Assembly: GCA_019635285.1 (NCBI GenBank)
Contig: JAHBZS010000017.1
Coordinates: 1-64,000, forward strand
Length of the DNA: 64,000 nt
Source: Rubrivivax sp.
GTDB lineage: Bacteria; Pseudomonadota; Gammaproteobacteria; Burkholderiales; Burkholderiaceae_C
Direction: 5' to 3'
Each line of letters begins with the position of its first letter. Within the stretch, counting starts at the first letter, position 1. Below the pieces are notes generated by a model. That model saw nothing but the letters and a program-made list of their open reading frames with translations. It was not told the DNA's origin and did not search any database. A program made the translations under genes and the position numbers. Shown piece after piece: positions 1 through 64,000 of this stretch.

Positions 1-77
1 CCGCCTGGCGCGATGCGCTGAACTCTCGAAGGGGTGGCTGTTGCCGCCGACCGCAAAGCGCCGCGAGCAGTCGCCGT
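1..77. other. left window edge, no gene assigned
   Basis: These 77 bases lie downstream of the exonuclease gene, which ends at 78. They are too short to assign. An ATP-dependent DNA ligase, the usual partner of that exonuclease, could begin beyond the edge, but nothing here shows it. Confidence 0.3.
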
Positions 78-1142
78 TCACGAACCGGGTTCTGCCACCG
101 GCGACGCCAGTTCATCCGCCTCGTCGCCGAAGCGGGTGACGAAGGATTCGGCGCGCAGGCCCTGTTCGCGCAGCCAGCGCACCATCACCGCTTCGTAGCC
201 GTGGGTCACGATGACGCGCTCGGCGCCGGTGGCGCGGATCGCCGACTGCAGCCCGGGCCAGTCGGCATGGTCGCTGAGCACGAAGCCGCGGTCCACGCCC
301 TGGCGACGACGGGCGCCGCGCAGTTGCATCCAGCCGCTGGCGAAGGCGTCGCTGAAGTCACCCAGACGACGCGCCCAGGCGCTGCCGTGCACCGCGGGCG
401 GCGCGATCACCAGGGCGCGCGCCGCGAGCTCGCGCGGCACGGCCTGCGCCACCGCCTGCGTGGGCGGCAATGCGATGCCGGCGGCGCGGTAGACCTCGTT
501 CAGCAGCTCGACGGCCGGGTGCACCAGGATCGGGCCGATGGCCGCGTCCACGCCAGCCAGCACGCGCTGCGCCTTGCCCAGGCTGTAGGCCAGCAGCAGG
601 CTGGGCCGGCCGGCGGCGGCGTTGTGCTGCCACCAGCCGTCGACCTCGGCAAACAGCTCGGCGCGCGGCCGCCAGCGATAGATCGGCAGGCCGAAGGTGG
701 ATTCGGTGATGAAGCAGTGGCAGCGCACGGCCTCGAAGGCGCTGCAGGTGGGGCGCGGCTCGGCGGCACCGCCGACGAAGTAGTCGCCCGAGGCCACCCA
801 GACCTGGCCGCGGTGCTCGATGCGCACCTGGGCCGAGCCCAGCACGTGGCCGGCCGGGTGCAGGCTGACGCGCACCCCGCCTTGCTCGACGCGTTCGCCC
901 CAGGCCAGCGGCTGCAGGCGCACGTCGCCCAGGCGCGCGCGCAGCAGGCCGGCGCCCTCGGCGCTGCACAGGTAGTGGCCATGGCCCGGCCGCGCGTGGT
1001 CGGCATGCGCATGCGTGATCACCGCGCGCGGCACCGGCCGCCAGGGGTCGATGTAGAAGTCGCCCGCCGGGCAATACAGGCCCTGCGGCCGCAGCACCAC
1101 CAGGTCGGCGCCGTGGTCGTCAGTCACCGCGTCGGGCTGCAT
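78..1142 (-). CDS. ligase-associated DNA exonuclease, metallo-beta-lactamase/beta-CASP fold
   Basis: A 354-residue predicted metal-dependent nuclease. The MBL-fold signature HAHADH lies at residues 44-49, a second metal histidine is in GHVLGS near residue 99, and the SDHADW motif typical of beta-CASP nucleases is near residue 293. This family (once annotated as an mRNA 3'-end processing factor) is normally encoded with an ATP-dependent DNA ligase, the Lhr helicase and PdeM as a DNA repair set. Here only PdeM is found, 47 kb away at 48247-48912. The gene is divergent from the DUF805 gene, with 38 bp between the starts. The ATG at 1142 is 6 nt from a CACAAT hexamer, so the transcript may be leaderless. 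Family assignment is firm; the exact substrate is inferred. Confidence 0.85.
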   Translation of the reverse strand: MQPDAVTDDHGADLVVLRPQGLYCPAGDFYIDPWRPVPRAVITHAHADHARPGHGHYLCSAEGAGLLRARLGDVRLQPLAWGERVEQGGVRVSLHPAGHVLGSAQVRIEHRGQVWVASGDYFVGGAAEPRPTCSAFEAVRCHCFITESTFGLPIYRWRPRAELFAEVDGWWQHNAAAGRPSLLLAYSLGKAQRVLAGVDAAIGPILVHPAVELLNEVYRAAGIALPPTQAVAQAVPRELAARALVIAPPAVHGSAWARRLGDFSDAFASGWMQLRGARRRQGVDRGFVLSDHADWPGLQSAIRATGAERVIVTHGYEAVMVRWLREQGLRAESFVTRFGDEADELASPVAEPGS

Positions 1143-1148
1143 CGGCGC

Positions 1149-1154
1149 ATTGTG
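1149..1154 (-). promoter_or_regulatory. possible -10 hexamer of exonuclease gene
   Basis: CACAAT on the minus strand, 6 nt before the ATG at 1142. It matches TATAAT at four positions and would give a leaderless mRNA. No clear -35 is visible. Confidence 0.3.
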
Positions 1155-1168
1155 CCGCCGCGCCGTGG

Positions 1169-1174
1169 AATACT
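1169..1174 (+). promoter_or_regulatory. possible extended -10 of DUF805 gene
   Basis: TGG followed by AATACT, ending 6 nt before the ATG at 1181. The TGn motif fits an extended -10, and the spacing predicts a leaderless transcript. Confidence 0.4.
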
Positions 1175-1180
1175 CGGCGC

Positions 1181-1579
1181 ATGGTTGAGCGCGCCGCAGA
1201 CGACGACCCCTTTGCCGAGGCCATGCCGCCGCGGCGCCTGTTCTTCAGCCTGCGCGGGCGCGTCTCGCGACGGCAGTATTGGCTGTACGGCGTGCTGGCG
1301 CTGGTGGGCGTGGCGCTGGTGGGCCATGCGCTGCTGGGCATCGCGCGCGTGCGCCCGCGCACCGCGGAGCTCATTGTCAACCTGCTGCTGGTCTGGCCGG
1401 CGCTGGCCATATCGGTGAAGCGCTGGCACGACCGCGGCAAGTCCGGCTGGTGGGTGCTGCTGAACCTGGTGCCGGTGGTGGGCTGGCTGTGGGCGCTGAT
1501 CGAGAACGGCTTCCTGCGCGGCACCGACGGGCCCAACCGCTACGGCCCCGACCCGCTGGCCGACGAGCTGCGCGCGTAG
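1181..1579 (+). CDS. DUF805 family inner-membrane protein
   Basis: A 132-residue membrane protein. It has the DUF805 hallmarks: an N-terminal SLRGRVSRRQYW stretch, several hydrophobic segments between residues 35 and 110, and KRWHDRGKSGWW before the last membrane region, ending with a short tail carrying GPNRYGPDP. The function of the family is unknown. It stands alone between a divergent nuclease gene and a convergent clsB. The start ATG sits 6 nt downstream of an extended -10, so no Shine-Dalgarno sequence is expected or seen. Confidence 0.85.
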   Translation: MVERAADDDPFAEAMPPRRLFFSLRGRVSRRQYWLYGVLALVGVALVGHALLGIARVRPRTAELIVNLLLVWPALAISVKRWHDRGKSGWWVLLNLVPVVGWLWALIENGFLRGTDGPNRYGPDPLADELRA

Positions 1580-1593
1580 CCCTGTCACGCAAC

Positions 1594-1661
1594 GTCCTGT
1601 CCCTTCGAGCGGCCGCCGCGGATCCGGCTCCGCCGGTGCGCCGAAGGCCGTAGGGGCAGGG
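1594..1661. repeat. palindromic intergenic repeat, possible bidirectional terminator
   Basis: Lies between the convergent ends of the DUF805 gene and clsB. The outer arms CCTGTCCC (1596-1603) and GGGGCAGG (1653-1660) can pair with one wobble. Inside is the core GCGGATCCGGCTCCGCCGG, shared with repeats at 7572, 27127, 30408 and 34430. It could stop transcription in both directions, but there is no U-tract. Confidence 0.5.
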
Positions 1662-1662
1662 C

Positions 1663-2940
1663 TCAATACCTGCCGGTGATGCCGGCGACGCGCAGGTACA
1701 GGTGCGCGCACCAGGCGACGAAGCGGTTGGACAGCCAGCGCCGCCAGCCTTCGCGCAGCGGCGGCGCGCGCACCTCCTGCGACACGGCCACGGCGGCATC
1801 GAAGCGCTCGCGCAGCAACTGCGCGAAGGCGGCGTCCTGCACCACCGCGTTGGCTTCCAGGTTGAGCAGCAGCGACAGCGGGTCGATGTTGGAGCTGCCG
1901 ACGGTGGCCCAGCGCCCGTCCACCACCGCCACCTTGGCGTGCAGGAAGGCGGGCGTGTATTCGTAGATGCGCACGCCCCGGGCCAGCAGTTCGTCGTACA
2001 GCACGCGCGCGGCCAGCGCCGCCAGCCGGTAGTCGACCTTGCCCTGCATCAGCAGGCGCACCTGCACGCCACGCTGCGCCGCCGCCTGCAGGCTGCGCCT
2101 GAAGGCGCGGCGCGGGTAGAAGTAGGGGCAGGCGATGTCCACGCTGTGCCGCGCGCGGCGCACCGCCTCGATGTAGCTGCGCTCGATGGCGCGCCGTCGC
2201 TTCAGGTTGTCGCGCACGACGAAGGCCACCTGCACCGGCTGCAGCGCGTCCGGCGCCGGCGCCGCGGGCGCCGCCGCGGTGCGCAGCTCGCGCAGCAGCT
2301 GCAGCGTGTCGGCCACCGGCCGCGGGCTGCGCGCCAGCGCACCGACCTCGCTGCGCCATTCGTGGCCCAGGCGCACGCGCGTGCCCAGCGCCTGGGCCAG
2401 CTGCCGCACCTGGGCGACCACCGGGCCGCGCAGTGCCACCGCGAAGTCCAGGCGCGGCTGGTCGCTGCGGCCGTGGATCAGGTCGTTGCGGTCATCGAGG
2501 ATGTTGATGCCGCCGACGAAGGCCACTTCGTCGTCGACGACGCACAGCTTGTGGTGCAGGCGACGCAGCTGCGCCGGCTGCAGCCACGCCGACCAGCGCT
2601 CCAGCGGACGGAAGACATCGAAGCTGAGCCCCTCCACGGCCAGCCCGCGGCGCAGGCGGGCGAGCGCCAGGCGCGAGCCGAAGCCGTCGACCAGCACCTG
2701 CACGGCGACGCCGCGCCGCGCGGCGTTGCCCAGCGCCTCGGCGATGGCCCGCCCCGCCTCGTCGTCGTGGAAGATGTAGGTGGCCAGCCAGATGCCACGG
2801 TGTGCGCCGTCGATCGCCCGCAACATCGCCGGGAAGAGCTCGTCGCCGCCCTGCAGCAGCTGCACACGATTGCCGCCGACGAAGGCCGCGGCCCCCGGCG
2901 ACGGGTCGGCGTCGGCGTGCACAGGGTCCGAAAGGCTCAC
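1663..2940 (-). CDS. clsB: cardiolipin synthase B, phospholipase D superfamily
   Basis: A 425-residue protein with two HKD motifs: H129-x-K131-x4-D136 (HHKLCVVD) followed by GGIN, and HAKVAVVD near residue 333 followed by GSSN. Two HKD motifs in one chain of this length, without N-terminal membrane helices, point to the ClsB type, which makes cardiolipin at the inner membrane from phosphatidylglycerol. It is the last gene of a minus-strand run nudB, EEP protein, clsB, with only 4 nt after the preceding stop. The region around residues 225-245 is Ala/Pro-rich. ATG at 2940 is taken as the start. Confidence 0.88.
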   Translation of the reverse strand: MSLSDPVHADADPSPGAAAFVGGNRVQLLQGGDELFPAMLRAIDGAHRGIWLATYIFHDDEAGRAIAEALGNAARRGVAVQVLVDGFGSRLALARLRRGLAVEGLSFDVFRPLERWSAWLQPAQLRRLHHKLCVVDDEVAFVGGINILDDRNDLIHGRSDQPRLDFAVALRGPVVAQVRQLAQALGTRVRLGHEWRSEVGALARSPRPVADTLQLLRELRTAAAPAAPAPDALQPVQVAFVVRDNLKRRRAIERSYIEAVRRARHSVDIACPYFYPRRAFRRSLQAAAQRGVQVRLLMQGKVDYRLAALAARVLYDELLARGVRIYEYTPAFLHAKVAVVDGRWATVGSSNIDPLSLLLNLEANAVVQDAAFAQLLRERFDAAVAVSQEVRAPPLREGWRRWLSNRFVAWCAHLYLRVAGITGRY

Positions 2941-2944
2941 TGCA

Positions 2945-3751
2945 CTACGGTCGGTGCAGCTCCGCGAGCAGCGGCAGGTGGTCCGACATGCGTGCCCACG
3001 CGGTGCCGCGCGGCACCGCGGTCGAGCGGCAGGCCAGGCCGCGCGTGTAGATGCGGTCCATCGAAAACACCGGCACGCGCGACGGGAAGGTCAACCCCTG
3101 CGCCAGCGACGCCGACGGCGAGCGGGCGCGTTGCAGGCCCAGCTCCTGCATCGGCGCGTCCAGCTTCTCGCCCCAGTCGTTGAAGTCGCCGGCGACCACC
3201 AGCAGCTCGTCGCGCGGCACCGTGGCCGCCAGGAAGTCGGCCAGGCGCTGCACCTGGCGGACCCGGCTGCGGTGCGCCAGGCCGAAGTGCACCACCACCG
3301 CATGCAGCGGCTGGTCGTTCCAGCGCACCGGCACGTGCAGCAGGCCGCGCTGCTCGAAGCGGTGGTCGCTGACGTCGTGGTGCCCGATCTCGCCCAGCGG
3401 CCAGCGCGACAGCAGCGCGTTGCCGTGCTCGCCATGTCGCGTGAAGGCATTGGTGCGGTAGGCCACGTCGTAGCCCTCGGGGGCGAGAAACTCCGCCTGG
3501 CCACCGTCCGGCCAGCCGAACCAGGTGCGCTGAAAGTGGCGCTCCTCGCGCTTGTGGAACAGGCGCACCTCCTGCAGGAACACCAGGTCGGCGTCCAGCG
3601 CCTCCACGCCCAGGCCCAGGTTGTGGATCTCCAGCCGCTTGCGCGGCCCGACGCCCCGCACGCCCTTGTGGATGTTGTAGGTGGCCACGCGCAAGGTCGC
3701 CAGGTCGAGCTGCGCGGAAGCGGCGAAGCCGGGGGACGCGTAGGGGTTCAT
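2945..3751 (-). CDS. endonuclease/exonuclease/phosphatase family protein
   Basis: A 268-residue protein of the EEP fold (DNase I/exonuclease III-like hydrolases). Visible motifs are VATYNIHKG near residue 22, VFLQEV with the metal-binding Glu, VAGDFNDW in the C-terminal half and a terminal SDHLP. The start ATG at 3751 overlaps the nudB stop as ATGA, so the two are translationally coupled; this rules out a much longer in-frame extension upstream. It sits between nudB and clsB, a grouping I recognise from other Burkholderiales. Substrate unknown: a nuclease, a phosphatase or a phospholipid-related role are all possible. Confidence 0.85.
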   Translation of the reverse strand: MNPYASPGFAASAQLDLATLRVATYNIHKGVRGVGPRKRLEIHNLGLGVEALDADLVFLQEVRLFHKREERHFQRTWFGWPDGGQAEFLAPEGYDVAYRTNAFTRHGEHGNALLSRWPLGEIGHHDVSDHRFEQRGLLHVPVRWNDQPLHAVVVHFGLAHRSRVRQVQRLADFLAATVPRDELLVVAGDFNDWGEKLDAPMQELGLQRARSPSASLAQGLTFPSRVPVFSMDRIYTRGLACRSTAVPRGTAWARMSDHLPLLAELHRP

Positions 3752-4233
3752 GGCGCCGGCGCGAAGTGCGGCAGCTGCAGGATGGCTTCGGCGTTGCTGG
3801 GCGAGAAGCAGCGGTCTGCCGCCTCGCGCCACGGCCACCAGGCGAAGCGCAGGTGTTCGCGCGGGTTCAGGCGCACCGGCGTGCCCGCGGGCACGGTCAG
3901 CCCGAACACGTGCTCGGTGTTGTGCGTCACGCCCGGCGCATAGCGGTGGCGCCACACCGGATAGATCTCGTAGACATTGCGCAGCCCCCAGTCGCGCAGC
4001 GCCGCGGCCGGCACGCCGGCGCTGCCGATGCGGATGCCGGTCTCTTCTTCGACCTCGCGCACGCAGGTGCGCGTCAGGGCCTCGTCCGGCGTGTCCTTGG
4101 AGCCGGTCACGCTCTGCCAGTAGCCGGGCTTGTCGGCGCGCTCGATGAGCAACACCTGCCGGTCCGGCGTGTGGATGACGACGAGCACCGACTCGGGGAT
4201 CTTCGGCGGCCGCGGGCGCACATCGTCGCTCAT
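3748..4233 (-). CDS. nudB: dihydroneopterin triphosphate diphosphatase (Nudix)
   Basis: A 161-residue Nudix hydrolase. The Nudix box runs from GSKDTPDEA to REVEEETGI, with the REXXEE core. The N-terminus KIPESVLVVIHT and the GYWQSVTGSKD segment are typical of NudB, which removes pyrophosphate from dihydroneopterin triphosphate in folate synthesis. ATG at 4233 is preferred over 4245 because a TATGCT hexamer lies 7 nt upstream. Its stop overlaps the next start as ATGA. In most relatives this gene follows aspS; here it is about 9 kb away in the opposite orientation. Confidence 0.87.
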   Translation of the reverse strand: MSDDVRPRPPKIPESVLVVIHTPDRQVLLIERADKPGYWQSVTGSKDTPDEALTRTCVREVEEETGIRIGSAGVPAAALRDWGLRNVYEIYPVWRHRYAPGVTHNTEHVFGLTVPAGTPVRLNPREHLRFAWWPWREAADRCFSPSNAEAILQLPHFAPAP

Positions 4234-4240
4234 GCCGCGC

Positions 4241-4246
4241 AGCATA
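4241..4246 (-). promoter_or_regulatory. possible -10 hexamer of nudB
   Basis: TATGCT on the minus strand, 7 nt before the nudB ATG at 4233, which would make the mRNA leaderless. It falls in the short gap after ugd. Confidence 0.3.
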
Positions 4247-4256
4247 GCGCGCCGAT

Positions 4257-5591
<1,335 letters not shown>

Positions 5592-5601
5592 TCGACGCTC
5601 C

Positions 5602-6474
5602 TCATTCCTTGAGCAGCTTCATCAGGTACTGCCCGTAGCCGTTCTTCAGGTACGGCGCGGCCAGCTGTTCCAGCCGGGCCGCGTCGATCCAGCCGGAACG
5701 GTAGGCGATCTCTTCCGGGCAGGCCACCTTCAGGCCCTGGCGCCGCTCGAGCGTGGCGATGAACTGGCCGGCTTCGAGCAGGCTGTCGTGCGTGCCAGTG
5801 TCGAGCCACGCATAGCCGCGCGTCATGATTTTCACATCCAGCTGCCCCCGCGCCAGGTACCGCGCGTTCAGGTCGGTGATCTCCAGCTCGCCGCGCGCGC
5901 TGGGCTTCAGCCCGGCCGCCAGGTCGCAGACCTGTGCGTCGTAGAAGTACAGACCCGTGACCGCGTACTGGCTGCGCGGCGACTTGGGCTTCTCCTCGAT
6001 GCTCAGCGCGCGATAGCCCGCGTCGAACTCGACCACCCCGTAGCGCTCGGGGTCCTGCACGTGATAGGCGAAGACGGTGGCACCCGAAGCCTTGGCCGCG
6101 GCTTCGCGCAGCAGCCTGGCCAGTTCGTGGCCGTAGAAGATGTTGTCGCCCAGCACCAGCGCGCTGGGCTGCTGCCCGACGAAGCTGCGGCCCAGGATGA
6201 AGGCCTGCGCCAGGCCGTCCGGACTGGGCTGCACGCAGTAGCTGAGGTTCAGCCCCCAGCGCGTGCCGTCGCCCAGCAGTTCGGCGAAACGCGGCGTGTC
6301 CTGCGGCGTGCTGATGACCAGGATGTCGCGGATGCCGGCCAGCATCAGCGTGCTCAACGGGTAGTAGACCATCGGCTTGTCGTACACCGGCAGCAGCTGC
6401 TTGCTCACGGCCAGCGTGGCCGGATGCAGCCGCGTGCCCGATCCGCCCGCGAGGATGATGCCCCGGCGCGTCAT
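5602..6474 (-). CDS. rfbA: glucose-1-phosphate thymidylyltransferase
   Basis: A 290-residue nucleotidyltransferase that makes dTDP-glucose from glucose-1-phosphate and dTTP. The signature [11 protein letters not shown] is near the N-terminus, followed by [20 protein letters not shown] and EEKPKSP are further family motifs. The ATG at 6474 overlaps the rfbB stop as ATGA, which excludes the longer upstream frame. rfbA and rfbB supply dTDP-4-keto-6-deoxyglucose; rfbC and rfbD, needed for dTDP-rhamnose, are not in this window. Confidence 0.93.
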
Positions 6475-7535
6475 CGCGCGGACCCCGTGTAGTGCTGGGC
6501 GACCCAGTCCCGATAGCTGCCGCTTTGCACGCGCTGCACCCAGGCATCGTTCTGCAGATACCACTGCACGGTCTTGCGGATGCCGCTCTCGAAGCTTTCC
6601 GCGGGGCGCCAGCCGAGCTCGCGCTCGATCTTGCGGGCGTCGATCGCATAGCGGCGGTCGTGCCCGGGGCGGTCGGTGACAAACTGGATCAGCCGCCGAT
6701 GCGGCCCCGCCGGGTCGGGACGCAGTTCATCGAGCAACGCACAGATCGCCTCGACGATCTCGCGGTTGGTGCGCTCGTTCCAGCCGCCGACGTTGTAGGT
6801 CTGGCCGGGCTGGCCGCGCTCCAGCACCAGGCGGATGGCGCTGCAGTGGTCCTTGACGTAAAGCCAGTCGCGCACGTTCAGCCCGTCGCCGTAGATCGGC
6901 AGCGCCTTGCCCGCCAGCGCGTTGACGATCATCAGCGGGATCAGCTTCTCGGGGAAATGGAAGGGGCCGTAGTTGTTGGAACAGTTCGTCGTCAGCACCG
7001 GCAGGCCATAGGTATGGTGCCAGGCGCGCACCAGATGGTCGCTGGCCGCCTTGCTGGCCGAATACGGGCTGTTCGGCTGGTACAGATGCGTCTCGGTGAA
7101 GGCCGGCGCGTCGGGCGCGAGGCTGCCATAGACCTCGTCGGTGGAGACGTGATGGAAGCGGAAGGCCGCCTTGGCGCCGTCGTCCAGCCCATTCCAGTAG
7201 CCGCGCGCCGCCTCCAGCAGCGTGAAGCTGCCTTCCACGTTGGTGCGGATGAAGGCCGCCGGGCCGTGGATGCTGCGGTCGACGTGGCTCTCGGCGGCAA
7301 AATGCAGCAGCGCACGCGGCCGGTACTCGGCCAGCAGCCGGTCGAGCAGCGCGCGGTCGCGGATGTCGCCGTGCACGAACACATGGCGCGCATCGCCGTC
7401 GAGCGCCGCCAGGTTCTCCATGTTGCCGGCATAGGTCAGCGCATCGAGGTTCAGCAGCGGCTCGTCGTGACTGGCCAGCCAGTCCAGGACGAAATTGCTG
7501 CCGATGAAGCCGGCGCCGCCGGTGACGAGGATCAT
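6471..7535 (-). CDS. rfbB: dTDP-glucose 4,6-dehydratase
   Basis: A 354-residue short-chain dehydrogenase-type enzyme. It shows the NAD-binding motif [11 protein letters not shown] at residues 5-15, STDEVYG around residue 131, the catalytic YSASK near residue 158, and [12 protein letters not shown] typical of RmlB. It converts dTDP-glucose to dTDP-4-keto-6-deoxyglucose. It is coupled to rfbA by an ATGA overlap. The gap upstream (7536-7659) holds a palindromic repeat and separates it from manC. Confidence 0.93.
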
Positions 7536-7571
7536 GAGGTCTGCGTGTCAGTTGTGCGTGGCCACGCCGAT

Positions 7572-7640
7572 CGCGCGGCCGCCGCGGACCCGGACTTGCC
7601 GGTCCGCCAGCCGTACGCGCCAAGGAAGGCGCGCCAGGCG
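7572..7640. repeat. palindromic intergenic repeat
   Basis: Member of a dispersed family. The core GCCGCGGACCCGGACTTGCC, continuing GGTCC, resembles the cores at 1618, 30430 and 34448. It is followed by a GGCGCGCCAGGCGCG palindrome. It occupies most of the 124-bp manC-rfbB gap. Confidence 0.45.
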
Positions 7641-7659
7641 CGTAAGGCCGGGGGTCATC

Positions 7660-9105
7660 TCACCCGCGGCCATAGTGGTCTTCGAAGCGCACGATGTCGT
7701 CTTCGCCCAGGTAGCTGCCGGACTGCACCTCGATGATCTCCAGCGGCACCTTGCCCGGATTGGCCAGCCGGTGCACCTGGCCCAGCGGGATGTAGGTGCT
7801 CTGGTTCTCGCTGAGCAGCGTGACCTGGTCGCCGTTGGTCACCTCGGCCGTGCCGGAGACGACGATCCAGTGCTCGGCGCGGTGGTGGTGCTTTTGCAGG
7901 CTCAAGGACGCGCCGGGCTTGACCATGATGCGCTTGACCTGGAAGCGCGGGCCGGAGTCGATGCTGTCGTACCAGCCCCAGGGCCGGTGCACCTGGCGGT
8001 GCATCGTGGGCTCGCTGCGCCCGGCCTGCTGCAGTGTGCCGACGATGTGCTTGACGTCCTGGCTGCGCGAGCGGTCGGCCACCAGCACCGCGTCGGGCGT
8101 CTCGACGACGACCACGTCGCGCAGGCCGATGACGCCGACCAGGCGGCTGCCGGCATGCACCAGCGTGTCCTGCGTGTCGCTGAGCACGGCGTCGCCGCGG
8201 GTCACGTTGCCGGCGGCGTCCTTGCTGCCGACCTGCCACACCGCATCCCAGGCGCCCAGGTCGGACCAGCCCGCGTCCAGCGGCACCATGCGGATGTCGA
8301 AGTCCGCCGCGTCGGGGCATTTCTCCATCACCGCATAGTCCACCGACTCGGCCGGGATGGCCTCGAAGGCAGCGCGGTCCGGGCGCACGAAGCTGGCGTC
8401 GACGCTGCGTCCGTCCCAGGCGGCGCGCGTGGCCGCCAGGATGTCGGGCCGGAAGCGGCCCAGGGCCTGCAGCCACACCGACGCACGCACCACGAACATG
8501 CCGCTGTTCCAGTAGTAGCCGCCTTCGTCGAGATAGCGCTGCGCCGTGGCGGGATCGGGCTTCTCGACGAAGCGCGCCACTTTCATCTCGCCCTGCGGGG
8601 CGGGTTCGCAACGGATGTAGCCGTAGCCGGTCTCCGGCCGGTCCGGCGCCACGCCGAGGATCACGAAGGCGCCGCCCGCGGCCGCACGCACCGCGCGCTG
8701 CAGCGAGGCGGTAAAGGCCTCCTCGTCGGCGATGCTCTGGTCGGCCGGCGTGACCACCAGCACCGGGTCGCGCCCTGGCTGCGTGCCGTGCAAGGCCGCC
8801 AGCGTCATCGCCGGCGCGGTGTTGCGCCCCACCGGCTCGAGCAGCACGCTGGTCGGGGGCAGCTTCAGCCCGCCCAGCTGGTCCAGCGCCAGGAAGCGAT
8901 GCTCTTCGTTGCCGACCACGCACAGGCCGCTCACGCGGATGTCGGGGGCCGCCAGGGCCTGCAGGCGCAGCGCCGCCTGCTGGAACAGGCTGTGCTTGCC
9001 ATGCAGCGCGAGAAACTGCTTGGGATAGCCAGAGCGCGACAAGGGCCACAGCCGCGTGCCGCTGCCGCCGGCAATGATGACGGGTAGAAGGTCGATCGGG
9101 GTCAT
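7660..9105 (-). CDS. manC: mannose-1-phosphate guanylyltransferase / mannose-6-phosphate isomerase
   Basis: A 481-residue bifunctional enzyme of the ManC/AlgA/CpsB type. The N-terminal guanylyltransferase carries GGSGTRLWPLSRSGYPKQF at residues 13-31 and VVTPADQ. The C-terminal cupin-type phosphomannose isomerase domain begins around residue 355 with RPWGWYD and continues with HHHRAEHWIVVSG. It provides GDP-mannose for polysaccharide synthesis. It lies 9 nt after galE and is probably co-transcribed with it. Confidence 0.92.
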   Translation of the reverse strand: MTPIDLLPVIIAGGSGTRLWPLSRSGYPKQFLALHGKHSLFQQAALRLQALAAPDIRVSGLCVVGNEEHRFLALDQLGGLKLPPTSVLLEPVGRNTAPAMTLAALHGTQPGRDPVLVVTPADQSIADEEAFTASLQRAVRAAAGGAFVILGVAPDRPETGYGYIRCEPAPQGEMKVARFVEKPDPATAQRYLDEGGYYWNSGMFVVRASVWLQALGRFRPDILAATRAAWDGRSVDASFVRPDRAAFEAIPAESVDYAVMEKCPDAADFDIRMVPLDAGWSDLGAWDAVWQVGSKDAAGNVTRGDAVLSDTQDTLVHAGSRLVGVIGLRDVVVVETPDAVLVADRSRSQDVKHIVGTLQQAGRSEPTMHRQVHRPWGWYDSIDSGPRFQVKRIMVKPGASLSLQKHHHRAEHWIVVSGTAEVTNGDQVTLLSENQSTYIPLGQVHRLANPGKVPLEIIEVQSGSYLGEDDIVRFEDHYGRG

Positions 9106-9114
9106 CGAAGAAGT

Positions 9115-10152
9115 CTAGACGAGCGCTGGCGCGTCGTCGAAGCCGTGGGGGTTCATGCGCTGCCAGCGCCAGCTGTCGGCGCACATGCGGTCCAGGTCCA
9201 GCGCGGCGCGCCAGCCGAGCAGCTGTGCCGCCCGCGTCGGGTCGGCATAACAGGCGGCCACGTCGCCGGGGCGGCGCGGCACGACCTCGAAAGGGATCTC
9301 GCGGCCGCTGGCGCGCGCATAGGCGCGCACCACCTCGAGCACGCTGTAGCCGCGGCCGGTGCCCAGGTTGACGGTCAGCGATTGGCCGGCATCGACCAGG
9401 TGGCGCAGCGCCGCGACGTGGCCCTCGGCCAGGTCGCAGACATGGATGTAGTCGCGCACGCCGGTGCCGTCGGCGGTGTCGTAGTCGTCGCCGTAGATCT
9501 GCAGTTTGGCCAGGCGCCCGATGGCCACCTGGGCCACGTAGGGCATCAGGTTGTTCGGCGTGCCGCGCGGGTCCTCGCCGATCAGGCCGCTGTCGTGCGC
9601 GCCGACCGGGTTGAAGTAGCGCAGCGTGGCCACCGCCCACTGCGGGTCGCTGGCCACCAGGTCGCGCAGCAGCGTCTCGCCCATCAGCTTGGTCTGGCCG
9701 TAGGGGTTGGTGGCCGACAGCGCGGCGTCCTCGGCGATGGGCAGACGCTCGGGCACGCCGTAGACCGTCGCGCTGGAGCTGAACACCATGCGCCGGCAGC
9801 CGGCCGCCTGCATCACCTCGCACAGCTGGAACAGGCCGCCCAGGTTGTTGGCGTAGTAGTCCAGCGGCCGCGCCACCGATTCGCCGACCGACTTGCGGGC
9901 CGCAAAATGCACCACGGCCTCGGGCGCGTGGCGCTCGAAAAGCCGGTGCAACGCCGCCCGGTCGCGCACGTCGGCACGCTCGAACACCGGCACGGCGCCC
10001 GACAGGCGCTCGAGCCGCTTCAGCACCTCGGGCGAGCTGTTGGAGAAGTCGTCCAGGCCGACCACGGCCCAGCCCGCGGCCTGCAAAGCCAGCCAGGTGT
10101 GTGATGCGATGTAGCCGGTGGCGCCGGTCAGCAGCACGGTGCGCCGCTTCAC
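9115..10152 (-). CDS. galE: UDP-glucose 4-epimerase
   Basis: A 345-residue epimerase interconverting UDP-glucose and UDP-galactose. The NAD motif reads TGATGYIAS, so the third glycine of GxxGxxG is alanine; I have seen this variant in other betaproteobacterial GalE proteins. The catalytic YGQTK and the SSSATVYG strand are intact. The start is GTG at 10152, with GGAGG about 10 nt upstream. It heads the minus-strand sugar-nucleotide operon galE-manC-rfbB-rfbA-ugd and is divergent from ubiJ. Confidence 0.92.
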   Translation of the reverse strand: MKRRTVLLTGATGYIASHTWLALQAAGWAVVGLDDFSNSSPEVLKRLERLSGAVPVFERADVRDRAALHRLFERHAPEAVVHFAARKSVGESVARPLDYYANNLGGLFQLCEVMQAAGCRRMVFSSSATVYGVPERLPIAEDAALSATNPYGQTKLMGETLLRDLVASDPQWAVATLRYFNPVGAHDSGLIGEDPRGTPNNLMPYVAQVAIGRLAKLQIYGDDYDTADGTGVRDYIHVCDLAEGHVAALRHLVDAGQSLTVNLGTGRGYSVLEVVRAYARASGREIPFEVVPRRPGDVAACYADPTRAAQLLGWRAALDLDRMCADSWRWQRMNPHGFDDAPALV

Positions 10153-10225
10153 TGTGCGGATCCTCCAGGGTGTTCGGGCTGCCGATGCTACCCGGCACCA
10201 GGCCGAGGCCGCGGATAGCGGTCCC

Positions 10226-10231
10226 TACAAT
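10226..10231 (+). promoter_or_regulatory. -10 hexamer of the ubiJ-ubiB operon
   Basis: TACAAT, 6 nt before the ubiJ ATG at 10238. It predicts transcription starting at or next to the A of the start codon, that is, a leaderless mRNA. Confidence 0.5.
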
Positions 10232-10237
10232 CGCACG

Positions 10238-10768
10238 ATGCTGCAAAGTCTGAACGCTCTGCTGGCGCCCGCGTTGATGGAGCGCCTGGTGCTGGTCATC
10301 AATCACGTGCTGGGGGCGGAGCCGGCGGCCACGCAGCGGCTGCGCGCGCACGACCAGCGCGTCATCGAACTGCAGATGCAGGGCTGGCCGTCGCTGCTGC
10401 CGGCACCTCCGACCCTGGCTTTCAGGATCACGCCGGCGGGCATGCTGGAATGGTGCGGCGGCGCGGCGGCGCCCGTGGCGGCAGACCTGAGCGTGCGCAT
10501 CGACGCGGCCAACCCGCTGCTGCTGATGGCCCGCGCCATGTCCGGCGACAAGCCCGCGGTGGCCATCGACGGCGATGCCCAGCTGGCCGCCGACGTCAAC
10601 TGGCTGCTGCAGAACCTGCGCTGGGACGTGGCGGCCGACCTGGAGCGGCTGTTCGGCCCGGCCGTGGCCTACCCGCTGCATCGCCTGGGCTCGGCGCTGG
10701 CGCAGGCCCTGCGCGGCGCGCTGCACAGCGCGCCCGGGTTGGCGCCGCGCACGCCGCCGCCGCCATGA
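10238..10768 (+). CDS. ubiJ: ubiquinone biosynthesis accessory protein UbiJ (SCP2 domain)
   Basis: A 176-residue protein starting MLQSLNALL. It resembles the SCP2-like lipid-binding proteins (UbiJ) encoded directly before ubiB; E. coli UbiJ holds ubiquinone intermediates within the Ubi complex. The centre (residues 50-125) has the SCP2-type alternation and the C-terminus is amphipathic, ending in a proline run. An in-frame ORF reaches back to 10118, but the TACAAT just before 10238 and the ATG there favour the short form. The stop overlaps ubiB as ATGA. Confidence 0.8.
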
Positions 10769-12324
10769 GACGTTTCCTGCGGCTGGTGTTCATCGTGTAC
10801 ACCATGCTGCGCTTCGGGCTGGACGAGCTGGCACTGTCGGGCTTCAGGCAGCGCTGGGTGCGCGCCTTGTCGTGGACCGTGACACTGGGCCGGCGTTTCG
10901 ACCAGCCCCGCGGCGTGCGCCTGCGCCTGGCGCTGGAGCGGCTGGGGCCGATCTTCGTCAAGTTCGGCCAGGTGCTGTCCACACGCCGCGACCTGCTGCC
11001 GCTGGACGTGGCCGACGAACTGGCCAAGCTGCAGGACCGCGTGCCGCCGATCCCGGCCGCGCAGGCCGCGGCGTTGGTGGAAAAGGCCTTCGGCCGGCCC
11101 GTCACCGAGCTCTTCGCCAGCTTCGATGCCGAGGCCGTGGCCAGCGCGTCCATCGCCCAGGTGCATTTCGCCACGATGCAGGACGGCCGCGAGGTGGCGG
11201 TGAAGGTGCTGCGCCCGGGCATGCTGGAGGTGATCGAGGACGACCTGACCCTGCTGCACACGCTGGCTCGCTGGGTGGAGCGCCTGAGCACGGACGGCAA
11301 GCGGCTGCGCCCACGCGAGGTGGTCGCGGAATTCGACACCTACCTGCATGACGAGCTGGACCTGGTGCGCGAGGCCGCCAACGCCGCGCAGCTGCGCCGC
11401 AACATGCAGGGGCTGGACCTGGTGCTGGTGCCGGAGATGATCTGGGACCTGTGCACCTCCACCGTCATCGTCATGGAGCGCATGTACGGCGTGCCGATCA
11501 GCCAGACGCAGCGGCTGCGCGACGCCGGCGTCGACCTGCGCAAGCTGGCGCGCGACGGCGTGACCATCTTCTTCACCCAGGTGTTCCGCGACGGCTACTT
11601 CCATGCCGACATGCACCCCGGCAACATCCAGGTGAGCACCGATGCGGCCACCTTCGGCCGCTACATCGCGCTGGACTTCGGCATCATCGGCACGCTCACC
11701 GAGTGGGACAAGGAATACCTGGCGCAGAACTTCATCGCCTTCTTCCGCCGCGACTACAAGCGCGTGGCCGAGTTGCACGTCGAGTCCGGCTGGGTGCCGC
11801 CGACCACCCGTGTCGATGCGCTGGAAAACGCCATCCGCGCGGTCTGCGAGCCGCATTTCGACCGGCCGCTGAAGGACATCTCGCTGGGCCAGGTGCTGAT
11901 GCGGCTGTTCCAGACCTCGCGCCGCTTCAACGTCGAGATCCAGCCCCAGCTGGTGCTGCTGCAGAAGACACTGCTCAACATCGAAGGCCTGGGCCGGCAG
12001 CTCGACCCGGAGCTGGACCTGTGGAGCACGGCCAAACCCTTCCTGGAGCGCTGGATGAACCAGCAGGTCGGCTGGCAGGGGCTGCTGGACCGGCTGAAGA
12101 ACGAGGCGCCGCGCTACGCCCAGCTGCTGCCCGAGCTGCCGCGACTGCTGCACCAGGCGCTGCAGGCGCCGGCGCAGTCGGCGGCCGAGTCCGCCGCGCT
12201 GACCGCGCTGCTGGGCGAGCAGCGGCGCACCAACCGGCTGCTGCAGGGACTGCTCTTCGGCGCGCTGGGCTTCGTGGCCGGCGTGCTGCTGGTGCGCGCG
12301 TGGCTGCACTGGTGGCCCGCCTGA
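10765..12324 (+). CDS. ubiB: ubiquinone biosynthesis regulatory protein kinase-like UbiB
   Basis: A 519-residue member of the ABC1/UbiB atypical kinase-like family needed for ubiquinone synthesis. The invariant KxGQ motif appears as [11 protein letters not shown] near residue 68, the ASIAQVH nucleotide-loop signature near residue 129, VAVKVLRPG with the ATP-site lysine near residue 147, then [10 protein letters not shown] and LDFGIIG. Two hydrophobic C-terminal segments anchor it in the membrane. The ATG at 10765 overlaps the ubiJ stop. Length matches the family. Confidence 0.93.
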
Positions 12325-12349
12325 GCCCCCCTACAAGGGGCGGGGATTC

Positions 12350-12355
12350 TATAAT
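12350..12355 (+). promoter_or_regulatory. -10 hexamer before fmdB
   Basis: A perfect TATAAT, 27 nt before the ATG at 12383. It gives the FmdB-DUF502-aspS segment its own promoter inside the ubi run. A GCCCC/GGGGC hairpin just upstream could end ubiB transcription. Confidence 0.5.
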
Positions 12356-12382
12356 GATGGGTTTTGCATCTTCGATGCCGCC

Positions 12383-12724
12383 ATGCCCATCTATGCCTAC
12401 AAGTGCGAGTCCTGCGGCGCCCGTCAGGACGTGCTGCAGAAGATCTCCGACCCGGTGCTGAGCACCTGTCCGTCCTGCGGCGCACCCACGTTCGTCAAGC
12501 AGGTCACGGCAGCCGGGTTCCAGCTGAAGGGCTCGGGCTGGTACGTCACCGACTTCCGCGGCGGCGGTGCGCCCGCTGGCGACAAGGCTGAAAAGACCGA
12601 CAAGACCGAGAAGACCGACGCCAAGCCGGCGGACGCGGCAGCAGCGCCGGCGGCCGCGCCCGCCCCTGCGCCGGCACCGGCACCGGCCCAGAAATCCGGG
12701 CCGTCGTCATCGGAAGCGGCGTGA
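12383..12724 (+). CDS. FmdB-family zinc ribbon protein
   Basis: A 113-residue protein. The first 45 residues form the putative regulatory zinc ribbon: MPIYAYKCESCG with a CxxC pair, then CPSCG as the second pair. QLKGSGWYVTDFRG is the conserved end of this domain. The rest is low complexity: a Lys/Glu/Thr repeat (DKTEKTD) followed by an Ala-Pro repeat. The name derives from a formamidase-locus regulator, but the function in this context is unknown. The gene is almost always found before DUF502 and aspS in betaproteobacteria. Its stop overlaps the next GTG start. Confidence 0.85.
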   Translation: MPIYAYKCESCGARQDVLQKISDPVLSTCPSCGAPTFVKQVTAAGFQLKGSGWYVTDFRGGGAPAGDKAEKTDKTEKTDAKPADAAAAPAAAPAPAPAPAPAQKSGPSSSEAA

Positions 12725-13374
12725 AGAAATACCTGCTCACCGGCCTGCTGGTCTGGACGCCGCTGGCCATCACCGTCTGGGTGCTGACGTGGCTGCTGGG
12801 CGCGATGGACGGCCTGTTCGCGTGGCTGCTGTCGGCGCCGCAGGCGCTGCTGCCGCCCTCGGCGCACGCCAGCATCGAGCAGCTGCGGCACGTGCCGGGG
12901 CTGGGCGTGCTGGTCATGGGCCTGGGGCTGCTGCTGACCGGCATGTTCGCCACCAACATCTTCGGCCAGTGGTGGCTGCGCCAGTGGAACCGGCTGCTGC
13001 ACAAGATCCCCATCGTGCGCTCGGTGTACAGCTCGGTGAAGCAGGTGTCGGACACGCTGTTCTCCAGCAACGGCAATGCGTTCCGCGAAGCCGTGCTGGT
13101 GCAGTACCCGCGCGAGGGCTCGTGGACCATCGCCTTCGTCACCGGCAAGCCGGGCGGCGAGGTGGCCCATCACCTGCCCGGCCCCTGCGTCAGCGTCTAC
13201 GTGCCGACGACGCCCAACCCGACCTCGGGCTTCTTCCTGATGATGCCGCGCGCCGACGTGGTGCCGCTGGGCATGAGCGTGGACGAGGCGCTGAAGTACA
13301 TCATTTCGATGGGCGTGGTCGCGCCGCCGCAGCGGGCACCCGCCGTGCAAGCGGCGCAGAGCCCCGGCCACTGA
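12721..13374 (+). CDS. DUF502 family membrane protein
   Basis: A 217-residue membrane protein. Two transmembrane segments are evident, near residues 5-30 and 58-80. The conserved DUF502 stretch [20 protein letters not shown] follows, then [14 protein letters not shown] and [12 protein letters not shown]. The start is GTG at 12721, overlapping the fmdB stop (GTGA), so the pair is translationally coupled. The biochemical role of the family is not known. Confidence 0.87.
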
Positions 13375-13450
13375 CCGCGCGACGCCCTTGCCGGGCCGGA
13401 CGCAGCGCCGGCACCACCCGCCGGCAGCACCGAACACTGGAGTTACTCCC

Positions 13451-15247
13451 ATGAGAACCACTTACTGCGGCCTCGTCAGCGAAACGCTGCTGGGGCAGAC
13501 CGTCACCCTGATGGGCTGGGCCCACCGGCGGCGCGACCACGGCGGCGTCATCTTCATCGACCTGCGCGACCGCGAAGGCCTGGTGCAGGTGGTCTGCGAC
13601 CCCGACCGCGCCGCGACCTTCGCCACCGCCGAGGGCGTGCGCAACGAATACTGCCTGCGCGTGACCGGGCTGGTGCGCGCGCGCCCGGCGGGCACCGACA
13701 ACGGCAACCTCACCAGCGGCAAGGTCGAGGTGCTGTGCCACGAGCTGGAGGTGCTCAACCCCAGCGTGTCGCCGCCCTTCCAGATCGACGACGAGAACCT
13801 GTCGGAGACGACGCGCCTGACGCACCGCGTGCTGGACCTGCGCCGCCCCACCATGCAGCGCAACCTGATGCTGCGCTACCGCGTGGCCATGGAGGTGCGC
13901 AAGTTCCTCGACGCCAACGGCTTCATCGACATCGAGACGCCGATGCTCACGCGCAGCACGCCCGAAGGCGCGCGCGACTACCTGGTGCCCAGCCGCGTGC
14001 ACGACGGCATGTTCTTCGCGCTGCCGCAGAGCCCGCAGCTGTTCAAGCAGCTGCTGATGGTGGCCGGCTTCGACCGCTACTACCAGATCACCAAGTGCTT
14101 CCGCGACGAGGACCTGCGCGCCGACCGCCAGCCGGAGTTCACGCAGATCGACATCGAGACCTCCTTCCTCACCGAGGAGGAGATCCGCACGATGTTCGAG
14201 GGCATGATCCGCAGCGTCTTCCACCACGCCATCGGCGTGGAGCTGCCGCCCTTCCCGGTGATGAAGTACGCCGACGCGATGCGGCTGTACGGCTCGGACA
14301 AGCCCGACCTGCGCGTCAAGCTGCAGCTGACCGAGCTGACCGACGTGATGCGCGACGTGGAGTTCAAGGTCTTCTCCGGGCCGGCCACCCAGCCCGACGG
14401 CCGCGTGGTCGCGCTGCGCGTGCCGGGCGGCGCGGAGATGAGCCGCAGCGAGATCGACGCCTATACCGAGTTCGTCAAGATCTACGGCGCCCGGGGCCTG
14501 GCGTGGATCAAGGTCAACGACGTGGACAAGGGGCGCGAAGGGCTGCAGTCCCCGGTGGTGAAGAACCTGCACGACCAGGCGCTGACCGAGATCCTGGGTC
14601 GCACCGGCGCGGCCAACGGCGACCTGCTGTTCTTCGGCGCCGACAAGGCCAAGGTCGTCAACGACGCCATCGGCGCACTGCGCGTGAAGATCGGCCACAG
14701 CGACTTCGGCAAGGCCCGCGGCCTGGTGCAGGGCGACTGGGAACCGCTGTGGGTGGTCGACTTCCCGATGTTCGAGCACGACGAAGCCGCGGGACGCTGG
14801 AACGCCGTGCACCACCCCTTCACCGCGCCGAAGGACGGCCATGAGGACTGGCTGCAGACCGACCCCGGCCGCTGCGTGGCCAAGGCCTACGACGTGGTGC
14901 TCAACGGCATCGAGCTCGGCGGCGGCTCGGTGCGTATCCACCGCGAAGAGGTGCAGAGCAAGGTGTTCCGCGCGCTGAACATCGGCGCCGACGAGGCGCA
15001 GGCGAAGTTCGGCTTCCTGCTCGACGCGCTGCAGTACGGCGCGCCGCCGCACGGCGGCATCGCCATCGGCCTGGACCGCTTCGTCATGCTGATGACCGGC
15101 GCCGAGTCGCTGCGCGACGTCATCGCCTTCCCGAAGACGCAGCGCGCGCAATGCCTGCTCACCGGCGCCCCCAGCGCGGTCGACGAAGCGCAGCTGCGCG
15201 AGCTGCACATCCGGCTGCGCAACGCGCAGGCGCGCAGCGCCGGCTGA
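13451..15247 (+). CDS. aspS: aspartyl-tRNA synthetase, probably non-discriminating
   Basis: A 598-residue class II synthetase of the bacterial type. An N-terminal OB-fold anticodon domain (1-110) is followed by the catalytic core with the bacterial insertion. Motif 2 is [18 protein letters not shown], and motif 3 is [12 protein letters not shown] near the C-terminus. In the anticodon domain residue 30 is His and residue 81 is Gly, where E. coli AspRS has Leu and Lys; His/Gly there is the known mark of enzymes that also charge tRNA-Asn, which is then corrected by GatCAB. The start ATG at 13451 fits the conserved MRTTYCG N-terminus. Confidence 0.95.
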
Positions 15248-15265
15248 GCGCCGGTCAGCCGCGCG

Positions 15266-16546
15266 TCAGAGCCGCCAGGGCCGCACGCCGGCGGCCTGGA
15301 GCGCGGCCGGATCGTAGGCGCTCTTCACGTCGGCGAAGACGCCGCCGGGCACCAGCTTGCCGAGCAGCCGGCTCAGGCCAAGTTCGGCGTATTCCTTGTG
15401 CGACACGGCCGCCACGAGGGCCGACGCCTGCGGCAGCGCATCCCATGCGGTCAGGCCGATGCCGTATTCGTGCTCGCACTCGGCCGAATCGGCCAGCGGG
15501 TCGTGCACCAGCACGTTGGCGCCGAAGCTCTGCAGCTCGCGCACCACGTCGATGACCTTGCTGTTGCGGATGTCGGGGCAGTTTTCCTTGAAGGTCATGC
15601 CCAGCACGATCACCGGCGCGCCCTTGACCGGCAGGTCGTTGGCGATCATCTGCTTGACGGTCTGCTCGGCCACGTACTTGCCCATGCTGTCGTTGATGCG
15701 CCGGCCGGCCAGGATGACCTGCGGCGTGTAGCCCAGCATCTCGGCCTTGTGCGTCAGGTAGTACGGGTCGACGCCGATGCAGTGGCCGCCGACCAGCCCC
15801 GGGCGGAAGGGCAGGAAGTTCCACTTGGTGCCGGCCGCCTTCAGCACCTCGAGCGTGTCGATGCCGATGCGCTGGAAGATCAGCGACAGCTCGTTCATCA
15901 GCGCGATGTTCAGGTCGCGCTGCGTGTTCTCGATGACCTTGGCGGCCTCGGCCACCTTGATGCTGCTGGCCGGGTACACGCCGGCGGTGATGATCGCGCC
16001 GTACACCGAGGCCACGCGCTCCAGCGTCTCGGGCGAGTCGCCCGACACCACCTTGACGATCTTGGTGACCGTGCGCTCCTTGTCGCCGGGGTTGATGCGC
16101 TCGGGGCTGTAGCCAACGAAGAAGTCGCGCTTCCACTGCAGGCCCGAGTGCTTCTCGATGATCGGGATGCAGACCTCCTCGGTCGCGCCGGGGTAGACGG
16201 TCGACTCGAAGACCACCGTCGCGCCCTTCTTCAGATGTTTGCCGACGCTTTCCGAGGCCTTGACCAGCGGCGTGAAATCAGGCTGGTGGGCGTCGTCCAC
16301 CGGCGTGGGCACGGCCACGACGATGAAGTCGGCGTGGCCGATGACCGACGGGTCGGTGCTGCAGCGCAGCCGCGTCGCGGCGCGCAGGTCTTCGCTGCTC
16401 ACCTCACCGGTGGGGTCGACGTGGCGTGCATAGGCACTCACCTTGTCGGCCGCCAGGTCCAGGCCCAACGTATCGAACTTCTTGCCGAACTCCACGGCCA
16501 GCGGCAAACCCACGTAGCCCAGCCCGATTACAGCGATGGTCGTCAT
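15266..16546 (-). CDS. nucleotide-sugar dehydrogenase, TviB/WbpA type
   Basis: A 426-residue UDP-sugar 6-dehydrogenase. It has the Rossmann motif GLGYVGLPLA at residues 8-17, ESTVYPGATEE, and the catalytic cysteine in GGHCIGVDPYYLT. GKHLKKGATVVFESTVYPG and GMTFKENCPDIRNSK place it with the Vi-antigen TviB group, which acts on UDP-N-acetylhexosamines, rather than with Ugd, which is encoded separately at 4257. The exact sugar cannot be read from sequence. It follows the epimerase gene by 25 nt in a minus-strand pair and is convergent with aspS. Confidence 0.88.
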   Translation of the reverse strand: MTTIAVIGLGYVGLPLAVEFGKKFDTLGLDLAADKVSAYARHVDPTGEVSSEDLRAATRLRCSTDPSVIGHADFIVVAVPTPVDDAHQPDFTPLVKASESVGKHLKKGATVVFESTVYPGATEEVCIPIIEKHSGLQWKRDFFVGYSPERINPGDKERTVTKIVKVVSGDSPETLERVASVYGAIITAGVYPASSIKVAEAAKVIENTQRDLNIALMNELSLIFQRIGIDTLEVLKAAGTKWNFLPFRPGLVGGHCIGVDPYYLTHKAEMLGYTPQVILAGRRINDSMGKYVAEQTVKQMIANDLPVKGAPVIVLGMTFKENCPDIRNSKVIDVVRELQSFGANVLVHDPLADSAECEHEYGIGLTAWDALPQASALVAAVSHKEYAELGLSRLLGKLVPGGVFADVKSAYDPAALQAAGVRPWRL

Positions 16547-16571
16547 CTTCTTCGTATCCGCGTTGTGGGGT

Positions 16572-17579
16572 TCAGACCCCGAAATAGCTCCGATACCACT
16601 GCACGAAGTTCCCTACCCCTTCGCGCACCGGCGTGCCCGGCCTGAAACCGGTCCACTGCGCCAACTCGGAGACGTCGGCGAAGGTCGCCGGCACGTCGCC
16701 GTCCTGCATCGGCAGGAAGTTCTTGCGCGCCTGCTGTCCCAGCGCCTGCTCGATGGCTTCGATGAAGTCCATCAGTTCCACCGGGTCGCTGTTGCCGATG
16801 TTGAAGACGCGATAGGGCGCGTGGCTGCGCGCCGGATCCGGCTTCGCCGAATCGAAGGCCGGGTCGGCCGCCGCGGGGCGGTCGAGCACGCGCACCACGC
16901 CTTCGGCGATGTCGTCGATGTAGGTGAAGTCGCGCACCATGCGGCCATGGTTGAACACGTCGATCTGCCGGCCTTCCAGGATGGCCTGCGTGAACAGGAA
17001 CAAGGCCATGTCCGGCCGGCCCCAGGGGCCGTAGACGGTGAAGAAGCGCAGCCCGGTCGTCGGCAGCCCGAACAGGTGGCTGTAGGTGTGCGCCATCAGC
17101 TCGTTGGCCTTCTTCGTGGCCGCGTACATGCTGACCGGATGGTCGATGTTGTCGTGCTCGGAGAACGGCATCTTCGTGTTGCCGCCGTACACGCTGGAGC
17201 TGGACGCATACACCAGGTGCCCGACGCCGCCATGCCGGCAACCTTCGAGGATGTTGGTGAAGCCTACGACATTGCTGTCGATGTACGCCTGGGGGTTCTG
17301 CAGCGAGTAGCGCACGCCGGCCTGCGCCGCCAGGTGCACCACCCGGTCGAACTTGTGCTCGGCAAACAGCGCCTCCATGGCCGGCCGATCGGCCACGTCC
17401 ATGTGCACGAAGCGGAAGCCTGCGGCCGGCGTCAGCCGCACCAGGCGGTCCCGCTTGAGTTGGGGGCTGTAATAGTCGTTGAGGTTGTCCAGACCGACGA
17501 CCGTCTCGCCGCGCGCCAGCAGCAATTGCGAGACATGCATGCCGATGAAACCGGCCGCACCTGTGACCAGGATCTTCAT
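16572..17579 (-). CDS. UDP-glucuronate 4-epimerase
   Basis: A 335-residue extended short-chain dehydrogenase. TGAAGFIG at residues 6-13 binds NAD. The segment [18 protein letters not shown] is the hallmark of UDP-glucuronate epimerases, and YAATKKANE holds the catalytic Tyr/Lys; [16 protein letters not shown] follows. It would turn UDP-glucuronate, the Ugd product, into UDP-galacturonate. The ATG at 17579 is preferred over an upstream in-frame ATG at 17606 because MKILVTG is the conserved start. It precedes the TviB-type dehydrogenase in a two-gene unit. Confidence 0.88.
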
Positions 17580-17708
17580 GGGTGAGTGGGGGGCGACGTG
17601 CGCCACTGAAAGGGATCGGCGCGATTATCGGCGATGGATACGCGCTGCATCCGCGTCAAACGCCACGCTCCGGACCACTGCGCGCAGCGGCGCCGCGCGC
17701 CGCCTGCA

Positions 17709-18626
17709 TCACTTCTGCGCCGCGGACGCCGTCTCCGACGTCTCGGGCGCGGCGAGCGCAGGCGCGCTGCCCGCGGCGGCGGCGCCCTCGGCGAACTTGC
17801 CCACGTATTCGATGCGCGCTGCGGCGCGCAGCGCCTTGAGGTCGCTGGCCACCAGTTCGCGCTTGCGCGCGTTGAGGATGAACTGCTCGATGGCCGGCGT
17901 GGCCTTGTCCAGCGCGATCGGCTGCGAGCGCGAGCCCAGCAGGGCCACCAGCAGCGCGCCATTCGGCGTTGCGTTCAGCACGGCCTGCCCGTCCTGCATC
18001 GCGGAGACCATGCCCACGCTGGCCAGCGGCAACTGCTCCGCGGCGCGCACCGCCTGGTTGCCGGCGAAGCGGTAGTCGTTGGCCTTCAGGTAGTCGACGA
18101 ATTCGCCGACGTTCTTCACGCTGGCCATCTTCGCGCGCAGTTGCGCCACCTGCTCGGGAGTGGCCTCGATGGCGATCTCCTGCAGGCTGTAGATGCGGCG
18201 CTCCTTGAAGAGCGCCGGGTTCGCCTCGTAGTACTTGGCCACCTCCTCGGCGGTGGGTTTGGCCGCCGCCTCGCCGGCTTTCTCCACGTAGGCCCGCGCC
18301 AGCACCTCGCGCCGCGCCGCATCCAACTGCTGCACGACCCGCGGGTCGCTGTCCAGCTTCAGTTCGGTGGCCTTCTGCACCGCCAGCTCCTGGTCGATCA
18401 GCCGATCCAGGATCTGCCGGGACGCCGCTTCGGCCTGCTCCGGCTTCAACCCGCGCTGCTGCTGCAGCACGTAGTTGATCTGCTGGACGGTGATGTCTTC
18501 CTTGTTGACCTTCGCCGCAGGCTGCGCGCCTTCCATGCCCTTCTTCTGTTCGCAGCCGCCCAGCAACAGGCCGGCCGCCAGCACCACGGCCACGCAAACG
18601 CGGGATCGAGACATCGAGATCTGCAT
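17709..18626 (-). CDS. epsD: EpsD-family peptidyl-prolyl isomerase-like lipoprotein
   Basis: A 305-residue secreted lipoprotein. The signal peptide ends in a lipobox LGGC with C25. The body resembles the SurA/parvulin-type chaperones of the EpsD family: an N-terminal alpha region (NKEDITVQQINYVLQQQ) and a PPIase-like part between residues 145 and 260. The C-terminus is Ala-rich. EpsD-family proteins are encoded in exopolysaccharide clusters and are thought to assist export proteins. Here the neighbours are UDP-sugar genes, which fits, although no polymerase, flippase or glycosyltransferase gene is nearby. Start at 18626 is supported by GGAGCG 7 nt upstream; 18614 is an alternative. Confidence 0.75.
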   Translation of the reverse strand: MQISMSRSRVCVAVVLAAGLLLGGCEQKKGMEGAQPAAKVNKEDITVQQINYVLQQQRGLKPEQAEAASRQILDRLIDQELAVQKATELKLDSDPRVVQQLDAARREVLARAYVEKAGEAAAKPTAEEVAKYYEANPALFKERRIYSLQEIAIEATPEQVAQLRAKMASVKNVGEFVDYLKANDYRFAGNQAVRAAEQLPLASVGMVSAMQDGQAVLNATPNGALLVALLGSRSQPIALDKATPAIEQFILNARKRELVASDLKALRAAARIEYVGKFAEGAAAAGSAPALAAPETSETASAAQK

Positions 18627-18700
18627 GGGTTCGCGCTCCGGCCGTGGCTTCGACGGGCGGCAGTGTAAGCGCGCAGTCCGGCGTCAGCCCGCCGGGCCGC

Positions 18701-19432
18701 TCAGCACTTCACGCCGACGTGCAGCGCCACCACGCCCGCCGTGAGGTTGTGCACGTCCACATGGCCGAAACCGGCGGCCTGCATCATCGCCTTCAGCTCC
18801 TGCTGCGACGGATGCATGCGAATCGACTCGGCCAGGTAGCGATAGCTGTCGGCATCGCCCGTCACCCAGCGGCCCAGGCGCGGCAGCACATTGAAGGAGT
18901 ACCAGTCGTAGGGCTTGCGCAGCGGCTCGGCCACGCGCGAGAACTCCAGCACCAGCAGCCGGCCGCCCGGCCGCAGCACGCGGCACATCTCGGCCAGCGC
19001 ACGGTCCTTGTGGGTCATGTTGCGCAGCCCGAAGGCGACGCTGGCCAGGTCGAAACTGCCGGAGGCGAAGGGCAGGCGCTCGGCGTCGCAGACGATGCTG
19101 GGCAGCACCAGCCCGTCGTCCAGCAGCCGGTCGCGCCCGGTGCGCAGCATGGCTTCGTTGATGTCGGTGTGCACCACCGTGCCGCTGGCGCCCACGCGGC
19201 GGGCGAAGGCGCGGGTCAGGTCGCCGGTGCCGGCCGCAATGTCCAGCACCTTGTCGCCGGCACGCACGTTGGCCACGGCCACCGCATAGGCCTTCCAGGC
19301 GCGATGCGCGCCCAGCGACATCAGGTCGTTCATCAGGTCGTACTTCGACGCGACCGAATCGAACACGCCGCGCACGCGCTGGGCCTTGTCGGATTCGTCG
19401 ACCGGCGTGAAGCCGAAATGGGTCTGGCTCAT
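18701..19432 (-). CDS. ubiE: ubiquinone/menaquinone C-methyltransferase
   Basis: A 243-residue SAM-dependent methyltransferase. Motif I is [16 protein letters not shown], followed by [13 protein letters not shown] and the UbiE-specific [19 protein letters not shown]. It performs the C-methylation step of ubiquinone (and demethylmenaquinone) synthesis. It is the last gene of the run DUF3683 protein, DUF971, ubiE on the minus strand. In most Burkholderiales ubiE is followed closely by ubiJ and ubiB; here they are 8 kb away in the opposite orientation. Confidence 0.94.
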
Positions 19433-19442
19433 CGGCGGACCT

Positions 19443-19856
19443 TCAGTGCTTGCCGCAGCCCGCGCCGGCCGCCACTGGCATCGGCGCGTCGCGCTCGACG
19501 CCGGCGGCGGCCAGGCGTTCCTCGTAGCGCCGCCACAGTTCGGCCTGCTGCTTGCCCAGGTGGTACAGGTAGTCCCAGGAGAAGATGCCGCTGTCGTGCC
19601 CGTCCGAGAAGCGCGGCTGCACGGCGTAGTGGCCCACCGTCTGCAGCGACTCGATCTGCACCTCGCGCTTGCCGGTCTGCAGCACCTCCTGCCCGGGGCC
19701 GTGGCCCTGCACTTCGGCCGACGGCGAGTACACGCGCAGCAGCTCGAAGGGCAGGCGGAACGAGCTGCCGTCGTCGAAGCCGACCTCCAGCACGCGCGAG
19801 GCCTGGTGCAGCGTCAGCGCGGTCGGCTTGGGGGTGTCGGGTTGCAGTCCGGCCAT
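19443..19856 (-). CDS. DUF971 protein (gamma-butyrobetaine hydroxylase-like N-terminal domain)
   Basis: A 137-residue protein made of one DUF971 domain: residues 12-45 ([20 protein letters not shown]), then [14 protein letters not shown], and near residue 93 [18 protein letters not shown]. The domain is found fused to 2OG oxygenases in eukaryotes and alone in bacteria, where it has been linked to iron-sulfur cluster handling. It lies 10 nt before ubiE. A TACACT hexamer ends 7 nt before the ATG at 19856, suggesting its own leaderless promoter and fixing this start over longer ORF versions. Confidence 0.85.
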
Positions 19857-19863
19857 GTCGGGC

Positions 19864-19869
19864 AGTGTA
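19864..19869 (-). promoter_or_regulatory. possible -10 of DUF971-ubiE
   Basis: TACACT on the minus strand, 7 nt before the DUF971 ATG at 19856 and overlapping the 16-bp gap after the DUF3683 gene. Confidence 0.4.
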
Positions 19870-19872
19870 GTT

Positions 19873-22800
19873 CTAGACGAGCACGCGCTCGATGCCGCCC
19901 CGGTTGGCGTCGGCCACGTAGCGCGGCAGCCAGTCCGGGCCGAGTATCTTGTGGGCCATCTCGACGACGATGTAGTCGGCCTCGAGCAGGCCATTGGACA
20001 GGTCCTCGCCGTAGCGGCTCAGGCCCTGCAGGCAGCTGGGGCAGGAGGTCAGGATCTTTACCGGCCCGCTGGTGCCCACGCTGCCGGTGGCGCGCAGCGC
20101 GGCCTCGTCCTTGCGCAGTTCCTCTTCCTTGCGGAAGCGCACCTGGGTGGAGATATCCGGCCGCGTCACGCCCAAGGTGCCGCTTTCGCCGCAGCAGCGC
20201 GCGCTCTGCAGCACCTGCGGGCCGACCAGCGCCTTCACCGTCTTCAACGGCTCCTGCAGCTTCATCGGGCTGTGGCACGGGTCGTGGTACAGGTAGCCGC
20301 CGTCGCCGTCGAGCTTGATGCCCTTCTCCAGCAGGTACTCATGGATGTCGATGATGCGGCAGCCCGGGAAGATGTCCTCGAACTTGTAGCCCTGCAGCTG
20401 GTCGTAGCAGGTGCCGCAGCTGACCACCACGGTCTTGATGTCCAGGTAGTTCAGCGTGTTGGCCACGCGGTGGAACAGCACCCGGTTGTCGGTGATCATG
20501 CGCTCGGCCTTGTCGTACTGGCCCGAGCCGCGCTGCGGGTAGCCGCAGCACAGGTAGCCCGGCGGCAGCACCGTCTGCACGCCCGCATGCCACAGCATCG
20601 CCTGCGTCGCCAGGCCCACCTGGCTGAACAGCCGCTCCGAGCCGCAGCCGGGGAAGTAGAACACCGCCTCGCTCTCGGCCGTGGTCGCCGCCGGGTTGCG
20701 GATGATGGGCACGTAGTCCCGGTCTTCGATGTCCAGCAGCGCGCGCGCGGTCTTCTTCGGCAGGCCGCCCGGCATCTTCTTGTTGATGAAGTGGATCACC
20801 TGTTCCTTCACCGGCGCGGGCCCCAGCGTCGCCGGCGGCGCCGCCGTCTGCTTGCGCGCCAGCCGCTTGAACAGGTCGTTGGCGATGCGCTGCGCCTTGA
20901 AGCCCAGGCCGACCATGCCGGCGCGCACGGTCTTGATGATGCGCGGGTCGGTGGCGTTGAGGAAGAACATCGCCGCCGCATTGCCCGGCCTGAAGCTCTT
21001 GCGCCCCATCTTGCGCAACAGGTTGCGCATGTTCATCGTCACGTCGCCGAAGTCGATCTTCACCGGGCACGGCGACAGGCACTTGTGGCACACCGTGCAG
21101 TGGTCGGCCACGTCCTCGAAGTCCTCCCAGTGCGCCAGGCTGACGCCGCGGCGCGTCTGCTCCTCGTAGAGGAAAGCCTCGATGAGCAGCGACGTCGCCA
21201 GGATCTTGTTGCGCGGGCTGTACAGCAGGTTGGCACGCGGCACGTGCGTGGCGCACACCGGCTTGCACTTGCCGCAGCGCAGGCAGTCCTTGACGCTGTC
21301 GCTGATGGCGCCGATGTCGCTCTGCTGCATGATCAGCGATTCGTGGCCCATCAGCCCGAAGCTGGGCGTGTAGGCCGCGCTCAGGTCCGCGGGCCGCACA
21401 TCGCCGCCGAAGCTGGCGCCCGGCCGGGCACCAGGCCGCCCCAAGCCCGGCGCGCCCCCTTGGGGGGCCGGCATCGCTGGCGATGCCTGGGGCGCCCGGA
21501 TGAGCTTGCCCTTGTTGAAGCGTCCCTCGGGGTCGATACGCGCCTTGTAGTCCGCGAAGGGCTGCAGCTCGGCGTCGCTCAGGAACTCGAGCTTGGTGAT
21601 GCCGATGCCGTGTTCGCCGCTGATCACGCCGTCCAGCCGGCGCGCCAACGCCATGATGCGCGCCACCGTCTCGTGCGCCGTCTGCAGCATCGCGTAGTGG
21701 TCGCTGTTGACGGGGATGTTGGTGTGCACGTTGCCGTCGCCGGCATGCATGTGCAGCGCCACCCAGACCCGCCCGCGCAGCACCTCCTGGTGGATGCGCT
21801 TGCATTCGCGCACGATCGGCTCGAAAGGCGCCCCGGAGAACAGCGCCTGCAGGGGGCTTAGGATCTGCGTCTTCCACGAGGCGCGCAGCGTCTTGTCCTG
21901 CAGCATCGCGAACAGCGTGCGGCCCGGTTGGCCAGGTTCGTCCGGCTGCACCACGTCCAGCTGCGCCAGCCAGAACTGCCACAGCTCGCGCACCTCGCGC
22001 AGCAGCTGCAGCACCTGCTGCACCCGGTCTTCCAGCAGCTCGGCGCTGGGCAGCGCCACCGCCTCGTCGGCCTTGCCCAGCGGCAGGTCGCCGCGGCTGA
22101 AGAAGGCCTCCAGCGCCTCGGCCAGCTCGATCTTGTTGCGCAGGCTCAGCTCGACGTTCAGGCGCTCGATGCCCTCGGTGTACTCGCCCATGCGCGGCAG
22201 CGGGATGACCACGTCCTCGTTGACCTTGAAGGCGTTGGTGTGCCGCGCGATGGCCGCGGTACACTTGCGGTCCAGCCAGAACTTCTTGCGCGCCTCGGCG
22301 CTGACGGCGACGAAGCCCTCGGCGCCGCGCGAGTTGGCGATGCGCACCACCTCGCTGGTGGCCCGCGCCACGGCATCGGGGTCGTCGCCGACGATGTCGC
22401 CGAACAGCGCCATCTTCGGCAGCCCGCCGCGCTTGCTCTTGGTGCTGTAGCCCACCGCGCGCAGGTAGCGGTCGTCCAGGTGCTCCAGCCCGGCCAGGAT
22501 GGCGCCGCCGCGGGCGGTCTCGGCGAACAGGTAGTCCTTGATCTCGACGATGCTCGGCACGGCGTCCTTCGGGTTGCCGAAAAACTCCAGGCACACCGTG
22601 CGGGTATGCGCCGGCATGCGGTGCAGCAGCCAGCGCGCGCTGGTGATCAGGCCGTCGCAGCCTTCCTTCTGGATGCCCGGCAGGCCGGCCAGGAACTTGT
22701 CGGTGACGTCCTTGCCCAGCCCTGCCTTGCGGAAGGTGGCGCCGGGAATCTCCAGTTGCTCGGTGCGCTCCAGCGTGCGCCCGTCGGCGGCGAAGTACTT

Positions 22801-23865
22801 CAGCTCGAAGCGCGCCAGCGCTGCATCGTGGATCTTGCCCAGGTTGTGGCCCAGCCGTGTCACTTCCAGCCACTTGGCCTCGGGCGTGACCATGCGCCAG
22901 CTGACCAGGTTGTCCAGCGCCGTGCCCCACAGCACCGCCTTCTTGCCGCCGGCATTCATGGCGATGTTGCCGCCGATGCAGCTGGCCTCCGCCGACGTGG
23001 GGTCGACGGCGAACACCAGGCCGGCGCGCTCGGCGGCATCGGCCACGCGCTGCGTCACCACGCCGGCGCCGGTGTGGATGGTCGCCACCTCGCGGTCGAC
23101 GCCGGGCAGGCGCTGCCATTCGACCTCGCCCAGGGCTTCGAGCTTCTCGGTATTGATGACCGCGCTCTGCCAGGTCAGCGGCACGGCGCTGCCGGTGTAG
23201 CCGGTGCCGCCGCCGCGCGGGATGATGGTCAGCCCGAGCTCGATGCAGCCCTGCACCAGCGCCGCCATCTCGGCCTCGGTGTCCGGCGTCAGCACGACGA
23301 AGGGGTACTCGACGCGCCAGTCGGTGGCGTCGGTGACGTGCGACACGCGCGACAGGCCGTCGAACTTGAGGTTGTCCTTGGCAGTGACGCGGCCCAGCAC
23401 GCGGCGCGTCGCCTTGCGCAGGTCCCACACGCGGCGGAACTGCGCGGCAAAGGCCTCGACCGCGTCGCGCGCGGCCTGCAACAGTTCGCCGACCAGCGCA
23501 TCGCGCTCGGCATCGGCCGCCGCATCGCGGCGGCGCTCGACCTCGTTCAAGCGGTGGTGCAGCGCGTCGACCAACATCTGCCGGCGCTTGGGGTTGTCCA
23601 GCAGGTCGTCTTCGAGGTACGGGTTGCGCTGCACCACCCAGATGTCGCCCAGCACTTCGTAGAGCATGCGCGCCGAGCGGCCGGTGCGCCGTTCCTGCCG
23701 CAGCAGGGTCAGCAGCTCCCAGGCCCGCGCGCCCAGCAGGCGCAGCACGATCTCCCGGTCGGAAAACGAGGTGTAGTTGTACGGAATCTCGCGCAGGCGC
23801 GGCGCGCCTTCCGCCTCACCGCGGGCGTGGTCCAGCGCGGGATCGAAGAGCTGCGGTGCGTTCAT
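19873..23865 (-). CDS. DUF3683 FAD-linked oxidase / Fe-S oxidoreductase fusion
   Basis: A 1330-residue cytoplasmic oxidoreductase. An N-terminal DUF3683 region (1-170) is followed by an FAD-binding PCMH domain with [11 protein letters not shown] at about 217-227, then an FAD-linked oxidase C-terminal domain with [11 protein letters not shown] and GEHGIG. After a low-complexity linker (about 793-824) comes a GlpC/LutA-like half: two 4Fe-4S clusters ([11 protein letters not shown] and [14 protein letters not shown]) and a pair of cysteine-rich CCG domains ([26 protein letters not shown]). This is the layout of D-lactate or glycolate-type dehydrogenases; the substrate is unknown. The linker coincides with a palindromic repeat. 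Start ATG at 23865 is chosen for length. Confidence 0.87.
21437..21496. repeat. palindromic repeat inside a coding region
   Basis: Nested palindromes lie within the DUF3683 gene: CGCCCC/GGGGCG outer arms, GCGCCCCCTTGGGGGG, and a GCATCG/CGATGC hairpin. The sequence style matches the intergenic repeats of this window. It encodes a Pro/Gly/Ala linker between the flavin and Fe-S halves. Confidence 0.45.
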
Positions 23866-23905
23866 GGACTTCGTGACGGCGGCCAGGCCGCGGTGCAAAC
23901 GCGGC

Positions 23906-23911
23906 ATTATC
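23906..23911 (-). promoter_or_regulatory. possible -10 of the DUF3683 gene
   Basis: GATAAT on the minus strand, about 40 nt before the ATG at 23865. The 179-bp gap between this gene and the divergent ugpB also holds a GGGCACAGTGCCC palindrome at 24001-24013. Confidence 0.35.
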
Positions 23912-24044
23912 GCAGTGCAGCATCGTTGGCACGCGCGGCGGGTTATCCCCGTAGCCGCAAGCGATGCAGGTATGAAAGAAACGCGGTTGTCACGCAAGAC
24001 GGGCACAGTGCCCGGCCTGCAGCCTGCTGCGTCACGGAGGATTC

Positions 24045-25364
24045 ATGAAACTGAAATCGCTTGCCTGGGCCCTGGGGGCCTGCTCGTTGTGGACCGCGCT
24101 GCCGGCGCAGGCGCAGACCGAGATCCAGTGGTGGCACTCGATGACCGCCGTCAACAACGAATGGGTCAACGACCTGGCCAAGCAGTTCAACGACAGCCAG
24201 AAGGCCTACAAGATCGTGCCCACCTACAAGGGCAGCTACACCGATTCCTTCACCGCCGCCATCGCCGCCTTCCGCGCCGGCCAGGCGCCGCACATCCTGC
24301 AGGTCTTCGAGGTCGGCACCGCGACGATGATGGCCAGCAAGGGCGCCAGCGTGCCGGTGGGCAAGGTGATGAAGGACGCCGGCTACAAGTTCGACCCGTC
24401 GGCCTACATCCCCGCGGTGGCCGGCTACTACACCGCGCCCAACGGCGAGATGCTGAGCTTCCCGTTCAACAGCTCGACCACCGTGTTCTACGTCAACAAA
24501 GACGCCTTCAAGGCCGCCGGCATCGATACCACCAAGCTGCCGGCCACCTGGTCCGACGTGGCCGCCGCCGCGGCCAAGCTGAAGGCCTCCGGCCACAAGT
24601 GCCCGCTGACCGTGGCCTGGCAGGGCTGGACGCAGTTGGAGAGCTTCTCCACCTGGCACAACACCGAGCTGGCGACCAAGAAGAACGGCCTGGCCGGCTG
24701 GGACGCGCGGCTGGTGGCGAATTCGCCGCTGCACGTGCGCCACATCGAGAATCTGGGCAACCTGGCCAAGCAGGGCATCTTCATCTACAAGGGCCGCGAC
24801 AACATCCCCGAGGCGACCTTCGTCTCCGGCGAGTGCGCGATGATCACCACGTCCTCGGGCTTCTACGGCAACGTCAAGAAGAACGCCAAGTTCGACTTCG
24901 CGGTGACCACGCTGCCCTACTACGCCGACGTGCCGGGTGCGCCGCAGAACACGGTCATCGGCGGCGCCAGCCTGTGGGTCATGTCGGGCAAGAAGCCTGA
25001 TGAATACAAGGGCGTCGCGGCCTTCTTCAACTTCCTGTCCAACCCCGAGGTGCAATCGGCCAGCCACAAGCGCACCGGCTACCTGCCGATCACCATGGCG
25101 GCCTACCAGCTGACCGACAAGTCGGGCTTCTACAAGGAGAACCCGGGCACCGACACCGCGGTGAACCAGATGATCCGCAAGGTCACCGACAAGTCGCGCG
25201 GCATCCGGCTGGGCAACTACGTGCAGATCCGCCGCATCGCCGACGAGGAACTCGAAGGCGTGTGGGCCGGCAAGAAGACCGCCAAGGAAGCGCTTGACGC
25301 CTATGTCAAGCGCGGCAACGAACTGCTCGAGCGCTTCGAGAAAGGCATCAAGTCCGGCTCCTGA
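24045..25364 (+). CDS. ugpB: sn-glycerol-3-phosphate ABC transporter, periplasmic binding protein
   Basis: A 439-residue solute-binding protein. A signal peptide of about 24 residues ends PAQAQ before TEIQWWHSM. The mature part has the UgpB pattern: IQWWHSMTAVNNEWVN, FPFNSSTTVFYVNKDAF, and a long C-terminal helix region rich in Lys/Glu. It binds glycerol-3-phosphate or glycerophosphodiesters. A strong CGGAGG ribosome site lies 5 nt before the ATG. It starts the operon ugpB-ugpA-ugpE-ugpC-ugpQ. Confidence 0.93.
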   Translation: MKLKSLAWALGACSLWTALPAQAQTEIQWWHSMTAVNNEWVNDLAKQFNDSQKAYKIVPTYKGSYTDSFTAAIAAFRAGQAPHILQVFEVGTATMMASKGASVPVGKVMKDAGYKFDPSAYIPAVAGYYTAPNGEMLSFPFNSSTTVFYVNKDAFKAAGIDTTKLPATWSDVAAAAAKLKASGHKCPLTVAWQGWTQLESFSTWHNTELATKKNGLAGWDARLVANSPLHVRHIENLGNLAKQGIFIYKGRDNIPEATFVSGECAMITTSSGFYGNVKKNAKFDFAVTTLPYYADVPGAPQNTVIGGASLWVMSGKKPDEYKGVAAFFNFLSNPEVQSASHKRTGYLPITMAAYQLTDKSGFYKENPGTDTAVNQMIRKVTDKSRGIRLGNYVQIRRIADEELEGVWAGKKTAKEALDAYVKRGNELLERFEKGIKSGS

Positions 25365-25376
25365 GCGGCGCGCGCC

Positions 25377-26264
25377 ATGGCGGCCGAGAAACGCGTCGTC
25401 TTCCGCTCGCGCTGGCTGCCCTGGGCGTTGCTGGCGCCGCAGGCGGCCATCATCGCGGTGTTCTTCTTCTGGCCCGCGGGCCAGGCGCTGGTGCAGTCGT
25501 TCCAGCAGTCCGACGCCTTCGGCACCTCGGTCGATTGGGTCGGGCTGGAGAACTTCCGCAACCTGTGGAACGACCCCACCTACCTGGCGTCGTTCTGGAC
25601 CACCGCGGTGTTCTCGGTGCTGGTGGCCTCCATCGGCATCGGCCTGTCACTGTTCCTGGCGGTGTTCGCCGACCGCGTGATCAAGGGCGCCACCTTCTAC
25701 CGCACGCTGCTGATCTGGCCCTATGCCGTGGCACCGGCCGTGGCCGGCGTGCTGTGGATGTTCATGTTCGCGCCCAGCGTCGGCATCCTGTCCTACGTGC
25801 TGCAGCAGGTCGGCATCGAGTGGAACTTCCTGCTCAACGGCACGCAGGCCATGGTGCTGATCGTCACCGCGGCGGTGTGGAAGCAGCTGTCCTACAACTT
25901 CCTGTTCTTCCTGGCCGGGCTGCAGGCGATCCCGAAGTCGCTGGTCGAAGCCGCGGCCATCGACGGCGCGCAGCCATGGCGGCGCTTCTGGACCATCCAG
26001 TTCCCGCTGCTGTCGCCGGTCACCTTCTTCCTGCTGGTCATCAACGTCGTCTACGCCTTCTTCGACACCTTCGCCATCGTCGATGCCTCCACCCAGGGCG
26101 GCCCCGGCAAGGACACCGCGATCCTGGTCTACAAGGTCTACTACGACGGCTTCAAGGCACTGGACCTGGGCGGCTCGGCGGCGCAGTCGGTGGTGCTGAT
26201 CGTCATCGTGGTGGCGCTCACGGTGATCCAGTTCCGCTTCATCGAGAAGCGCGTCACCTACTAG
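25377..26264 (+). CDS. ugpA: sn-glycerol-3-phosphate ABC transporter permease UgpA
   Basis: A 295-residue inner-membrane permease with six hydrophobic segments. The EAA loop reads [19 protein letters not shown] near residue 190, which contacts the UgpC ATPase. Length and motif are standard for MalF-type permeases. It starts 12 nt after ugpB and is followed 7 nt later by ugpE. Confidence 0.93.
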
Positions 26265-26271
26265 ATCCGCC

Positions 26272-27123
26272 ATGGTCGAACGCCGCCCGCTGCTGACGCT
26301 GCTCGCCCACCTGGTGCTGGTGCTGGGCGTCATCGCCGTGGCGCTGCCGGTGTACATCACCTTCGTCGCCAGCACGCGCAGCAACGAGGACATCATCCAC
26401 CCGCCGATGCCGATGACCCCGGGCAGCCACCTGGTGGAGAACTACCGCACGGTGCTGGACGGCACGCGCCAGGGCCAGGGCTCCAAGGCGCCGGTGGCGC
26501 GCATGATGTGGATCAGCCTGGTGTCGGCGCTGGTCATCGCCATCGGCAAGATCGTCATCTCGCTGCTCTCGGCCTTTGCGCTGGTCTACTTCCGCTTCCC
26601 GTTCCGGCAGGCCTGCTTCTGGGCCATCTTCGTCACCTTGATGCTGCCGGTGGAGGTGCGCATCCTGCCCACCTACAAGGTCGTCTCCGACCTGGGGATG
26701 CTGAACACCTACGCCGGGCTGACCGTGCCGCTGATCGCGTCGGCCACGGCCACCTTCTTGTTCCGCCAGTTCTTCATGACCGTGCCGGACGAGTTGGTGG
26801 AGGCCGCCCGCGTCGATGGCGCCGGGCCGATGCGCTTCTTCAAGGACGTGCTGGTGCCGCTGTCGTCGACGTCCATCGCGGCGCTGTTCGTCATCCAGTT
26901 CATCTACGGCTGGAACCAGTACCTGTGGCCGTTGCTGGTGACCACCGACGAGTCGATGTACCCGGTGGTCATCGGCATCAAGCGCATGATCTCCGGCGGC
27001 GACGCGCAGACCGAATGGAGCGCGGTGATGGCCACCGCGATGCTGGCGATGATCCCGCCGGCGATCGTCGTCATGCTGATGCAGAAGTGGTTCGTCAAGG
27101 GCCTCGTGGACAGCGAGAAATGA
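26272..27123 (+). CDS. ugpE: sn-glycerol-3-phosphate ABC transporter permease UgpE
   Basis: A 283-residue MalG-type permease, partner of UgpA. It has about six membrane segments; the EAA loop is [20 protein letters not shown] near residue 177. The periplasmic loop after the first segment (residues 37-75) and the [11 protein letters not shown] stretch are typical of UgpE. After it the operon is interrupted by 145 bp containing a palindromic repeat before ugpC. Confidence 0.93.
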
Positions 27124-27126
27124 CCC

Positions 27127-27205
27127 ACCCCCTACGCGCTCCGCGCGCCCCCTCAAGGGGGCAACACCTGCGGCCCGGCAAAGCCGGTTCCGCGGTGTTC
27201 GCTCG
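27127..27205. repeat. palindromic intergenic repeat between ugpE and ugpC
   Basis: Contains the GCCCCCTCAAGGGGGC hairpin followed by a CGGCCCGGCAAAGCCGG hairpin. It aligns over about 75 bp with the reverse complement of the repeat at 30408-30492. It may trim or attenuate the ugp mRNA between ugpE and ugpC. Confidence 0.55.
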
Positions 27206-27268
27206 ATGCGCGCGCTTTTCACGACACATGGGTGGCGCCGGCGGCGCTGCTCTTCAATCCGAAATCCG

Positions 27269-28326
<1,058 letters not shown>

Positions 28327-28330
<4 letters not shown>

Positions 28331-29076
28331 ACGGCGGCTGGCCCTTGCCGCGGTGGATCGCCCACCGCGGCGCCGGCAAGCTGGCGCCGGAGAACACCTT
28401 GGCGGCATTCAGGCTGGGCGCGCAGCACGGCTACACGGCCTTCGAATGCGACGTGAAGCTCAGCGCCGACGGCGTGCCCTTCCTGCTGCACGACGCCACG
28501 CTGGAGCGCACCACCGACGCCACCGGCGAGGCCGGCGCACGCAGTTGGTCCGAGCTGTCGCGGCTGGATGCCGGCGGCTGGCATAGCGCGCCCTACGCCG
28601 GCGAGCCGCTGCCCAGCCTGCAGGCCATCGCCGGCTTCCTGCGCGCCAACGGCTATGCGCTGGACCTGGAGATCAAGCCCACGCCCGGCACCGAGGCACA
28701 CACCGGTGCCGTGGTCGCGGCCGAGGTGCTGCGGCTGTGGCAGGGTCACGGACATGGACAACCCGCACCGATGCCCTTGCTGAGTTCGTTCCAGCCGGAG
28801 GCGCTGCGCGCCGCGCGCCAGGCCGCGCCGCAGCTGGGGCGCGCGCTGCTGCTGGACCGGCTGCCCGACGATCCGCTGGCACCGGCGCTGGCGCTGCAGT
28901 GCGTGGCGCTGATCACCGACCACCGGCTGATGGACGAGGCGCTGGTCCGCCGGCTGCATGGCGCCGGGCTGCGCGCGCTGGTCTATACCGTCAACGATGC
29001 GACGCGGGCTCAGGCCCTGCTGGACTTCGGCGTCGACGGCATCGTCACCGACGCGGTGGACCGGCTCGGCCCCTAG
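28327..29076 (+). CDS. ugpQ: glycerophosphodiester phosphodiesterase
   Basis: A 249-residue cytoplasmic GDPD enzyme that splits imported glycerophosphodiesters into glycerol-3-phosphate and an alcohol. Catalytic motifs are [15 protein letters not shown] near residue 10 and [11 protein letters not shown] with [11 protein letters not shown] around residues 39-62; LEIKPTPG follows. There is no signal peptide, in keeping with action after uptake. It is coupled to ugpC by an ATGA overlap and ends the operon, convergent with argJ. Confidence 0.92.
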
Positions 29077-29080
29077 GCGT

Positions 29081-29120
29081 CTGGGCGGCGGACCTCGGCA
29101 CCCGCGCCGAGATGGCCCAG
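29081..29120. terminator. nested hairpin between convergent ugpQ and argJ
   Basis: Outer arms CTGGGC (29081-29086) and GCCCAG (29115-29120) enclose CTCGGC (29094-29099) and GCCGAG (29106-29111). There is no T-tract, so intrinsic termination is uncertain, but the location fits a bidirectional stop. Confidence 0.4.
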
Positions 29121-29124
29121 GCTG

Positions 29125-30354
29125 CTAGCTGCGGTAGTCGGCGTTGATGCTGACGTAGTCGTGCGACAGGTCGCAGGTCCACACCGTGGCGCTGGCCGCG
29201 CCGCGGTGCAGGTCGACGCGCACGGTGATCTCCGCCTGCTTCATCACGCGCTGGCCCTGCTCTTCGGCATAGGCCGGATGGCGCCCGCCTTTGACGGCGA
29301 CATGCACGTCGTCGAGGAACAGGTCGATCAGCGTCTGGTCCAGATCGTCGATGCCGGCATAGCCCACCGCCGCCAGGATGCGCCCCAGGTTGGGGTCGCT
29401 GGCGAAGAAGGCCGTCTTGACCAGCGGCGAATGCGCGATCGCATAGGCCACCTTGCGGCATTCGGCGACGTCGCGCCCGCCGTCCACCTGCACGGTGATG
29501 AACTTGGTGGCGCCTTCGCCGTCGCGCACGATGGCCTGCGCCAGCTGCTGCGCCACGTCGATCAGCGCGGCGCGCAAGGCGGCGCCGTCGCCGCTGTCCA
29601 GCTGCGTCACCGGCGCATGGCCCGCCTGGTGCGTGGCGATGAGCACGAAGGAGTCGTTGGTCGAGGTGTCGCCATCGATGGTGATGCGGTTGAAGGAGGC
29701 GTCGGCCGCCTCCTGCACCAGGCGCTGCATCAGCGCCGGGGCGATGGCCGCGTCGGTGGCCACGAAGCCCAGCATCGTCGCCATGTTCGGCCGGATCATG
29801 CCGGCGCCCTTGGAGATGCCGGTGATGTGGACCGTCTTGCCGCCGATCTGCAGCTGGCGCGACGCCGCCTTGGGCAAGGTGTCGGTGGTCATGATCGCCT
29901 CGGCGGCCAGCGCCCAGTGCGTCGGGCTGGCGTCGGCCAGTGCGGCCGGCAGCGCGGCCTCGATGCGCTCGTTGGGCAGCGTCTCCATGATCACGCCGGT
30001 GGAAAACGGCAGCACCTGCTGCGCATCAACCCCAAGCAGCTTGCCCAGCGCCGCACAGGTGGAACGCGCGCGGGCCAGCCCGTCGGCCCCGGTGCCGGCA
30101 TTGGCATTGCCGGTGTTGACGAGGATCGCGCGGATGCCCTGCCCCGCGGCCAGGTGCTCGCGGCACAGCAGCACCGGCGCGGCGCAGAAGCGGTTGGCGG
30201 TGAACACGCCGGCGACGCTGCTGCCTTCGGCCAGCTTGACCACCGTCAGGTCGCGGCGGTTGGCCTTGCGCACGCCGGCCATGGCGATGCCGAGTTCGAC
30301 GCCGCGCACCGCGTGCAGCGCGGCCGGGTCCGGGGCTTTCAGGTTGACGGGCAT
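29125..30354 (-). CDS. argJ: bifunctional ornithine acetyltransferase / N-acetylglutamate synthase
   Basis: A 409-residue arginine-pathway enzyme that moves the acetyl group from acetylornithine to glutamate. It carries the self-cleavage site in [14 protein letters not shown] (between Ala and Thr, near residue 193) and the DGDTSTNDS motif. Whether it is mono- or bifunctional cannot be read directly. ATG at 30354 gives the conserved [10 protein letters not shown] start. It stands alone, separated from secA by a palindromic repeat. argB, the next pathway enzyme, is at 51561. Confidence 0.94.
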
Positions 30355-30407
30355 ATCAGCTGTCCTTGGTGCCAAGCAGCACTTCTACGCACCCGCTGGA
30401 CGCACCC

Positions 30408-30492
30408 AAGCGACCGCCGTGGATCCGGCCTTGCCGGCCCACCGGCGGCGCCCCTTTGAGGGGGGCGTGCGAAGCGCGCAGGGCGTGGTCCA
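30408..30492. repeat. palindromic intergenic repeat between secA and argJ
   Basis: The minus strand reads CGCCCCCCTCAAAGGGGCG and then GGGCCGGCAAGGCCGGATCC, aligning end to end with the repeat at 27127-27205 in the same order of hairpins. It fills most of the 138-bp gap and could terminate secA transcripts. Confidence 0.55.
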
Positions 30493-33246
<2,754 letters not shown>

Positions 33247-33446
33247 GCGGCATCACGAATGGGTGGGAAGCGGCGCTCTGCGCGGCCGGTCCGGGCACAC
33301 GCCCTAAAGGCATCCGGGCGCTGCAGAGTCAGGTGGGCGCCATCTCGCCGGAATGCAAGGCCCACCGCACCGGAAAGGGCCGGCGAGTTTAGCATCCGCG
33401 CCCCGGCACGAGGCCGTCCGGCGCCGTGCACGACTGGGCGTCTCGC

Positions 33447-33452
33447 TAGACT
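33447..33452 (+). promoter_or_regulatory. possible -10 of dciA
   Basis: TAGACT, 7 nt before the GTG start at 33460, predicting a leaderless message. The same hexamer at the same distance precedes the 2OG-oxygenase gene at 58002. Confidence 0.4.
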
Positions 33453-33459
33453 CGGCACC

Positions 33460-33783
33460 GTGCGCGACCGCAAGATTTCCACCCCGTCGACCCCCGGCAC
33501 CCTGGCCTTGGCCACGGCGCTGGACCAGAGCCAGCCGCTGGCACGCCTGCTGCAGCGGCTCAGCGAATCGCAGGCCCGCTTCGAGGCGGTGCAGGCGCAG
33601 CTGCCCGCGGCCTTGCGCGCCGCGGTCCGGCCGGGCCCGCTGGACGAGGCGGGCTGGACGCTGCTGGTGTCCAGCGGCGCGGCCGCCGCCAAGCTGCGCC
33701 AGTTGCTGCCCTCGCTGGAGACGGCGCTGCAGGCGGGCGGCTTCACGCCGCTGCCGATCCGCGTTCGCGTGCGCAGCGGCTGA
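33460..33783 (+). CDS. dciA: DciA family (DUF721) replication helicase loader-like protein
   Basis: A 107-residue protein starting with GTG (VRDRKIST). The second half, LLVSSGAAAAKLRQLLPSL followed by GFTPLPIRVRVRSG, matches the DUF721 domain, shown in Pseudomonas to be DciA, which assists DnaB helicase loading where DnaC is absent. It is divergent from secA and convergent with tRNA-Thr. In related genomes an M23 peptidase gene usually lies between dciA and secA; it is missing here. The start rests on the TAGACT 7 nt upstream and on domain length. Confidence 0.75.
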   Translation: MRDRKISTPSTPGTLALATALDQSQPLARLLQRLSESQARFEAVQAQLPAALRAAVRPGPLDEAGWTLLVSSGAAAAKLRQLLPSLETALQAGGFTPLPIRVRVRSG

Positions 33784-33800
33784 GTCGCCACGCGCAGAGG

Positions 33801-33876
33801 TGGTGCCGGCTGTCCGAATCGAACGGACGACCTTCCGCTTACAAGGCGGGTGCTCTACCAGCTGAGCTAAGCCGGC
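33801..33876 (-). tRNA. tRNA-Thr (TGT anticodon)
   Basis: A 76-nt cloverleaf on the minus strand with an encoded CCA end (TGG at 33801-33803). The acceptor arms GCCGGCT and AGCCGGC pair perfectly. The anticodon loop is CTTGTAA with TGT flanked by a CCGC/GCGG stem, and the T arm is GTCCG-TTCGATT-CGGAC. TGT reads ACA/ACG threonine codons. Confidence 0.95.
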
Positions 33877-33903
33877 ACGCTGAAGACGGATTCTAGGTTT
33901 GCG

Positions 33904-34422
33904 CTACTTGACGCGCTTCAGCGAGGGCCGTGGGCCACTGGGCTCGGGGGGCTCATCGGGTGGCTCGCCGGCGGATGAGGCCGATTCCGCCTCGGTGCTG
34001 GCCAGCCGCAGGCCGCGCACGCTGCCGCCGGCAGGCGTCTGCGGCGCCTCCGGTGCGCTGCTGTCCGGCATCTGGCCCGAGGCCGTGGGAATGGGGAAGG
34101 CCATGCCCTGCCCGTTCTCGCGCGCATAGATGGCCACCACGTGATCGACCGGCACGACGATCTCGCGCGCCACGCCGCCGAAGCGTGCCTTGAACTCGAT
34201 GAACTCGTTGCCCAGCTTCAGCGCGGTGGTCGCCTCGAAGCCGACGTTGAGCACGATTTCGTGGTTCTTCACGTACTCCATCGGCACCTGCACGCTGGCG
34301 TCGACGTACACCGCCACGTAGGGCGTGAAGCCGTTGTCGGTGCACCAGTCGTGCAGCGCGCGGATCAGGTACGGCCGCGTCGAGGTGCCCTGACCTTCGG
34401 AAGACGAGCCAGTCGTTGCCAT
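33904..34422 (-). CDS. sspB: ClpXP protease specificity-enhancing factor SspB
   Basis: A 172-residue adaptor that brings SsrA-tagged proteins to ClpXP. The globular part includes STRPYLIRALHDWCTDNGFTP-type N-terminal helix residues, VPMEYVKNHEIVLN and FKARFGGVAREIVVPV. A long Pro/Ser-rich linker leads to the C-terminal basic peptide RPSLKRVK, the ClpX-docking tail. ATG at 34422 is chosen; the ORF extension upstream runs into the repeat region. It follows sspA downstream of the bc1 operon, as usual. Confidence 0.9.
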   Translation of the reverse strand: MATTGSSSEGQGTSTRPYLIRALHDWCTDNGFTPYVAVYVDASVQVPMEYVKNHEIVLNVGFEATTALKLGNEFIEFKARFGGVAREIVVPVDHVVAIYARENGQGMAFPIPTASGQMPDSSAPEAPQTPAGGSVRGLRLASTEAESASSAGEPPDEPPEPSGPRPSLKRVK

Positions 34423-34429
34423 GCCGAAT

Positions 34430-34609
34430 CCTACAAAGCGGGCGCCGCGGAACCGGCTCTGCCGGGCCGCTGGCGAGCCTTGCAGGCCGCGCCGGGCGAG
34501 AACGCCCGGCCGCTCGCCAGGCACGAAAGGTCCGCCGGACCTCTCGTGTCCGGGCTCGCCCCCCCCGGGGGGGAGCGGCGAAGCCGCTTCGGGGGGGCGC
34601 GCATTCGCA
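34430..34609. repeat. palindromic repeat block between sspA and sspB
   Basis: The 187-bp gap is almost wholly palindromic. It contains GCGGAACCGGCTCTGCCGGG (core of the dispersed family), GCCGGGCGAGAACGCCCGGC, GAAAGGTCCGCCGGACCTCTC and GGGGGAGCGGCGAAGCCGCT flanked by C/G runs. It is the longest member of the family here and may separate sspA from sspB transcripts. Confidence 0.5.
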
Positions 34610-35221
34610 TTACTTGCGCATGACCTTCTCGGACGGCGTCAGCGCCTCGATGTAGGCCGGGCGCGAGAAGATGCGCTCGGCGTACTTCAGCAGCGGCAGC
34701 GCGTTCTTCGACAGGTCGATGCCGTAGTAGTCCAGCCGCCACAGCAGCGGCGCGATGGCCACGTCGAGCATCGAGAAGTCGTCGCCGAGCATGAACTTGT
34801 TCTTCAGGAAGATCGGCGCCAGCTGCGTTAGGCGGTCGCGGATCTGGCTGCGCGCCTTTTCCAGCTGCTTGTCGGTGGCCTTGACGCCGCGCGACTCGAG
34901 CAGGTTGACGTTGGAGAACAGCTCCTTCTCGAAATTGAACAGGAACAGCCGCACGCGCGCACGCGCCACCGGGTCGCCCGGCATCAGCTGCGGGTGCGGG
35001 AAGCGCTCGTCGATGTACTCGTTGATGATGTGCGACTCGTACAGGATCAGGTCGCGTTCGACGAGGATCGGCACCTCGTTGTACGGATTCATCAGCGCGA
35101 TGTCTTCGGGCTTGGCGAACAGGTCGACGTCGCGGATCTCGAAGTCCATGCCCTTCTCGAACAGCACGAAGCGGCAGCGATGCGAGTACGGGCAGGTGGT
35201 TCCGGAATAAAGCACCATCAT
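34610..35221 (-). CDS. sspA: stringent starvation protein A (GST fold)
   Basis: A 203-residue glutathione-S-transferase-like regulator that binds RNA polymerase. The thioredoxin-like N-terminus has TCPYSHRCRFVLFEKGM, then FEIRDVDLFAKPEDIALMNP and VPILVERDLILYESHII. The helical C-terminus ends SEKVMRK. SspA proteins lack the GST catalytic residue and act in stress and starvation responses. It lies just after petC. Two adjacent ATGs (35221, 35218) are possible starts. Confidence 0.93.
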   Translation of the reverse strand: MMVLYSGTTCPYSHRCRFVLFEKGMDFEIRDVDLFAKPEDIALMNPYNEVPILVERDLILYESHIINEYIDERFPHPQLMPGDPVARARVRLFLFNFEKELFSNVNLLESRGVKATDKQLEKARSQIRDRLTQLAPIFLKNKFMLGDDFSMLDVAIAPLLWRLDYYGIDLSKNALPLLKYAERIFSRPAYIEALTPSEKVMRK

Positions 35222-35340
35222 CGGGGTGGGCTCCTGTTCAGCAATGCGACCGGGCGGTCACGATCCATGGGGCCAAGAGGCCGATGCGCGGCGCGCGGGC
35301 GGGCACGGTGGCCGACCCGCGCCGATGCCGACGCAGCGGC

Positions 35341-36111
35341 CTACTTGATGTCTTTCCAGTAGGCGGCATTCAGCCGCCAGGCGATGAGCGTGAACAAGGC
35401 CAGGAACAGCAACACGAACACACCGAGGCGCACACGCTGGCTCTGGTGCGGCTCGGCCATCCATTGCATGAACGCCACCAGGTCGGCCACCGCCTCGTTG
35501 TACTCGGCGGTGCTCAGCTTGCCTTCGGTCAGCGGCTGGAAGCCCTTGAACACCGCATGCGTCTTCGCCGGATCATGCGGGTCTTTCTCGGTCTCGAACA
35601 CCGCCCCCTGCTGGCCCTGCAGTTCCCACAGCACGTTGGGCATGGCCACGCTGGGGAACACCAGGTTGTTCCAGCCGGTGGCGGTGCCGCTGTCGCGGTA
35701 GAAGGTGCGCATGTAGGTGTACAGGTAGTCTGCACCGCTGCCGCCGTTGCCGGCGCGCGAGCGGGCGATCACCGTCAGGTCCGGCGGCGCCGCGCCGAAG
35801 AAGTCCTTGCCCTGCACCGGATCGAGCGTCACCGTCATCGTGTCGCCGACCTTCTTGCCGGCGAACATCAGGTTGTTCTTGATCTGCTCGTCGGTCAGCC
35901 CGATGTCGCGCATGCGGTTGTAGCGCATGTAGTTGGCCGAGTGGCAGTTCTGGCAGTAGTTGACGAACAGCCGGGCACCGTTCTGCAGCGCCGGCAGGTT
36001 GGTCACGCGCTCGGTGGGGAACTTGTCCAGTGGCGCGCCGCCGCCGGACGCCTGGGCCCCGGTCACGAGCCCCAGCACAAGGCAAAGGCCCAGAAGAAAT
36101 CGCTTCGTCAT
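35341..36111 (-). CDS. petC: cytochrome c1 of the bc1 complex
   Basis: A 256-residue membrane-anchored cytochrome. A signal peptide of about 21 residues ends GAQA. Heme c attaches at CQNCH near residue 57; the distal Met ligand is probably in SVAMPNVLW. A C-terminal helix (VRLGVFVLLFLALFTLIAW) anchors it facing the periplasm. It passes electrons from the Rieske protein to soluble cytochromes. It is the third gene of petA-petB-petC. Confidence 0.95.
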   Translation of the reverse strand: MTKRFLLGLCLVLGLVTGAQASGGGAPLDKFPTERVTNLPALQNGARLFVNYCQNCHSANYMRYNRMRDIGLTDEQIKNNLMFAGKKVGDTMTVTLDPVQGKDFFGAAPPDLTVIARSRAGNGGSGADYLYTYMRTFYRDSGTATGWNNLVFPSVAMPNVLWELQGQQGAVFETEKDPHDPAKTHAVFKGFQPLTEGKLSTAEYNEAVADLVAFMQWMAEPHQSQRVRLGVFVLLFLALFTLIAWRLNAAYWKDIK

Positions 36112-36136
36112 GTTGGTTGTGCTCCGCCGGGCCGCT

Positions 36137-37543
36137 TCAGTGGGGGTGGAAGTTCACGCGCTCGGGCACCGGCTTGAAGGTGCCGATCCGGCTCCACCAG
36201 GGCATGAGCAGGAAGAAGCCGAAATAGAACAGGGTGCCGACCTGCGACACGATCGTGCCGATCTCGGACGGCGGCTTGATGCCCAGATAGCCGAGCACGA
36301 GGAAGTTGACGATGAAGATGGCATAGAGCCACTTGTTCCAGCCCGGGCGATAGCGGATCGAGCGCACCGGACTCTTGTCCAGCCAGGGCAGCGGGAACAG
36401 CACCATCACCGCCACGCCCATCACCACGACGCCCCAGAACTTGGCGTCGAAGACCTTCAGCAGCGCGATCACCACCAGCGCCGCCACCAGCACGGCGACC
36501 TTGCCCACGCCGGAAAGCTTGGCGCGCAGCACCGTCAGCACCGCGGCGATGGCGACGATGGCGACGAAGACGTTGACCATCTGGTCGGTCACCGCGCGCA
36601 GCATCGAATAGAAGGGCGTGAAGTACCACACCGGCGCGATGTGCGCAGGTGTCTTCAGCGGGTCGGCAGGGATGAAGTTGTTGTATTCGAGGAAGTAGCC
36701 GCCCATCTCCGGCGCGAAGAACAGGATCGCCGCGAAGATCACCAGGAACACACCGACGCCGATCAGGTCGTGCACGGTGTAGTACGGATGGAAGGCCACG
36801 CCATCCAGCGGGATCCCGGTCTTCGGATCCTTGTGCTTCTTGATGTCCACGCCGTCGGGGTTGTTGGAACCCACGTCGTGCAGGGTCAGCAGGTGGGCCA
36901 CCACCAGGCCGATCAGCACCAGCGGCACGGCGATGACGTGGAAGGCGAAGAAGCGGTTCAGCGTGGCGTCGCCGACGACGTAGTCGCCGCGGATCAGCAG
37001 CGACAGGTCCGGGCCGATGAAGGGGATCGCCGCGAACAGGTTGATGATCACCTGCGCGCCCCAGTAGGACATCTGGCCCCACGGCAGCAGGTAGCCCATG
37101 AAGGCCTCGGCCATCAGGCACAGGAAGATGGCCACGCCGAAGATCCACACCAGCTCGCGCGGCTTCTGGTAGCTGCCGTAGATCAGCCCGCGCCACATGT
37201 GCAGGTAGACGACGATGAAGAAGGCGCTGGCCCCGGTGGAGTGCATGTAGCGGATCAGCCAGCCCCACGGCACGTCGCGCATGATGTACTCGACCGACTC
37301 GAAGGCCTTGGCCGCGTCGGGCTTGTAGTGCATCACCAGGAAGATGCCGGTGACGATCTGGATGACCAGCACCAGCATCGCCAGCGAGCCGAAGAAGTAC
37401 CAGACGTTGAAGTTCTTCGGAGCGTAGTACTCCGACATGTGCTTCTTGTATTCGGTGAAGGCGGTCGGAAACCGGTTCTCCAGCCAGACCGTGGCCTGCG
37501 TCATCACCGACGCGCCGGCAGGAGCTTCCTTGAATTCAGCCAT
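36137..37543 (-). CDS. petB: cytochrome b of the bc1 complex
   Basis: A 468-residue integral membrane subunit with quinol oxidation and reduction sites. The heme-ligand histidines fall in the HSTGAS...VVYLHMWRG helix and the FFAFHVIAV...LVVAHLLTLH helix; the Qo-site PEWY motif appears as a degenerate FAPEMGGYF-type region near the middle, as I read it. It is a single polypeptide of full length, slightly longer than the mitochondrial form. It sits between petA and petC. Confidence 0.95.
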   Translation of the reverse strand: MAEFKEAPAGASVMTQATVWLENRFPTAFTEYKKHMSEYYAPKNFNVWYFFGSLAMLVLVIQIVTGIFLVMHYKPDAAKAFESVEYIMRDVPWGWLIRYMHSTGASAFFIVVYLHMWRGLIYGSYQKPRELVWIFGVAIFLCLMAEAFMGYLLPWGQMSYWGAQVIINLFAAIPFIGPDLSLLIRGDYVVGDATLNRFFAFHVIAVPLVLIGLVVAHLLTLHDVGSNNPDGVDIKKHKDPKTGIPLDGVAFHPYYTVHDLIGVGVFLVIFAAILFFAPEMGGYFLEYNNFIPADPLKTPAHIAPVWYFTPFYSMLRAVTDQMVNVFVAIVAIAAVLTVLRAKLSGVGKVAVLVAALVVIALLKVFDAKFWGVVVMGVAVMVLFPLPWLDKSPVRSIRYRPGWNKWLYAIFIVNFLVLGYLGIKPPSEIGTIVSQVGTLFYFGFFLLMPWWSRIGTFKPVPERVNFHPH

Positions 37544-37571
37544 GGCTATCCCTGTGAAAACTTGCGTCCGT

Positions 37572-38168
37572 TCAGGCCTTGTCTTCGCCGATCAGCAGCA
37601 GCGTGTCGGACAGGTACATGTGGCGCGGCACCTCCAGATTGTCGGGCGCCGGCTTGTTCTTGAAGACACGCCCCGCCATGTCGAAGGTCGAGCCGTGGCA
37701 AGGGCAGAGGAAACCGCCCTTCCAGTCGTCCGGCAGCGAAGGCTGCGGCCCGGGCGTGAACTTGTCGGTGGGCGAGCAGCCCAGGTGCGAGCAGATGCCC
37801 ACGCAGACGAACACCTCGGGCTTGATCGAGCGCGGCACGTTGCGCGCGTACTCGGGTGTCAGCTCCGACGGGTTGCGCTTGGAGAAGGGGTCGGCCAGCT
37901 GGTCGTCGAGCTTGGGCAGCGCAGCCACCTGTTCCTCGGTGCGACGCACGATCCACACCGGCTTGCCGCGCCATTCGACCGTCATCTTCTCGCCGGGGCG
38001 CAACGCGCTGATGTCGGCCTGCACCGGCGCACCGGCCGCCTTGGCGCGTTCCGACGGTGCGAAGCTGGCCACGAAGGGCACTGCCACCGCGGCTCCGCCG
38101 ACTGCGCCGGCCCCGCAGGTTATCGCGATCCAGGTACGTCGGCCTGAATCGACTTTGGCCTCACTCAT
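37572..38168 (-). CDS. petA: Rieske iron-sulfur subunit of the bc1 complex
   Basis: A 198-residue Rieske protein. The N-terminal RRTWI followed by a hydrophobic stretch is a Tat-type signal anchor. The 2Fe-2S cluster ligands are in CSHLGC (near 127) and CPCHGSTFD (near 160). It takes the first electron from ubiquinol. ATG at 38168 gives [11 protein letters not shown], preceded by AGAGGAAA. It leads the pet operon; a TAGAAT lies 40 nt upstream. Confidence 0.95.
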
Positions 38169-38207
38169 GCTTTCCTCTGCTCGAAGACGAAGTCCGGTCA
38201 ACTCAAG

Positions 38208-38213
38208 ATTCTA
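38208..38213 (-). promoter_or_regulatory. possible -10 of petABC
   Basis: TAGAAT on the minus strand, about 40 nt before the petA ATG at 38168, leaving room for a normal leader with its AGAGGAAA ribosome site. Confidence 0.4.
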
Positions 38214-38311
38214 TCCGAGCGCCCCGGGGCCCCCGCCGGCCTGCAGACCGGTTAGCCTCCCGCCCCGCCGCAGGGCCATGGGGGTCCTGGCACACAAGGG
38301 AGTACTGCAGC

Positions 38312-38728
38312 ATGGGATTTGCGACCGAGTTCAAGGAATTCGCGCTCAAGGGCAACGTCATGGACCTGGCCGTGGGCGTGATCATCGGCGGCGCGTTCGG
38401 CAAGATCGTCGACTCGGTGGTCGGCGACCTGATCATGCCGCTGGTCGGCAAGGTGCTCGGCGGGCTGGACTTCAACAACTACTACATCCCTTTGGCCGGC
38501 CAGACCGCCACCAACCTGGCCGACGCCAAGAAGGCCGGTGCCGTCTTCGCGTACGGCAGCTTCATCACCGTGGCGCTGAACTTCGCCATCCTGGCCTTCA
38601 TCATCTTCATCATGGTGCGGCAGATCAACAAGCTGCGGGCCTCGACCCCGCCGGCACCGGCGCCCGAGCCGGTGACCCCCGAGGACGTGGTGCTGCTGCG
38701 CGAGATTCGTGACGCATTGAAGAAATAG
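38312..38728 (+). CDS. mscL: large-conductance mechanosensitive channel
   Basis: A 138-residue channel that opens under membrane tension to release solutes on osmotic downshock. The N-terminal [20 protein letters not shown] helix leads into TM1 ([20 protein letters not shown]), and TM2 is [15 protein letters not shown]. The C-terminal helical bundle [13 protein letters not shown] is present. AAGGGAG precedes the ATG. It is divergent from petA. Confidence 0.95.
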
Positions 38729-38802
38729 TGCACGCGGCCCGCGCCGCGGGCCCTCCAGTGGACGGATGGCATGCCGATGCATGTCCGATACCGATCCGTC
38801 CC

Positions 38803-41208
38803 ATGAATCAGACGCCTGCCTCACGTCTGCCCCCGGCCATCGAGGCTGCCGTCCGGCGCGTCAAGCTGGACACCCGGCGCGCCGCCGAGCGCGCCGTGAA
38901 CAGCCTGGGCGTGTCCGCGCTGGCCTCGGCCAACGTGTTCCAGCGCGAGCACATGCTGGGGGCACAGTTCGAGCTGAACCGCAAGCTGGCGGTCTTCTGC
39001 AACGGTTTCGACGACCGCCTGGACCAGCGCATCCAGCGCGAGGTGCTGCGCTCCACCGGCGGCCCGGCGGCGGCGCCGGCCGACACCAACTGGGACGCGC
39101 TGAGCCTGGTCGACAACAGCGAGGTGGAACTGCAGGTCAGCGCCGAGCGCTTCGGCCTGCAGATCGCACAGGAGTGCGAGGCCGAGGAGCGCGAGCTGGA
39201 GGGCCTGGTCGGCGCGGTGCTGCAGGGCCAGGACGAGACGCCGCGCAACCCGCTGCGGCCCGAGGTCATCGGCAACGCCATCATCCGCAGCATCGACGAC
39301 GTGACCGACCGCAGCGAGTTGCGCAAGGTGCTGGTCGACGAGATGGGGCGCTCGATGGCCGCGGCGATGGCCGAGACCTACGGCGCGATCGTCGCCGAAC
39401 TGCGCGCCGCGGGGCTGAAGCCGGCGCAGCCCAGCTTCCGCAGTTCGGAGCGCAGCGCCGGCTTCGGGCGCACCAGCTCCGGCTACGGCAGCTCCAGCCG
39501 GCCGGCCGGCCTGGACGACCCGTCGGCCGGCGGCCACGAGCCGCGCCGCAGCACGCGCAGCGGCTCGCTCGGCGCCAACACCGGCCCCGGCGGCTTCGGC
39601 TCCGGAGGCGGACGCGGCACGCCGATCGGGCAGGTCGACGCCGGGCTGATGACCCTCATCCGCCGCCTGGCCTTCACCGACATGGGCCCCGGACAGGACG
39701 CGGCGGATTCCGCATTCACCGCAGACGCCGGCTACGCGGCATCGCATGCGGGCACGTTCGACGGGGCCGGCCCGGCACGCGCGCTGCCGGCGGCGCCGAA
39801 CCTGATCCGTGCGCACCGCGACGCGCTGCGCGAGGCCTCGACCGGATCGCTCGATCACATGGTGATCGACGTCATCGGCAGCCTGTTCGACCAGATCCTG
39901 TCGGACCCGAAGGTGCCGCCGCAGATGGCGCGGCAGATCGCGCGGCTGCAGTTGCCCGTGCTGCGCGCGGCGCTCGGCGACTCGAGCTTCTTCTCGTCGC
40001 GCAAGCATCCGGTGCGGCGCTTCGTCAACCGCATCGCGTCGCTGGGCAGTGCCTTCGACGACTTCGACTCCGACACCGGCAAGCGCTTCGTGCAGCTGGT
40101 GCGCGAGCTGGTGCAGGACATCGTCGAAGGCGACTTCGACCAGATCGAGGTCTACGAGCAGAAGCTGTCGGTGCTCGAGAACTTCATCGTCGAGCAGTCC
40201 CGGCGCGAAGTGCAGGAGCAGGCCGGCGCGCCCAGCCTGCTGGCGCAGAAGGAGACCGACCTGCGGCTGCAGCAGCGCTACACGCAGCAGCTGCAGGCGC
40301 TGTTGCAGCCGCTGCCGATGACGGAGTTCGTGCGCGACTTCATCACCCAGGTGTGGAGCCAGGCGCTGATGCGCGCGACGCGCCTGGACGGCGCCGACAG
40401 CGCGCGCGTCAAGCGCTTCCGCCATGCCGGCCGCGAGCTGATCATGAGCGTGCAGCCCAAGGGCTCGCCCGAGCAGCGCAAGGCCTTCCTGATGCAGCTG
40501 CCCACGCTGATGAAGGAGCTGAACGAGGGCATGGACCTGATCGGCTGGCCTGAAGGCGCGAAGAAGAGCTTCTTCGGGCAGCTGCTGCCGGCCCATGCCG
40601 AGTCGCTGAAGGGCCAGTCGCTGCGCACGCTGGACTACAACCTGCTGGTCCGGCAGGCCGACCTGGCCCTGGGCGAGGCAGCTCCCGACGCGTCGGAGCT
40701 GCCGCCGCCGCAAGCCCACCTGCCGGTCTTGCGCGACGAAGTCGCCACGCCGACGTTCTCGGCCGAGGAAGCGCAGCGCATCGGCCTGATCGACGAGGCC
40801 GCGGTCGACTGGGACGGCAAGGTCGACATCGACCTGGGGGCCGAACCCGAGCCGGCGGGCGCCGACCTGGACATCGCCGGACTGCCGAAGATGGAGGCGG
40901 CCACCGAGCCGGCCAGCGGCAAGTCGCTGGCCGACCACGTGCAGATCGGCTTCGCATACCAGATGCATCTGGACGACAAGTGGCAGAAGGTGCGGCTGAA
41001 CCACGTCAGCCCGGGCCGCAGCTTCTTCGTCTTCACGCATGGCGGGCGCCACAAGAAGACGGTGTCGATGACGCACCGCATGCTGGTGCGGCTGTGCGAA
41101 ACCGGGCGCCTGCGCGCCTTCGAGAACGCCTACCTGGTCGAACGCGCCACCGCGCGCGCGCGCCGGCAGCTGGCCGCGCTGGGCGCCGGCGCGAGCGCGG
41201 CCGCCTGA
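38803..41208 (+). CDS. DUF1631 family protein
   Basis: An 801-residue cytoplasmic protein, a family seen in beta- and gammaproteobacteria with unknown function. The N-terminus (1-210) is helical. A Ser/Gly-rich region occupies residues 205-275; the conserved core follows (HMVIDVIGSLFDQILSD, SRKHPVRRFVNRIASLG). The C-terminal 100 residues (GFAYQMHLDDKWQKVRLN onward) look like the PilZ-related DUF1631 tail, suggesting a possible link to cyclic-di-GMP signalling; the canonical RxxxR motif is not evident. It ends 3 bp before the convergent pdxA. Confidence 0.82.
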   Translation: MNQTPASRLPPAIEAAVRRVKLDTRRAAERAVNSLGVSALASANVFQREHMLGAQFELNRKLAVFCNGFDDRLDQRIQREVLRSTGGPAAAPADTNWDALSLVDNSEVELQVSAERFGLQIAQECEAEERELEGLVGAVLQGQDETPRNPLRPEVIGNAIIRSIDDVTDRSELRKVLVDEMGRSMAAAMAETYGAIVAELRAAGLKPAQPSFRSSERSAGFGRTSSGYGSSSRPAGLDDPSAGGHEPRRSTRSGSLGANTGPGGFGSGGGRGTPIGQVDAGLMTLIRRLAFTDMGPGQDAADSAFTADAGYAASHAGTFDGAGPARALPAAPNLIRAHRDALREASTGSLDHMVIDVIGSLFDQILSDPKVPPQMARQIARLQLPVLRAALGDSSFFSSRKHPVRRFVNRIASLGSAFDDFDSDTGKRFVQLVRELVQDIVEGDFDQIEVYEQKLSVLENFIVEQSRREVQEQAGAPSLLAQKETDLRLQQRYTQQLQALLQPLPMTEFVRDFITQVWSQALMRATRLDGADSARVKRFRHAGRELIMSVQPKGSPEQRKAFLMQLPTLMKELNEGMDLIGWPEGAKKSFFGQLLPAHAESLKGQSLRTLDYNLLVRQADLALGEAAPDASELPPPQAHLPVLRDEVATPTFSAEEAQRIGLIDEAAVDWDGKVDIDLGAEPEPAGADLDIAGLPKMEAATEPASGKSLADHVQIGFAYQMHLDDKWQKVRLNHVSPGRSFFVFTHGGRHKKTVSMTHRMLVRLCETGRLRAFENAYLVERATARARRQLAALGAGASAAA

Positions 41209-41211
41209 GCC

Positions 41212-42228
41212 TCAGCGCCCGACCAGCTGCCGCGCCATGCGGATCGCCGCCTGCAGGCTGGAGGCGTCGGCACGGCCCGTGCCGGCAATGTCGAAGGCGG
41301 TGCCATGGTCGGGGCTGGTGCGCACGAAGGGCAGGCCCAGCGTTACGTTCACGCCCTGCTCGACGCCCAGGTACTTGACCGGAATCAGGCCGTGGTCGTG
41401 CGTCATCGCCACCACCAGGTCGAACTCGCCCGCATGCCCGGGCGCGTGGCGCGCCCGCATGAACACGGTGTCCGGTGCAAAGGGCCCGCGGGCATCGATG
41501 CCCAGCGCCTGGGCCGCCTGCACCGCCGGCGCGATGAAGCGCTGTTCCTCGTCGCCGAACAAGCCGCCCTCGCCGGCATGCGGGTTGAGCCCCGCCACCG
41601 CGATGCGCGGCCGCGGCTGGCCCCAGGCGGCCGCTGCGTCGTGCGCGATGCGGATCGTCTGCAGCACCGAATCGAAATCCACCAGCTCCACCGCGCGGCG
41701 CAATGCCACGTGGATGCTGACCAGCACCACGCGCAGCTCGTCGTTGGCCAGCATCATGCGCACCGGCGGCAGGGCACCGTCCACCGCGGCCAGCGCCTGC
41801 AGCATCTCGGTATGGCCGGGGAAGTCGACGCCGGCCGCGGCCAGCGCCTCCTTGTGCAGCGGGGCGGTGACCAGTGCCGCCGCCTCGCCGCGCTGCACGT
41901 GCCCCACGGCGGCCGCAATGCAGGCGGCGGCCGCAGCGCCGCAGCGCGCGTCGATGCGGCCCCAGGGCAGCTGCGCCAGGCCGTCGGGCAGCCCCGCCGG
42001 CTGCAGCACGCCCAGGCTGCCCGGCGGCCGCAGCGGCGCGTCGGCCGGCGTGCCCAGCAGCGCCAGCGGCACCTCCAGGCCCAGCGCCCGGGACGCGCGG
42101 GCCAGCACCTGCGGGTGGCCCACCACCAGGCAGTCGTCGGCGGCCCCTTCGGCATGCGCCTTGACGATGATTTCCGGGCCGATGCCACAGGCATCGCCCA
42201 TCGTCAGCAGCAGCGGCAGGCTCTCCAT
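41212..42228 (-). CDS. pdxA: 4-hydroxythreonine-4-phosphate dehydrogenase PdxA (or PdxA2-like paralogue)
   Basis: A 338-residue dehydrogenase. The N-terminal motif is TMGDACGIGPEI, where PdxA proteins usually have TMGDPAGIGPEI. Metal-binding histidines lie in FPGHTEM, SIHVALRR and MTHDHGLIPVK, and TLGLPFVRTSPDHGTAFDIAG matches the family. The MTHDHG form (E. coli has YHDQG) leaves open a PdxA2-type enzyme for threonate/erythronate phosphates. Start at 42228 is favoured over 42237 because a GACAAT hexamer lies 7 nt upstream. It is divergent from the protease gene. Confidence 0.82.
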   Translation of the reverse strand: MESLPLLLTMGDACGIGPEIIVKAHAEGAADDCLVVGHPQVLARASRALGLEVPLALLGTPADAPLRPPGSLGVLQPAGLPDGLAQLPWGRIDARCGAAAAACIAAAVGHVQRGEAAALVTAPLHKEALAAAGVDFPGHTEMLQALAAVDGALPPVRMMLANDELRVVLVSIHVALRRAVELVDFDSVLQTIRIAHDAAAAWGQPRPRIAVAGLNPHAGEGGLFGDEEQRFIAPAVQAAQALGIDARGPFAPDTVFMRARHAPGHAGEFDLVVAMTHDHGLIPVKYLGVEQGVNVTLGLPFVRTSPDHGTAFDIAGTGRADASSLQAAIRMARQLVGR

Positions 42229-42235
42229 GGCGGCC

Positions 42236-42241
42236 ATTGTC
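42236..42241 (-). promoter_or_regulatory. possible -10 of pdxA
   Basis: GACAAT on the minus strand, 7 nt before the ATG at 42228. If used, the upstream in-frame ATG at 42237 would be outside the transcript. Confidence 0.4.
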
Positions 42242-42269
42242 GGTCAGGGCGGGCGTGCAGGCCGCAGCC

Positions 42270-42275
42270 GATAAT
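42270..42275 (+). promoter_or_regulatory. possible -10 of the protease gene
   Basis: GATAAT, 10 nt before the ATG at 42286. It is back to back with the pdxA -10 in a 57-bp divergent region. Confidence 0.4.
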
Positions 42276-42285
42276 GGCGCCTCCC

Positions 42286-43458
42286 ATGCGCAAGCTCTGG
42301 CTCCTGTTCGCCCAGACGGTGACCGTCGGCCTGGGGCTGTGGTTCGTGGTCGCCACGATGCAGCCGCACTGGCTGCCGGCAACGGCGCCGCGCGCCACGC
42401 CCGCGCCCCAGATTGCGGCACCGGTCGAGCCGCTGCCGCCCGTGACGCCGCAAGCCGCGTCGGCGGCCGCAACGACCAGCTACAGCCACGCCGCCAAACG
42501 AGCGGCGCCATCCGTGGTGAGCATCGTCGCCAGCAAGACCGCGCGCGGTCGCGGCGCGGCCGACGACCCCTGGTTCCGCCACTTCTTCGGCAACGAGCGC
42601 GGGCCGCAGACGCAGACCGGCCTGGGTTCGGGCGTGATCGTGTCCGCCGACGGCTACCTGCTGACCAACAACCATGTGGTCGAAGGCGCCAGCGACATCG
42701 ACGTGCAGCTCGCCGACGGCCGCCAGGCGCGGGCGCGGCTGGTCGGCACCGACCCCGAGACCGACCTGGCGCTGCTGCAGATCCAGTTGGACGGCCTGCC
42801 GGCGATTGCGCTGGGCGACATGCGGGCCCTGCAGGTCGGCGACGTGGTGCTGGCCATCGGCAACCCCTTCAACGTGGGCCAGACCGTCACCTCCGGCATC
42901 GTCAGCGCGCTGGGGCGCAACCGCCTCGGCCTGTCCACGTTCGAGAACTTCATCCAGACCGATGCGGCGATCAACCCCGGCAACTCCGGCGGCGCGCTCG
43001 TCGATGCCGACGGCCGGCTGGTCGGCATCAACACGGCCATCTACAGCCGCAGCGGCGGCAGCATGGGCATCGGCTTCGCCATTCCCGTGGACACCGCGCG
43101 CTCCGTCGTGCAGGCGCTGCTGCGCGACGGCCAGGTGACCCGCGGCTGGATCGGCGTGGAGCCGCGCGACCTGAGCCCGGAACTCGCCGCCAGCCTGCGC
43201 CTGACGGTGACGCAAGGCGTGCTGATCACCGGTGTGCTGCAGGACGGGCCGGCCAGCCGCGGCGGCATGCGCCCCGGCGATGTGGTCGTCGCCATCGGCG
43301 GCACCGAGGTCCTGAACACCGCCGAGTTGCTGGCCGCGGTGGCGGCGCTTCAGCCGCAGTCGGTGGCCAGCGTCGCGGTGCGGCGCGGCGCGCAGGCGCT
43401 GCAGCTCCATCTGACGGTGGCGCAGCGGCCGAAGCCGCTGCGACGCAGCGGCGAGTAG
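42286..43458 (+). CDS. trypsin-like periplasmic serine protease, DegS/HtrA type
   Basis: A 390-residue membrane-anchored protease. An N-terminal hydrophobic segment (5-25) acts as signal anchor. The catalytic triad is in TNNHVVEG (His), DPETDLALLQ (Asp) and NPGNSGGAL (Ser). One C-terminal PDZ domain (from about residue 290, QGVLITGVLQDGPASRGG and RPGDVVVAI) follows. A single PDZ and anchor resemble DegS, the envelope-stress site-1 protease, though HtrA-like quality control is equally possible. It ends 1 bp before the convergent tatC. Confidence 0.9.
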   Translation: MRKLWLLFAQTVTVGLGLWFVVATMQPHWLPATAPRATPAPQIAAPVEPLPPVTPQAASAAATTSYSHAAKRAAPSVVSIVASKTARGRGAADDPWFRHFFGNERGPQTQTGLGSGVIVSADGYLLTNNHVVEGASDIDVQLADGRQARARLVGTDPETDLALLQIQLDGLPAIALGDMRALQVGDVVLAIGNPFNVGQTVTSGIVSALGRNRLGLSTFENFIQTDAAINPGNSGGALVDADGRLVGINTAIYSRSGGSMGIGFAIPVDTARSVVQALLRDGQVTRGWIGVEPRDLSPELAASLRLTVTQGVLITGVLQDGPASRGGMRPGDVVVAIGGTEVLNTAELLAAVAALQPQSVASVAVRRGAQALQLHLTVAQRPKPLRRSGE

Positions 43459-43459
43459 T

Positions 43460-44260
43460 TCAGGCCGCGCCGTCGGCCTTGGTCTGCTGTTCGGCGTCCG
43501 GCGCCTGCGTGTGCTTGATGAACAGCTTCGCGCTCCAGATGCCGAACTCGTAGAGCAGCACCATGGGGATGGCCAGCGCCAGCTGCGACACCACGTCCGG
43601 CGGCGTGATGACGGCGGCGACGATGAAGGCGCCGACGATGAAGTAGCCGCGCCAGGCCTTCAACTGGTCGACCGACACCACGCCCAGCCGCGCCAGCACG
43701 ACCACCGCCACCGGCACCTCGAAAGCCGCGCCGAAGGCGATGAACATGGTCATCACGAAGCTCAGGTAGGCCTCGATGTCCGGCGCCGCGGTGATGCTCT
43801 TCGGCGCGAAGCTCTGGATGAACTTGAACACCTGGCCGAACACCAGGAAGTAGCAGAAGGCCACGCCCAAGAAGAACAGCACCGTGCTGGAGATGACCAG
43901 CGGCAGCACCATCTTCTTCTCGTGGCTGTACAGCCCCGGCGCGACGAAGGCCCACACCTGGTAGAGCACCACCGGCAGTGCCAGCAGAAAGGCCGCCAGC
44001 AGCGTGATCTTCAGCGGCACCAGGAACGGCGAGATCACGTTGGTGGCGATCATCGTCGCACCGGCCGGCAGGTGCGACACCAGCGGCGAGGCCAGCATGT
44101 CGTACAACGGCCCCGAGCCGGGCCAGACCAGCAACACGCCGAAGGCGATGCCGACGGCGATGAGCGCGCGGATCAGCCGGTCGCGCAGTTCGATCAGGTG
44201 CGAGACGAACGGTGCTTCGGTGCCTGCAAGTTCGTCCTGGTCCTTGCCGGGTTCGCTCAC
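43460..44260 (-). CDS. tatC: Sec-independent translocase subunit TatC
   Basis: A 266-residue six-helix membrane protein that recognises twin-arginine signals. FVSHLIELRDRLIRALI is the conserved N-terminal motif, and PGLYSHEKKMVLP and FGAAFEVPVAVVVLARLG are also typical. The start is taken as GTG at 44260 (VSEPGKDQDE); the ORF reads further upstream but without conservation. The order tatA-tatB-tatC is complete. A Tat substrate candidate in this window is the Rieske protein PetA. Confidence 0.93.
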   Translation of the reverse strand: MSEPGKDQDELAGTEAPFVSHLIELRDRLIRALIAVGIAFGVLLVWPGSGPLYDMLASPLVSHLPAGATMIATNVISPFLVPLKITLLAAFLLALPVVLYQVWAFVAPGLYSHEKKMVLPLVISSTVLFFLGVAFCYFLVFGQVFKFIQSFAPKSITAAPDIEAYLSFVMTMFIAFGAAFEVPVAVVVLARLGVVSVDQLKAWRGYFIVGAFIVAAVITPPDVVSQLALAIPMVLLYEFGIWSAKLFIKHTQAPDAEQQTKADGAA

Positions 44261-44339
44261 AGGGGCACCCTCGCGTGGCGCGCGGCGCACCCGGGTGGAG
44301 CGGAACGCCCGACGCGGGGCGGGCGGCAGGCGGCGGCGT

Positions 44340-44810
44340 TCATCGCTGCGGCGGCCTGAAGCGGGCCACGCGCGCCGCGCCCGACTGCGCACGCGTGCGG
44401 ATGCCGTGGCGCTGCTTGTACCAGAGCGGCGTGGCGCCGCGCTTGAGCCGCCAGCGCTTGTTGGGATGCTTGTACTGCGGGGTCGGCGTGTCCAGCGGCG
44501 TGGTCGTCGCACCGTCCGAGCCCGACATCTCGGACCAGCTCGATTCGATGGACGCGCCGGCCTGCTGCACCTCGGTGCGCACGCTGCTTTCGACGTCGCG
44601 GGCCGCGTCCTCGAACTGCGTCTTCATCTTCTTCAGTTCGTCGAGCTCGATCGAGCGGTTGACTTCCGCCTTGACGTCGGCCACATAGCGCTGCGCCTTG
44701 CCCAGCATGTGGCCCACAGTGCGCGCCACGCGCGGCAGCTTCTCCGGCCCGATGACGATCAACGCCACCGCGCCGATGAGCGCGAGCTTGTCGAAGCCGA
44801 AATCGATCAC
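44340..44810 (-). CDS. tatB: Sec-independent translocase subunit TatB
   Basis: A 156-residue single-span protein. The N-terminal [20 protein letters not shown] holds the membrane helix with the conserved Gly-Pro-Glu hinge, followed by an amphipathic helix to about residue 70. The basic C-terminal tail is long, as in other betaproteobacteria. The start is GTG at 44810 (GTG ATC GAT), 6 nt after the tatA stop. Confidence 0.92.
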
Positions 44811-44816
44811 ACGGGG

Positions 44817-45059
44817 TCAGGACTTGGTCCGTGCCTCGACGTCGACGGTGTTGGCGGCGTTCTTGTTGGCGCCGACCTGCGGCGCCGGTGCGCCGGCATC
44901 GGCCTCGGCCGCGCCTTCGCTGCCGCTCTTCATGCCGTCCTTGAAGCCCTTGACGGCACCGCCCAGGTCACTGCCGATGTTCTTCAGCTTCTTGGTGCCG
45001 AAGATCAACACCACCACCAACAACACGATCAGCCAGTGCCAGATGCTGAACGAACCCAT
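44817..45059 (-). CDS. tatA: Sec-independent translocase subunit TatA
   Basis: An 80-residue pore-forming subunit: [20 protein letters not shown] is the membrane helix and hinge, then the amphipathic helix [15 protein letters not shown] and a short acidic tail. A GGAGAT ribosome site precedes the ATG. A TAGAAT at 45088-45093 upstream might be a promoter internal to the run. Confidence 0.93.
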
Positions 45060-45098
45060 GTCATATCTCCTGCGGCAAACTGCGCCGATTCTAGGGTC

Positions 45099-45446
45099 TC
45101 AACCTTTTGCCCACGGGCGGGGGCCGCCCATCACGTGCATGTGCAGGTGCTGCACTTCCTGGCGGCCGTCCGGGCCGGTGTTGATCAGGGTGCGAAAGCC
45201 ATTGACCACGCCCAGCTCGCGCATCAGGCGCGGCGCCAGCCCCAGCATGCGGCCGAGCAGCGCGTCGTGCTCGGGGCGCACGTCGTAGTGCGTGGCGAGG
45301 TGCTCCTTGGGGATGATCAGCACGTGCACCGGTGCCCACGGGTTGATGTCGTGGAAGGCCAGAAGTTCCGGGTCCTCGTAGGCCTTCTTCGAGGGGATCT
45401 TGCCTTCGACGATCTTGCAGAAGATGCAATCGGGGTCGTGATTCAT
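45099..45446 (-). CDS. hinT: HIT family nucleotide hydrolase (HinT type)
   Basis: A 115-residue purine nucleoside phosphoramidase-like protein. CIFCKIVEGKIPS opens it and the histidine triad is HLHMHVMGG near the C-terminus. The ATG at 45446 is preceded by AGAGGA, which overlaps the left CTAG of the MITE-like element, so the insertion left its ribosome site intact but separated it from DUF4870 and the his genes. It keeps its usual place before tatABC. Confidence 0.92.
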   Translation of the reverse strand: MNHDPDCIFCKIVEGKIPSKKAYEDPELLAFHDINPWAPVHVLIIPKEHLATHYDVRPEHDALLGRMLGLAPRLMRELGVVNGFRTLINTGPDGRQEVQHLHMHVMGGPRPWAKG

Positions 45447-45459
45447 CGCGGTCCTCTAG

Positions 45460-45489
45460 TGTCCTGTCCCGGAAATAACTGGCATTTCG
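45460..45489 (+). repeat. left terminal inverted repeat of the MITE-like element
   Basis: Thirty bases identical to the reverse complement of 45698-45727. Including the flanking CTAG the perfect match is 34 bp. Confidence 0.9.
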
Positions 45490-45587
45490 CTGCGCCGTAT
45501 CGGGGCGCAGGCTAGGCGCGGTCGCGGGTCAAGCCTGGACGGCTTGACCCGTGGCCGCAACAACGCATGCGCCCCGATACGGCGCAG
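45490..45587. repeat. first internal hairpin of the MITE-like element
   Basis: Arms CTGCGCCGTATCGGGGCGCA (45490-45509) and its reverse complement at 45568-45587 enclose CGGGTCAAGCC (45525-45535) and GGCTTGACCCG (45541-45551) with a 5-nt loop. Confidence 0.85.
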
Positions 45588-45602
45588 CCCGCAGGGTTCG
45601 GC

Positions 45603-45690
45603 CTCTGCGGGGCCCTCGCCGTCCGTCCGAACAGGGGCAAGACGCCCAGTCTTGCCCCTGTTCGCCCAGCCGCCGATCATCCCCGCAGAG
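45603..45690. repeat. second internal hairpin of the MITE-like element
   Basis: Arms CTCTGCGGGG (45603-45612) and CCCCGCAGAG (45681-45690) enclose a 15-bp stem, CGAACAGGGGCAAGA (45628-45642) with TCTTGCCCCTGTTCG (45650-45664), and a 7-nt loop. It could act as a terminator or block to read-through. Confidence 0.85.
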
Positions 45691-45697
45691 ACTCGAA

Positions 45698-45727
45698 CGA
45701 AATGCCAGTTATTTCCGGGACAGGACA
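45698..45727 (-). repeat. right terminal inverted repeat of the MITE-like element
   Basis: Perfect inverted copy of 45460-45489. The CTAG that follows supplies the TAG stop codon of the DUF4870 gene. Confidence 0.9.
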
Positions 45728-46102
45728 CTAGGGCATCGGCTGGTTGGCGTTGAGGTTCATCCAGCCGCGCACGATGCGGTAGAGGAACCAGATGGAGATC
45801 ACGCCCCAGGCGATCCAGCCGGGGACGAGCAGCAGCAGCCACAGCGGCGCGGTCACCAGGTACAGCCCCGCGGCCCACAGCACGGTGCGGATGCGCCAGC
45901 GGAAATGTGATTCCTGCCAGGTGCCGATGGCGCTGTCCTTCTTCACCAGGTCGATGACGAAGGCCACGATCAGCAGGGCCACGCTGGCCTGCGCGCCCGG
46001 CATCACCGCGCCGATGGCGACGACCAGATGCAGAAAGTAGCTGACATGCCCGATGTTCTTCAGCGTGGTTTCGCGCTCGTCGAGCTGGACGATCTGGTTC
46101 AT
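45728..46102 (-). CDS. DUF4870-like small membrane protein
   Basis: A 124-residue protein with three hydrophobic segments (about 20-38, 42-55, 72-100) and an N-terminal [20 protein letters not shown], as in the DUF4870-like proteins that follow hisE in betaproteobacteria. Function unknown. Its ATG overlaps the hisE stop (ATGA). Its TAG stop lies in the CTAG bordering the MITE-like element, so the protein is complete despite the insertion. Confidence 0.8.
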
Positions 46103-46449
46103 GTGCCCTCACCCTCCCTGGCCTTCAACTTGCGGGCGGCGAACTCCTCCAGGCCCGATTGCCCCTCGCGACGCTGCAGTTCGGCCAGCACGTCGGCGGG
46201 CTTCAGCCCGGCGTGCGCCAGCAGCAGCATGCAATGGAACCACAGGTCGGCAACCTCGTAGACGATCTTGTGGCGGTCGCCGTCCTTGCCGGCCATGACC
46301 GTTTCGGTGGCTTCCTCGCCGATCTTCTTCAAGATGGCGTCGCCCCCCTTGGAAAACAAGCGCGCGACATAACTCTTGTCGGCATCGCCGCCACGGCGCG
46401 CCTCGATGACCGCGGCCAGCCGCGCCAGCGTGTCGTCGCCGCTGCTCAT
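46099..46449 (-). CDS. hisE: phosphoribosyl-ATP pyrophosphatase
   Basis: A 116-residue all-helical MazG-like enzyme that hydrolyses phosphoribosyl-ATP in the second step of histidine synthesis. [20 protein letters not shown] and [12 protein letters not shown] carry the metal-binding acidic residues; [14 protein letters not shown] follows. ATG at 46449 overlaps the hisI stop (ATGA). Separate HisE and HisI proteins are normal for this group. Confidence 0.93.
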
Positions 46450-46844
46450 TTGTAGATCCGCTCCGGGTCGACCAGCACCGGTTCCACATCGTGCCAAGCG
46501 CCATCCCGGTAGCGACGGAAGAAGCAGCTGTGGCGTCCGGTATGGCAGGCAATCGAAGGTTCCGCGGGGTCGTGCCCCAACTGCGTCACCTTCAGCAGCA
46601 GCACGTCGTTGTCGCAGTCGAGTCGCATCTCGTGCACCTGCTGGAAATGGCCCGATTCCTCGCCCTTATGCCACAGACGCCGCCGCGAGCGGCTCCAGTA
46701 CACCGCCTGGCCGCTCTCGGCCGTGCGCGCCAGCGCCTCGCGGTTCATGAAGGCGAACATCAGCACGTCGTTGCTGCCCAGCTCCTGCGCGATCACCGGC
46801 AGCAGCCCCTGCGCATCCCACTTGACCTCGTCCAGCCAGTCCAT
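46446..46844 (-). CDS. hisI: phosphoribosyl-AMP cyclohydrolase
   Basis: A 132-residue zinc enzyme, third step of histidine synthesis. Key motifs are [27 protein letters not shown], and the zinc ligands in [11 protein letters not shown] and [14 protein letters not shown] at 46844 ([10 protein letters not shown]) is preceded by TACACT at 6 nt with a TG extension, suggesting an own leaderless promoter. The rest of the his operon (hisF etc.), usually directly upstream, is absent; mutT lies there instead. Confidence 0.94.
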
Positions 46845-46850
46845 CGGGGC

Positions 46851-46856
46851 AGTGTA
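46851..46856 (-). promoter_or_regulatory. possible extended -10 of hisI
   Basis: TGC then TACACT on the minus strand, ending 6 nt before the hisI ATG at 46844. Confidence 0.4.
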
Positions 46857-46860
46857 GCAA

Positions 46861-47289
46861 TCAGCCTGCGTGCGTCGGCCCCGCAAAGCCCTGGTCCGCG
46901 GCGAACCATTGCAGCACCGGCACGGTGCCCGGCAGCACCGGCTGCACCTGCACCGGCAAGGTCTGCCAGGCCATCGCCTGGCGCTCGCGCATCTCGAATT
47001 CACCCTGCCAGTCGAAGACCTTGCAGAAGTGCAGGCGCACGCGGGCATGCGCGTAGTCCACCAGTTCGGTCTTCCACGGCAACGCGGCGCCGATGCGGAT
47101 GCCCAGCTCCTCGTGCAGCTCGCGGCGCAGCGCCTGTTCCACCGTCTCGCCGGCTTCCAGCTTGCCGCCCGGGAACTCCCAGTAACCGGCGTAGACCTTG
47201 CCCTCGGGCCGGCTGGTCAGCAGGAACTTGCCGTCGCGGTCGATGAGCACGCCCACCGCGACGTCGACCGGCACCCGCTCGTCGCTCAT
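46861..47289 (-). CDS. mutT: MutT-type Nudix hydrolase
   Basis: A 142-residue Nudix protein. The N-terminus [21 protein letters not shown] and the Nudix box [24 protein letters not shown] are those of 8-oxo-dGTP diphosphatase MutT, which cleans oxidised dGTP from the nucleotide pool. WEFPGGKLE strengthens this. It lies 88 bp after the DUF815 gene and 16 bp before hisI. Confidence 0.88.
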
Positions 47290-47344
47290 GGCGCTGGCCT
47301 TTGCGCCCAGCGCTGCAGGGCTGGCGCTACGGAGCGGCCCTGCA

Positions 47345-47397
47345 CGTTCAAGCTCGATGCTTTCCGGCCCCGCGCGCTCAAGCGTGATGCCTTCCGG
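47345..47397. repeat. imperfect tandem duplication at the end of the DUF815 gene
   Basis: CGTTCAAGCTCGATGCTTTC (47345 on) and CGCTCAAGCGTGATGCCTTC (47375 on), both followed by CGG, are similar with a 30-bp period. The second copy covers the last codons and stop of the DUF815 gene; the first lies just beyond it. Confidence 0.5.
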
Positions 47398-48250
47398 AAT
47401 AGTCCTTGGCGAACTGATAGGCCACGCGGCCGGAACGCGAGCCGCGCTCCAGCGCCCACACCAGGCTTTCCTGGCGCGCCGCGGCGATGGCCGCCTCGTC
47501 GACGCCGAATCCGCGCAGCCATTGCGCGACGATGGCCAGATATTCCGCCTGCGTGAAGGGGTAGAAGCTGACCCACAGCCCGAAGCGCTCGGACAGCGAG
47601 ATCTTCTCCTCCACCACCTCGCCAGGATGCACCTCGCCGTCCTCGGTGTGCTTGTAGCTCAGGTTCTCCGACATGTACTCGGGCAGCAGATGGCGGCGGT
47701 TGCTGGTGGCGTAGATCAGCACGTTGTCCGACGCCTGCGCCACCGACCCGTCGAGGATCGACTTCAGCGCCTTGTAGCCGGGCTCGCCCTCGTCGAAGCT
47801 CAGGTCGTCGCAGTAGATGATGAAGCGCTCGGGCCGCTCGGCCACCTGCTCGACGATGTCCGGCAGGTCCACCAGGTCCACCTTGTCGACCTCGATCAAG
47901 CGCAGGCCGCGCGGCGCGAATGCATTCAGGCAGGCCTTGATCAGCGAGCTCTTGCCAGTGCCGCGGGCGCCGGTGAGCAGCACGTTGTTGGCGCCATGCC
48001 CGGCGACGAACTGCTCGGTGTTGCGCAGCAAGCGCTCCTTCTGCGGCTCCACCTCCACCAGGTCGTCCAGGCGGATGCGCGCCACATGACGCACCGGCTC
48101 GATGGCGCCGGAACTGCCGCGCCGGCGGTAGCGGAAGGCGATCGACGCGTTCCAGTCAGGCGCGGACAGCGGCTGTGGCAGCACCGCTTCGACGCGCGCC
48201 AGCAGGGATTCGGCACGCGCCAGCAACGATTCGAGGGCGTTGGCATTCAT
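47378..48250 (-). CDS. DUF815 family P-loop ATPase
   Basis: A 290-residue AAA-type ATPase. Walker A is LLTGARGTGKSSLIKA near residue 93, Walker B is IIYCDDLSFDEGE near 143, and ATSNRRHLLPEYMSEN is the sensor region typical of DUF815. Function not established. The ATG at 48250 overlaps the pdeM stop (ATGA). A TACACT hexamer 6 nt before the ATG, inside pdeM, may give an internal promoter. Confidence 0.87.
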   Translation of the reverse strand: MNANALESLLARAESLLARVEAVLPQPLSAPDWNASIAFRYRRRGSSGAIEPVRHVARIRLDDLVEVEPQKERLLRNTEQFVAGHGANNVLLTGARGTGKSSLIKACLNAFAPRGLRLIEVDKVDLVDLPDIVEQVAERPERFIIYCDDLSFDEGEPGYKALKSILDGSVAQASDNVLIYATSNRRHLLPEYMSENLSYKHTEDGEVHPGEVVEEKISLSERFGLWVSFYPFTQAEYLAIVAQWLRGFGVDEAAIAAARQESLVWALERGSRSGRVAYQFAKDYSGRHHA

Positions 48251-48912
48251 GCCGCCAGTGTAGGCTGCGGCAGCGGCGCCACCGTGTCGCCGGCGACCAC
48301 GAACACCCGTTCGCCGGGCTGCGCGCGCACCGCATGCATGCCGGTGAAGGCACCGAAGGCCGGCAGCACACCGACGCGCGCGCCGAAGTGGAAACACGGC
48401 AGCCGCAGGCGTTGATGCGCCGCGCCGCCGAGCACCACGCACGGGTGCAGATGCCCGGCCAGCACGTAGCCGTCGGCCCGCGCCTGCGGATGGTGGCAAA
48501 GCCGCAGGCCGCCCAGGGCCAGCGGCTCGTCGACCACCTGCACGCCCAGCTCCGGCGGCGGGTCGCCGGCACGCGCGTCATGGTTGCCGCGCACCAGCAG
48601 CAGGTCTAGCGCGGCATGCGCGCGGCGCCATTGCGCCAGCGCCTGCAGGGTCGCCGGCACGCGGCCCTGCGCGGAATGCAGCAGGTCGCCCAGGAAGACC
48701 ACGCGGCGCGCCCCGCTGGCCGCCACCGCCTCGCTGAGCACTTGCAGGTTCTGCTCCGTCGTGCCGCGCGGCACCGGCACGCCCAGGCGGCGGAAGCTGG
48801 CCGCCTTGCCGAAGTGCAGGTCGGCCACCAGCAGACAGCGCTCCTGCGTCAACAACGCCGCGCGCTGCGGCAGCAGCGCCAGCGGCGCGCCGCCGACCTC
48901 GACTTCGAGCAT
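48247..48912 (-). CDS. pdeM: ligase-associated DNA damage response endonuclease PdeM
   Basis: A 221-residue calcineurin-like metallophosphoesterase. The metal-binding motifs are VADLHFGKAASFRR, FLGDLLHS, LVRGNHD and GHLHP. PdeM normally accompanies an ATP-dependent ligase, a ligase-associated exonuclease and Lhr helicase; the exonuclease is at 78-1142. The gene lies 7 nt after slmA and overlaps the DUF815 ATPase. ATG at 48912 is chosen; the extension to 48990 would overlap slmA. Confidence 0.87.
   Translation of the reverse strand: MLEVEVGGAPLALLPQRAALLTQERCLLVADLHFGKAASFRRLGVPVPRGTTEQNLQVLSEAVAASGARRVVFLGDLLHSAQGRVPATLQALAQWRRAHAALDLLLVRGNHDARAGDPPPELGVQVVDEPLALGGLRLCHHPQARADGYVLAGHLHPCVVLGGAAHQRLRLPCFHFGARVGVLPAFGAFTGMHAVRAQPGERVFVVAGDTVAPLPQPTLAA
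48257..48262 (-). promoter_or_regulatory. possible -10 of the DUF815 gene
   Basis: TACACT on the minus strand within the 3' end of pdeM, 6 nt before the ATG at 48250. Confidence 0.3.
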
Positions 48913-48919
48913 CGCGGCG

Positions 48920-49630
48920 TCAGGCGGCCAGCCGCCGCAGCGCCAGGTCCAGATGTTCGGTGGGCAACCGCTTGAAGCCGGAGCGCGCATAGCGCTGCAG
49001 CCGGCCGACGGTGAGTGCGGTCAGCGCCGAGGCCAGCGCCTGGGCGTCGACCGTCGGCGTGGCCGAGCCGGCGGCTTCGGCCGCCAGCCGCAGCGACTGC
49101 CGCAGCTGTGATTCGACGCGGTCGAAGAACAGGTTCATGCGCGCGGTCAGCCGCTCGTGCTCGAAGACCAGCGCATCGCCCACCATGACGCGCGTCATGC
49201 CCGGGTTCTTCTCGCCGAACTGCAGCAGCACGGCGACGATGCGCTGCGTCTGCTCGGCGCCGCCGCTTTCGCGCTCGACGATCTGGTTGACCAGCGTGAA
49301 GACGCTGGACTCGATGAACTCGATCAGCCCTTCGAACATCTGCGCCTTGCTGGCGAAGTGGCGGTACAGCGCCGCCTCGCTGACCGACAGCCGCGCCGCC
49401 AGCGCCGCCGTGGTGATGCGCTCGGCGCCCGGCTGTTCGAGCATCGTGGCCAGTGTCTGCAGGATCTGCACCCGGCGCTCGCCCGGCTTGGGGCGTTTGC
49501 GCGTGCGCGCCGGCGGCGTCACTGCCTCGGGGGCGGCATCGGTGTCGGCGACGGCGGGAGGCCGCTCTTCCGGCAGGTCCTGCACGGCGGCGGCCTCGGT
49601 GGCCCCAGGGCTCTGCGGGGTGTCGGACAT
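48920..49630 (-). CDS. slmA: nucleoid occlusion factor SlmA (TetR family)
   Basis: A 236-residue TetR-fold protein. After an N-terminal low-complexity extension of about 40 residues, the HTH is at about 50-95 (ERITTAALAARLSVSEAALYRHFASKAQ-type sequence), and FEGLIEFIESSVFTLVNQI opens the dimer domain. SlmA blocks FtsZ assembly over the chromosome. The HYFASK-like recognition helix and body match SlmA rather than drug-efflux regulators. The extension makes it longer than E. coli SlmA. It starts the long minus-strand run to tatC. Confidence 0.88.
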   Translation of the reverse strand: MSDTPQSPGATEAAAVQDLPEERPPAVADTDAAPEAVTPPARTRKRPKPGERRVQILQTLATMLEQPGAERITTAALAARLSVSEAALYRHFASKAQMFEGLIEFIESSVFTLVNQIVERESGGAEQTQRIVAVLLQFGEKNPGMTRVMVGDALVFEHERLTARMNLFFDRVESQLRQSLRLAAEAAGSATPTVDAQALASALTALTVGRLQRYARSGFKRLPTEHLDLALRRLAA

Positions 49631-49730
49631 GGCTGTCGGCTGCTCTGCGGCTTCAGGTGCCGGCAGATTCTTGCATAGCGGGCAGAGGCCTCCGTGTGCA
49701 GGTAAACACTGACTTCGGCCAGCCGCGAGC

Positions 49731-50204
49731 TCAGCCCTGCGGATGTGTCGGGTCGATCCAGCGCACGTCTTCCGGCCGCTCGGCCGGCTCGATGTCCAGG
49801 TTGACGGCCACCGCCTCGCCGTCGCTGCGCACCAGCACGCATTCCAGGGTCTGGTCGGCGCTGGCATTGATCTCCTGGTGCGGCACGAAGGGCGGCACGT
49901 AGATGAAGTCGCCGGGCCCGGCCTCGGCGACGAACTCCAGCGCCTCGCCCCAGCGCATGCGCGCCCGGCCCTTGACCACGTAGATCACGCTTTCCAGCGG
50001 GCCGTGGTGATGCGCGCCGGTCTTGGCATTGGGATGGATGTGCACGGTGCCGGCCCACAGCTTCTGCGCGCCGACGCGCGCGAAGTTGATCGCCGCCTTG
50101 CGGTCCATGCCCGGGGTCTGTGCGGTATTCGGGTCCAGACGGTCGCCGGGAATGACGCGCACGCCATCGTGCTTCCAGGCAGCTGGGGTCGGGGTGTCGC
50201 TCAT
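49731..50204 (-). CDS. cupin domain protein
   Basis: A 157-residue single-domain cupin. Motif 1 with metal-binding histidines is HIHPNAKTGAHHHG near 58-71, with the Glu in ESVIYVVKG; motif 2 contains DFIYVPPFVPHQE. It binds a metal and presumably a small ligand; no specific function can be assigned. It lies between the HAD phosphatase gene and slmA. ATG at 50204 is chosen over 50234. Confidence 0.82.
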   Translation of the reverse strand: MSDTPTPAAWKHDGVRVIPGDRLDPNTAQTPGMDRKAAINFARVGAQKLWAGTVHIHPNAKTGAHHHGPLESVIYVVKGRARMRWGEALEFVAEAGPGDFIYVPPFVPHQEINASADQTLECVLVRSDGEAVAVNLDIEPAERPEDVRWIDPTHPQG

Positions 50205-50242
50205 GGTCGGGCTCCGCGCGGGGGAAGGGATCATTCTGCCGC

Positions 50243-50914
50243 TCAGCGCAAGCTGCGCAACGCGCGCAGGCTGCGCGTGCGCACGTCCACGTAGGGCGGC
50301 TTGAGGTGGAAGCGCGCCCCCGGCTTGCCGGCGGCGCGCGTCCAGCGCTGCATCCAGACGGTCTTCATGCCCACGCTGCGCGCCGCCTTCTGGTGCTGCA
50401 GCGTGTCCTCGACCAGCACGCAGCGGGCTGCGGGCACGCGCAGGCGCTTCAGCAGCGCGCGGAACATGCGCGCATCCGGCTTGGGCCGCAGCTCGCCGAA
50501 CATGCGCATGTCCTCGATGCTGATCAGCGCCTCGAAGTGGTGGCCAATGCCCAGCGCGCCGAGCACGCGCTCGGCATAGGCGCGCGGCGCGTTGGTCAGG
50601 ATGAACTTGCGGCCGCGCAGTTGCCGCAGCACGGCGACATCCGCGGCATGGCTGCGCACCACCTGCTCCAGCCCCGGCAGCAGGTGCGTGTGGTGCAGAA
50701 AGTGCGCCGCATCCACCGCATGGTGCTTGACCAGGCCCAGCAGAGTGGCGCCGTAGCGCAGCCAGTAGCGGCGGCGCAGCGCGTCGGACTCGTCCTTCGT
50801 CAGGCCCAGATGCTGCTGGATGTATTCGCCGAAGGACCGATGCAGCCCCGGCATCGACGCGCTCGACGCATCGTGCAGCGTGTCGTCCAGATCAAAAAGC
50901 CAGACGCGTTTCAT
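50243..50914 (-). CDS. HAD-family pyrimidine 5'-nucleotidase
   Basis: A 223-residue HAD hydrolase. Motif I is WLFDLDDTLHDAS at residues 5-17, motif II is KFILTNAP, and motif IV is CVLVEDTLQHQKAA. The cap segment MPGLHRSFGEYIQQHLGL matches the SDT1/pyrimidine 5'-nucleotidase group. It would dephosphorylate pyrimidine nucleotides. The start MKRVWLF at 50914 is preferred over 50974. It is divergent from the DUF2242 gene with overlapping -10-like hexamers between them. Confidence 0.87.
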   Translation of the reverse strand: MKRVWLFDLDDTLHDASSASMPGLHRSFGEYIQQHLGLTKDESDALRRRYWLRYGATLLGLVKHHAVDAAHFLHHTHLLPGLEQVVRSHAADVAVLRQLRGRKFILTNAPRAYAERVLGALGIGHHFEALISIEDMRMFGELRPKPDARMFRALLKRLRVPAARCVLVEDTLQHQKAARSVGMKTVWMQRWTRAAGKPGARFHLKPPYVDVRTRSLRALRSLR

Positions 50915-50940
50915 CGGGGCGGGAACTTCCGGGGGCGGTC

Positions 50941-50946
50941 GATAAT
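50941..50946 (+). promoter_or_regulatory. possible -10 of the DUF2242 gene
   Basis: GATAAT, 37 nt before the ATG at 50983. It overlaps GATTAT (50942-50947) on the minus strand, which could serve the HAD gene. Confidence 0.4.
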
Positions 50947-50982
50947 CATCGATTGACTGTGGAACAGCGGGCACGGCAGCGC

Positions 50983-51546
50983 ATGGATCTTCGGCGGACG
51001 CTTCGGCACCGGCTGGTCGCGGCCGCCGGCTGCGCGGCCGCGACGATGCTCGCGGGCTGCACCCTGCCGTCCGGCGTGGGCAGCGGCCCGCCGTCGGTGT
51101 ACCAGCACGAGCGTTTCCAGTCCGACGAGACCTTCTCGCGCCTGTTCGACGCCAACGTGCAGGACACCTGCGAGGCCGCGCGCCGTGCGCTGCTGAGCCA
51201 GGGCTACATCATCACCGCGTCGCGCAGCGACGCCATCGCCGGGGCCAAGCGCTTCCAGCCCGAAGGCGAGGTGCACATCGAGATCAGCTTCACCGTGGTC
51301 TGCGTGCCCGAGGGCCCGGACGGCGTGCTCGCCACCGCCTTCGTGTCGGCGCAGCAGGACCGCTACGCATTGAAGAAGGTGCCCAACAACACCAGCGTCG
51401 GTGTCGGCGTGTTCGGCTCGATCTCGGTGCCGCTGTCGTCTAGCGAGGACTCGCTGGTCAAGGTCGGCTCCGAGACCATCCCGGCCGGAGGCTTCTACGA
51501 CCGCTACTTCGCGCTGATGCAGCGCCTGCTCGCCGACATGCGCTAG
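50983..51546 (+). CDS. DUF2242 family lipoprotein
   Basis: A 187-residue predicted lipoprotein. The signal peptide has two arginines, a hydrophobic core and the lipobox LAGC with C26. The mature part has the DUF2242 pattern: YQHERFQSDETFSRLF, then DTCEAARRALLSQGYII, and a YALKKVPNNTSVGVGVFGS strand. Function unknown. ATG at 50983 gives a well-proportioned signal peptide; GTG at 50959 or TTG at 50953 would extend it by 8-10 residues. It is convergent with argB. Confidence 0.82.
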   Translation: MDLRRTLRHRLVAAAGCAAATMLAGCTLPSGVGSGPPSVYQHERFQSDETFSRLFDANVQDTCEAARRALLSQGYIITASRSDAIAGAKRFQPEGEVHIEISFTVVCVPEGPDGVLATAFVSAQQDRYALKKVPNNTSVGVGVFGSISVPLSSSEDSLVKVGSETIPAGGFYDRYFALMQRLLADMR

Positions 51547-51560
51547 GAGCCTGGGCGGGT

Positions 51561-52640
<1,080 letters not shown>

Positions 52641-52704
52641 TCATCCAAGGGCGACCGGGCCGACGCGACAGCGCGGCCGGGGCAGACATGAAGGAGATTG
52701 CGTC

Positions 52705-52980
52705 ATGAACCGAGGCATTGCCGCCACCCTGCTGGCCCTGGCCGCCGCCGCCGCGCAGGCGCAGGCCTACGACGGCGAGGTGATGAAGATCGACAAGGCG
52801 CAGAACAAGCTGACCTTGAAGCACGGCGAGCTGAAGGGCCTGGACATGCCGCCGATGACCATGGTCTTCCGCATGCAGGACGCCAAGGCGCTGGACACGC
52901 TGGCCGTCGGCGACCGCGTCAGGTTCGACGCCGCCAAGGTGGGCGGCGCCTACACCGTGACCGCCATCCGCAAGATGTAG
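52705..52980 (+). CDS. CusF-like periplasmic copper-binding protein
   Basis: A 91-residue protein with a signal peptide of about 20 residues (ending AQAQA). The mature part is one CusF domain: GEVMKIDKAQNKLTLKHGEL and the metal loop LDMPPMTMVFRM with two methionines. The tryptophan that caps copper in E. coli CusF is replaced by Met. It probably buffers Cu(I) or Ag(I) in the periplasm. A GAAGGAGA ribosome site precedes it. No efflux pump gene is adjacent. Confidence 0.85.
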   Translation: MNRGIAATLLALAAAAAQAQAYDGEVMKIDKAQNKLTLKHGELKGLDMPPMTMVFRMQDAKALDTLAVGDRVRFDAAKVGGAYTVTAIRKM

Positions 52981-53051
52981 CGCACGCGGCGCGCGCGGGC
53001 CCCGCGCGGGCCCGATAGCATGCGCCCGCACAACCTCAAGGAGACGGCCCC

Positions 53052-54095
53052 ATGGGAAGCACGCTGAGCCAGCTCGTCAACCACCAGGTGCGCCTGGCGT
53101 CGCGCCCCGTGGGCATGGCCACCGCCGAGAACTGGCGCTTCGGCACCGAGCCGGTGGCCGAGCCCGCCGACGGCGCGGTGCTGGTGAAGACGCTGGTGCT
53201 GTCGCTGGACCCGGCGATGCGCGGCTGGCTCAACGAAGGCAAAAGCTACATCCCGCCGGTGGGCATCGGCGAAGTCATGCGCGCCGGCGGCGTCGGCCGC
53301 GTGATCGCCTCGAAGAACCCCGACTTCGCGCCCGGCGACGTGGTCAGCGGCCTGCTCGGCGTGCAGGAATACTGCCAGGCCGCGGTGGGCGTGCCCGGCG
53401 GCCGGCTGGAGAAGATCGACCTGAAGGTGGGCACGCCGGCGCAGTGGCTCAACGTCTTCGGCATGCCCGGCATGACCGCCTATTTCGGCCTGATGGACAT
53501 CGGCCAGCCCAAGGCCGGCGAGACGCTGGTGGTGTCCGGCGCGGCCGGCGCGGTGGGCCAGACCGTGGGCCAGCTGGCCAAGATCAAGGGCTGCCGCGTG
53601 GTCGGCATCGCCGGCGGCGCGGCCAAGTGCGACTGGGTGGTCAAGGAGCTGGGTTTCGACGCCTGCATCGACTACAAGGGCGGCTCGGTGCGCGAGGGCC
53701 TCAAAGCCCACTGCCCCAAGGGCATCGACATCTATTTCGACAACGTCGGCGGCGACATCCTCGACCATGCGCTGGCCAAGCTGGCGCCCAAGGCGCGCAT
53801 CGTCATCTGCGGCGCGATCAGCCAGTACAACAACACCGCGCCGATGCAGGGCCCCAAGAACTACATGTCGCTGCTGGTCAACCGGGCGCGCATGGAAGGC
53901 ATGGTGGTCTTCGACTATGCCGCGCGCTTCCCGCAGGCCATCGCCGAGCTGGCCGGCTACCTGAAGGACGGCCGCATGAAGAGCAAGGAAGACATCGTCG
54001 ACGGTGGCGTGGCCGCCTTCCCGCAGACGCTGAACAAGCTCTTCGCCGGCGAGAACTTCGGCAAGCTGGTGCTGCGCGTGGCGGCCGACGATTGA
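53052..54095 (+). CDS. NADP-dependent MDR-family oxidoreductase (CurA-like)
   Basis: A 347-residue zinc-independent medium-chain reductase. MDR landmarks are DPAMRGWLNEGKSYIPPVG, the NADPH motif SGAAGAVGQTVGQLAKIKG near residue 160, and YFDNVGGDILDHAL. It resembles prostaglandin/leukotriene B4 reductases and CurA, which reduce activated double bonds using NADPH. The substrate is unknown. An AAGGAG sits before the ATG. It is convergent with the following gene. Confidence 0.9.
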   Translation: MGSTLSQLVNHQVRLASRPVGMATAENWRFGTEPVAEPADGAVLVKTLVLSLDPAMRGWLNEGKSYIPPVGIGEVMRAGGVGRVIASKNPDFAPGDVVSGLLGVQEYCQAAVGVPGGRLEKIDLKVGTPAQWLNVFGMPGMTAYFGLMDIGQPKAGETLVVSGAAGAVGQTVGQLAKIKGCRVVGIAGGAAKCDWVVKELGFDACIDYKGGSVREGLKAHCPKGIDIYFDNVGGDILDHALAKLAPKARIVICGAISQYNNTAPMQGPKNYMSLLVNRARMEGMVVFDYAARFPQAIAELAGYLKDGRMKSKEDIVDGGVAAFPQTLNKLFAGENFGKLVLRVAADD

Positions 54096-54114
54096 CGCGG
54101 CCCGCGCCGGGCCC

Positions 54115-54825
54115 TCAAGCGGGCCGGGCGTCGTGGAAGACCAGCTCCAGCCCGAGGCGCTGACCGCTGCGCACGCGGCTGATGGCGTGCCTGAGCTGGA
54201 CCCTGTAGGGACCCTTCGCACCCTGGTGCGGGCGCTGCGCGACGGCGATCACCGCCGCGTCGCCCTGGCGCAGAGGCAGCACCATCGGCCGCGACTGCAT
54301 GCGCGGCCGCTGCTCGGTCATGACGAACTCGCCGCCGGTGAAGTCCTCGCCCGGTGCGCTGAGCAGCGCCACCAGCTGCAGCGGGAAGACCCACTCGCCA
54401 TCGTTGTACTGGCGCAGCGCCGCGTAGCCGCCTGCGTTCAGGCGACTCAGGTGCGACTGCGCACGCGTCTGGCCGGCCTCGCGTTGGCGGGCCATGCAGG
54501 CCTCCAGCGTGTCGGGATAACGCTGCGCCAGCCCCAGCGTGTCGTTCCAGCGGTGGGCGATCGGCAGCAGCTGCCGGTAGAAGCCGGCGCGCAGATCGGC
54601 GACCAGCGCAGGCGGGGCCGCCGGGAAATGGAACTGCTCGCCATCGCCCAGGTCCTGCGACGCCAGCGACACCTTGCGCCCCACACCCGGCGCATCGCAC
54701 AGCGCCGCCAGCTCGCGCACCTGGCGCTCGTCCAGCAGGCCGGGCAGCAGCGCATGGCCCTCCTCGTCCAGCTGCCGGCCGAGGTCCGCCCAGTCGAGGC
54801 GGGCGACGAGGTCTTGGGTGCTCAT
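54115..54825 (-). CDS. 2OG-Fe(II) oxygenase-like protein with degenerate iron site
   Basis: A 236-residue paralogue of the oxygenase at 57253-58002; they align over nearly full length, with VFPLQ, GGEFVMT, LRQGDA and RHAISRVRSGQR shared. The HxD iron-binding triplet, HQD (153-155) in the paralogue, is here R138-Q139-Y140. The distal His (H213) and the 2-oxoglutarate Arg (R223) remain. It may be inactive as an oxygenase, or act as a partner subunit. It follows ada by 22 nt and would be induced with it. Confidence 0.82.
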   Translation of the reverse strand: MSTQDLVARLDWADLGRQLDEEGHALLPGLLDERQVRELAALCDAPGVGRKVSLASQDLGDGEQFHFPAAPPALVADLRAGFYRQLLPIAHRWNDTLGLAQRYPDTLEACMARQREAGQTRAQSHLSRLNAGGYAALRQYNDGEWVFPLQLVALLSAPGEDFTGGEFVMTEQRPRMQSRPMVLPLRQGDAAVIAVAQRPHQGAKGPYRVQLRHAISRVRSGQRLGLELVFHDARPA

Positions 54826-54847
54826 GCGCTGCCCTGTCCGCGTTCCT

Positions 54848-55936
54848 TCAGGCGGATTCGCGGCTCAGCAGCTCGCGCTTGCGCTCGACGCCCCAGCGGT
54901 AGCCGGAGAGTTCGCCGCTGCGGCGCACCACCCGATGGCAGGGGATGGCGACGGCCAACGGGTTGGCGCCGCAGGCCTGCGCCACCGCACGCACGGCCTT
55001 GGGCTGGCCGATGCGCGCGGCAACCTGCGCATAGCTGACGGTCGCCCCCGGCGGCACCTCGCGCAGCGCTTGCCACACGCGCTCCTGGAAGGCGGTGCCC
55101 TGCACGTCCAGCGGCAGGTTCAGGCCCAGCGAAGGCGCCTCGACGAAGCCCACGACCTGCGCCACCAGCCGCTCGAAGGCAGCGTCCCCGCCGATCAGCA
55201 GCGCCTTCGGAAACTGGTCCTGCAGGTCTTCGACCAGGCTTTCCGGGTCGTCGCCCAGCAGAATGGCGCAGATGCCGCGCTGGCTTTGAGCCACCAGGAT
55301 CGCGCCCAGCGCACATTGCCCCACCGCAAAACGGATCTGCATGTTGGGCCCTCCCGCACGGTAGTCGCGCGCGCGCATGCCCAGCAGGCCGTTCGAGGCG
55401 GCGTAGAAGCGGCTGTTGGAGTTGAAGCCCGCGCCGTAGATCGCCGCGGTCACCGTGGCGTCCTTGCCGCCCAGTTCGGCGCGCAGCTTGTGCGCGCGAA
55501 AGGCGCTGGCATAGGCCTTCGGCGTCAGGCCGGTCTGCGACCTGAAGACGCGGTGGAAGTGGAACGGGCTCAAGCCCACCGCCGCGGCCAGCGCATCCAG
55601 GGCCGGTGACGTCTCCGCGCGCTCGATCAGCCGGCAGGCTTTGGCCACCAGCGCCGCACGCTGCGCCGCCACGGCCGTGCGGTCGCCGGCCGCTCGCTGG
55701 CTGGCGCGATAGCCGGCGGCCTTGGCCGCGCGTTCGGTGGCGAAGAACTCGACGTTTTCGCGCCGCGGCAGGCGGGTGGACGCGCTGGGCCGGCAGTACA
55801 CGCCGGTGGTGCGCACGCCGTAGACAAAATGCCCGTCGGCCCGCGCGTCGCGCGCCTGCACCGCCGCCCAGCGCTGCGCGTCGCTGGCATAAGCGGCCGT
55901 GGGGGCCTGTGAGCGGGTCTTCGTGGTGGTGTTCAT
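54848..55936 (-). CDS. ada: Ada-type regulator / O6-methylguanine-DNA methyltransferase
   Basis: A 362-residue three-domain protein. Residues 20-90 match the Ada methylphosphotriester sensor, but of the zinc ligands C38, C42, C69 and C72 (E. coli numbering) only the first is kept: C48, then A52, S79, A82. An AraC HTH follows (95-195; SPFHFHRVFRSQTGLTPKAY). The C-terminal methyltransferase has PCHRV with C333 and looks active. A box AAT-N6-GCAA at 55998-56010 precedes it. It would repair O6-methylguanine; how it senses damage without the zinc site is open. Confidence 0.93.
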   Translation of the reverse strand: MNTTTKTRSQAPTAAYASDAQRWAAVQARDARADGHFVYGVRTTGVYCRPSASTRLPRRENVEFFATERAAKAAGYRASQRAAGDRTAVAAQRAALVAKACRLIERAETSPALDALAAAVGLSPFHFHRVFRSQTGLTPKAYASAFRAHKLRAELGGKDATVTAAIYGAGFNSNSRFYAASNGLLGMRARDYRAGGPNMQIRFAVGQCALGAILVAQSQRGICAILLGDDPESLVEDLQDQFPKALLIGGDAAFERLVAQVVGFVEAPSLGLNLPLDVQGTAFQERVWQALREVPPGATVSYAQVAARIGQPKAVRAVAQACGANPLAVAIPCHRVVRRSGELSGYRWGVERKRELLSRESA

Positions 55937-55960
55937 GGGCTCATTCCTCGATGAGCATTC

Positions 55961-55966
55961 AGTATC
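55961..55966 (-). promoter_or_regulatory. probable -10 of ada
   Basis: GATACT on the minus strand, 31 nt downstream of the Ada box and 24 nt before the ada ATG. GAGGAA then serves as ribosome site. Confidence 0.5.
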
Positions 55967-55974
55967 GGTCGGAC

Positions 55975-56008
55975 TTCGATCGCAAGCACTCGGTTTCTTG
56001 CGATCGAA
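55975..56008. promoter_or_regulatory. inverted repeat overlapping the Ada box
   Basis: TTCGATCGCAAG (55975-55986) and CTTGCGATCGAA (55997-56008) form a perfect 12-bp inverted repeat with a 10-nt spacer. The right arm contains the GCAA half of the Ada box; the left arm is a second, inverted partial box. Confidence 0.6.
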
Positions 56009-56010
56009 TT
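55998..56010 (-). promoter_or_regulatory. Ada box upstream of ada
   Basis: The minus strand reads AATTCGATCGCAA, matching the E. coli Ada operator pattern AAT-N6-GCAA. It is identical to the box at 58047-58059 and at the same 31-nt distance from its -10. Confidence 0.65.
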
Positions 56011-56034
56011 CCTGTACCCATCCAGGCGGTGCCC

Positions 56035-56583
56035 TCAGAACAGCGCCGCCGTCTGCGGCACGGCGGCGCGGGCATCGATCGCCGCTTCATGCTCTAGCAG
56101 CCAGCGCTTGCGCTGCAGCCCCCACGCAAAACCCTTCAGGTCGCCGTTCGCGCCCAGCACCCGATGGCAGGGCACGAGGATGGCGATCGGGTTGGCGCCC
56201 ACGGCCGCACCCACGTCCAGCGCCGCACGCCAGTCGGTGAGGCCCAACGACCGGCCGAGCGCCCCATAGGTCATCGTCTGCCCCGCCGGGATGCGACGCA
56301 GCGCCGCCCAAACGCGCTGCTCCAGTTCGGTGCCGGCGGCTGCCGTGGCGATGCCGTCGAGCCCATCCAGCGCGCCGTCGAAGTAGCGTTGCAGCGCGTC
56401 GGCCATCGCGGCCGGTGGCGGACCTTCACTCAGCGCCAGGCCGCCGCCGTACTGCGCCTGCAGGTGATCGTGCAGGCGCCGGCGCCGGTCCGCGAACGAC
56501 AGTGCGCGCACGCCACCCTGTGCATCGGTGGCCAGCCGCATGGCGCCCAGGGGCGACGGCAAGTGACTCAGAACGATCTTCAT
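56035..56583 (-). CDS. ogt: methylated-DNA-protein cysteine methyltransferase (Ogt type)
   Basis: A 182-residue suicide repair protein that removes alkyl groups from O6-alkylguanine. The acceptor cysteine is in ILVPCHRVLG, followed by GDLKGFAWGLQRK; the MTYGALGRSLG recognition helix is present. ATG at 56583 overlaps the alkB stop (ATGA). It therefore adds a second methyltransferase besides Ada in the same regulon. Confidence 0.93.
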   Translation of the reverse strand: MKIVLSHLPSPLGAMRLATDAQGGVRALSFADRRRRLHDHLQAQYGGGLALSEGPPPAAMADALQRYFDGALDGLDGIATAAAGTELEQRVWAALRRIPAGQTMTYGALGRSLGLTDWRAALDVGAAVGANPIAILVPCHRVLGANGDLKGFAWGLQRKRWLLEHEAAIDARAAVPQTAALF

Positions 56584-57248
56584 GTCTTCGCTCCTCGCGG
56601 CCCCGCCTGGCGGAAGCTCAGGTTCACGCGCTGGCTGCCCAGCCGCGGGTGCGGCTCGCCCTTCAGCGGCAGGACGCCGTGATAGCGCAGGCGATCCTCG
56701 GCGCCCCAGACGACCACGTCGCCGTGGTCTACGGGCAGCTTCGTCGTCGGGTCCGCGCGCCGATGGCCGCCGAACAGGAAGGTCGCGGTCGCCCCCAGCG
56801 ACACCGAGACGATGGGCGCGCGGTGGTCGCGCTCGTCCTTGTCCTGGTGCAGACTCAACCTCGCGCCAGGCTGGTAGCGGCTGACCAGACAGGCGTCGGG
56901 CCGGAAGTCGTCGAAGCCGGCCGCCGCGGCCCCGGCATGGGCCAGCCGCGCGAACCCCTCGGGCATCGCCGGCCAGGGCCGGCCGCTCACGGGGTCGATG
57001 AGCGAGTAGCGATAGCCGCGGCCGTCGCTGGTCCAGCCCAGCGCGCCGCAGTTGGTCAGCGCCACCGACATGCTGAAGCCGCCGGGCGTCACCATGTGCC
57101 GGAACGGCGCGGCCTGCTGGATCGCCGTGAGCGAGTCCCACAGTTCGTCGGCCCAAGGCAGCGCGAAGCCGCGCAGCACGCAGGCCCGCGGCCCGATGGC
57201 CTGCACCGTGTCGCGCTCCGGCTCGTCGAACAGGCTGGGCGAGTGCAT
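56580..57248 (-). CDS. alkB: alpha-ketoglutarate-dependent DNA dealkylase AlkB
   Basis: A 222-residue 2OG-Fe(II) oxygenase that reverses 1-methyladenine and 3-methylcytosine damage. Iron ligands are in LSLHQDKDERD (HxD) and RYHGVLPLKG (distal His), and RVNLSFR carries the 2-oxoglutarate arginines. MVTPGGFSMSVALTNCG is typical of AlkB. It starts at 57248, 4 nt after the preceding stop, or at 57263 with a short overlap. It is in the middle of the Ada-box operon. Confidence 0.94.
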   Translation of the reverse strand: MHSPSLFDEPERDTVQAIGPRACVLRGFALPWADELWDSLTAIQQAAPFRHMVTPGGFSMSVALTNCGALGWTSDGRGYRYSLIDPVSGRPWPAMPEGFARLAHAGAAAAGFDDFRPDACLVSRYQPGARLSLHQDKDERDHRAPIVSVSLGATATFLFGGHRRADPTTKLPVDHGDVVVWGAEDRLRYHGVLPLKGEPHPRLGSQRVNLSFRQAGPRGAKT

Positions 57249-57252
57249 GGCG

Positions 57253-58002
57253 TCAGCGCGCATCGTGGAAGATCAACCCGACCGTGTGCCGGTGGCCGCT
57301 GCGCACGCGGCTGACGCCGTGGCGCATCGCCACCTTGCGCGCCGCGCCACGCGCGCCGGCCTCCGGGCGCTGGTGCACCGCGAACACCACGGCATCGCCC
57401 TGGCGCAGCGGCACCACGTCCGCACGCTGATACCCCGGTCGGGCCTGGGTCATCACGAATTCGCCGCCGCTGAAGTCCTGCCCGGGCTGCGACAGCAGGA
57501 CCGCCACCTGCAGCGGAAACACATGTTCCCCGTACAGGTCCTGATGCAGGCAGTTGTAGTCGCCCTCGCCGTACTGCAGCAGCAGCGGCGTGGGGCGCGT
57601 CTGGCCCGCACGATGGCAGCGCTCCAGAAAGGCCTCGAGCGTGGCCGGGTAAGCGACGTCGATGCGCAGCTGCCGGTTCCAGCGCGTGGCCGTCGGCACC
57701 AGCCGGGGATAGAGCGCGTGCCGCAGCTGTTCGAGCAGCGGCGGCAGCGGGTAGGCGAAGTACTTGTACTCACCGCGGCCGAAGCCGTGCCGCGCCATCA
57801 CCACCTTCGAGCGGTAGCCGTCTTCGCGCACATACCGCGCCGCCAGTTGCCGGCATTGCGTGGGCGTCAGCAGTCCGGGCAGCACGGCGTGGCCGTCGGC
57901 GTCCAGCGCGCGTTCGACGCCCGTCCAGTCCTGCGCGTCGACACCGCCGGGCCGGCGCGCGGTGCTCTCCTCGGTCCTCGTGTGGCTGTGCGATGGATGC
58001 AT
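57253..58002 (-). CDS. 2OG-Fe(II) oxygenase of the alkylation regulon
   Basis: A 249-residue oxygenase. The facial triad is H153-x-D155 (LHQDLYGE) and H228 (MRHGVSRV), with R238 for 2-oxoglutarate. It is often annotated as a prolyl-hydroxylase-like protein; its position as first gene of an Ada-controlled operon with alkB and ogt suggests a DNA or RNA dealkylation role. It has a degenerate paralogue behind ada. ATG at 58002 is 7 nt from TAGACT, so the transcript should be leaderless. Confidence 0.85.
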   Translation of the reverse strand: MHPSHSHTRTEESTARRPGGVDAQDWTGVERALDADGHAVLPGLLTPTQCRQLAARYVREDGYRSKVVMARHGFGRGEYKYFAYPLPPLLEQLRHALYPRLVPTATRWNRQLRIDVAYPATLEAFLERCHRAGQTRPTPLLLQYGEGDYNCLHQDLYGEHVFPLQVAVLLSQPGQDFSGGEFVMTQARPGYQRADVVPLRQGDAVVFAVHQRPEAGARGAARKVAMRHGVSRVRSGHRHTVGLIFHDAR

Positions 58003-58009
58003 GGCTCGC

Positions 58010-58015
58010 AGTCTA
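58010..58015 (-). promoter_or_regulatory. probable -10 of the 2OG oxygenase-alkB-ogt operon
   Basis: TAGACT on the minus strand, 7 nt before the ATG at 58002 and 31 nt downstream of the Ada box. Confidence 0.5.
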
Positions 58016-58046
58016 GGAACGCCCGGTGCGCCGGACACTCCGATCC

Positions 58047-58059
58047 TTGCGATCGAATT
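58047..58059 (-). promoter_or_regulatory. Ada box upstream of the 2OG oxygenase-alkB-ogt operon
   Basis: AATTCGATCGCAA on the minus strand, part of GAATTCGATCGCAAG, a 15-bp identity with the region before ada. It would be centred near -50 from the predicted start, where Ada binds in E. coli. Confidence 0.65.
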
Positions 58060-58119
58060 CGAACTCCGCCCGCGGCCGGGCCGCGGTTTGAAAGGCAGCG
58101 TCAGGCGCGGGCCCGCGCG

Positions 58120-58545
58120 TCAGCCGCCCGCCTTCGGGTACAGCAGCATCTGCGTGCAGCGGAACAGCACCAGCGTGCGGCCGCTCTGCACGTGCGTGAC
58201 CACCGCGTCCCAGACCTGCGTGGTGCGGCCCAGGTGCGCCGGCGTGGCCGTGGCCGCCACCGTGCCGTCGAGCGTGGTGCCCAGGTGGTTGGACTTGAGC
58301 TCGACGGTGGTGAAGCCGCTGGCGCCGTCCGGCAGGTTGAGCAGGCAGCCGTAGCCGCACAGCGTGTCGGCCAGCGTCACCAGGCTGCCGGCGTGCAGGT
58401 AGCCGTTGGGCGCCATCAGAGTGGCACGCACCGGCATCTCGGCGCGCACCTCGCCCGGCGTGGCCAAGGTGACGACCAGGCCCAGGTGGCCCGGCAGCTT
58501 GCCGACGCCGCGCTCGTTGAACTGTTCGACGCTCAACATCGGCAT
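58120..58545 (-). CDS. PaaI-type hotdog thioesterase
   Basis: A 141-residue hotdog-fold protein. MAPNGYLHAGSLVTLADTLCGYG is the PaaI/YbdB-like active-site region, and TTVELKSNHLGTTLDG is the following strand pair. It probably cleaves an acyl-CoA. ATG at 58545 (MPMLSVEQF) has AGGAGCC 7 nt upstream and overlaps the ridA stop (TGATG). It is the last gene of the nucleoside-salvage run, so its link to that pathway is unclear. Confidence 0.85.
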   Translation of the reverse strand: MPMLSVEQFNERGVGKLPGHLGLVVTLATPGEVRAEMPVRATLMAPNGYLHAGSLVTLADTLCGYGCLLNLPDGASGFTTVELKSNHLGTTLDGTVAATATPAHLGRTTQVWDAVVTHVQSGRTLVLFRCTQMLLYPKAGG

Positions 58546-58928
58546 CAATGGCTCCTGCGTGCGGTGACCTGGATCTCGATGCGCATGCGCGGGTCCAGCA
58601 ACTGCGCGCTGATCATCGTCGCCGCCGGCCGCACCTGGCCGAAATGCTGGCGCAGCACCGGCCAGCAGCGCTCGAACTCGGCGGCCTGCGGCACGATGTA
58701 CAGCACGCGCACCACGTCGGCCAAGGTGGCGCCGGCCTCGCGCAGCGCGGCGTCGATGTTGCGCAGGCACTGCCCGGTCTGCGCGGCGATGTCGTCGGTG
58801 ATGCTCATCGTCGCATAGTCGAAGCCGGTGGTGCCGGAGACGAAGATCCAGTCGCCGTCGACCACCGCACGCGAGTAGCCGATCTGTTCTTCGAAGGGCG
58901 AGCCGGACGAGATCAGGCGTCGGGTCAT
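58545..58928 (-). CDS. RidA family protein
   Basis: A 127-residue RidA/YjgF-type protein. WIFVSGTTGFDYATM, GQCLRNIDAALREAGATLADVV and the MRIEIQVTARR end with a conserved arginine are typical. RidA enzymes deaminate reactive imines; this one belongs to a more divergent subgroup. It overlaps the deoA stop (ATGA) and the thioesterase start. Confidence 0.86.
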   Translation of the reverse strand: MTRRLISSGSPFEEQIGYSRAVVDGDWIFVSGTTGFDYATMSITDDIAAQTGQCLRNIDAALREAGATLADVVRVLYIVPQAAEFERCWPVLRQHFGQVRPAATMISAQLLDPRMRIEIQVTARRSH

Positions 58929-60256
58929 GCAAGCTCCTGTTCGGTGATGCGGGCGATGAGCAGCGGCGTCGGCGCCGGCGGCGCGTCGCCCAGCACGATG
59001 CCGCGCTGCAGCGCCGCCACGGCGGCCGCGGCGGCGGCCTCGCTGGCGGCATGCACGGTGGCCAGCGGCTCGCCGGCGGCGAGGTGCTGGCCGATCGAGA
59101 CCACGCCGCTGAAGCCGACACGGGGGTCGACGGCGTCGCTGGCACGGCGGCGTCCGCCGCCGAGTTCGACCACCGCCAGCCCGATCTCGCGCGTCGCCTT
59201 CGACTGCACCCAGCCGGCGCGCGGCGCCGGCGCCGGCCGCTGCACCGGCGCCTGGGGCAGGTGCTGCAGCGGCCGCTCGCAGAAGTCCGCGGGGCCGCCC
59301 AGCGCGGCCACCATGCGGGCGAAGCGCTCGAGCGCCGCGCCGCTGTCCAGCGCGGCGTCCACATTGGCCAGCGCCGCGGCCTCGTCGGCCGCCAGCCCGC
59401 CGATCTGCAGCGCCTCGGCGCACAAAAGGCGCGTCACCTGCTTCAGCCGCGGCGCCTGGTGCTCGCCGCGCAGGAACTCCACCGCCTCCCGTACCTCCAG
59501 CGCGTTGCCGGCGGCATGGCCCAGCACCTGGTTCATGTCGGTGACCAGCGCGCGCGTCTTCAGGCCGGCGCCGTGGGCCACGCGCACGATGGAGCGCGCC
59601 AGGGCCAGCGCCATCTCCGGCGTGTCGGCGAAGGCGCCGTTGCCGCATTTGACGTCCATCACCAGCCCCTGCAGGCCGGCGGCGAGCTTCTTCGACAGGA
59701 TGCTGGCGGTGATCAGCGGGATCGACTCCACCGTGGCGGTGACATCGCGGATGGCATACAGCCGCCGGTCCGCGGGCGCCAGGTCGGCGGTCTGGCCGAT
59801 GACCGCGCAGCCGGCCGCGTGCAGCGCGCGCCGCAAGGTGGGCAAGGTCGGCGCGGTCTGGTAGCCGGGAATCGAATCGAACTTGTCGAGCGTGCCGCCG
59901 GTATGGCCGAGGCCGCGGCCGGAGATCATCGGCACCACCGCGCCACAGGCGGCGAGCATCGGCGCCAGCATCAGGCTGACCTTGTCGCCGACGCCGCCGG
60001 TGGAGTGTTTGTCGAGCAGCGGCCCGCCGAAGCCGTCGCGCGACCAGTCCAGCACCTGGCCCGAGCGTGTCATGGCCTGCGTCAGCGCGACGGTCTCGTC
60101 GCCGCACAGGCCGTTGAGGAACATGGCCATGGCCATCGCCGCCACCTGGCCTTCGCTCCACGCGCCGTCCACCAGGCCGGCGACGAAGGCCTGCACCTGG
60201 GCCTCGGACAGCGCGCCGCCGTCGCGCTTGAGGCGGATGACTTCCTGGGCCAGCAT
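58925..60256 (-). CDS. deoA: thymidine phosphorylase
   Basis: A 443-residue pyrimidine nucleoside phosphorylase. The family signature is SGRGLGHTGGTLDKFDSIPG near residue 112. KHSTGGVGDK (residues 84-93) binds phosphate, and VMDVKCGNGAF follows. It splits thymidine and deoxyuridine to base and deoxyribose-1-phosphate. ATG at 60256 lies 4 nt after the small ORF stop; the ORF itself continues upstream but this start matches homologues (MLAQEVIRLKRDG). Confidence 0.94.
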   Translation of the reverse strand: MLAQEVIRLKRDGGALSEAQVQAFVAGLVDGAWSEGQVAAMAMAMFLNGLCGDETVALTQAMTRSGQVLDWSRDGFGGPLLDKHSTGGVGDKVSLMLAPMLAACGAVVPMISGRGLGHTGGTLDKFDSIPGYQTAPTLPTLRRALHAAGCAVIGQTADLAPADRRLYAIRDVTATVESIPLITASILSKKLAAGLQGLVMDVKCGNGAFADTPEMALALARSIVRVAHGAGLKTRALVTDMNQVLGHAAGNALEVREAVEFLRGEHQAPRLKQVTRLLCAEALQIGGLAADEAAALANVDAALDSGAALERFARMVAALGGPADFCERPLQHLPQAPVQRPAPAPRAGWVQSKATREIGLAVVELGGGRRRASDAVDPRVGFSGVVSIGQHLAAGEPLATVHAASEAAAAAAVAALQRGIVLGDAPPAPTPLLIARITEQELA

Positions 60257-60260
60257 CGGC

Positions 60261-60437
60261 TCAGTATCGCTGCTGCGGCGCCGCGCGATGGGTGTGCCCG
60301 CCGAGCATCGCCCCGATGTCGCCGAGCCGGCCGCCGGCGCCGATGCGCCCGCGTGGCGGCTGCGGCGCCGCCGCACCGGATGCGCTCACGGGTGCGCTCA
60401 GGGGTGCGCTCAGGGGTGCGCTCATTGACGCGCTCAT
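60261..60437 (-). CDS. small ORF in the nucleoside operon, 58 residues, unrecognised
   Basis: A possible small protein whose ATG overlaps the PNP stop (ATGA) and whose stop is 4 nt before deoA. The N-terminal part consists of SAPL-type repeats encoded by the 12-bp tandem repeat at 60381-60428; the rest is Gly/Arg-rich (GRIGAGGRLGDIGAML). I recognise no family. It may be a real peptide, a translational-coupling bridge or just spacer sequence. Confidence 0.35.
   Translation of the reverse strand: MSASMSAPLSAPLSAPVSASGAAAPQPPRGRIGAGGRLGDIGAMLGGHTHRAAPQQRY
60381..60428. repeat. 12-bp tandem repeat, four copies
   Basis: Units TGCGCTCACGGG, TGCGCTCAGGGG, TGCGCTCAGGGG and TGCGCTCATTGA, with a partial fifth CGCGCTCATGCG that includes the PNP stop. 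Read on the minus strand they encode SAP-x repeats. Confidence 0.85.
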
Positions 60438-61246
60438 GCGCCGCGCGCCGTGGCGACGGCCTGCACCACGGCGACGAGCAGTGCGCTCGCCATCTCGCTG
60501 GCGGCTTCGGCCTGGGCCAGCGTGTGGGCATGGCTCAGATGCGTGTCCGACAGTCCGGCGGCCAGGTTGGTGATGAGGCTGCAGGCCAGCACGCGCAGGC
60601 CGAGCCAGCGCGCGAGGATGGTCTCCGGCACCGTGCTCATGCCCACCGCGTCGGCGCCCAGTGTGCGCAGCATGCGGATCTCGGCGGGCGTCTCGAACTG
60701 CGGGCCCAGCACCCAGGCGTAGACGCCTTCGTGCAGGGGCAGGCCCGCGTCGGCTGCGGCGCGCCGCGCCAGCGCGCGCAGCGCCGGGTCGTAGGCATCG
60801 ACCATGTCGACGAAGCGGGCGCTGCCGCTCTCGCCGGTCAAGGGCGTGCGCTGCACCAGGTTCAGGTGGTCGCTCAGCAGCATCAGGCTGCCCGGCGGCA
60901 GCGCCGCATGCAGACTGCCGGCGGCGTTGGTCTGCAGCAGGATCTCGCAGCCCAGGTCGCGCAGCGTGCACAGCGCGACCTTCATGCCGTCGGCCTGACC
61001 GTCCTCGTAGGCATGGCGGCGGCCGCTGAGCACCGCCACCTCGACGCCGGCCAGGCGGCCCAGCCACAGCTCGCCGGCATGGCCGGCGACGCCCGCACCG
61101 GGGAAACCGGGCAGATCGACGTAGGGCAGGCGTACAGCCTCGCTGAGCCGGCGCGTCAGCGCGCCCCAGCCCGAGCCCAGCAGCAGCGCGATGCGCGGCC
61201 GCACGTGCGGCGCCTGCTCGCGGATGCGCGACAGCGCGGTGCTCAA
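60434..61246 (-). CDS. purine nucleoside phosphorylase (trimeric PNP type)
   Basis: A 270-residue type I phosphorylase for inosine/guanosine. GSGWG starts the phosphate site, then VAVLSGRRHAYEDG, the purine-site LQTNAAGSL, and LGPQFETPAEIRMLR followed by ADAVGMSTVPE, the classic PNP signature. The start is probably TTG at 61246 (LSTALSRIREQ), because it overlaps the cdd stop as TTGA in the same manner as the other ATGA couplings of this operon and no suitable ATG exists. Confidence 0.9.
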   Translation of the reverse strand: MSTALSRIREQAPHVRPRIALLLGSGWGALTRRLSEAVRLPYVDLPGFPGAGVAGHAGELWLGRLAGVEVAVLSGRRHAYEDGQADGMKVALCTLRDLGCEILLQTNAAGSLHAALPPGSLMLLSDHLNLVQRTPLTGESGSARFVDMVDAYDPALRALARRAAADAGLPLHEGVYAWVLGPQFETPAEIRMLRTLGADAVGMSTVPETILARWLGLRVLACSLITNLAAGLSDTHLSHAHTLAQAEAASEMASALLVAVVQAVATARGA

Positions 61247-61668
61247 GCCGGCCCCAGGTGCTCGGGGCCGAAGGCGTGCGGCAGCAACTGCGCCAAGGTG
61301 AAGCCCTGGCGGATGCCCTGCGCGTCGGCCACCAGCACCGGCGTGTCGGGCGCGGCGAATTCGCGCAGCTTCTGGCGGCAGCCGCCGCAGGGCGTGAGCA
61401 GCGACGGGCCTTCGCCCACCAGCAGCAGCGCGGCCACGCGCCGCCCGCCCGCCGCGACCATCGCGCTCAGCGCCCCGGCCTCGGCGCACAGCCCTTGCGG
61501 GTAGGCGGCGTTCTCGACATTGCAGCCGGCGTGGACGCGGCCCTGTTCATCGAGGAGCGCAGCGCCGACGGCAAAGTGCGAGTACGGCGCATAGGCGTTG
61601 CGCCGCGCCGCGCGCGCGGCCTGCAACAGCGCCTGCTGCGCGTCCTCGCCGAGGGGCATCTGCGTCAT
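61243..61668 (-). CDS. cdd: cytidine deaminase
   Basis: A 141-residue tetrameric-type deaminase. The zinc site is HAGCNVENAAYPQGLCAEAGAL (first Cys-region, with catalytic Glu) and PCGGCRQKLREF. It converts cytidine and deoxycytidine to uridine forms, feeding deoA. A GATGAT hexamer 6 nt before the ATG may be its -10. It starts the salvage operon cdd-PNP-smORF-deoA-ridA-thioesterase. Confidence 0.94.
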   Translation of the reverse strand: MTQMPLGEDAQQALLQAARAARRNAYAPYSHFAVGAALLDEQGRVHAGCNVENAAYPQGLCAEAGALSAMVAAGGRRVAALLLVGEGPSLLTPCGGCRQKLREFAAPDTPVLVADAQGIRQGFTLAQLLPHAFGPEHLGPA

Positions 61669-61711
61669 GCGCCGATCATCGCCGATGAGGCCGCCTGCGC
61701 GCCGGCCGCGC

Positions 61712-63598
61712 CTACTGATACAGCACCGACGGCAGCCACAGCGTCATGCCCGGCCACAGGTACATGATGACCATGCACAGGATGACGATCAGCATGTACG
61801 GCATCATGCCGGCGAAGATCTGGTTGAGCGTCACGTGCGAGGGCGACACGCCCTTCAGGTAGAAGGCCGACATGGCCACCGGCGGCGACAGGAAGGCGGC
61901 CTGCAGGTTGACGAAGACCAGCACGCCCCACAGCATCGGATCGATCTGGAAATGCTGCAGCAGCGGCAGGAAGATCGGCACGAAGATGACGATGATCTCG
62001 GTCCATTCCAGCGGCCAGCCGAGGATGAAGATGATGGCCTGCGACAGCAGCAAGAACTGGATCGGCGTCAGGTCCATCGACATGACCCAGCGCTCGACCA
62101 GCGCCTGCCCACCCAGCAGCGCGAACACCGCCGAGAACAGCGCCGAGCCGACGAACAGCCAGCACACCATGGCCGTGGTCTTGGCGGTCAGGAACACCGC
62201 TTCCTTGACGCGCTCGAAGTTCAAGGTGCGCGCATGGAAGGCCATCAGGAACGCGCCGGCCGCACCGACCGCGGCCGATTCGGTGGCGGTGGTGATGCCC
62301 AGCAGGATGACCGCCAGCACCACCACGGTCAGCGTGGCCAGCGGCATCACCGACGACACCAGCATCATCAGGATCTCGTACTGCTCGGCGTCGAAGAGCA
62401 GGTAGTACCACAGCAGCAGGGCGGCGAAGACCGCCGCCGCCACCGCGAACCACAGGTAGAACGCCTCGGGCACGGCCGGCGGCTTGATCTCGACGCTGCT
62501 GCCGCCCATCTGCTGCAGGCCGCCGCTGCTGCGTGCCGTGGGAGCGTCCTCCTCGGCGCCGGGCGGCGCCTGCAGGCCGCCGCTGCCGGCCTCGTCGGCC
62601 TCGCCGGCCGCGCCGGGCGGCTCGGCCAGGCCGCCGGGCGCAGCCTGCGCGGGCGCGGCGCCCAGGCGTTCAATCGCCGCCGGCGCCGACTCCTCGACCT
62701 GCTGCGAGTAGATGGTCACGTACCACCACGTGCCGCCGAGCGTGAGGAGCGTGATCCACAGCGGCACCAGCGCGCGCGTCAGGCCCCACAGCAGTTGCAG
62801 CCAGGTCACGCGCACCGCGGCGCCGGCGGCGCGGGTCACGCGGCCCGGGGCCAGCACCGCCATCGCCAGCGCCGGCAGCATGCGCGGCGCATAGGCCTGC
62901 GCCACGGCCGCAGTCCACGGCGAGATCGGCGCACGCTGCTGCTCGATGGGCAGCCGGGGCGCGACCTTCGGGTTGAGCATCGCCCAGCCGATGACGTACA
63001 CCAGGTACAGGAAGGCGAGGAAGAAGCCCGGGAACATGGCCGCGGCATACAGCTTGACCACCGACTGCCCAGCCACCGCGGCATAGACGATGATCATCAC
63101 CGACGGCGGTATCAGGATGCCCAGGGTGCCGCCGGCGGTGATGACGCCGGCCGCGAGCCGGGTGTCGTAGCCGGCGTTGAGCATCGGCCGCATGGCGATG
63201 ACACCCATCAGCACGACGACCGCGCCGACCAGGCCGCTGGCGATGCCCCAGAAGGTGCAGATCACCAGCGTGGTCACCGCCAGCGAGCCCGGCAGCCGGC
63301 GGAACGCCAGCTGCACGCTGTGGAACATGCGGTCGACCAGCGCGCCGCGCTCCATCACGTAGCCCATCAGCACGAACAGCGGGATCGACAGCAGCGTCTC
63401 GTTGGTCATCGCGCCGAAGGCACGCTGCACCATCAGGTCGAAGATGCGGTTGTCGAGCCAGGGCGCCGACGGGTCGTAGAAGGCCACGTAGCCGAACATC
63501 ATGCCCAGGCCCATCAGCGTGAACGCCGTCGGGAAACCCAGCAGGATGGCGACGACGATCAGGCACAGCATCGTCAGGCCGAGCGCGGGCTGGCTCAC
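61712..63598 (-). CDS. TRAP transporter large permease (DctM), extended form
   Basis: A 628-residue membrane protein. The N-terminal half (GFPTAFTLMGLGMMFGYVAF, LLSIPLFVLMGYVMERG, GGTLGILIPPSVMIIVYA) and C-terminal half ([38 protein letters not shown]) form the usual twelve or so helices. A region of about 190 residues (roughly 230-420), including two extra hydrophobic segments and a Gly/Ala/Pro/Glu-rich loop with GGL repeats, is inserted between them. The start is GTG at 63598, overlapping the small permease stop (GTGA). Substrate unknown. Confidence 0.9.
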   Translation of the reverse strand: MSQPALGLTMLCLIVVAILLGFPTAFTLMGLGMMFGYVAFYDPSAPWLDNRIFDLMVQRAFGAMTNETLLSIPLFVLMGYVMERGALVDRMFHSVQLAFRRLPGSLAVTTLVICTFWGIASGLVGAVVVLMGVIAMRPMLNAGYDTRLAAGVITAGGTLGILIPPSVMIIVYAAVAGQSVVKLYAAAMFPGFFLAFLYLVYVIGWAMLNPKVAPRLPIEQQRAPISPWTAAVAQAYAPRMLPALAMAVLAPGRVTRAAGAAVRVTWLQLLWGLTRALVPLWITLLTLGGTWWYVTIYSQQVEESAPAAIERLGAAPAQAAPGGLAEPPGAAGEADEAGSGGLQAPPGAEEDAPTARSSGGLQQMGGSSVEIKPPAVPEAFYLWFAVAAAVFAALLLWYYLLFDAEQYEILMMLVSSVMPLATLTVVVLAVILLGITTATESAAVGAAGAFLMAFHARTLNFERVKEAVFLTAKTTAMVCWLFVGSALFSAVFALLGGQALVERWVMSMDLTPIQFLLLSQAIIFILGWPLEWTEIIVIFVPIFLPLLQHFQIDPMLWGVLVFVNLQAAFLSPPVAMSAFYLKGVSPSHVTLNQIFAGMMPYMLIVILCMVIMYLWPGMTLWLPSVLYQ

Positions 63599-64000
63599 AG
63601 CATCTCCCTCCCGCCGGCGCCGCGCTGGCGCGCGGTCTCGTCGATCTGGTGGGCGCGCGCGATGGCCTCGCGCCGTGCCTCGTCATCGGCGTAGCCGCCA
63701 CCGCCGAGCTGCTGGCCGACGACGTCCATCTCCTGCGCATCCTTCAGCCGCGGCAGCCATGCGCCGGTGCGGATGCATTCGACGCAGCGCAGCATCTCCG
63801 ACAGGCCCTGCAGCAGCACCACCGCCCCGGCCAGCGGGATGACGAACTTGAAGGGATACAGCGGCAGCGGGTCGGCGTTGAAGGTCTGCTCGTGGATGGC
63901 CAGCGAGTCGCCGAAGTAGGTCCAGCCGGCCCAGGTGAGCGCGCCGATGCCCGGCAGGAAGAACAGCACGTACAGCACCAGGTCCAGCCAGGCCTGCGTA
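63595..64000 (-). CDS. TRAP transporter small permease (DctQ), 5' end outside window
   Basis: The C-terminal 134 residues of the small membrane subunit. The visible part begins at the right edge with TQAWLDLVLYVLFFLPGIGA and contains WAGWTYFGDS and YPFKFVIPLAGAVVLLQGLSE helices, followed by a hydrophilic tail. It pairs with the DctM subunit. The start codon and the periplasmic binding-protein gene presumably lie beyond 64000. Confidence 0.87.
   Translation of the reverse strand, partial: TQAWLDLVLYVLFFLPGIGALTWAGWTYFGDSLAIHEQTFNADPLPLYPFKFVIPLAGAVVLLQGLSEMLRCVECIRTGAWLPRLKDAQEMDVVGQQLGGGGYADDEARREAIARAHQIDETARQRGAGGREML

Follow-up and report, generated by a model that had tools for sequence, protein, structure and literature searches.

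The Ada regulon of Escherichia coli comprises ada-alkB, aidB and alkA, and its operators combine an A box, AAT, with a B box, GCAA. Textbook Ada is thought to sense damage through its zinc site. The available part of PMC4437013 assigns the roles of the A-box and B-box contact residues and reports that unmethylated Ada regulates ada negatively in E. coli. In an E. coli tiling array, AAT-N6-GCAA was about equally frequent before responding and non-responding genes, and the accessible text of that study concludes that further sequence elements must act together with it (PMC6505713). Cada2 of Caulobacter, as described in the available sections of PMC10957082, is without the A-box domain, binds GCAA plus CGG, and requires both an arginine of its second helix-turn-helix (HTH) and the GCAA/CGG motif for activation. 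For Pseudomonas putida, the portion available of PMC3788762 places Ada boxes at alkA and gcdH at an E. coli-like distance to the -35 and -10 elements, and describes degraded boxes at the ada and alkB promoters, with alkB uninduced; on that account, an alkB gene in a genome with Ada does not by itself imply induction.

Here, we describe a 64,000-nt stretch of DNA from Rubrivivax sp. (hereafter the window) that contains an ada gene and a second operon of alkylation-repair genes. It resembles the E. coli regulon in its AAT-N6-GCAA operators and in a 31-nt promoter geometry found also at E. coli aidB and ada, and differs from it in a third promoter element (the X block), in a second A box that belongs to a dyad at ada, and in its gene content, which includes an ogt-like gene besides two PF09859 oxygenases. 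In contrast to the degraded boxes described for P. putida in the portion cited above, both the ada and the alkB operons of the window have perfect boxes. We consider it likely that the window holds two sigma-70 promoters of one design that would be activated by Ada, with a dyad at ada that would provide shut-off.

Operator boxes and -10 elements at two promoters

The sequence AATTCGATCGCAA lies on the minus strand at 56010-55998, upstream of ada (ATG at 55936), and at 58059-58047, upstream of an operon of PF09859, alkB and ogt genes (first ATG at 58002). Both sites are perfect AAT-N6-GCAA operators; the one at ada (55998..56010) reads AAT, TCGATC and GCAA, and its counterpart at the second operon spans 58047..58059. 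In each promoter the B box is followed after exactly 31 nt by a -10 hexamer on the same strand, GATACT at 55961..55966 for ada and TAGACT at 58010..58015 for the second operon. The initial annotation had described this shared box, its fit to the E. coli operator and its identical spacing at both promoters, and had judged the coincidence unlikely by chance; each point agrees with our measurements, including a stretch of 15 nt common to both promoters.

No third copy of the exact 13-mer exists in the whole assembly (4.9 Mb, completeness 94.5%); within the window, allowing up to two mismatches yields four matches, against 0.72 expected. The genome holds 93 occurrences of AAT-N6-GCAA, only two of which, both in the window, are followed by N31-NANACT, and a reversed control gave none. 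A promoter profile made from 56 promoters of other genomes, with the window left out, returned the two window promoters with E values of 6.5e-10 and 8.2e-8. Its next three matches had E values of 0.30 to 0.74, and the one at 0.30 is the ada dyad read in reverse. Because the search with a -10 at 31 nt and the profile search return only these promoters, the predicted regulon within this assembly is these two promoters, in keeping with the local alkylation regulon first proposed.

The operator is also conserved before orthologous genes, as that proposal demanded. A perfect AAT-N6-GCAA was present in 51 of 80 fetched ada loci, counting sites on the coding strand no more than 160 nt ahead of the ada match, and with one core mismatch allowed the box was found for 96 of 111 aligned Adas. 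Here, a promoter counts as having a box when at least 6 of 7 core bases match and the score exceeds 5, which gives totals of 96/111, then 103/121, and 46/57 in a later sample. The window boxes accordingly combine a position upstream of alkylation-repair genes with conservation before orthologous ada at the same distance from the -10.

In the 96 box-anchored ada promoters, whose boxes were picked without regard to the -10, NANNNT stands at a gap of 31 nt in 85 and TANNNT in 74, while any other gap scanned (23 to 39) has NANNNT in at most 7. Second promoters show the same preference (36/37, window included). The later sample, an even sampling of the order that was used to build nothing, has the box in 45 of 56 loci and NANNNT at 31 nt in 42 of those 45 (43/46 when one near-copy is counted). 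At E. coli aidB, AATGTTTTAGCAA is followed by 31 nt and then CATACT. As read from the sequence rather than from published -10 assignments, E. coli ada has CAGCCT 31 nt from its box, and alkA departs from the window promoters with a box 22 nt from a -10-like TATGCT. By these comparisons, the 31-nt promoter geometry is old.

A third element beyond the B box

Four nucleotides after the B box, the ada promoter has an X-box-like block, CCGAGT (55988..55993, minus strand), with one mismatch to the consensus CGGAGT, and promoter comparison places an exact CGGAGT at 58037..58042 (minus strand) in the second operon. The block occupies positions 17-22 counted from the box start, about one helical turn past GCAA. 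It had been missed in the initial annotation.

CGG at this place accompanies Arg176 in the second HTH of Ada: among promoters paired with an Ada that carries this arginine it occurs in 82 of 97, vs 0 of 6 where the Ada lacks it; four of these six Adas come from Enterobacteriaceae. In the later sample, CGG is present in 39 of 45 promoters when the near-copy is left out, in 39 of 44 with Arg176 and in 1 of 2 without. On a quick tree, the association yields just one or two independent pairs. The matrix used to pick the 37 second promoters contained the X block, so in these promoters the -10 counts as independent evidence and the X block does not. In a regression with identity and second-HTH state as predictors, the HTH state was favored (t 6.8 vs -0.35), with related rows treated as independent, and among 12 Adas less than 60% identical outside the helix of the second HTH, the X-block difference has P 0.07. 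A scan of Ada columns for covariation with the X block ranked residue 174 first of 362 and, with more loci, fifth, with methyltransferase columns then outranking the second HTH; because it is confounded by relatedness, we dropped column-by-column covariation as evidence.

A sequence search found no solved Ada chain that covers the second HTH: 1wpk and 1zgw stop before it, and 1sfe begins past its recognition helix. The structure model is silent on the X-box contact because its confidence across the second HTH is low (pLDDT below 50 at residues 172-189).

The window promoters resemble the Cada2 target, as given in the available sections of PMC10957082, in having GCAA and then CGG (exact at the alkB operon, CCG at ada) and in a regulator with an arginine at the aligned place of the second HTH. 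They differ from it in a spacer of 4 nt rather than 3, in an HTH2 motif RFY (RFYA at residues 176-179) rather than RLHD, and in the retention of both the N-terminal A-box domain and the A box. We took L121, a homologue from the genus of the window, as Cada2-like; its RLH aligns with RFY of the window Ada.

Ada homologues without the N-terminal domain

In a sample of the order, 66 of 300 genomes had a strong Ada match; these gave 57 new loci, 6 that were already included and 3 that were not taken (G445, G560 and G570). Eight fetched loci encode Ada homologues in which Pfam finds no Ada zinc domain; over the HTH and methyltransferase parts they share 53-68% identity with the window Ada, and they form a natural deletion series. 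GCAA-N4-CGG with NANNNT at a gap of 31 nt lies upstream of seven of the eight, and at the A-box place of these seven promoters AAT is never found and AAC once. No further match to GCAA-N4-CGG with the 31-nt gap turned up in 48 kb of these loci on both strands, against a background rate near 0.005 per 450 nt.

For an even-handed comparison, the only selection criteria were GCAA-N4-[CT]GG and the 31-nt gap. Of the promoters chosen in this way, 112 of 117 belonging to Adas with the N-domain match the A box in two or more of its three bases, vs 1 of 7 belonging to Adas without it; exact AAT is found in 81 of 117 vs 0 of 7. The A box therefore tracks the N-domain largely, not strictly. Five Adas that retain the N-domain (L067, L077, L094, L210 and L223) lack an A box but show B box, X box and gap, and these exceptions among the 117 led us to reject a strict rule that an N-domain means an A box. 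Upstream of 50 of the 167 N-domain Adas examined, there was no promoter of B box, X box and gap. Seven four-cysteine Adas come from the P. putida group (L067, L075, L081, L083, L089, L092 and L094), and none has a box, by the definition above, adjoining ada; as noted, L067 and L094 show the other elements, B box, X box and gap.

As judged by sequence, the B box, the X box and the -10 spacing go with the AraC part of Ada. The deletion series is the strongest evidence in this analysis for a putative tripartite operator.

An inverted half-site at ada

Within its 31-nt spacer, the ada promoter carries an inverted half-site, ACTTCGATCGCAA, on the plus strand at 55973..55985, 12 nt from the first site; the alkB operon promoter has none. 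The initial annotation had missed this site as well.

TTGC falls at exactly +25 in 19 of 96 ada promoters, against at most 4 at other offsets scanned, and in 2 of 37 second promoters (P 0.06). When a match to two or more of the three A-box bases is also required, the counts are 15/96 and 0/37, and perfect dyads, with TTGC-N6-ATT at exactly +25, number 7 among the 96. Across a larger set of loci, whose rows are related, the dyad is present in 17 of 77 promoters when the Ada lacks a full zinc site and in 0 of 69 when it has all four cysteines. The former count would be 18/78 with L228, a copy of L044 that is left out of the final later-sample counts. On the quick tree, the dyad state needs at least seven changes. 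The inverted site lies downstream of the first site and ahead of the -10, a position that suggests a shut-off role.

The Ada protein and its zinc site

The ada gene (54848..55936, minus strand) encodes, by Pfam (Ada zinc domain, HTH_18 and methyltransferase), alignment and a structure model, an Ada zinc-domain fold, an AraC-type DNA-binding domain and a methyltransferase domain. Like E. coli Ada, the protein keeps the A-box residues Arg45 and Arg71, the B-box residues Phe114, His115 and Arg118, and the methyl-acceptor Cys321 in a PCHR motif. In contrast to E. coli Ada, the positions of the zinc cysteines 38, 42, 69 and 72 hold Cys, Ala, Ser and Ala, leaving only Cys38. With three of four zinc cysteines gone, the window regulator is not a textbook Ada, and we filed it as a variant because it departs from the four-cysteine pattern of the EcAda-like family.

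Among 121 Adas, which retain three near-copy pairs (97% or more), L163 is the lone one without Cys321, and it is out of frame near its end. We counted as zinc-site-less all 79 Adas with fewer than four cysteines, including L221, which has two. Cys38 is also lost in six of the 79 (L042, L077, L096, L099, L110 and L220), several times within the group. In L096, L099 and L110, boxes are still present before ada. We do not claim a single origin for these Adas; the quick tree needs three state changes, at least two of them forced by supported branches.

Across 36 genomes of the genus, the sole other full-length Ada match (L115, in G022) has four cysteines and shares just 64% identity with the window Ada; the cluster in the window may therefore have arrived by transfer. 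The same genome as the window encodes a second Ada-like regulator, an AdaA-AlkA fusion (L215, G000:C4:20500-25000), whose N-terminal domain retains the four zinc cysteines, as judged by eye; an ogt-like match with one TAG lies downstream, and no Ada box of the window type was found in this stretch.

From the 30-locus set that contained it, L152 (the window itself) was left out of the alignments, as were L161, L162, L164-L166 and L168, which are not full length, and L167 and L169-L173, which have a different HTH and no box.

Genes of the two operons

The second operon, on the minus strand, begins with a PF09859 2OG-Fe(II) oxygenase (paralogue A, 57253..58002), followed by alkB (PF13532, 56580..57263) and an ogt-like methyltransferase (PF01035, 56035..56583). 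A second PF09859 oxygenase (paralogue B, 54115..54825, minus strand) lies downstream of ada; all four assignments are by Pfam. The two paralogues are diverged and share one cluster, and the same pair flanks ada in several related loci. A PF09859 relative is found at most 1.6 kb downstream in 28 of the 37 second promoters (window included), which makes this oxygenase a regular neighbor. The family is little studied, and its Pfam name, which is a matter of naming only, implies action on damaged DNA.

Only 7 nt separate the -10 TAGACT from the ATG of paralogue A (58002-58015, minus strand), so the mRNA of this operon is probably leaderless. The median distance from -10 to start is 33 nt in the 33 of 37 second promoters for which a start was found.

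Discussion

In the mechanism that we infer from these elements, for contacts, activation, repression and inducing signal alike, each promoter would present, from upstream, the A box, 6 nt, the B box, 4 nt and an X-box-like CGGAGT, with the -10 lying 31 nt past the B box. Recognition would be divided among three parts of Ada: the N-terminal domain for the A box, the first HTH of the AraC domain for the B box, and the second HTH, with its Arg176, for the X box. Bound there, the protein would occupy the place of a -35 element and recruit RNA polymerase, at one promoter for ada and probably also for PF09859 oxygenase B, and at the other for PF09859 oxygenase A, alkB and ogt. On the inverted ada site, Ada should block RNA polymerase, which would give ada alone a built-in shut-off.

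The likeness of the two boxes would have a trivial cause if TCGATCGA-like palindromes were simply common in a GC-rich genome, and the 13-mer with two mismatches does match 46 genome sites; yet a -10 at 31 nt is found at two places only, and the Rubrivivax MAG L040 carries AATTCGATCGCAA at both promoters too. Conservation across genera refutes this explanation, to which we give practically no weight. A more serious concern is that CGGAGT, lying within the -35 region at a constant distance from the -10, might be a -35-like element for a sigma factor and not an Ada contact. From positions 17-22, however, the spacer to the -10 would be 21 nt long, and the block bears no resemblance to TTGACA. It is also altered in four of four Enterobacteriaceae (E. 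coli, Klebsiella, Citrobacter and Salmonella), in which Ser replaces Arg176 and the A and B boxes are intact, and Cada2 needs the whole GCAA/CGG motif, according to the available sections of PMC10957082. We regard a -35 role as unlikely and favor contact by the second HTH. Somewhat less improbable, though still doubtful in our view, is that the inverted half-site serves as a co-operative dimer site that boosts activation. The perfect dyads speak for it, as does the sharing of N6 between dyad arms, 4.37 of 6 positions vs 3.11 across different promoters (0 of 10,000 permutations). The arm nevertheless occupies a stretch between the first site and the -10 that RNA polymerase must bind, and second promoters all but do without it, points that favor shut-off.

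The N-domain itself could be a decaying relic in an Ada unresponsive to alkylation, given the loss of three of the four zinc cysteines and, in six of the 79 zinc-site-less Adas, of Cys38 too. We consider this improbable. A reading on which the N-domain still works is tentative, and we would put it, taken as a whole, at somewhat below an even chance. In it, the zinc-site-less Adas would stand between E. coli Ada and Cada2: their N-domain would still read the A box, and the zinc-thiolate electrostatic switch would be gone, so that binding would be independent of Cys38 methylation. Switching would now depend on Cys321, as in Cada2, and the inverted operator, placed between the first site and the -10 of the ada promoter, would restrain an Ada that binds constitutively. 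Loss of the N-domain would then remove the A box and leave B and X, the arrangement seen for seven of the eight homologues without this domain.

Three findings go beyond the initial annotation: the X-box element, the absence of the zinc site, and a dyad that occurs only where the Ada has no full zinc site. In the open PMC literature, we found no report of operators with A and X boxes, of palindromic Ada operators or of missing zinc ligands. The fixed 31-nt gap and the X block are concrete candidates for the extra elements called for by the tiling-array study, and in this genome the gap alone picks two of 93 AAT-N6-GCAA sites. An operator of A, B and X boxes would link two systems that are presented as alternatives in the available sections of PMC10957082. 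The reversed second site has so far been found only in lineages without a full zinc site, and an Ada that lacks this site, keeps its A-box arginines and operator, and carries the reversed site may allow a direct test of how an alkylation switch is rebuilt.
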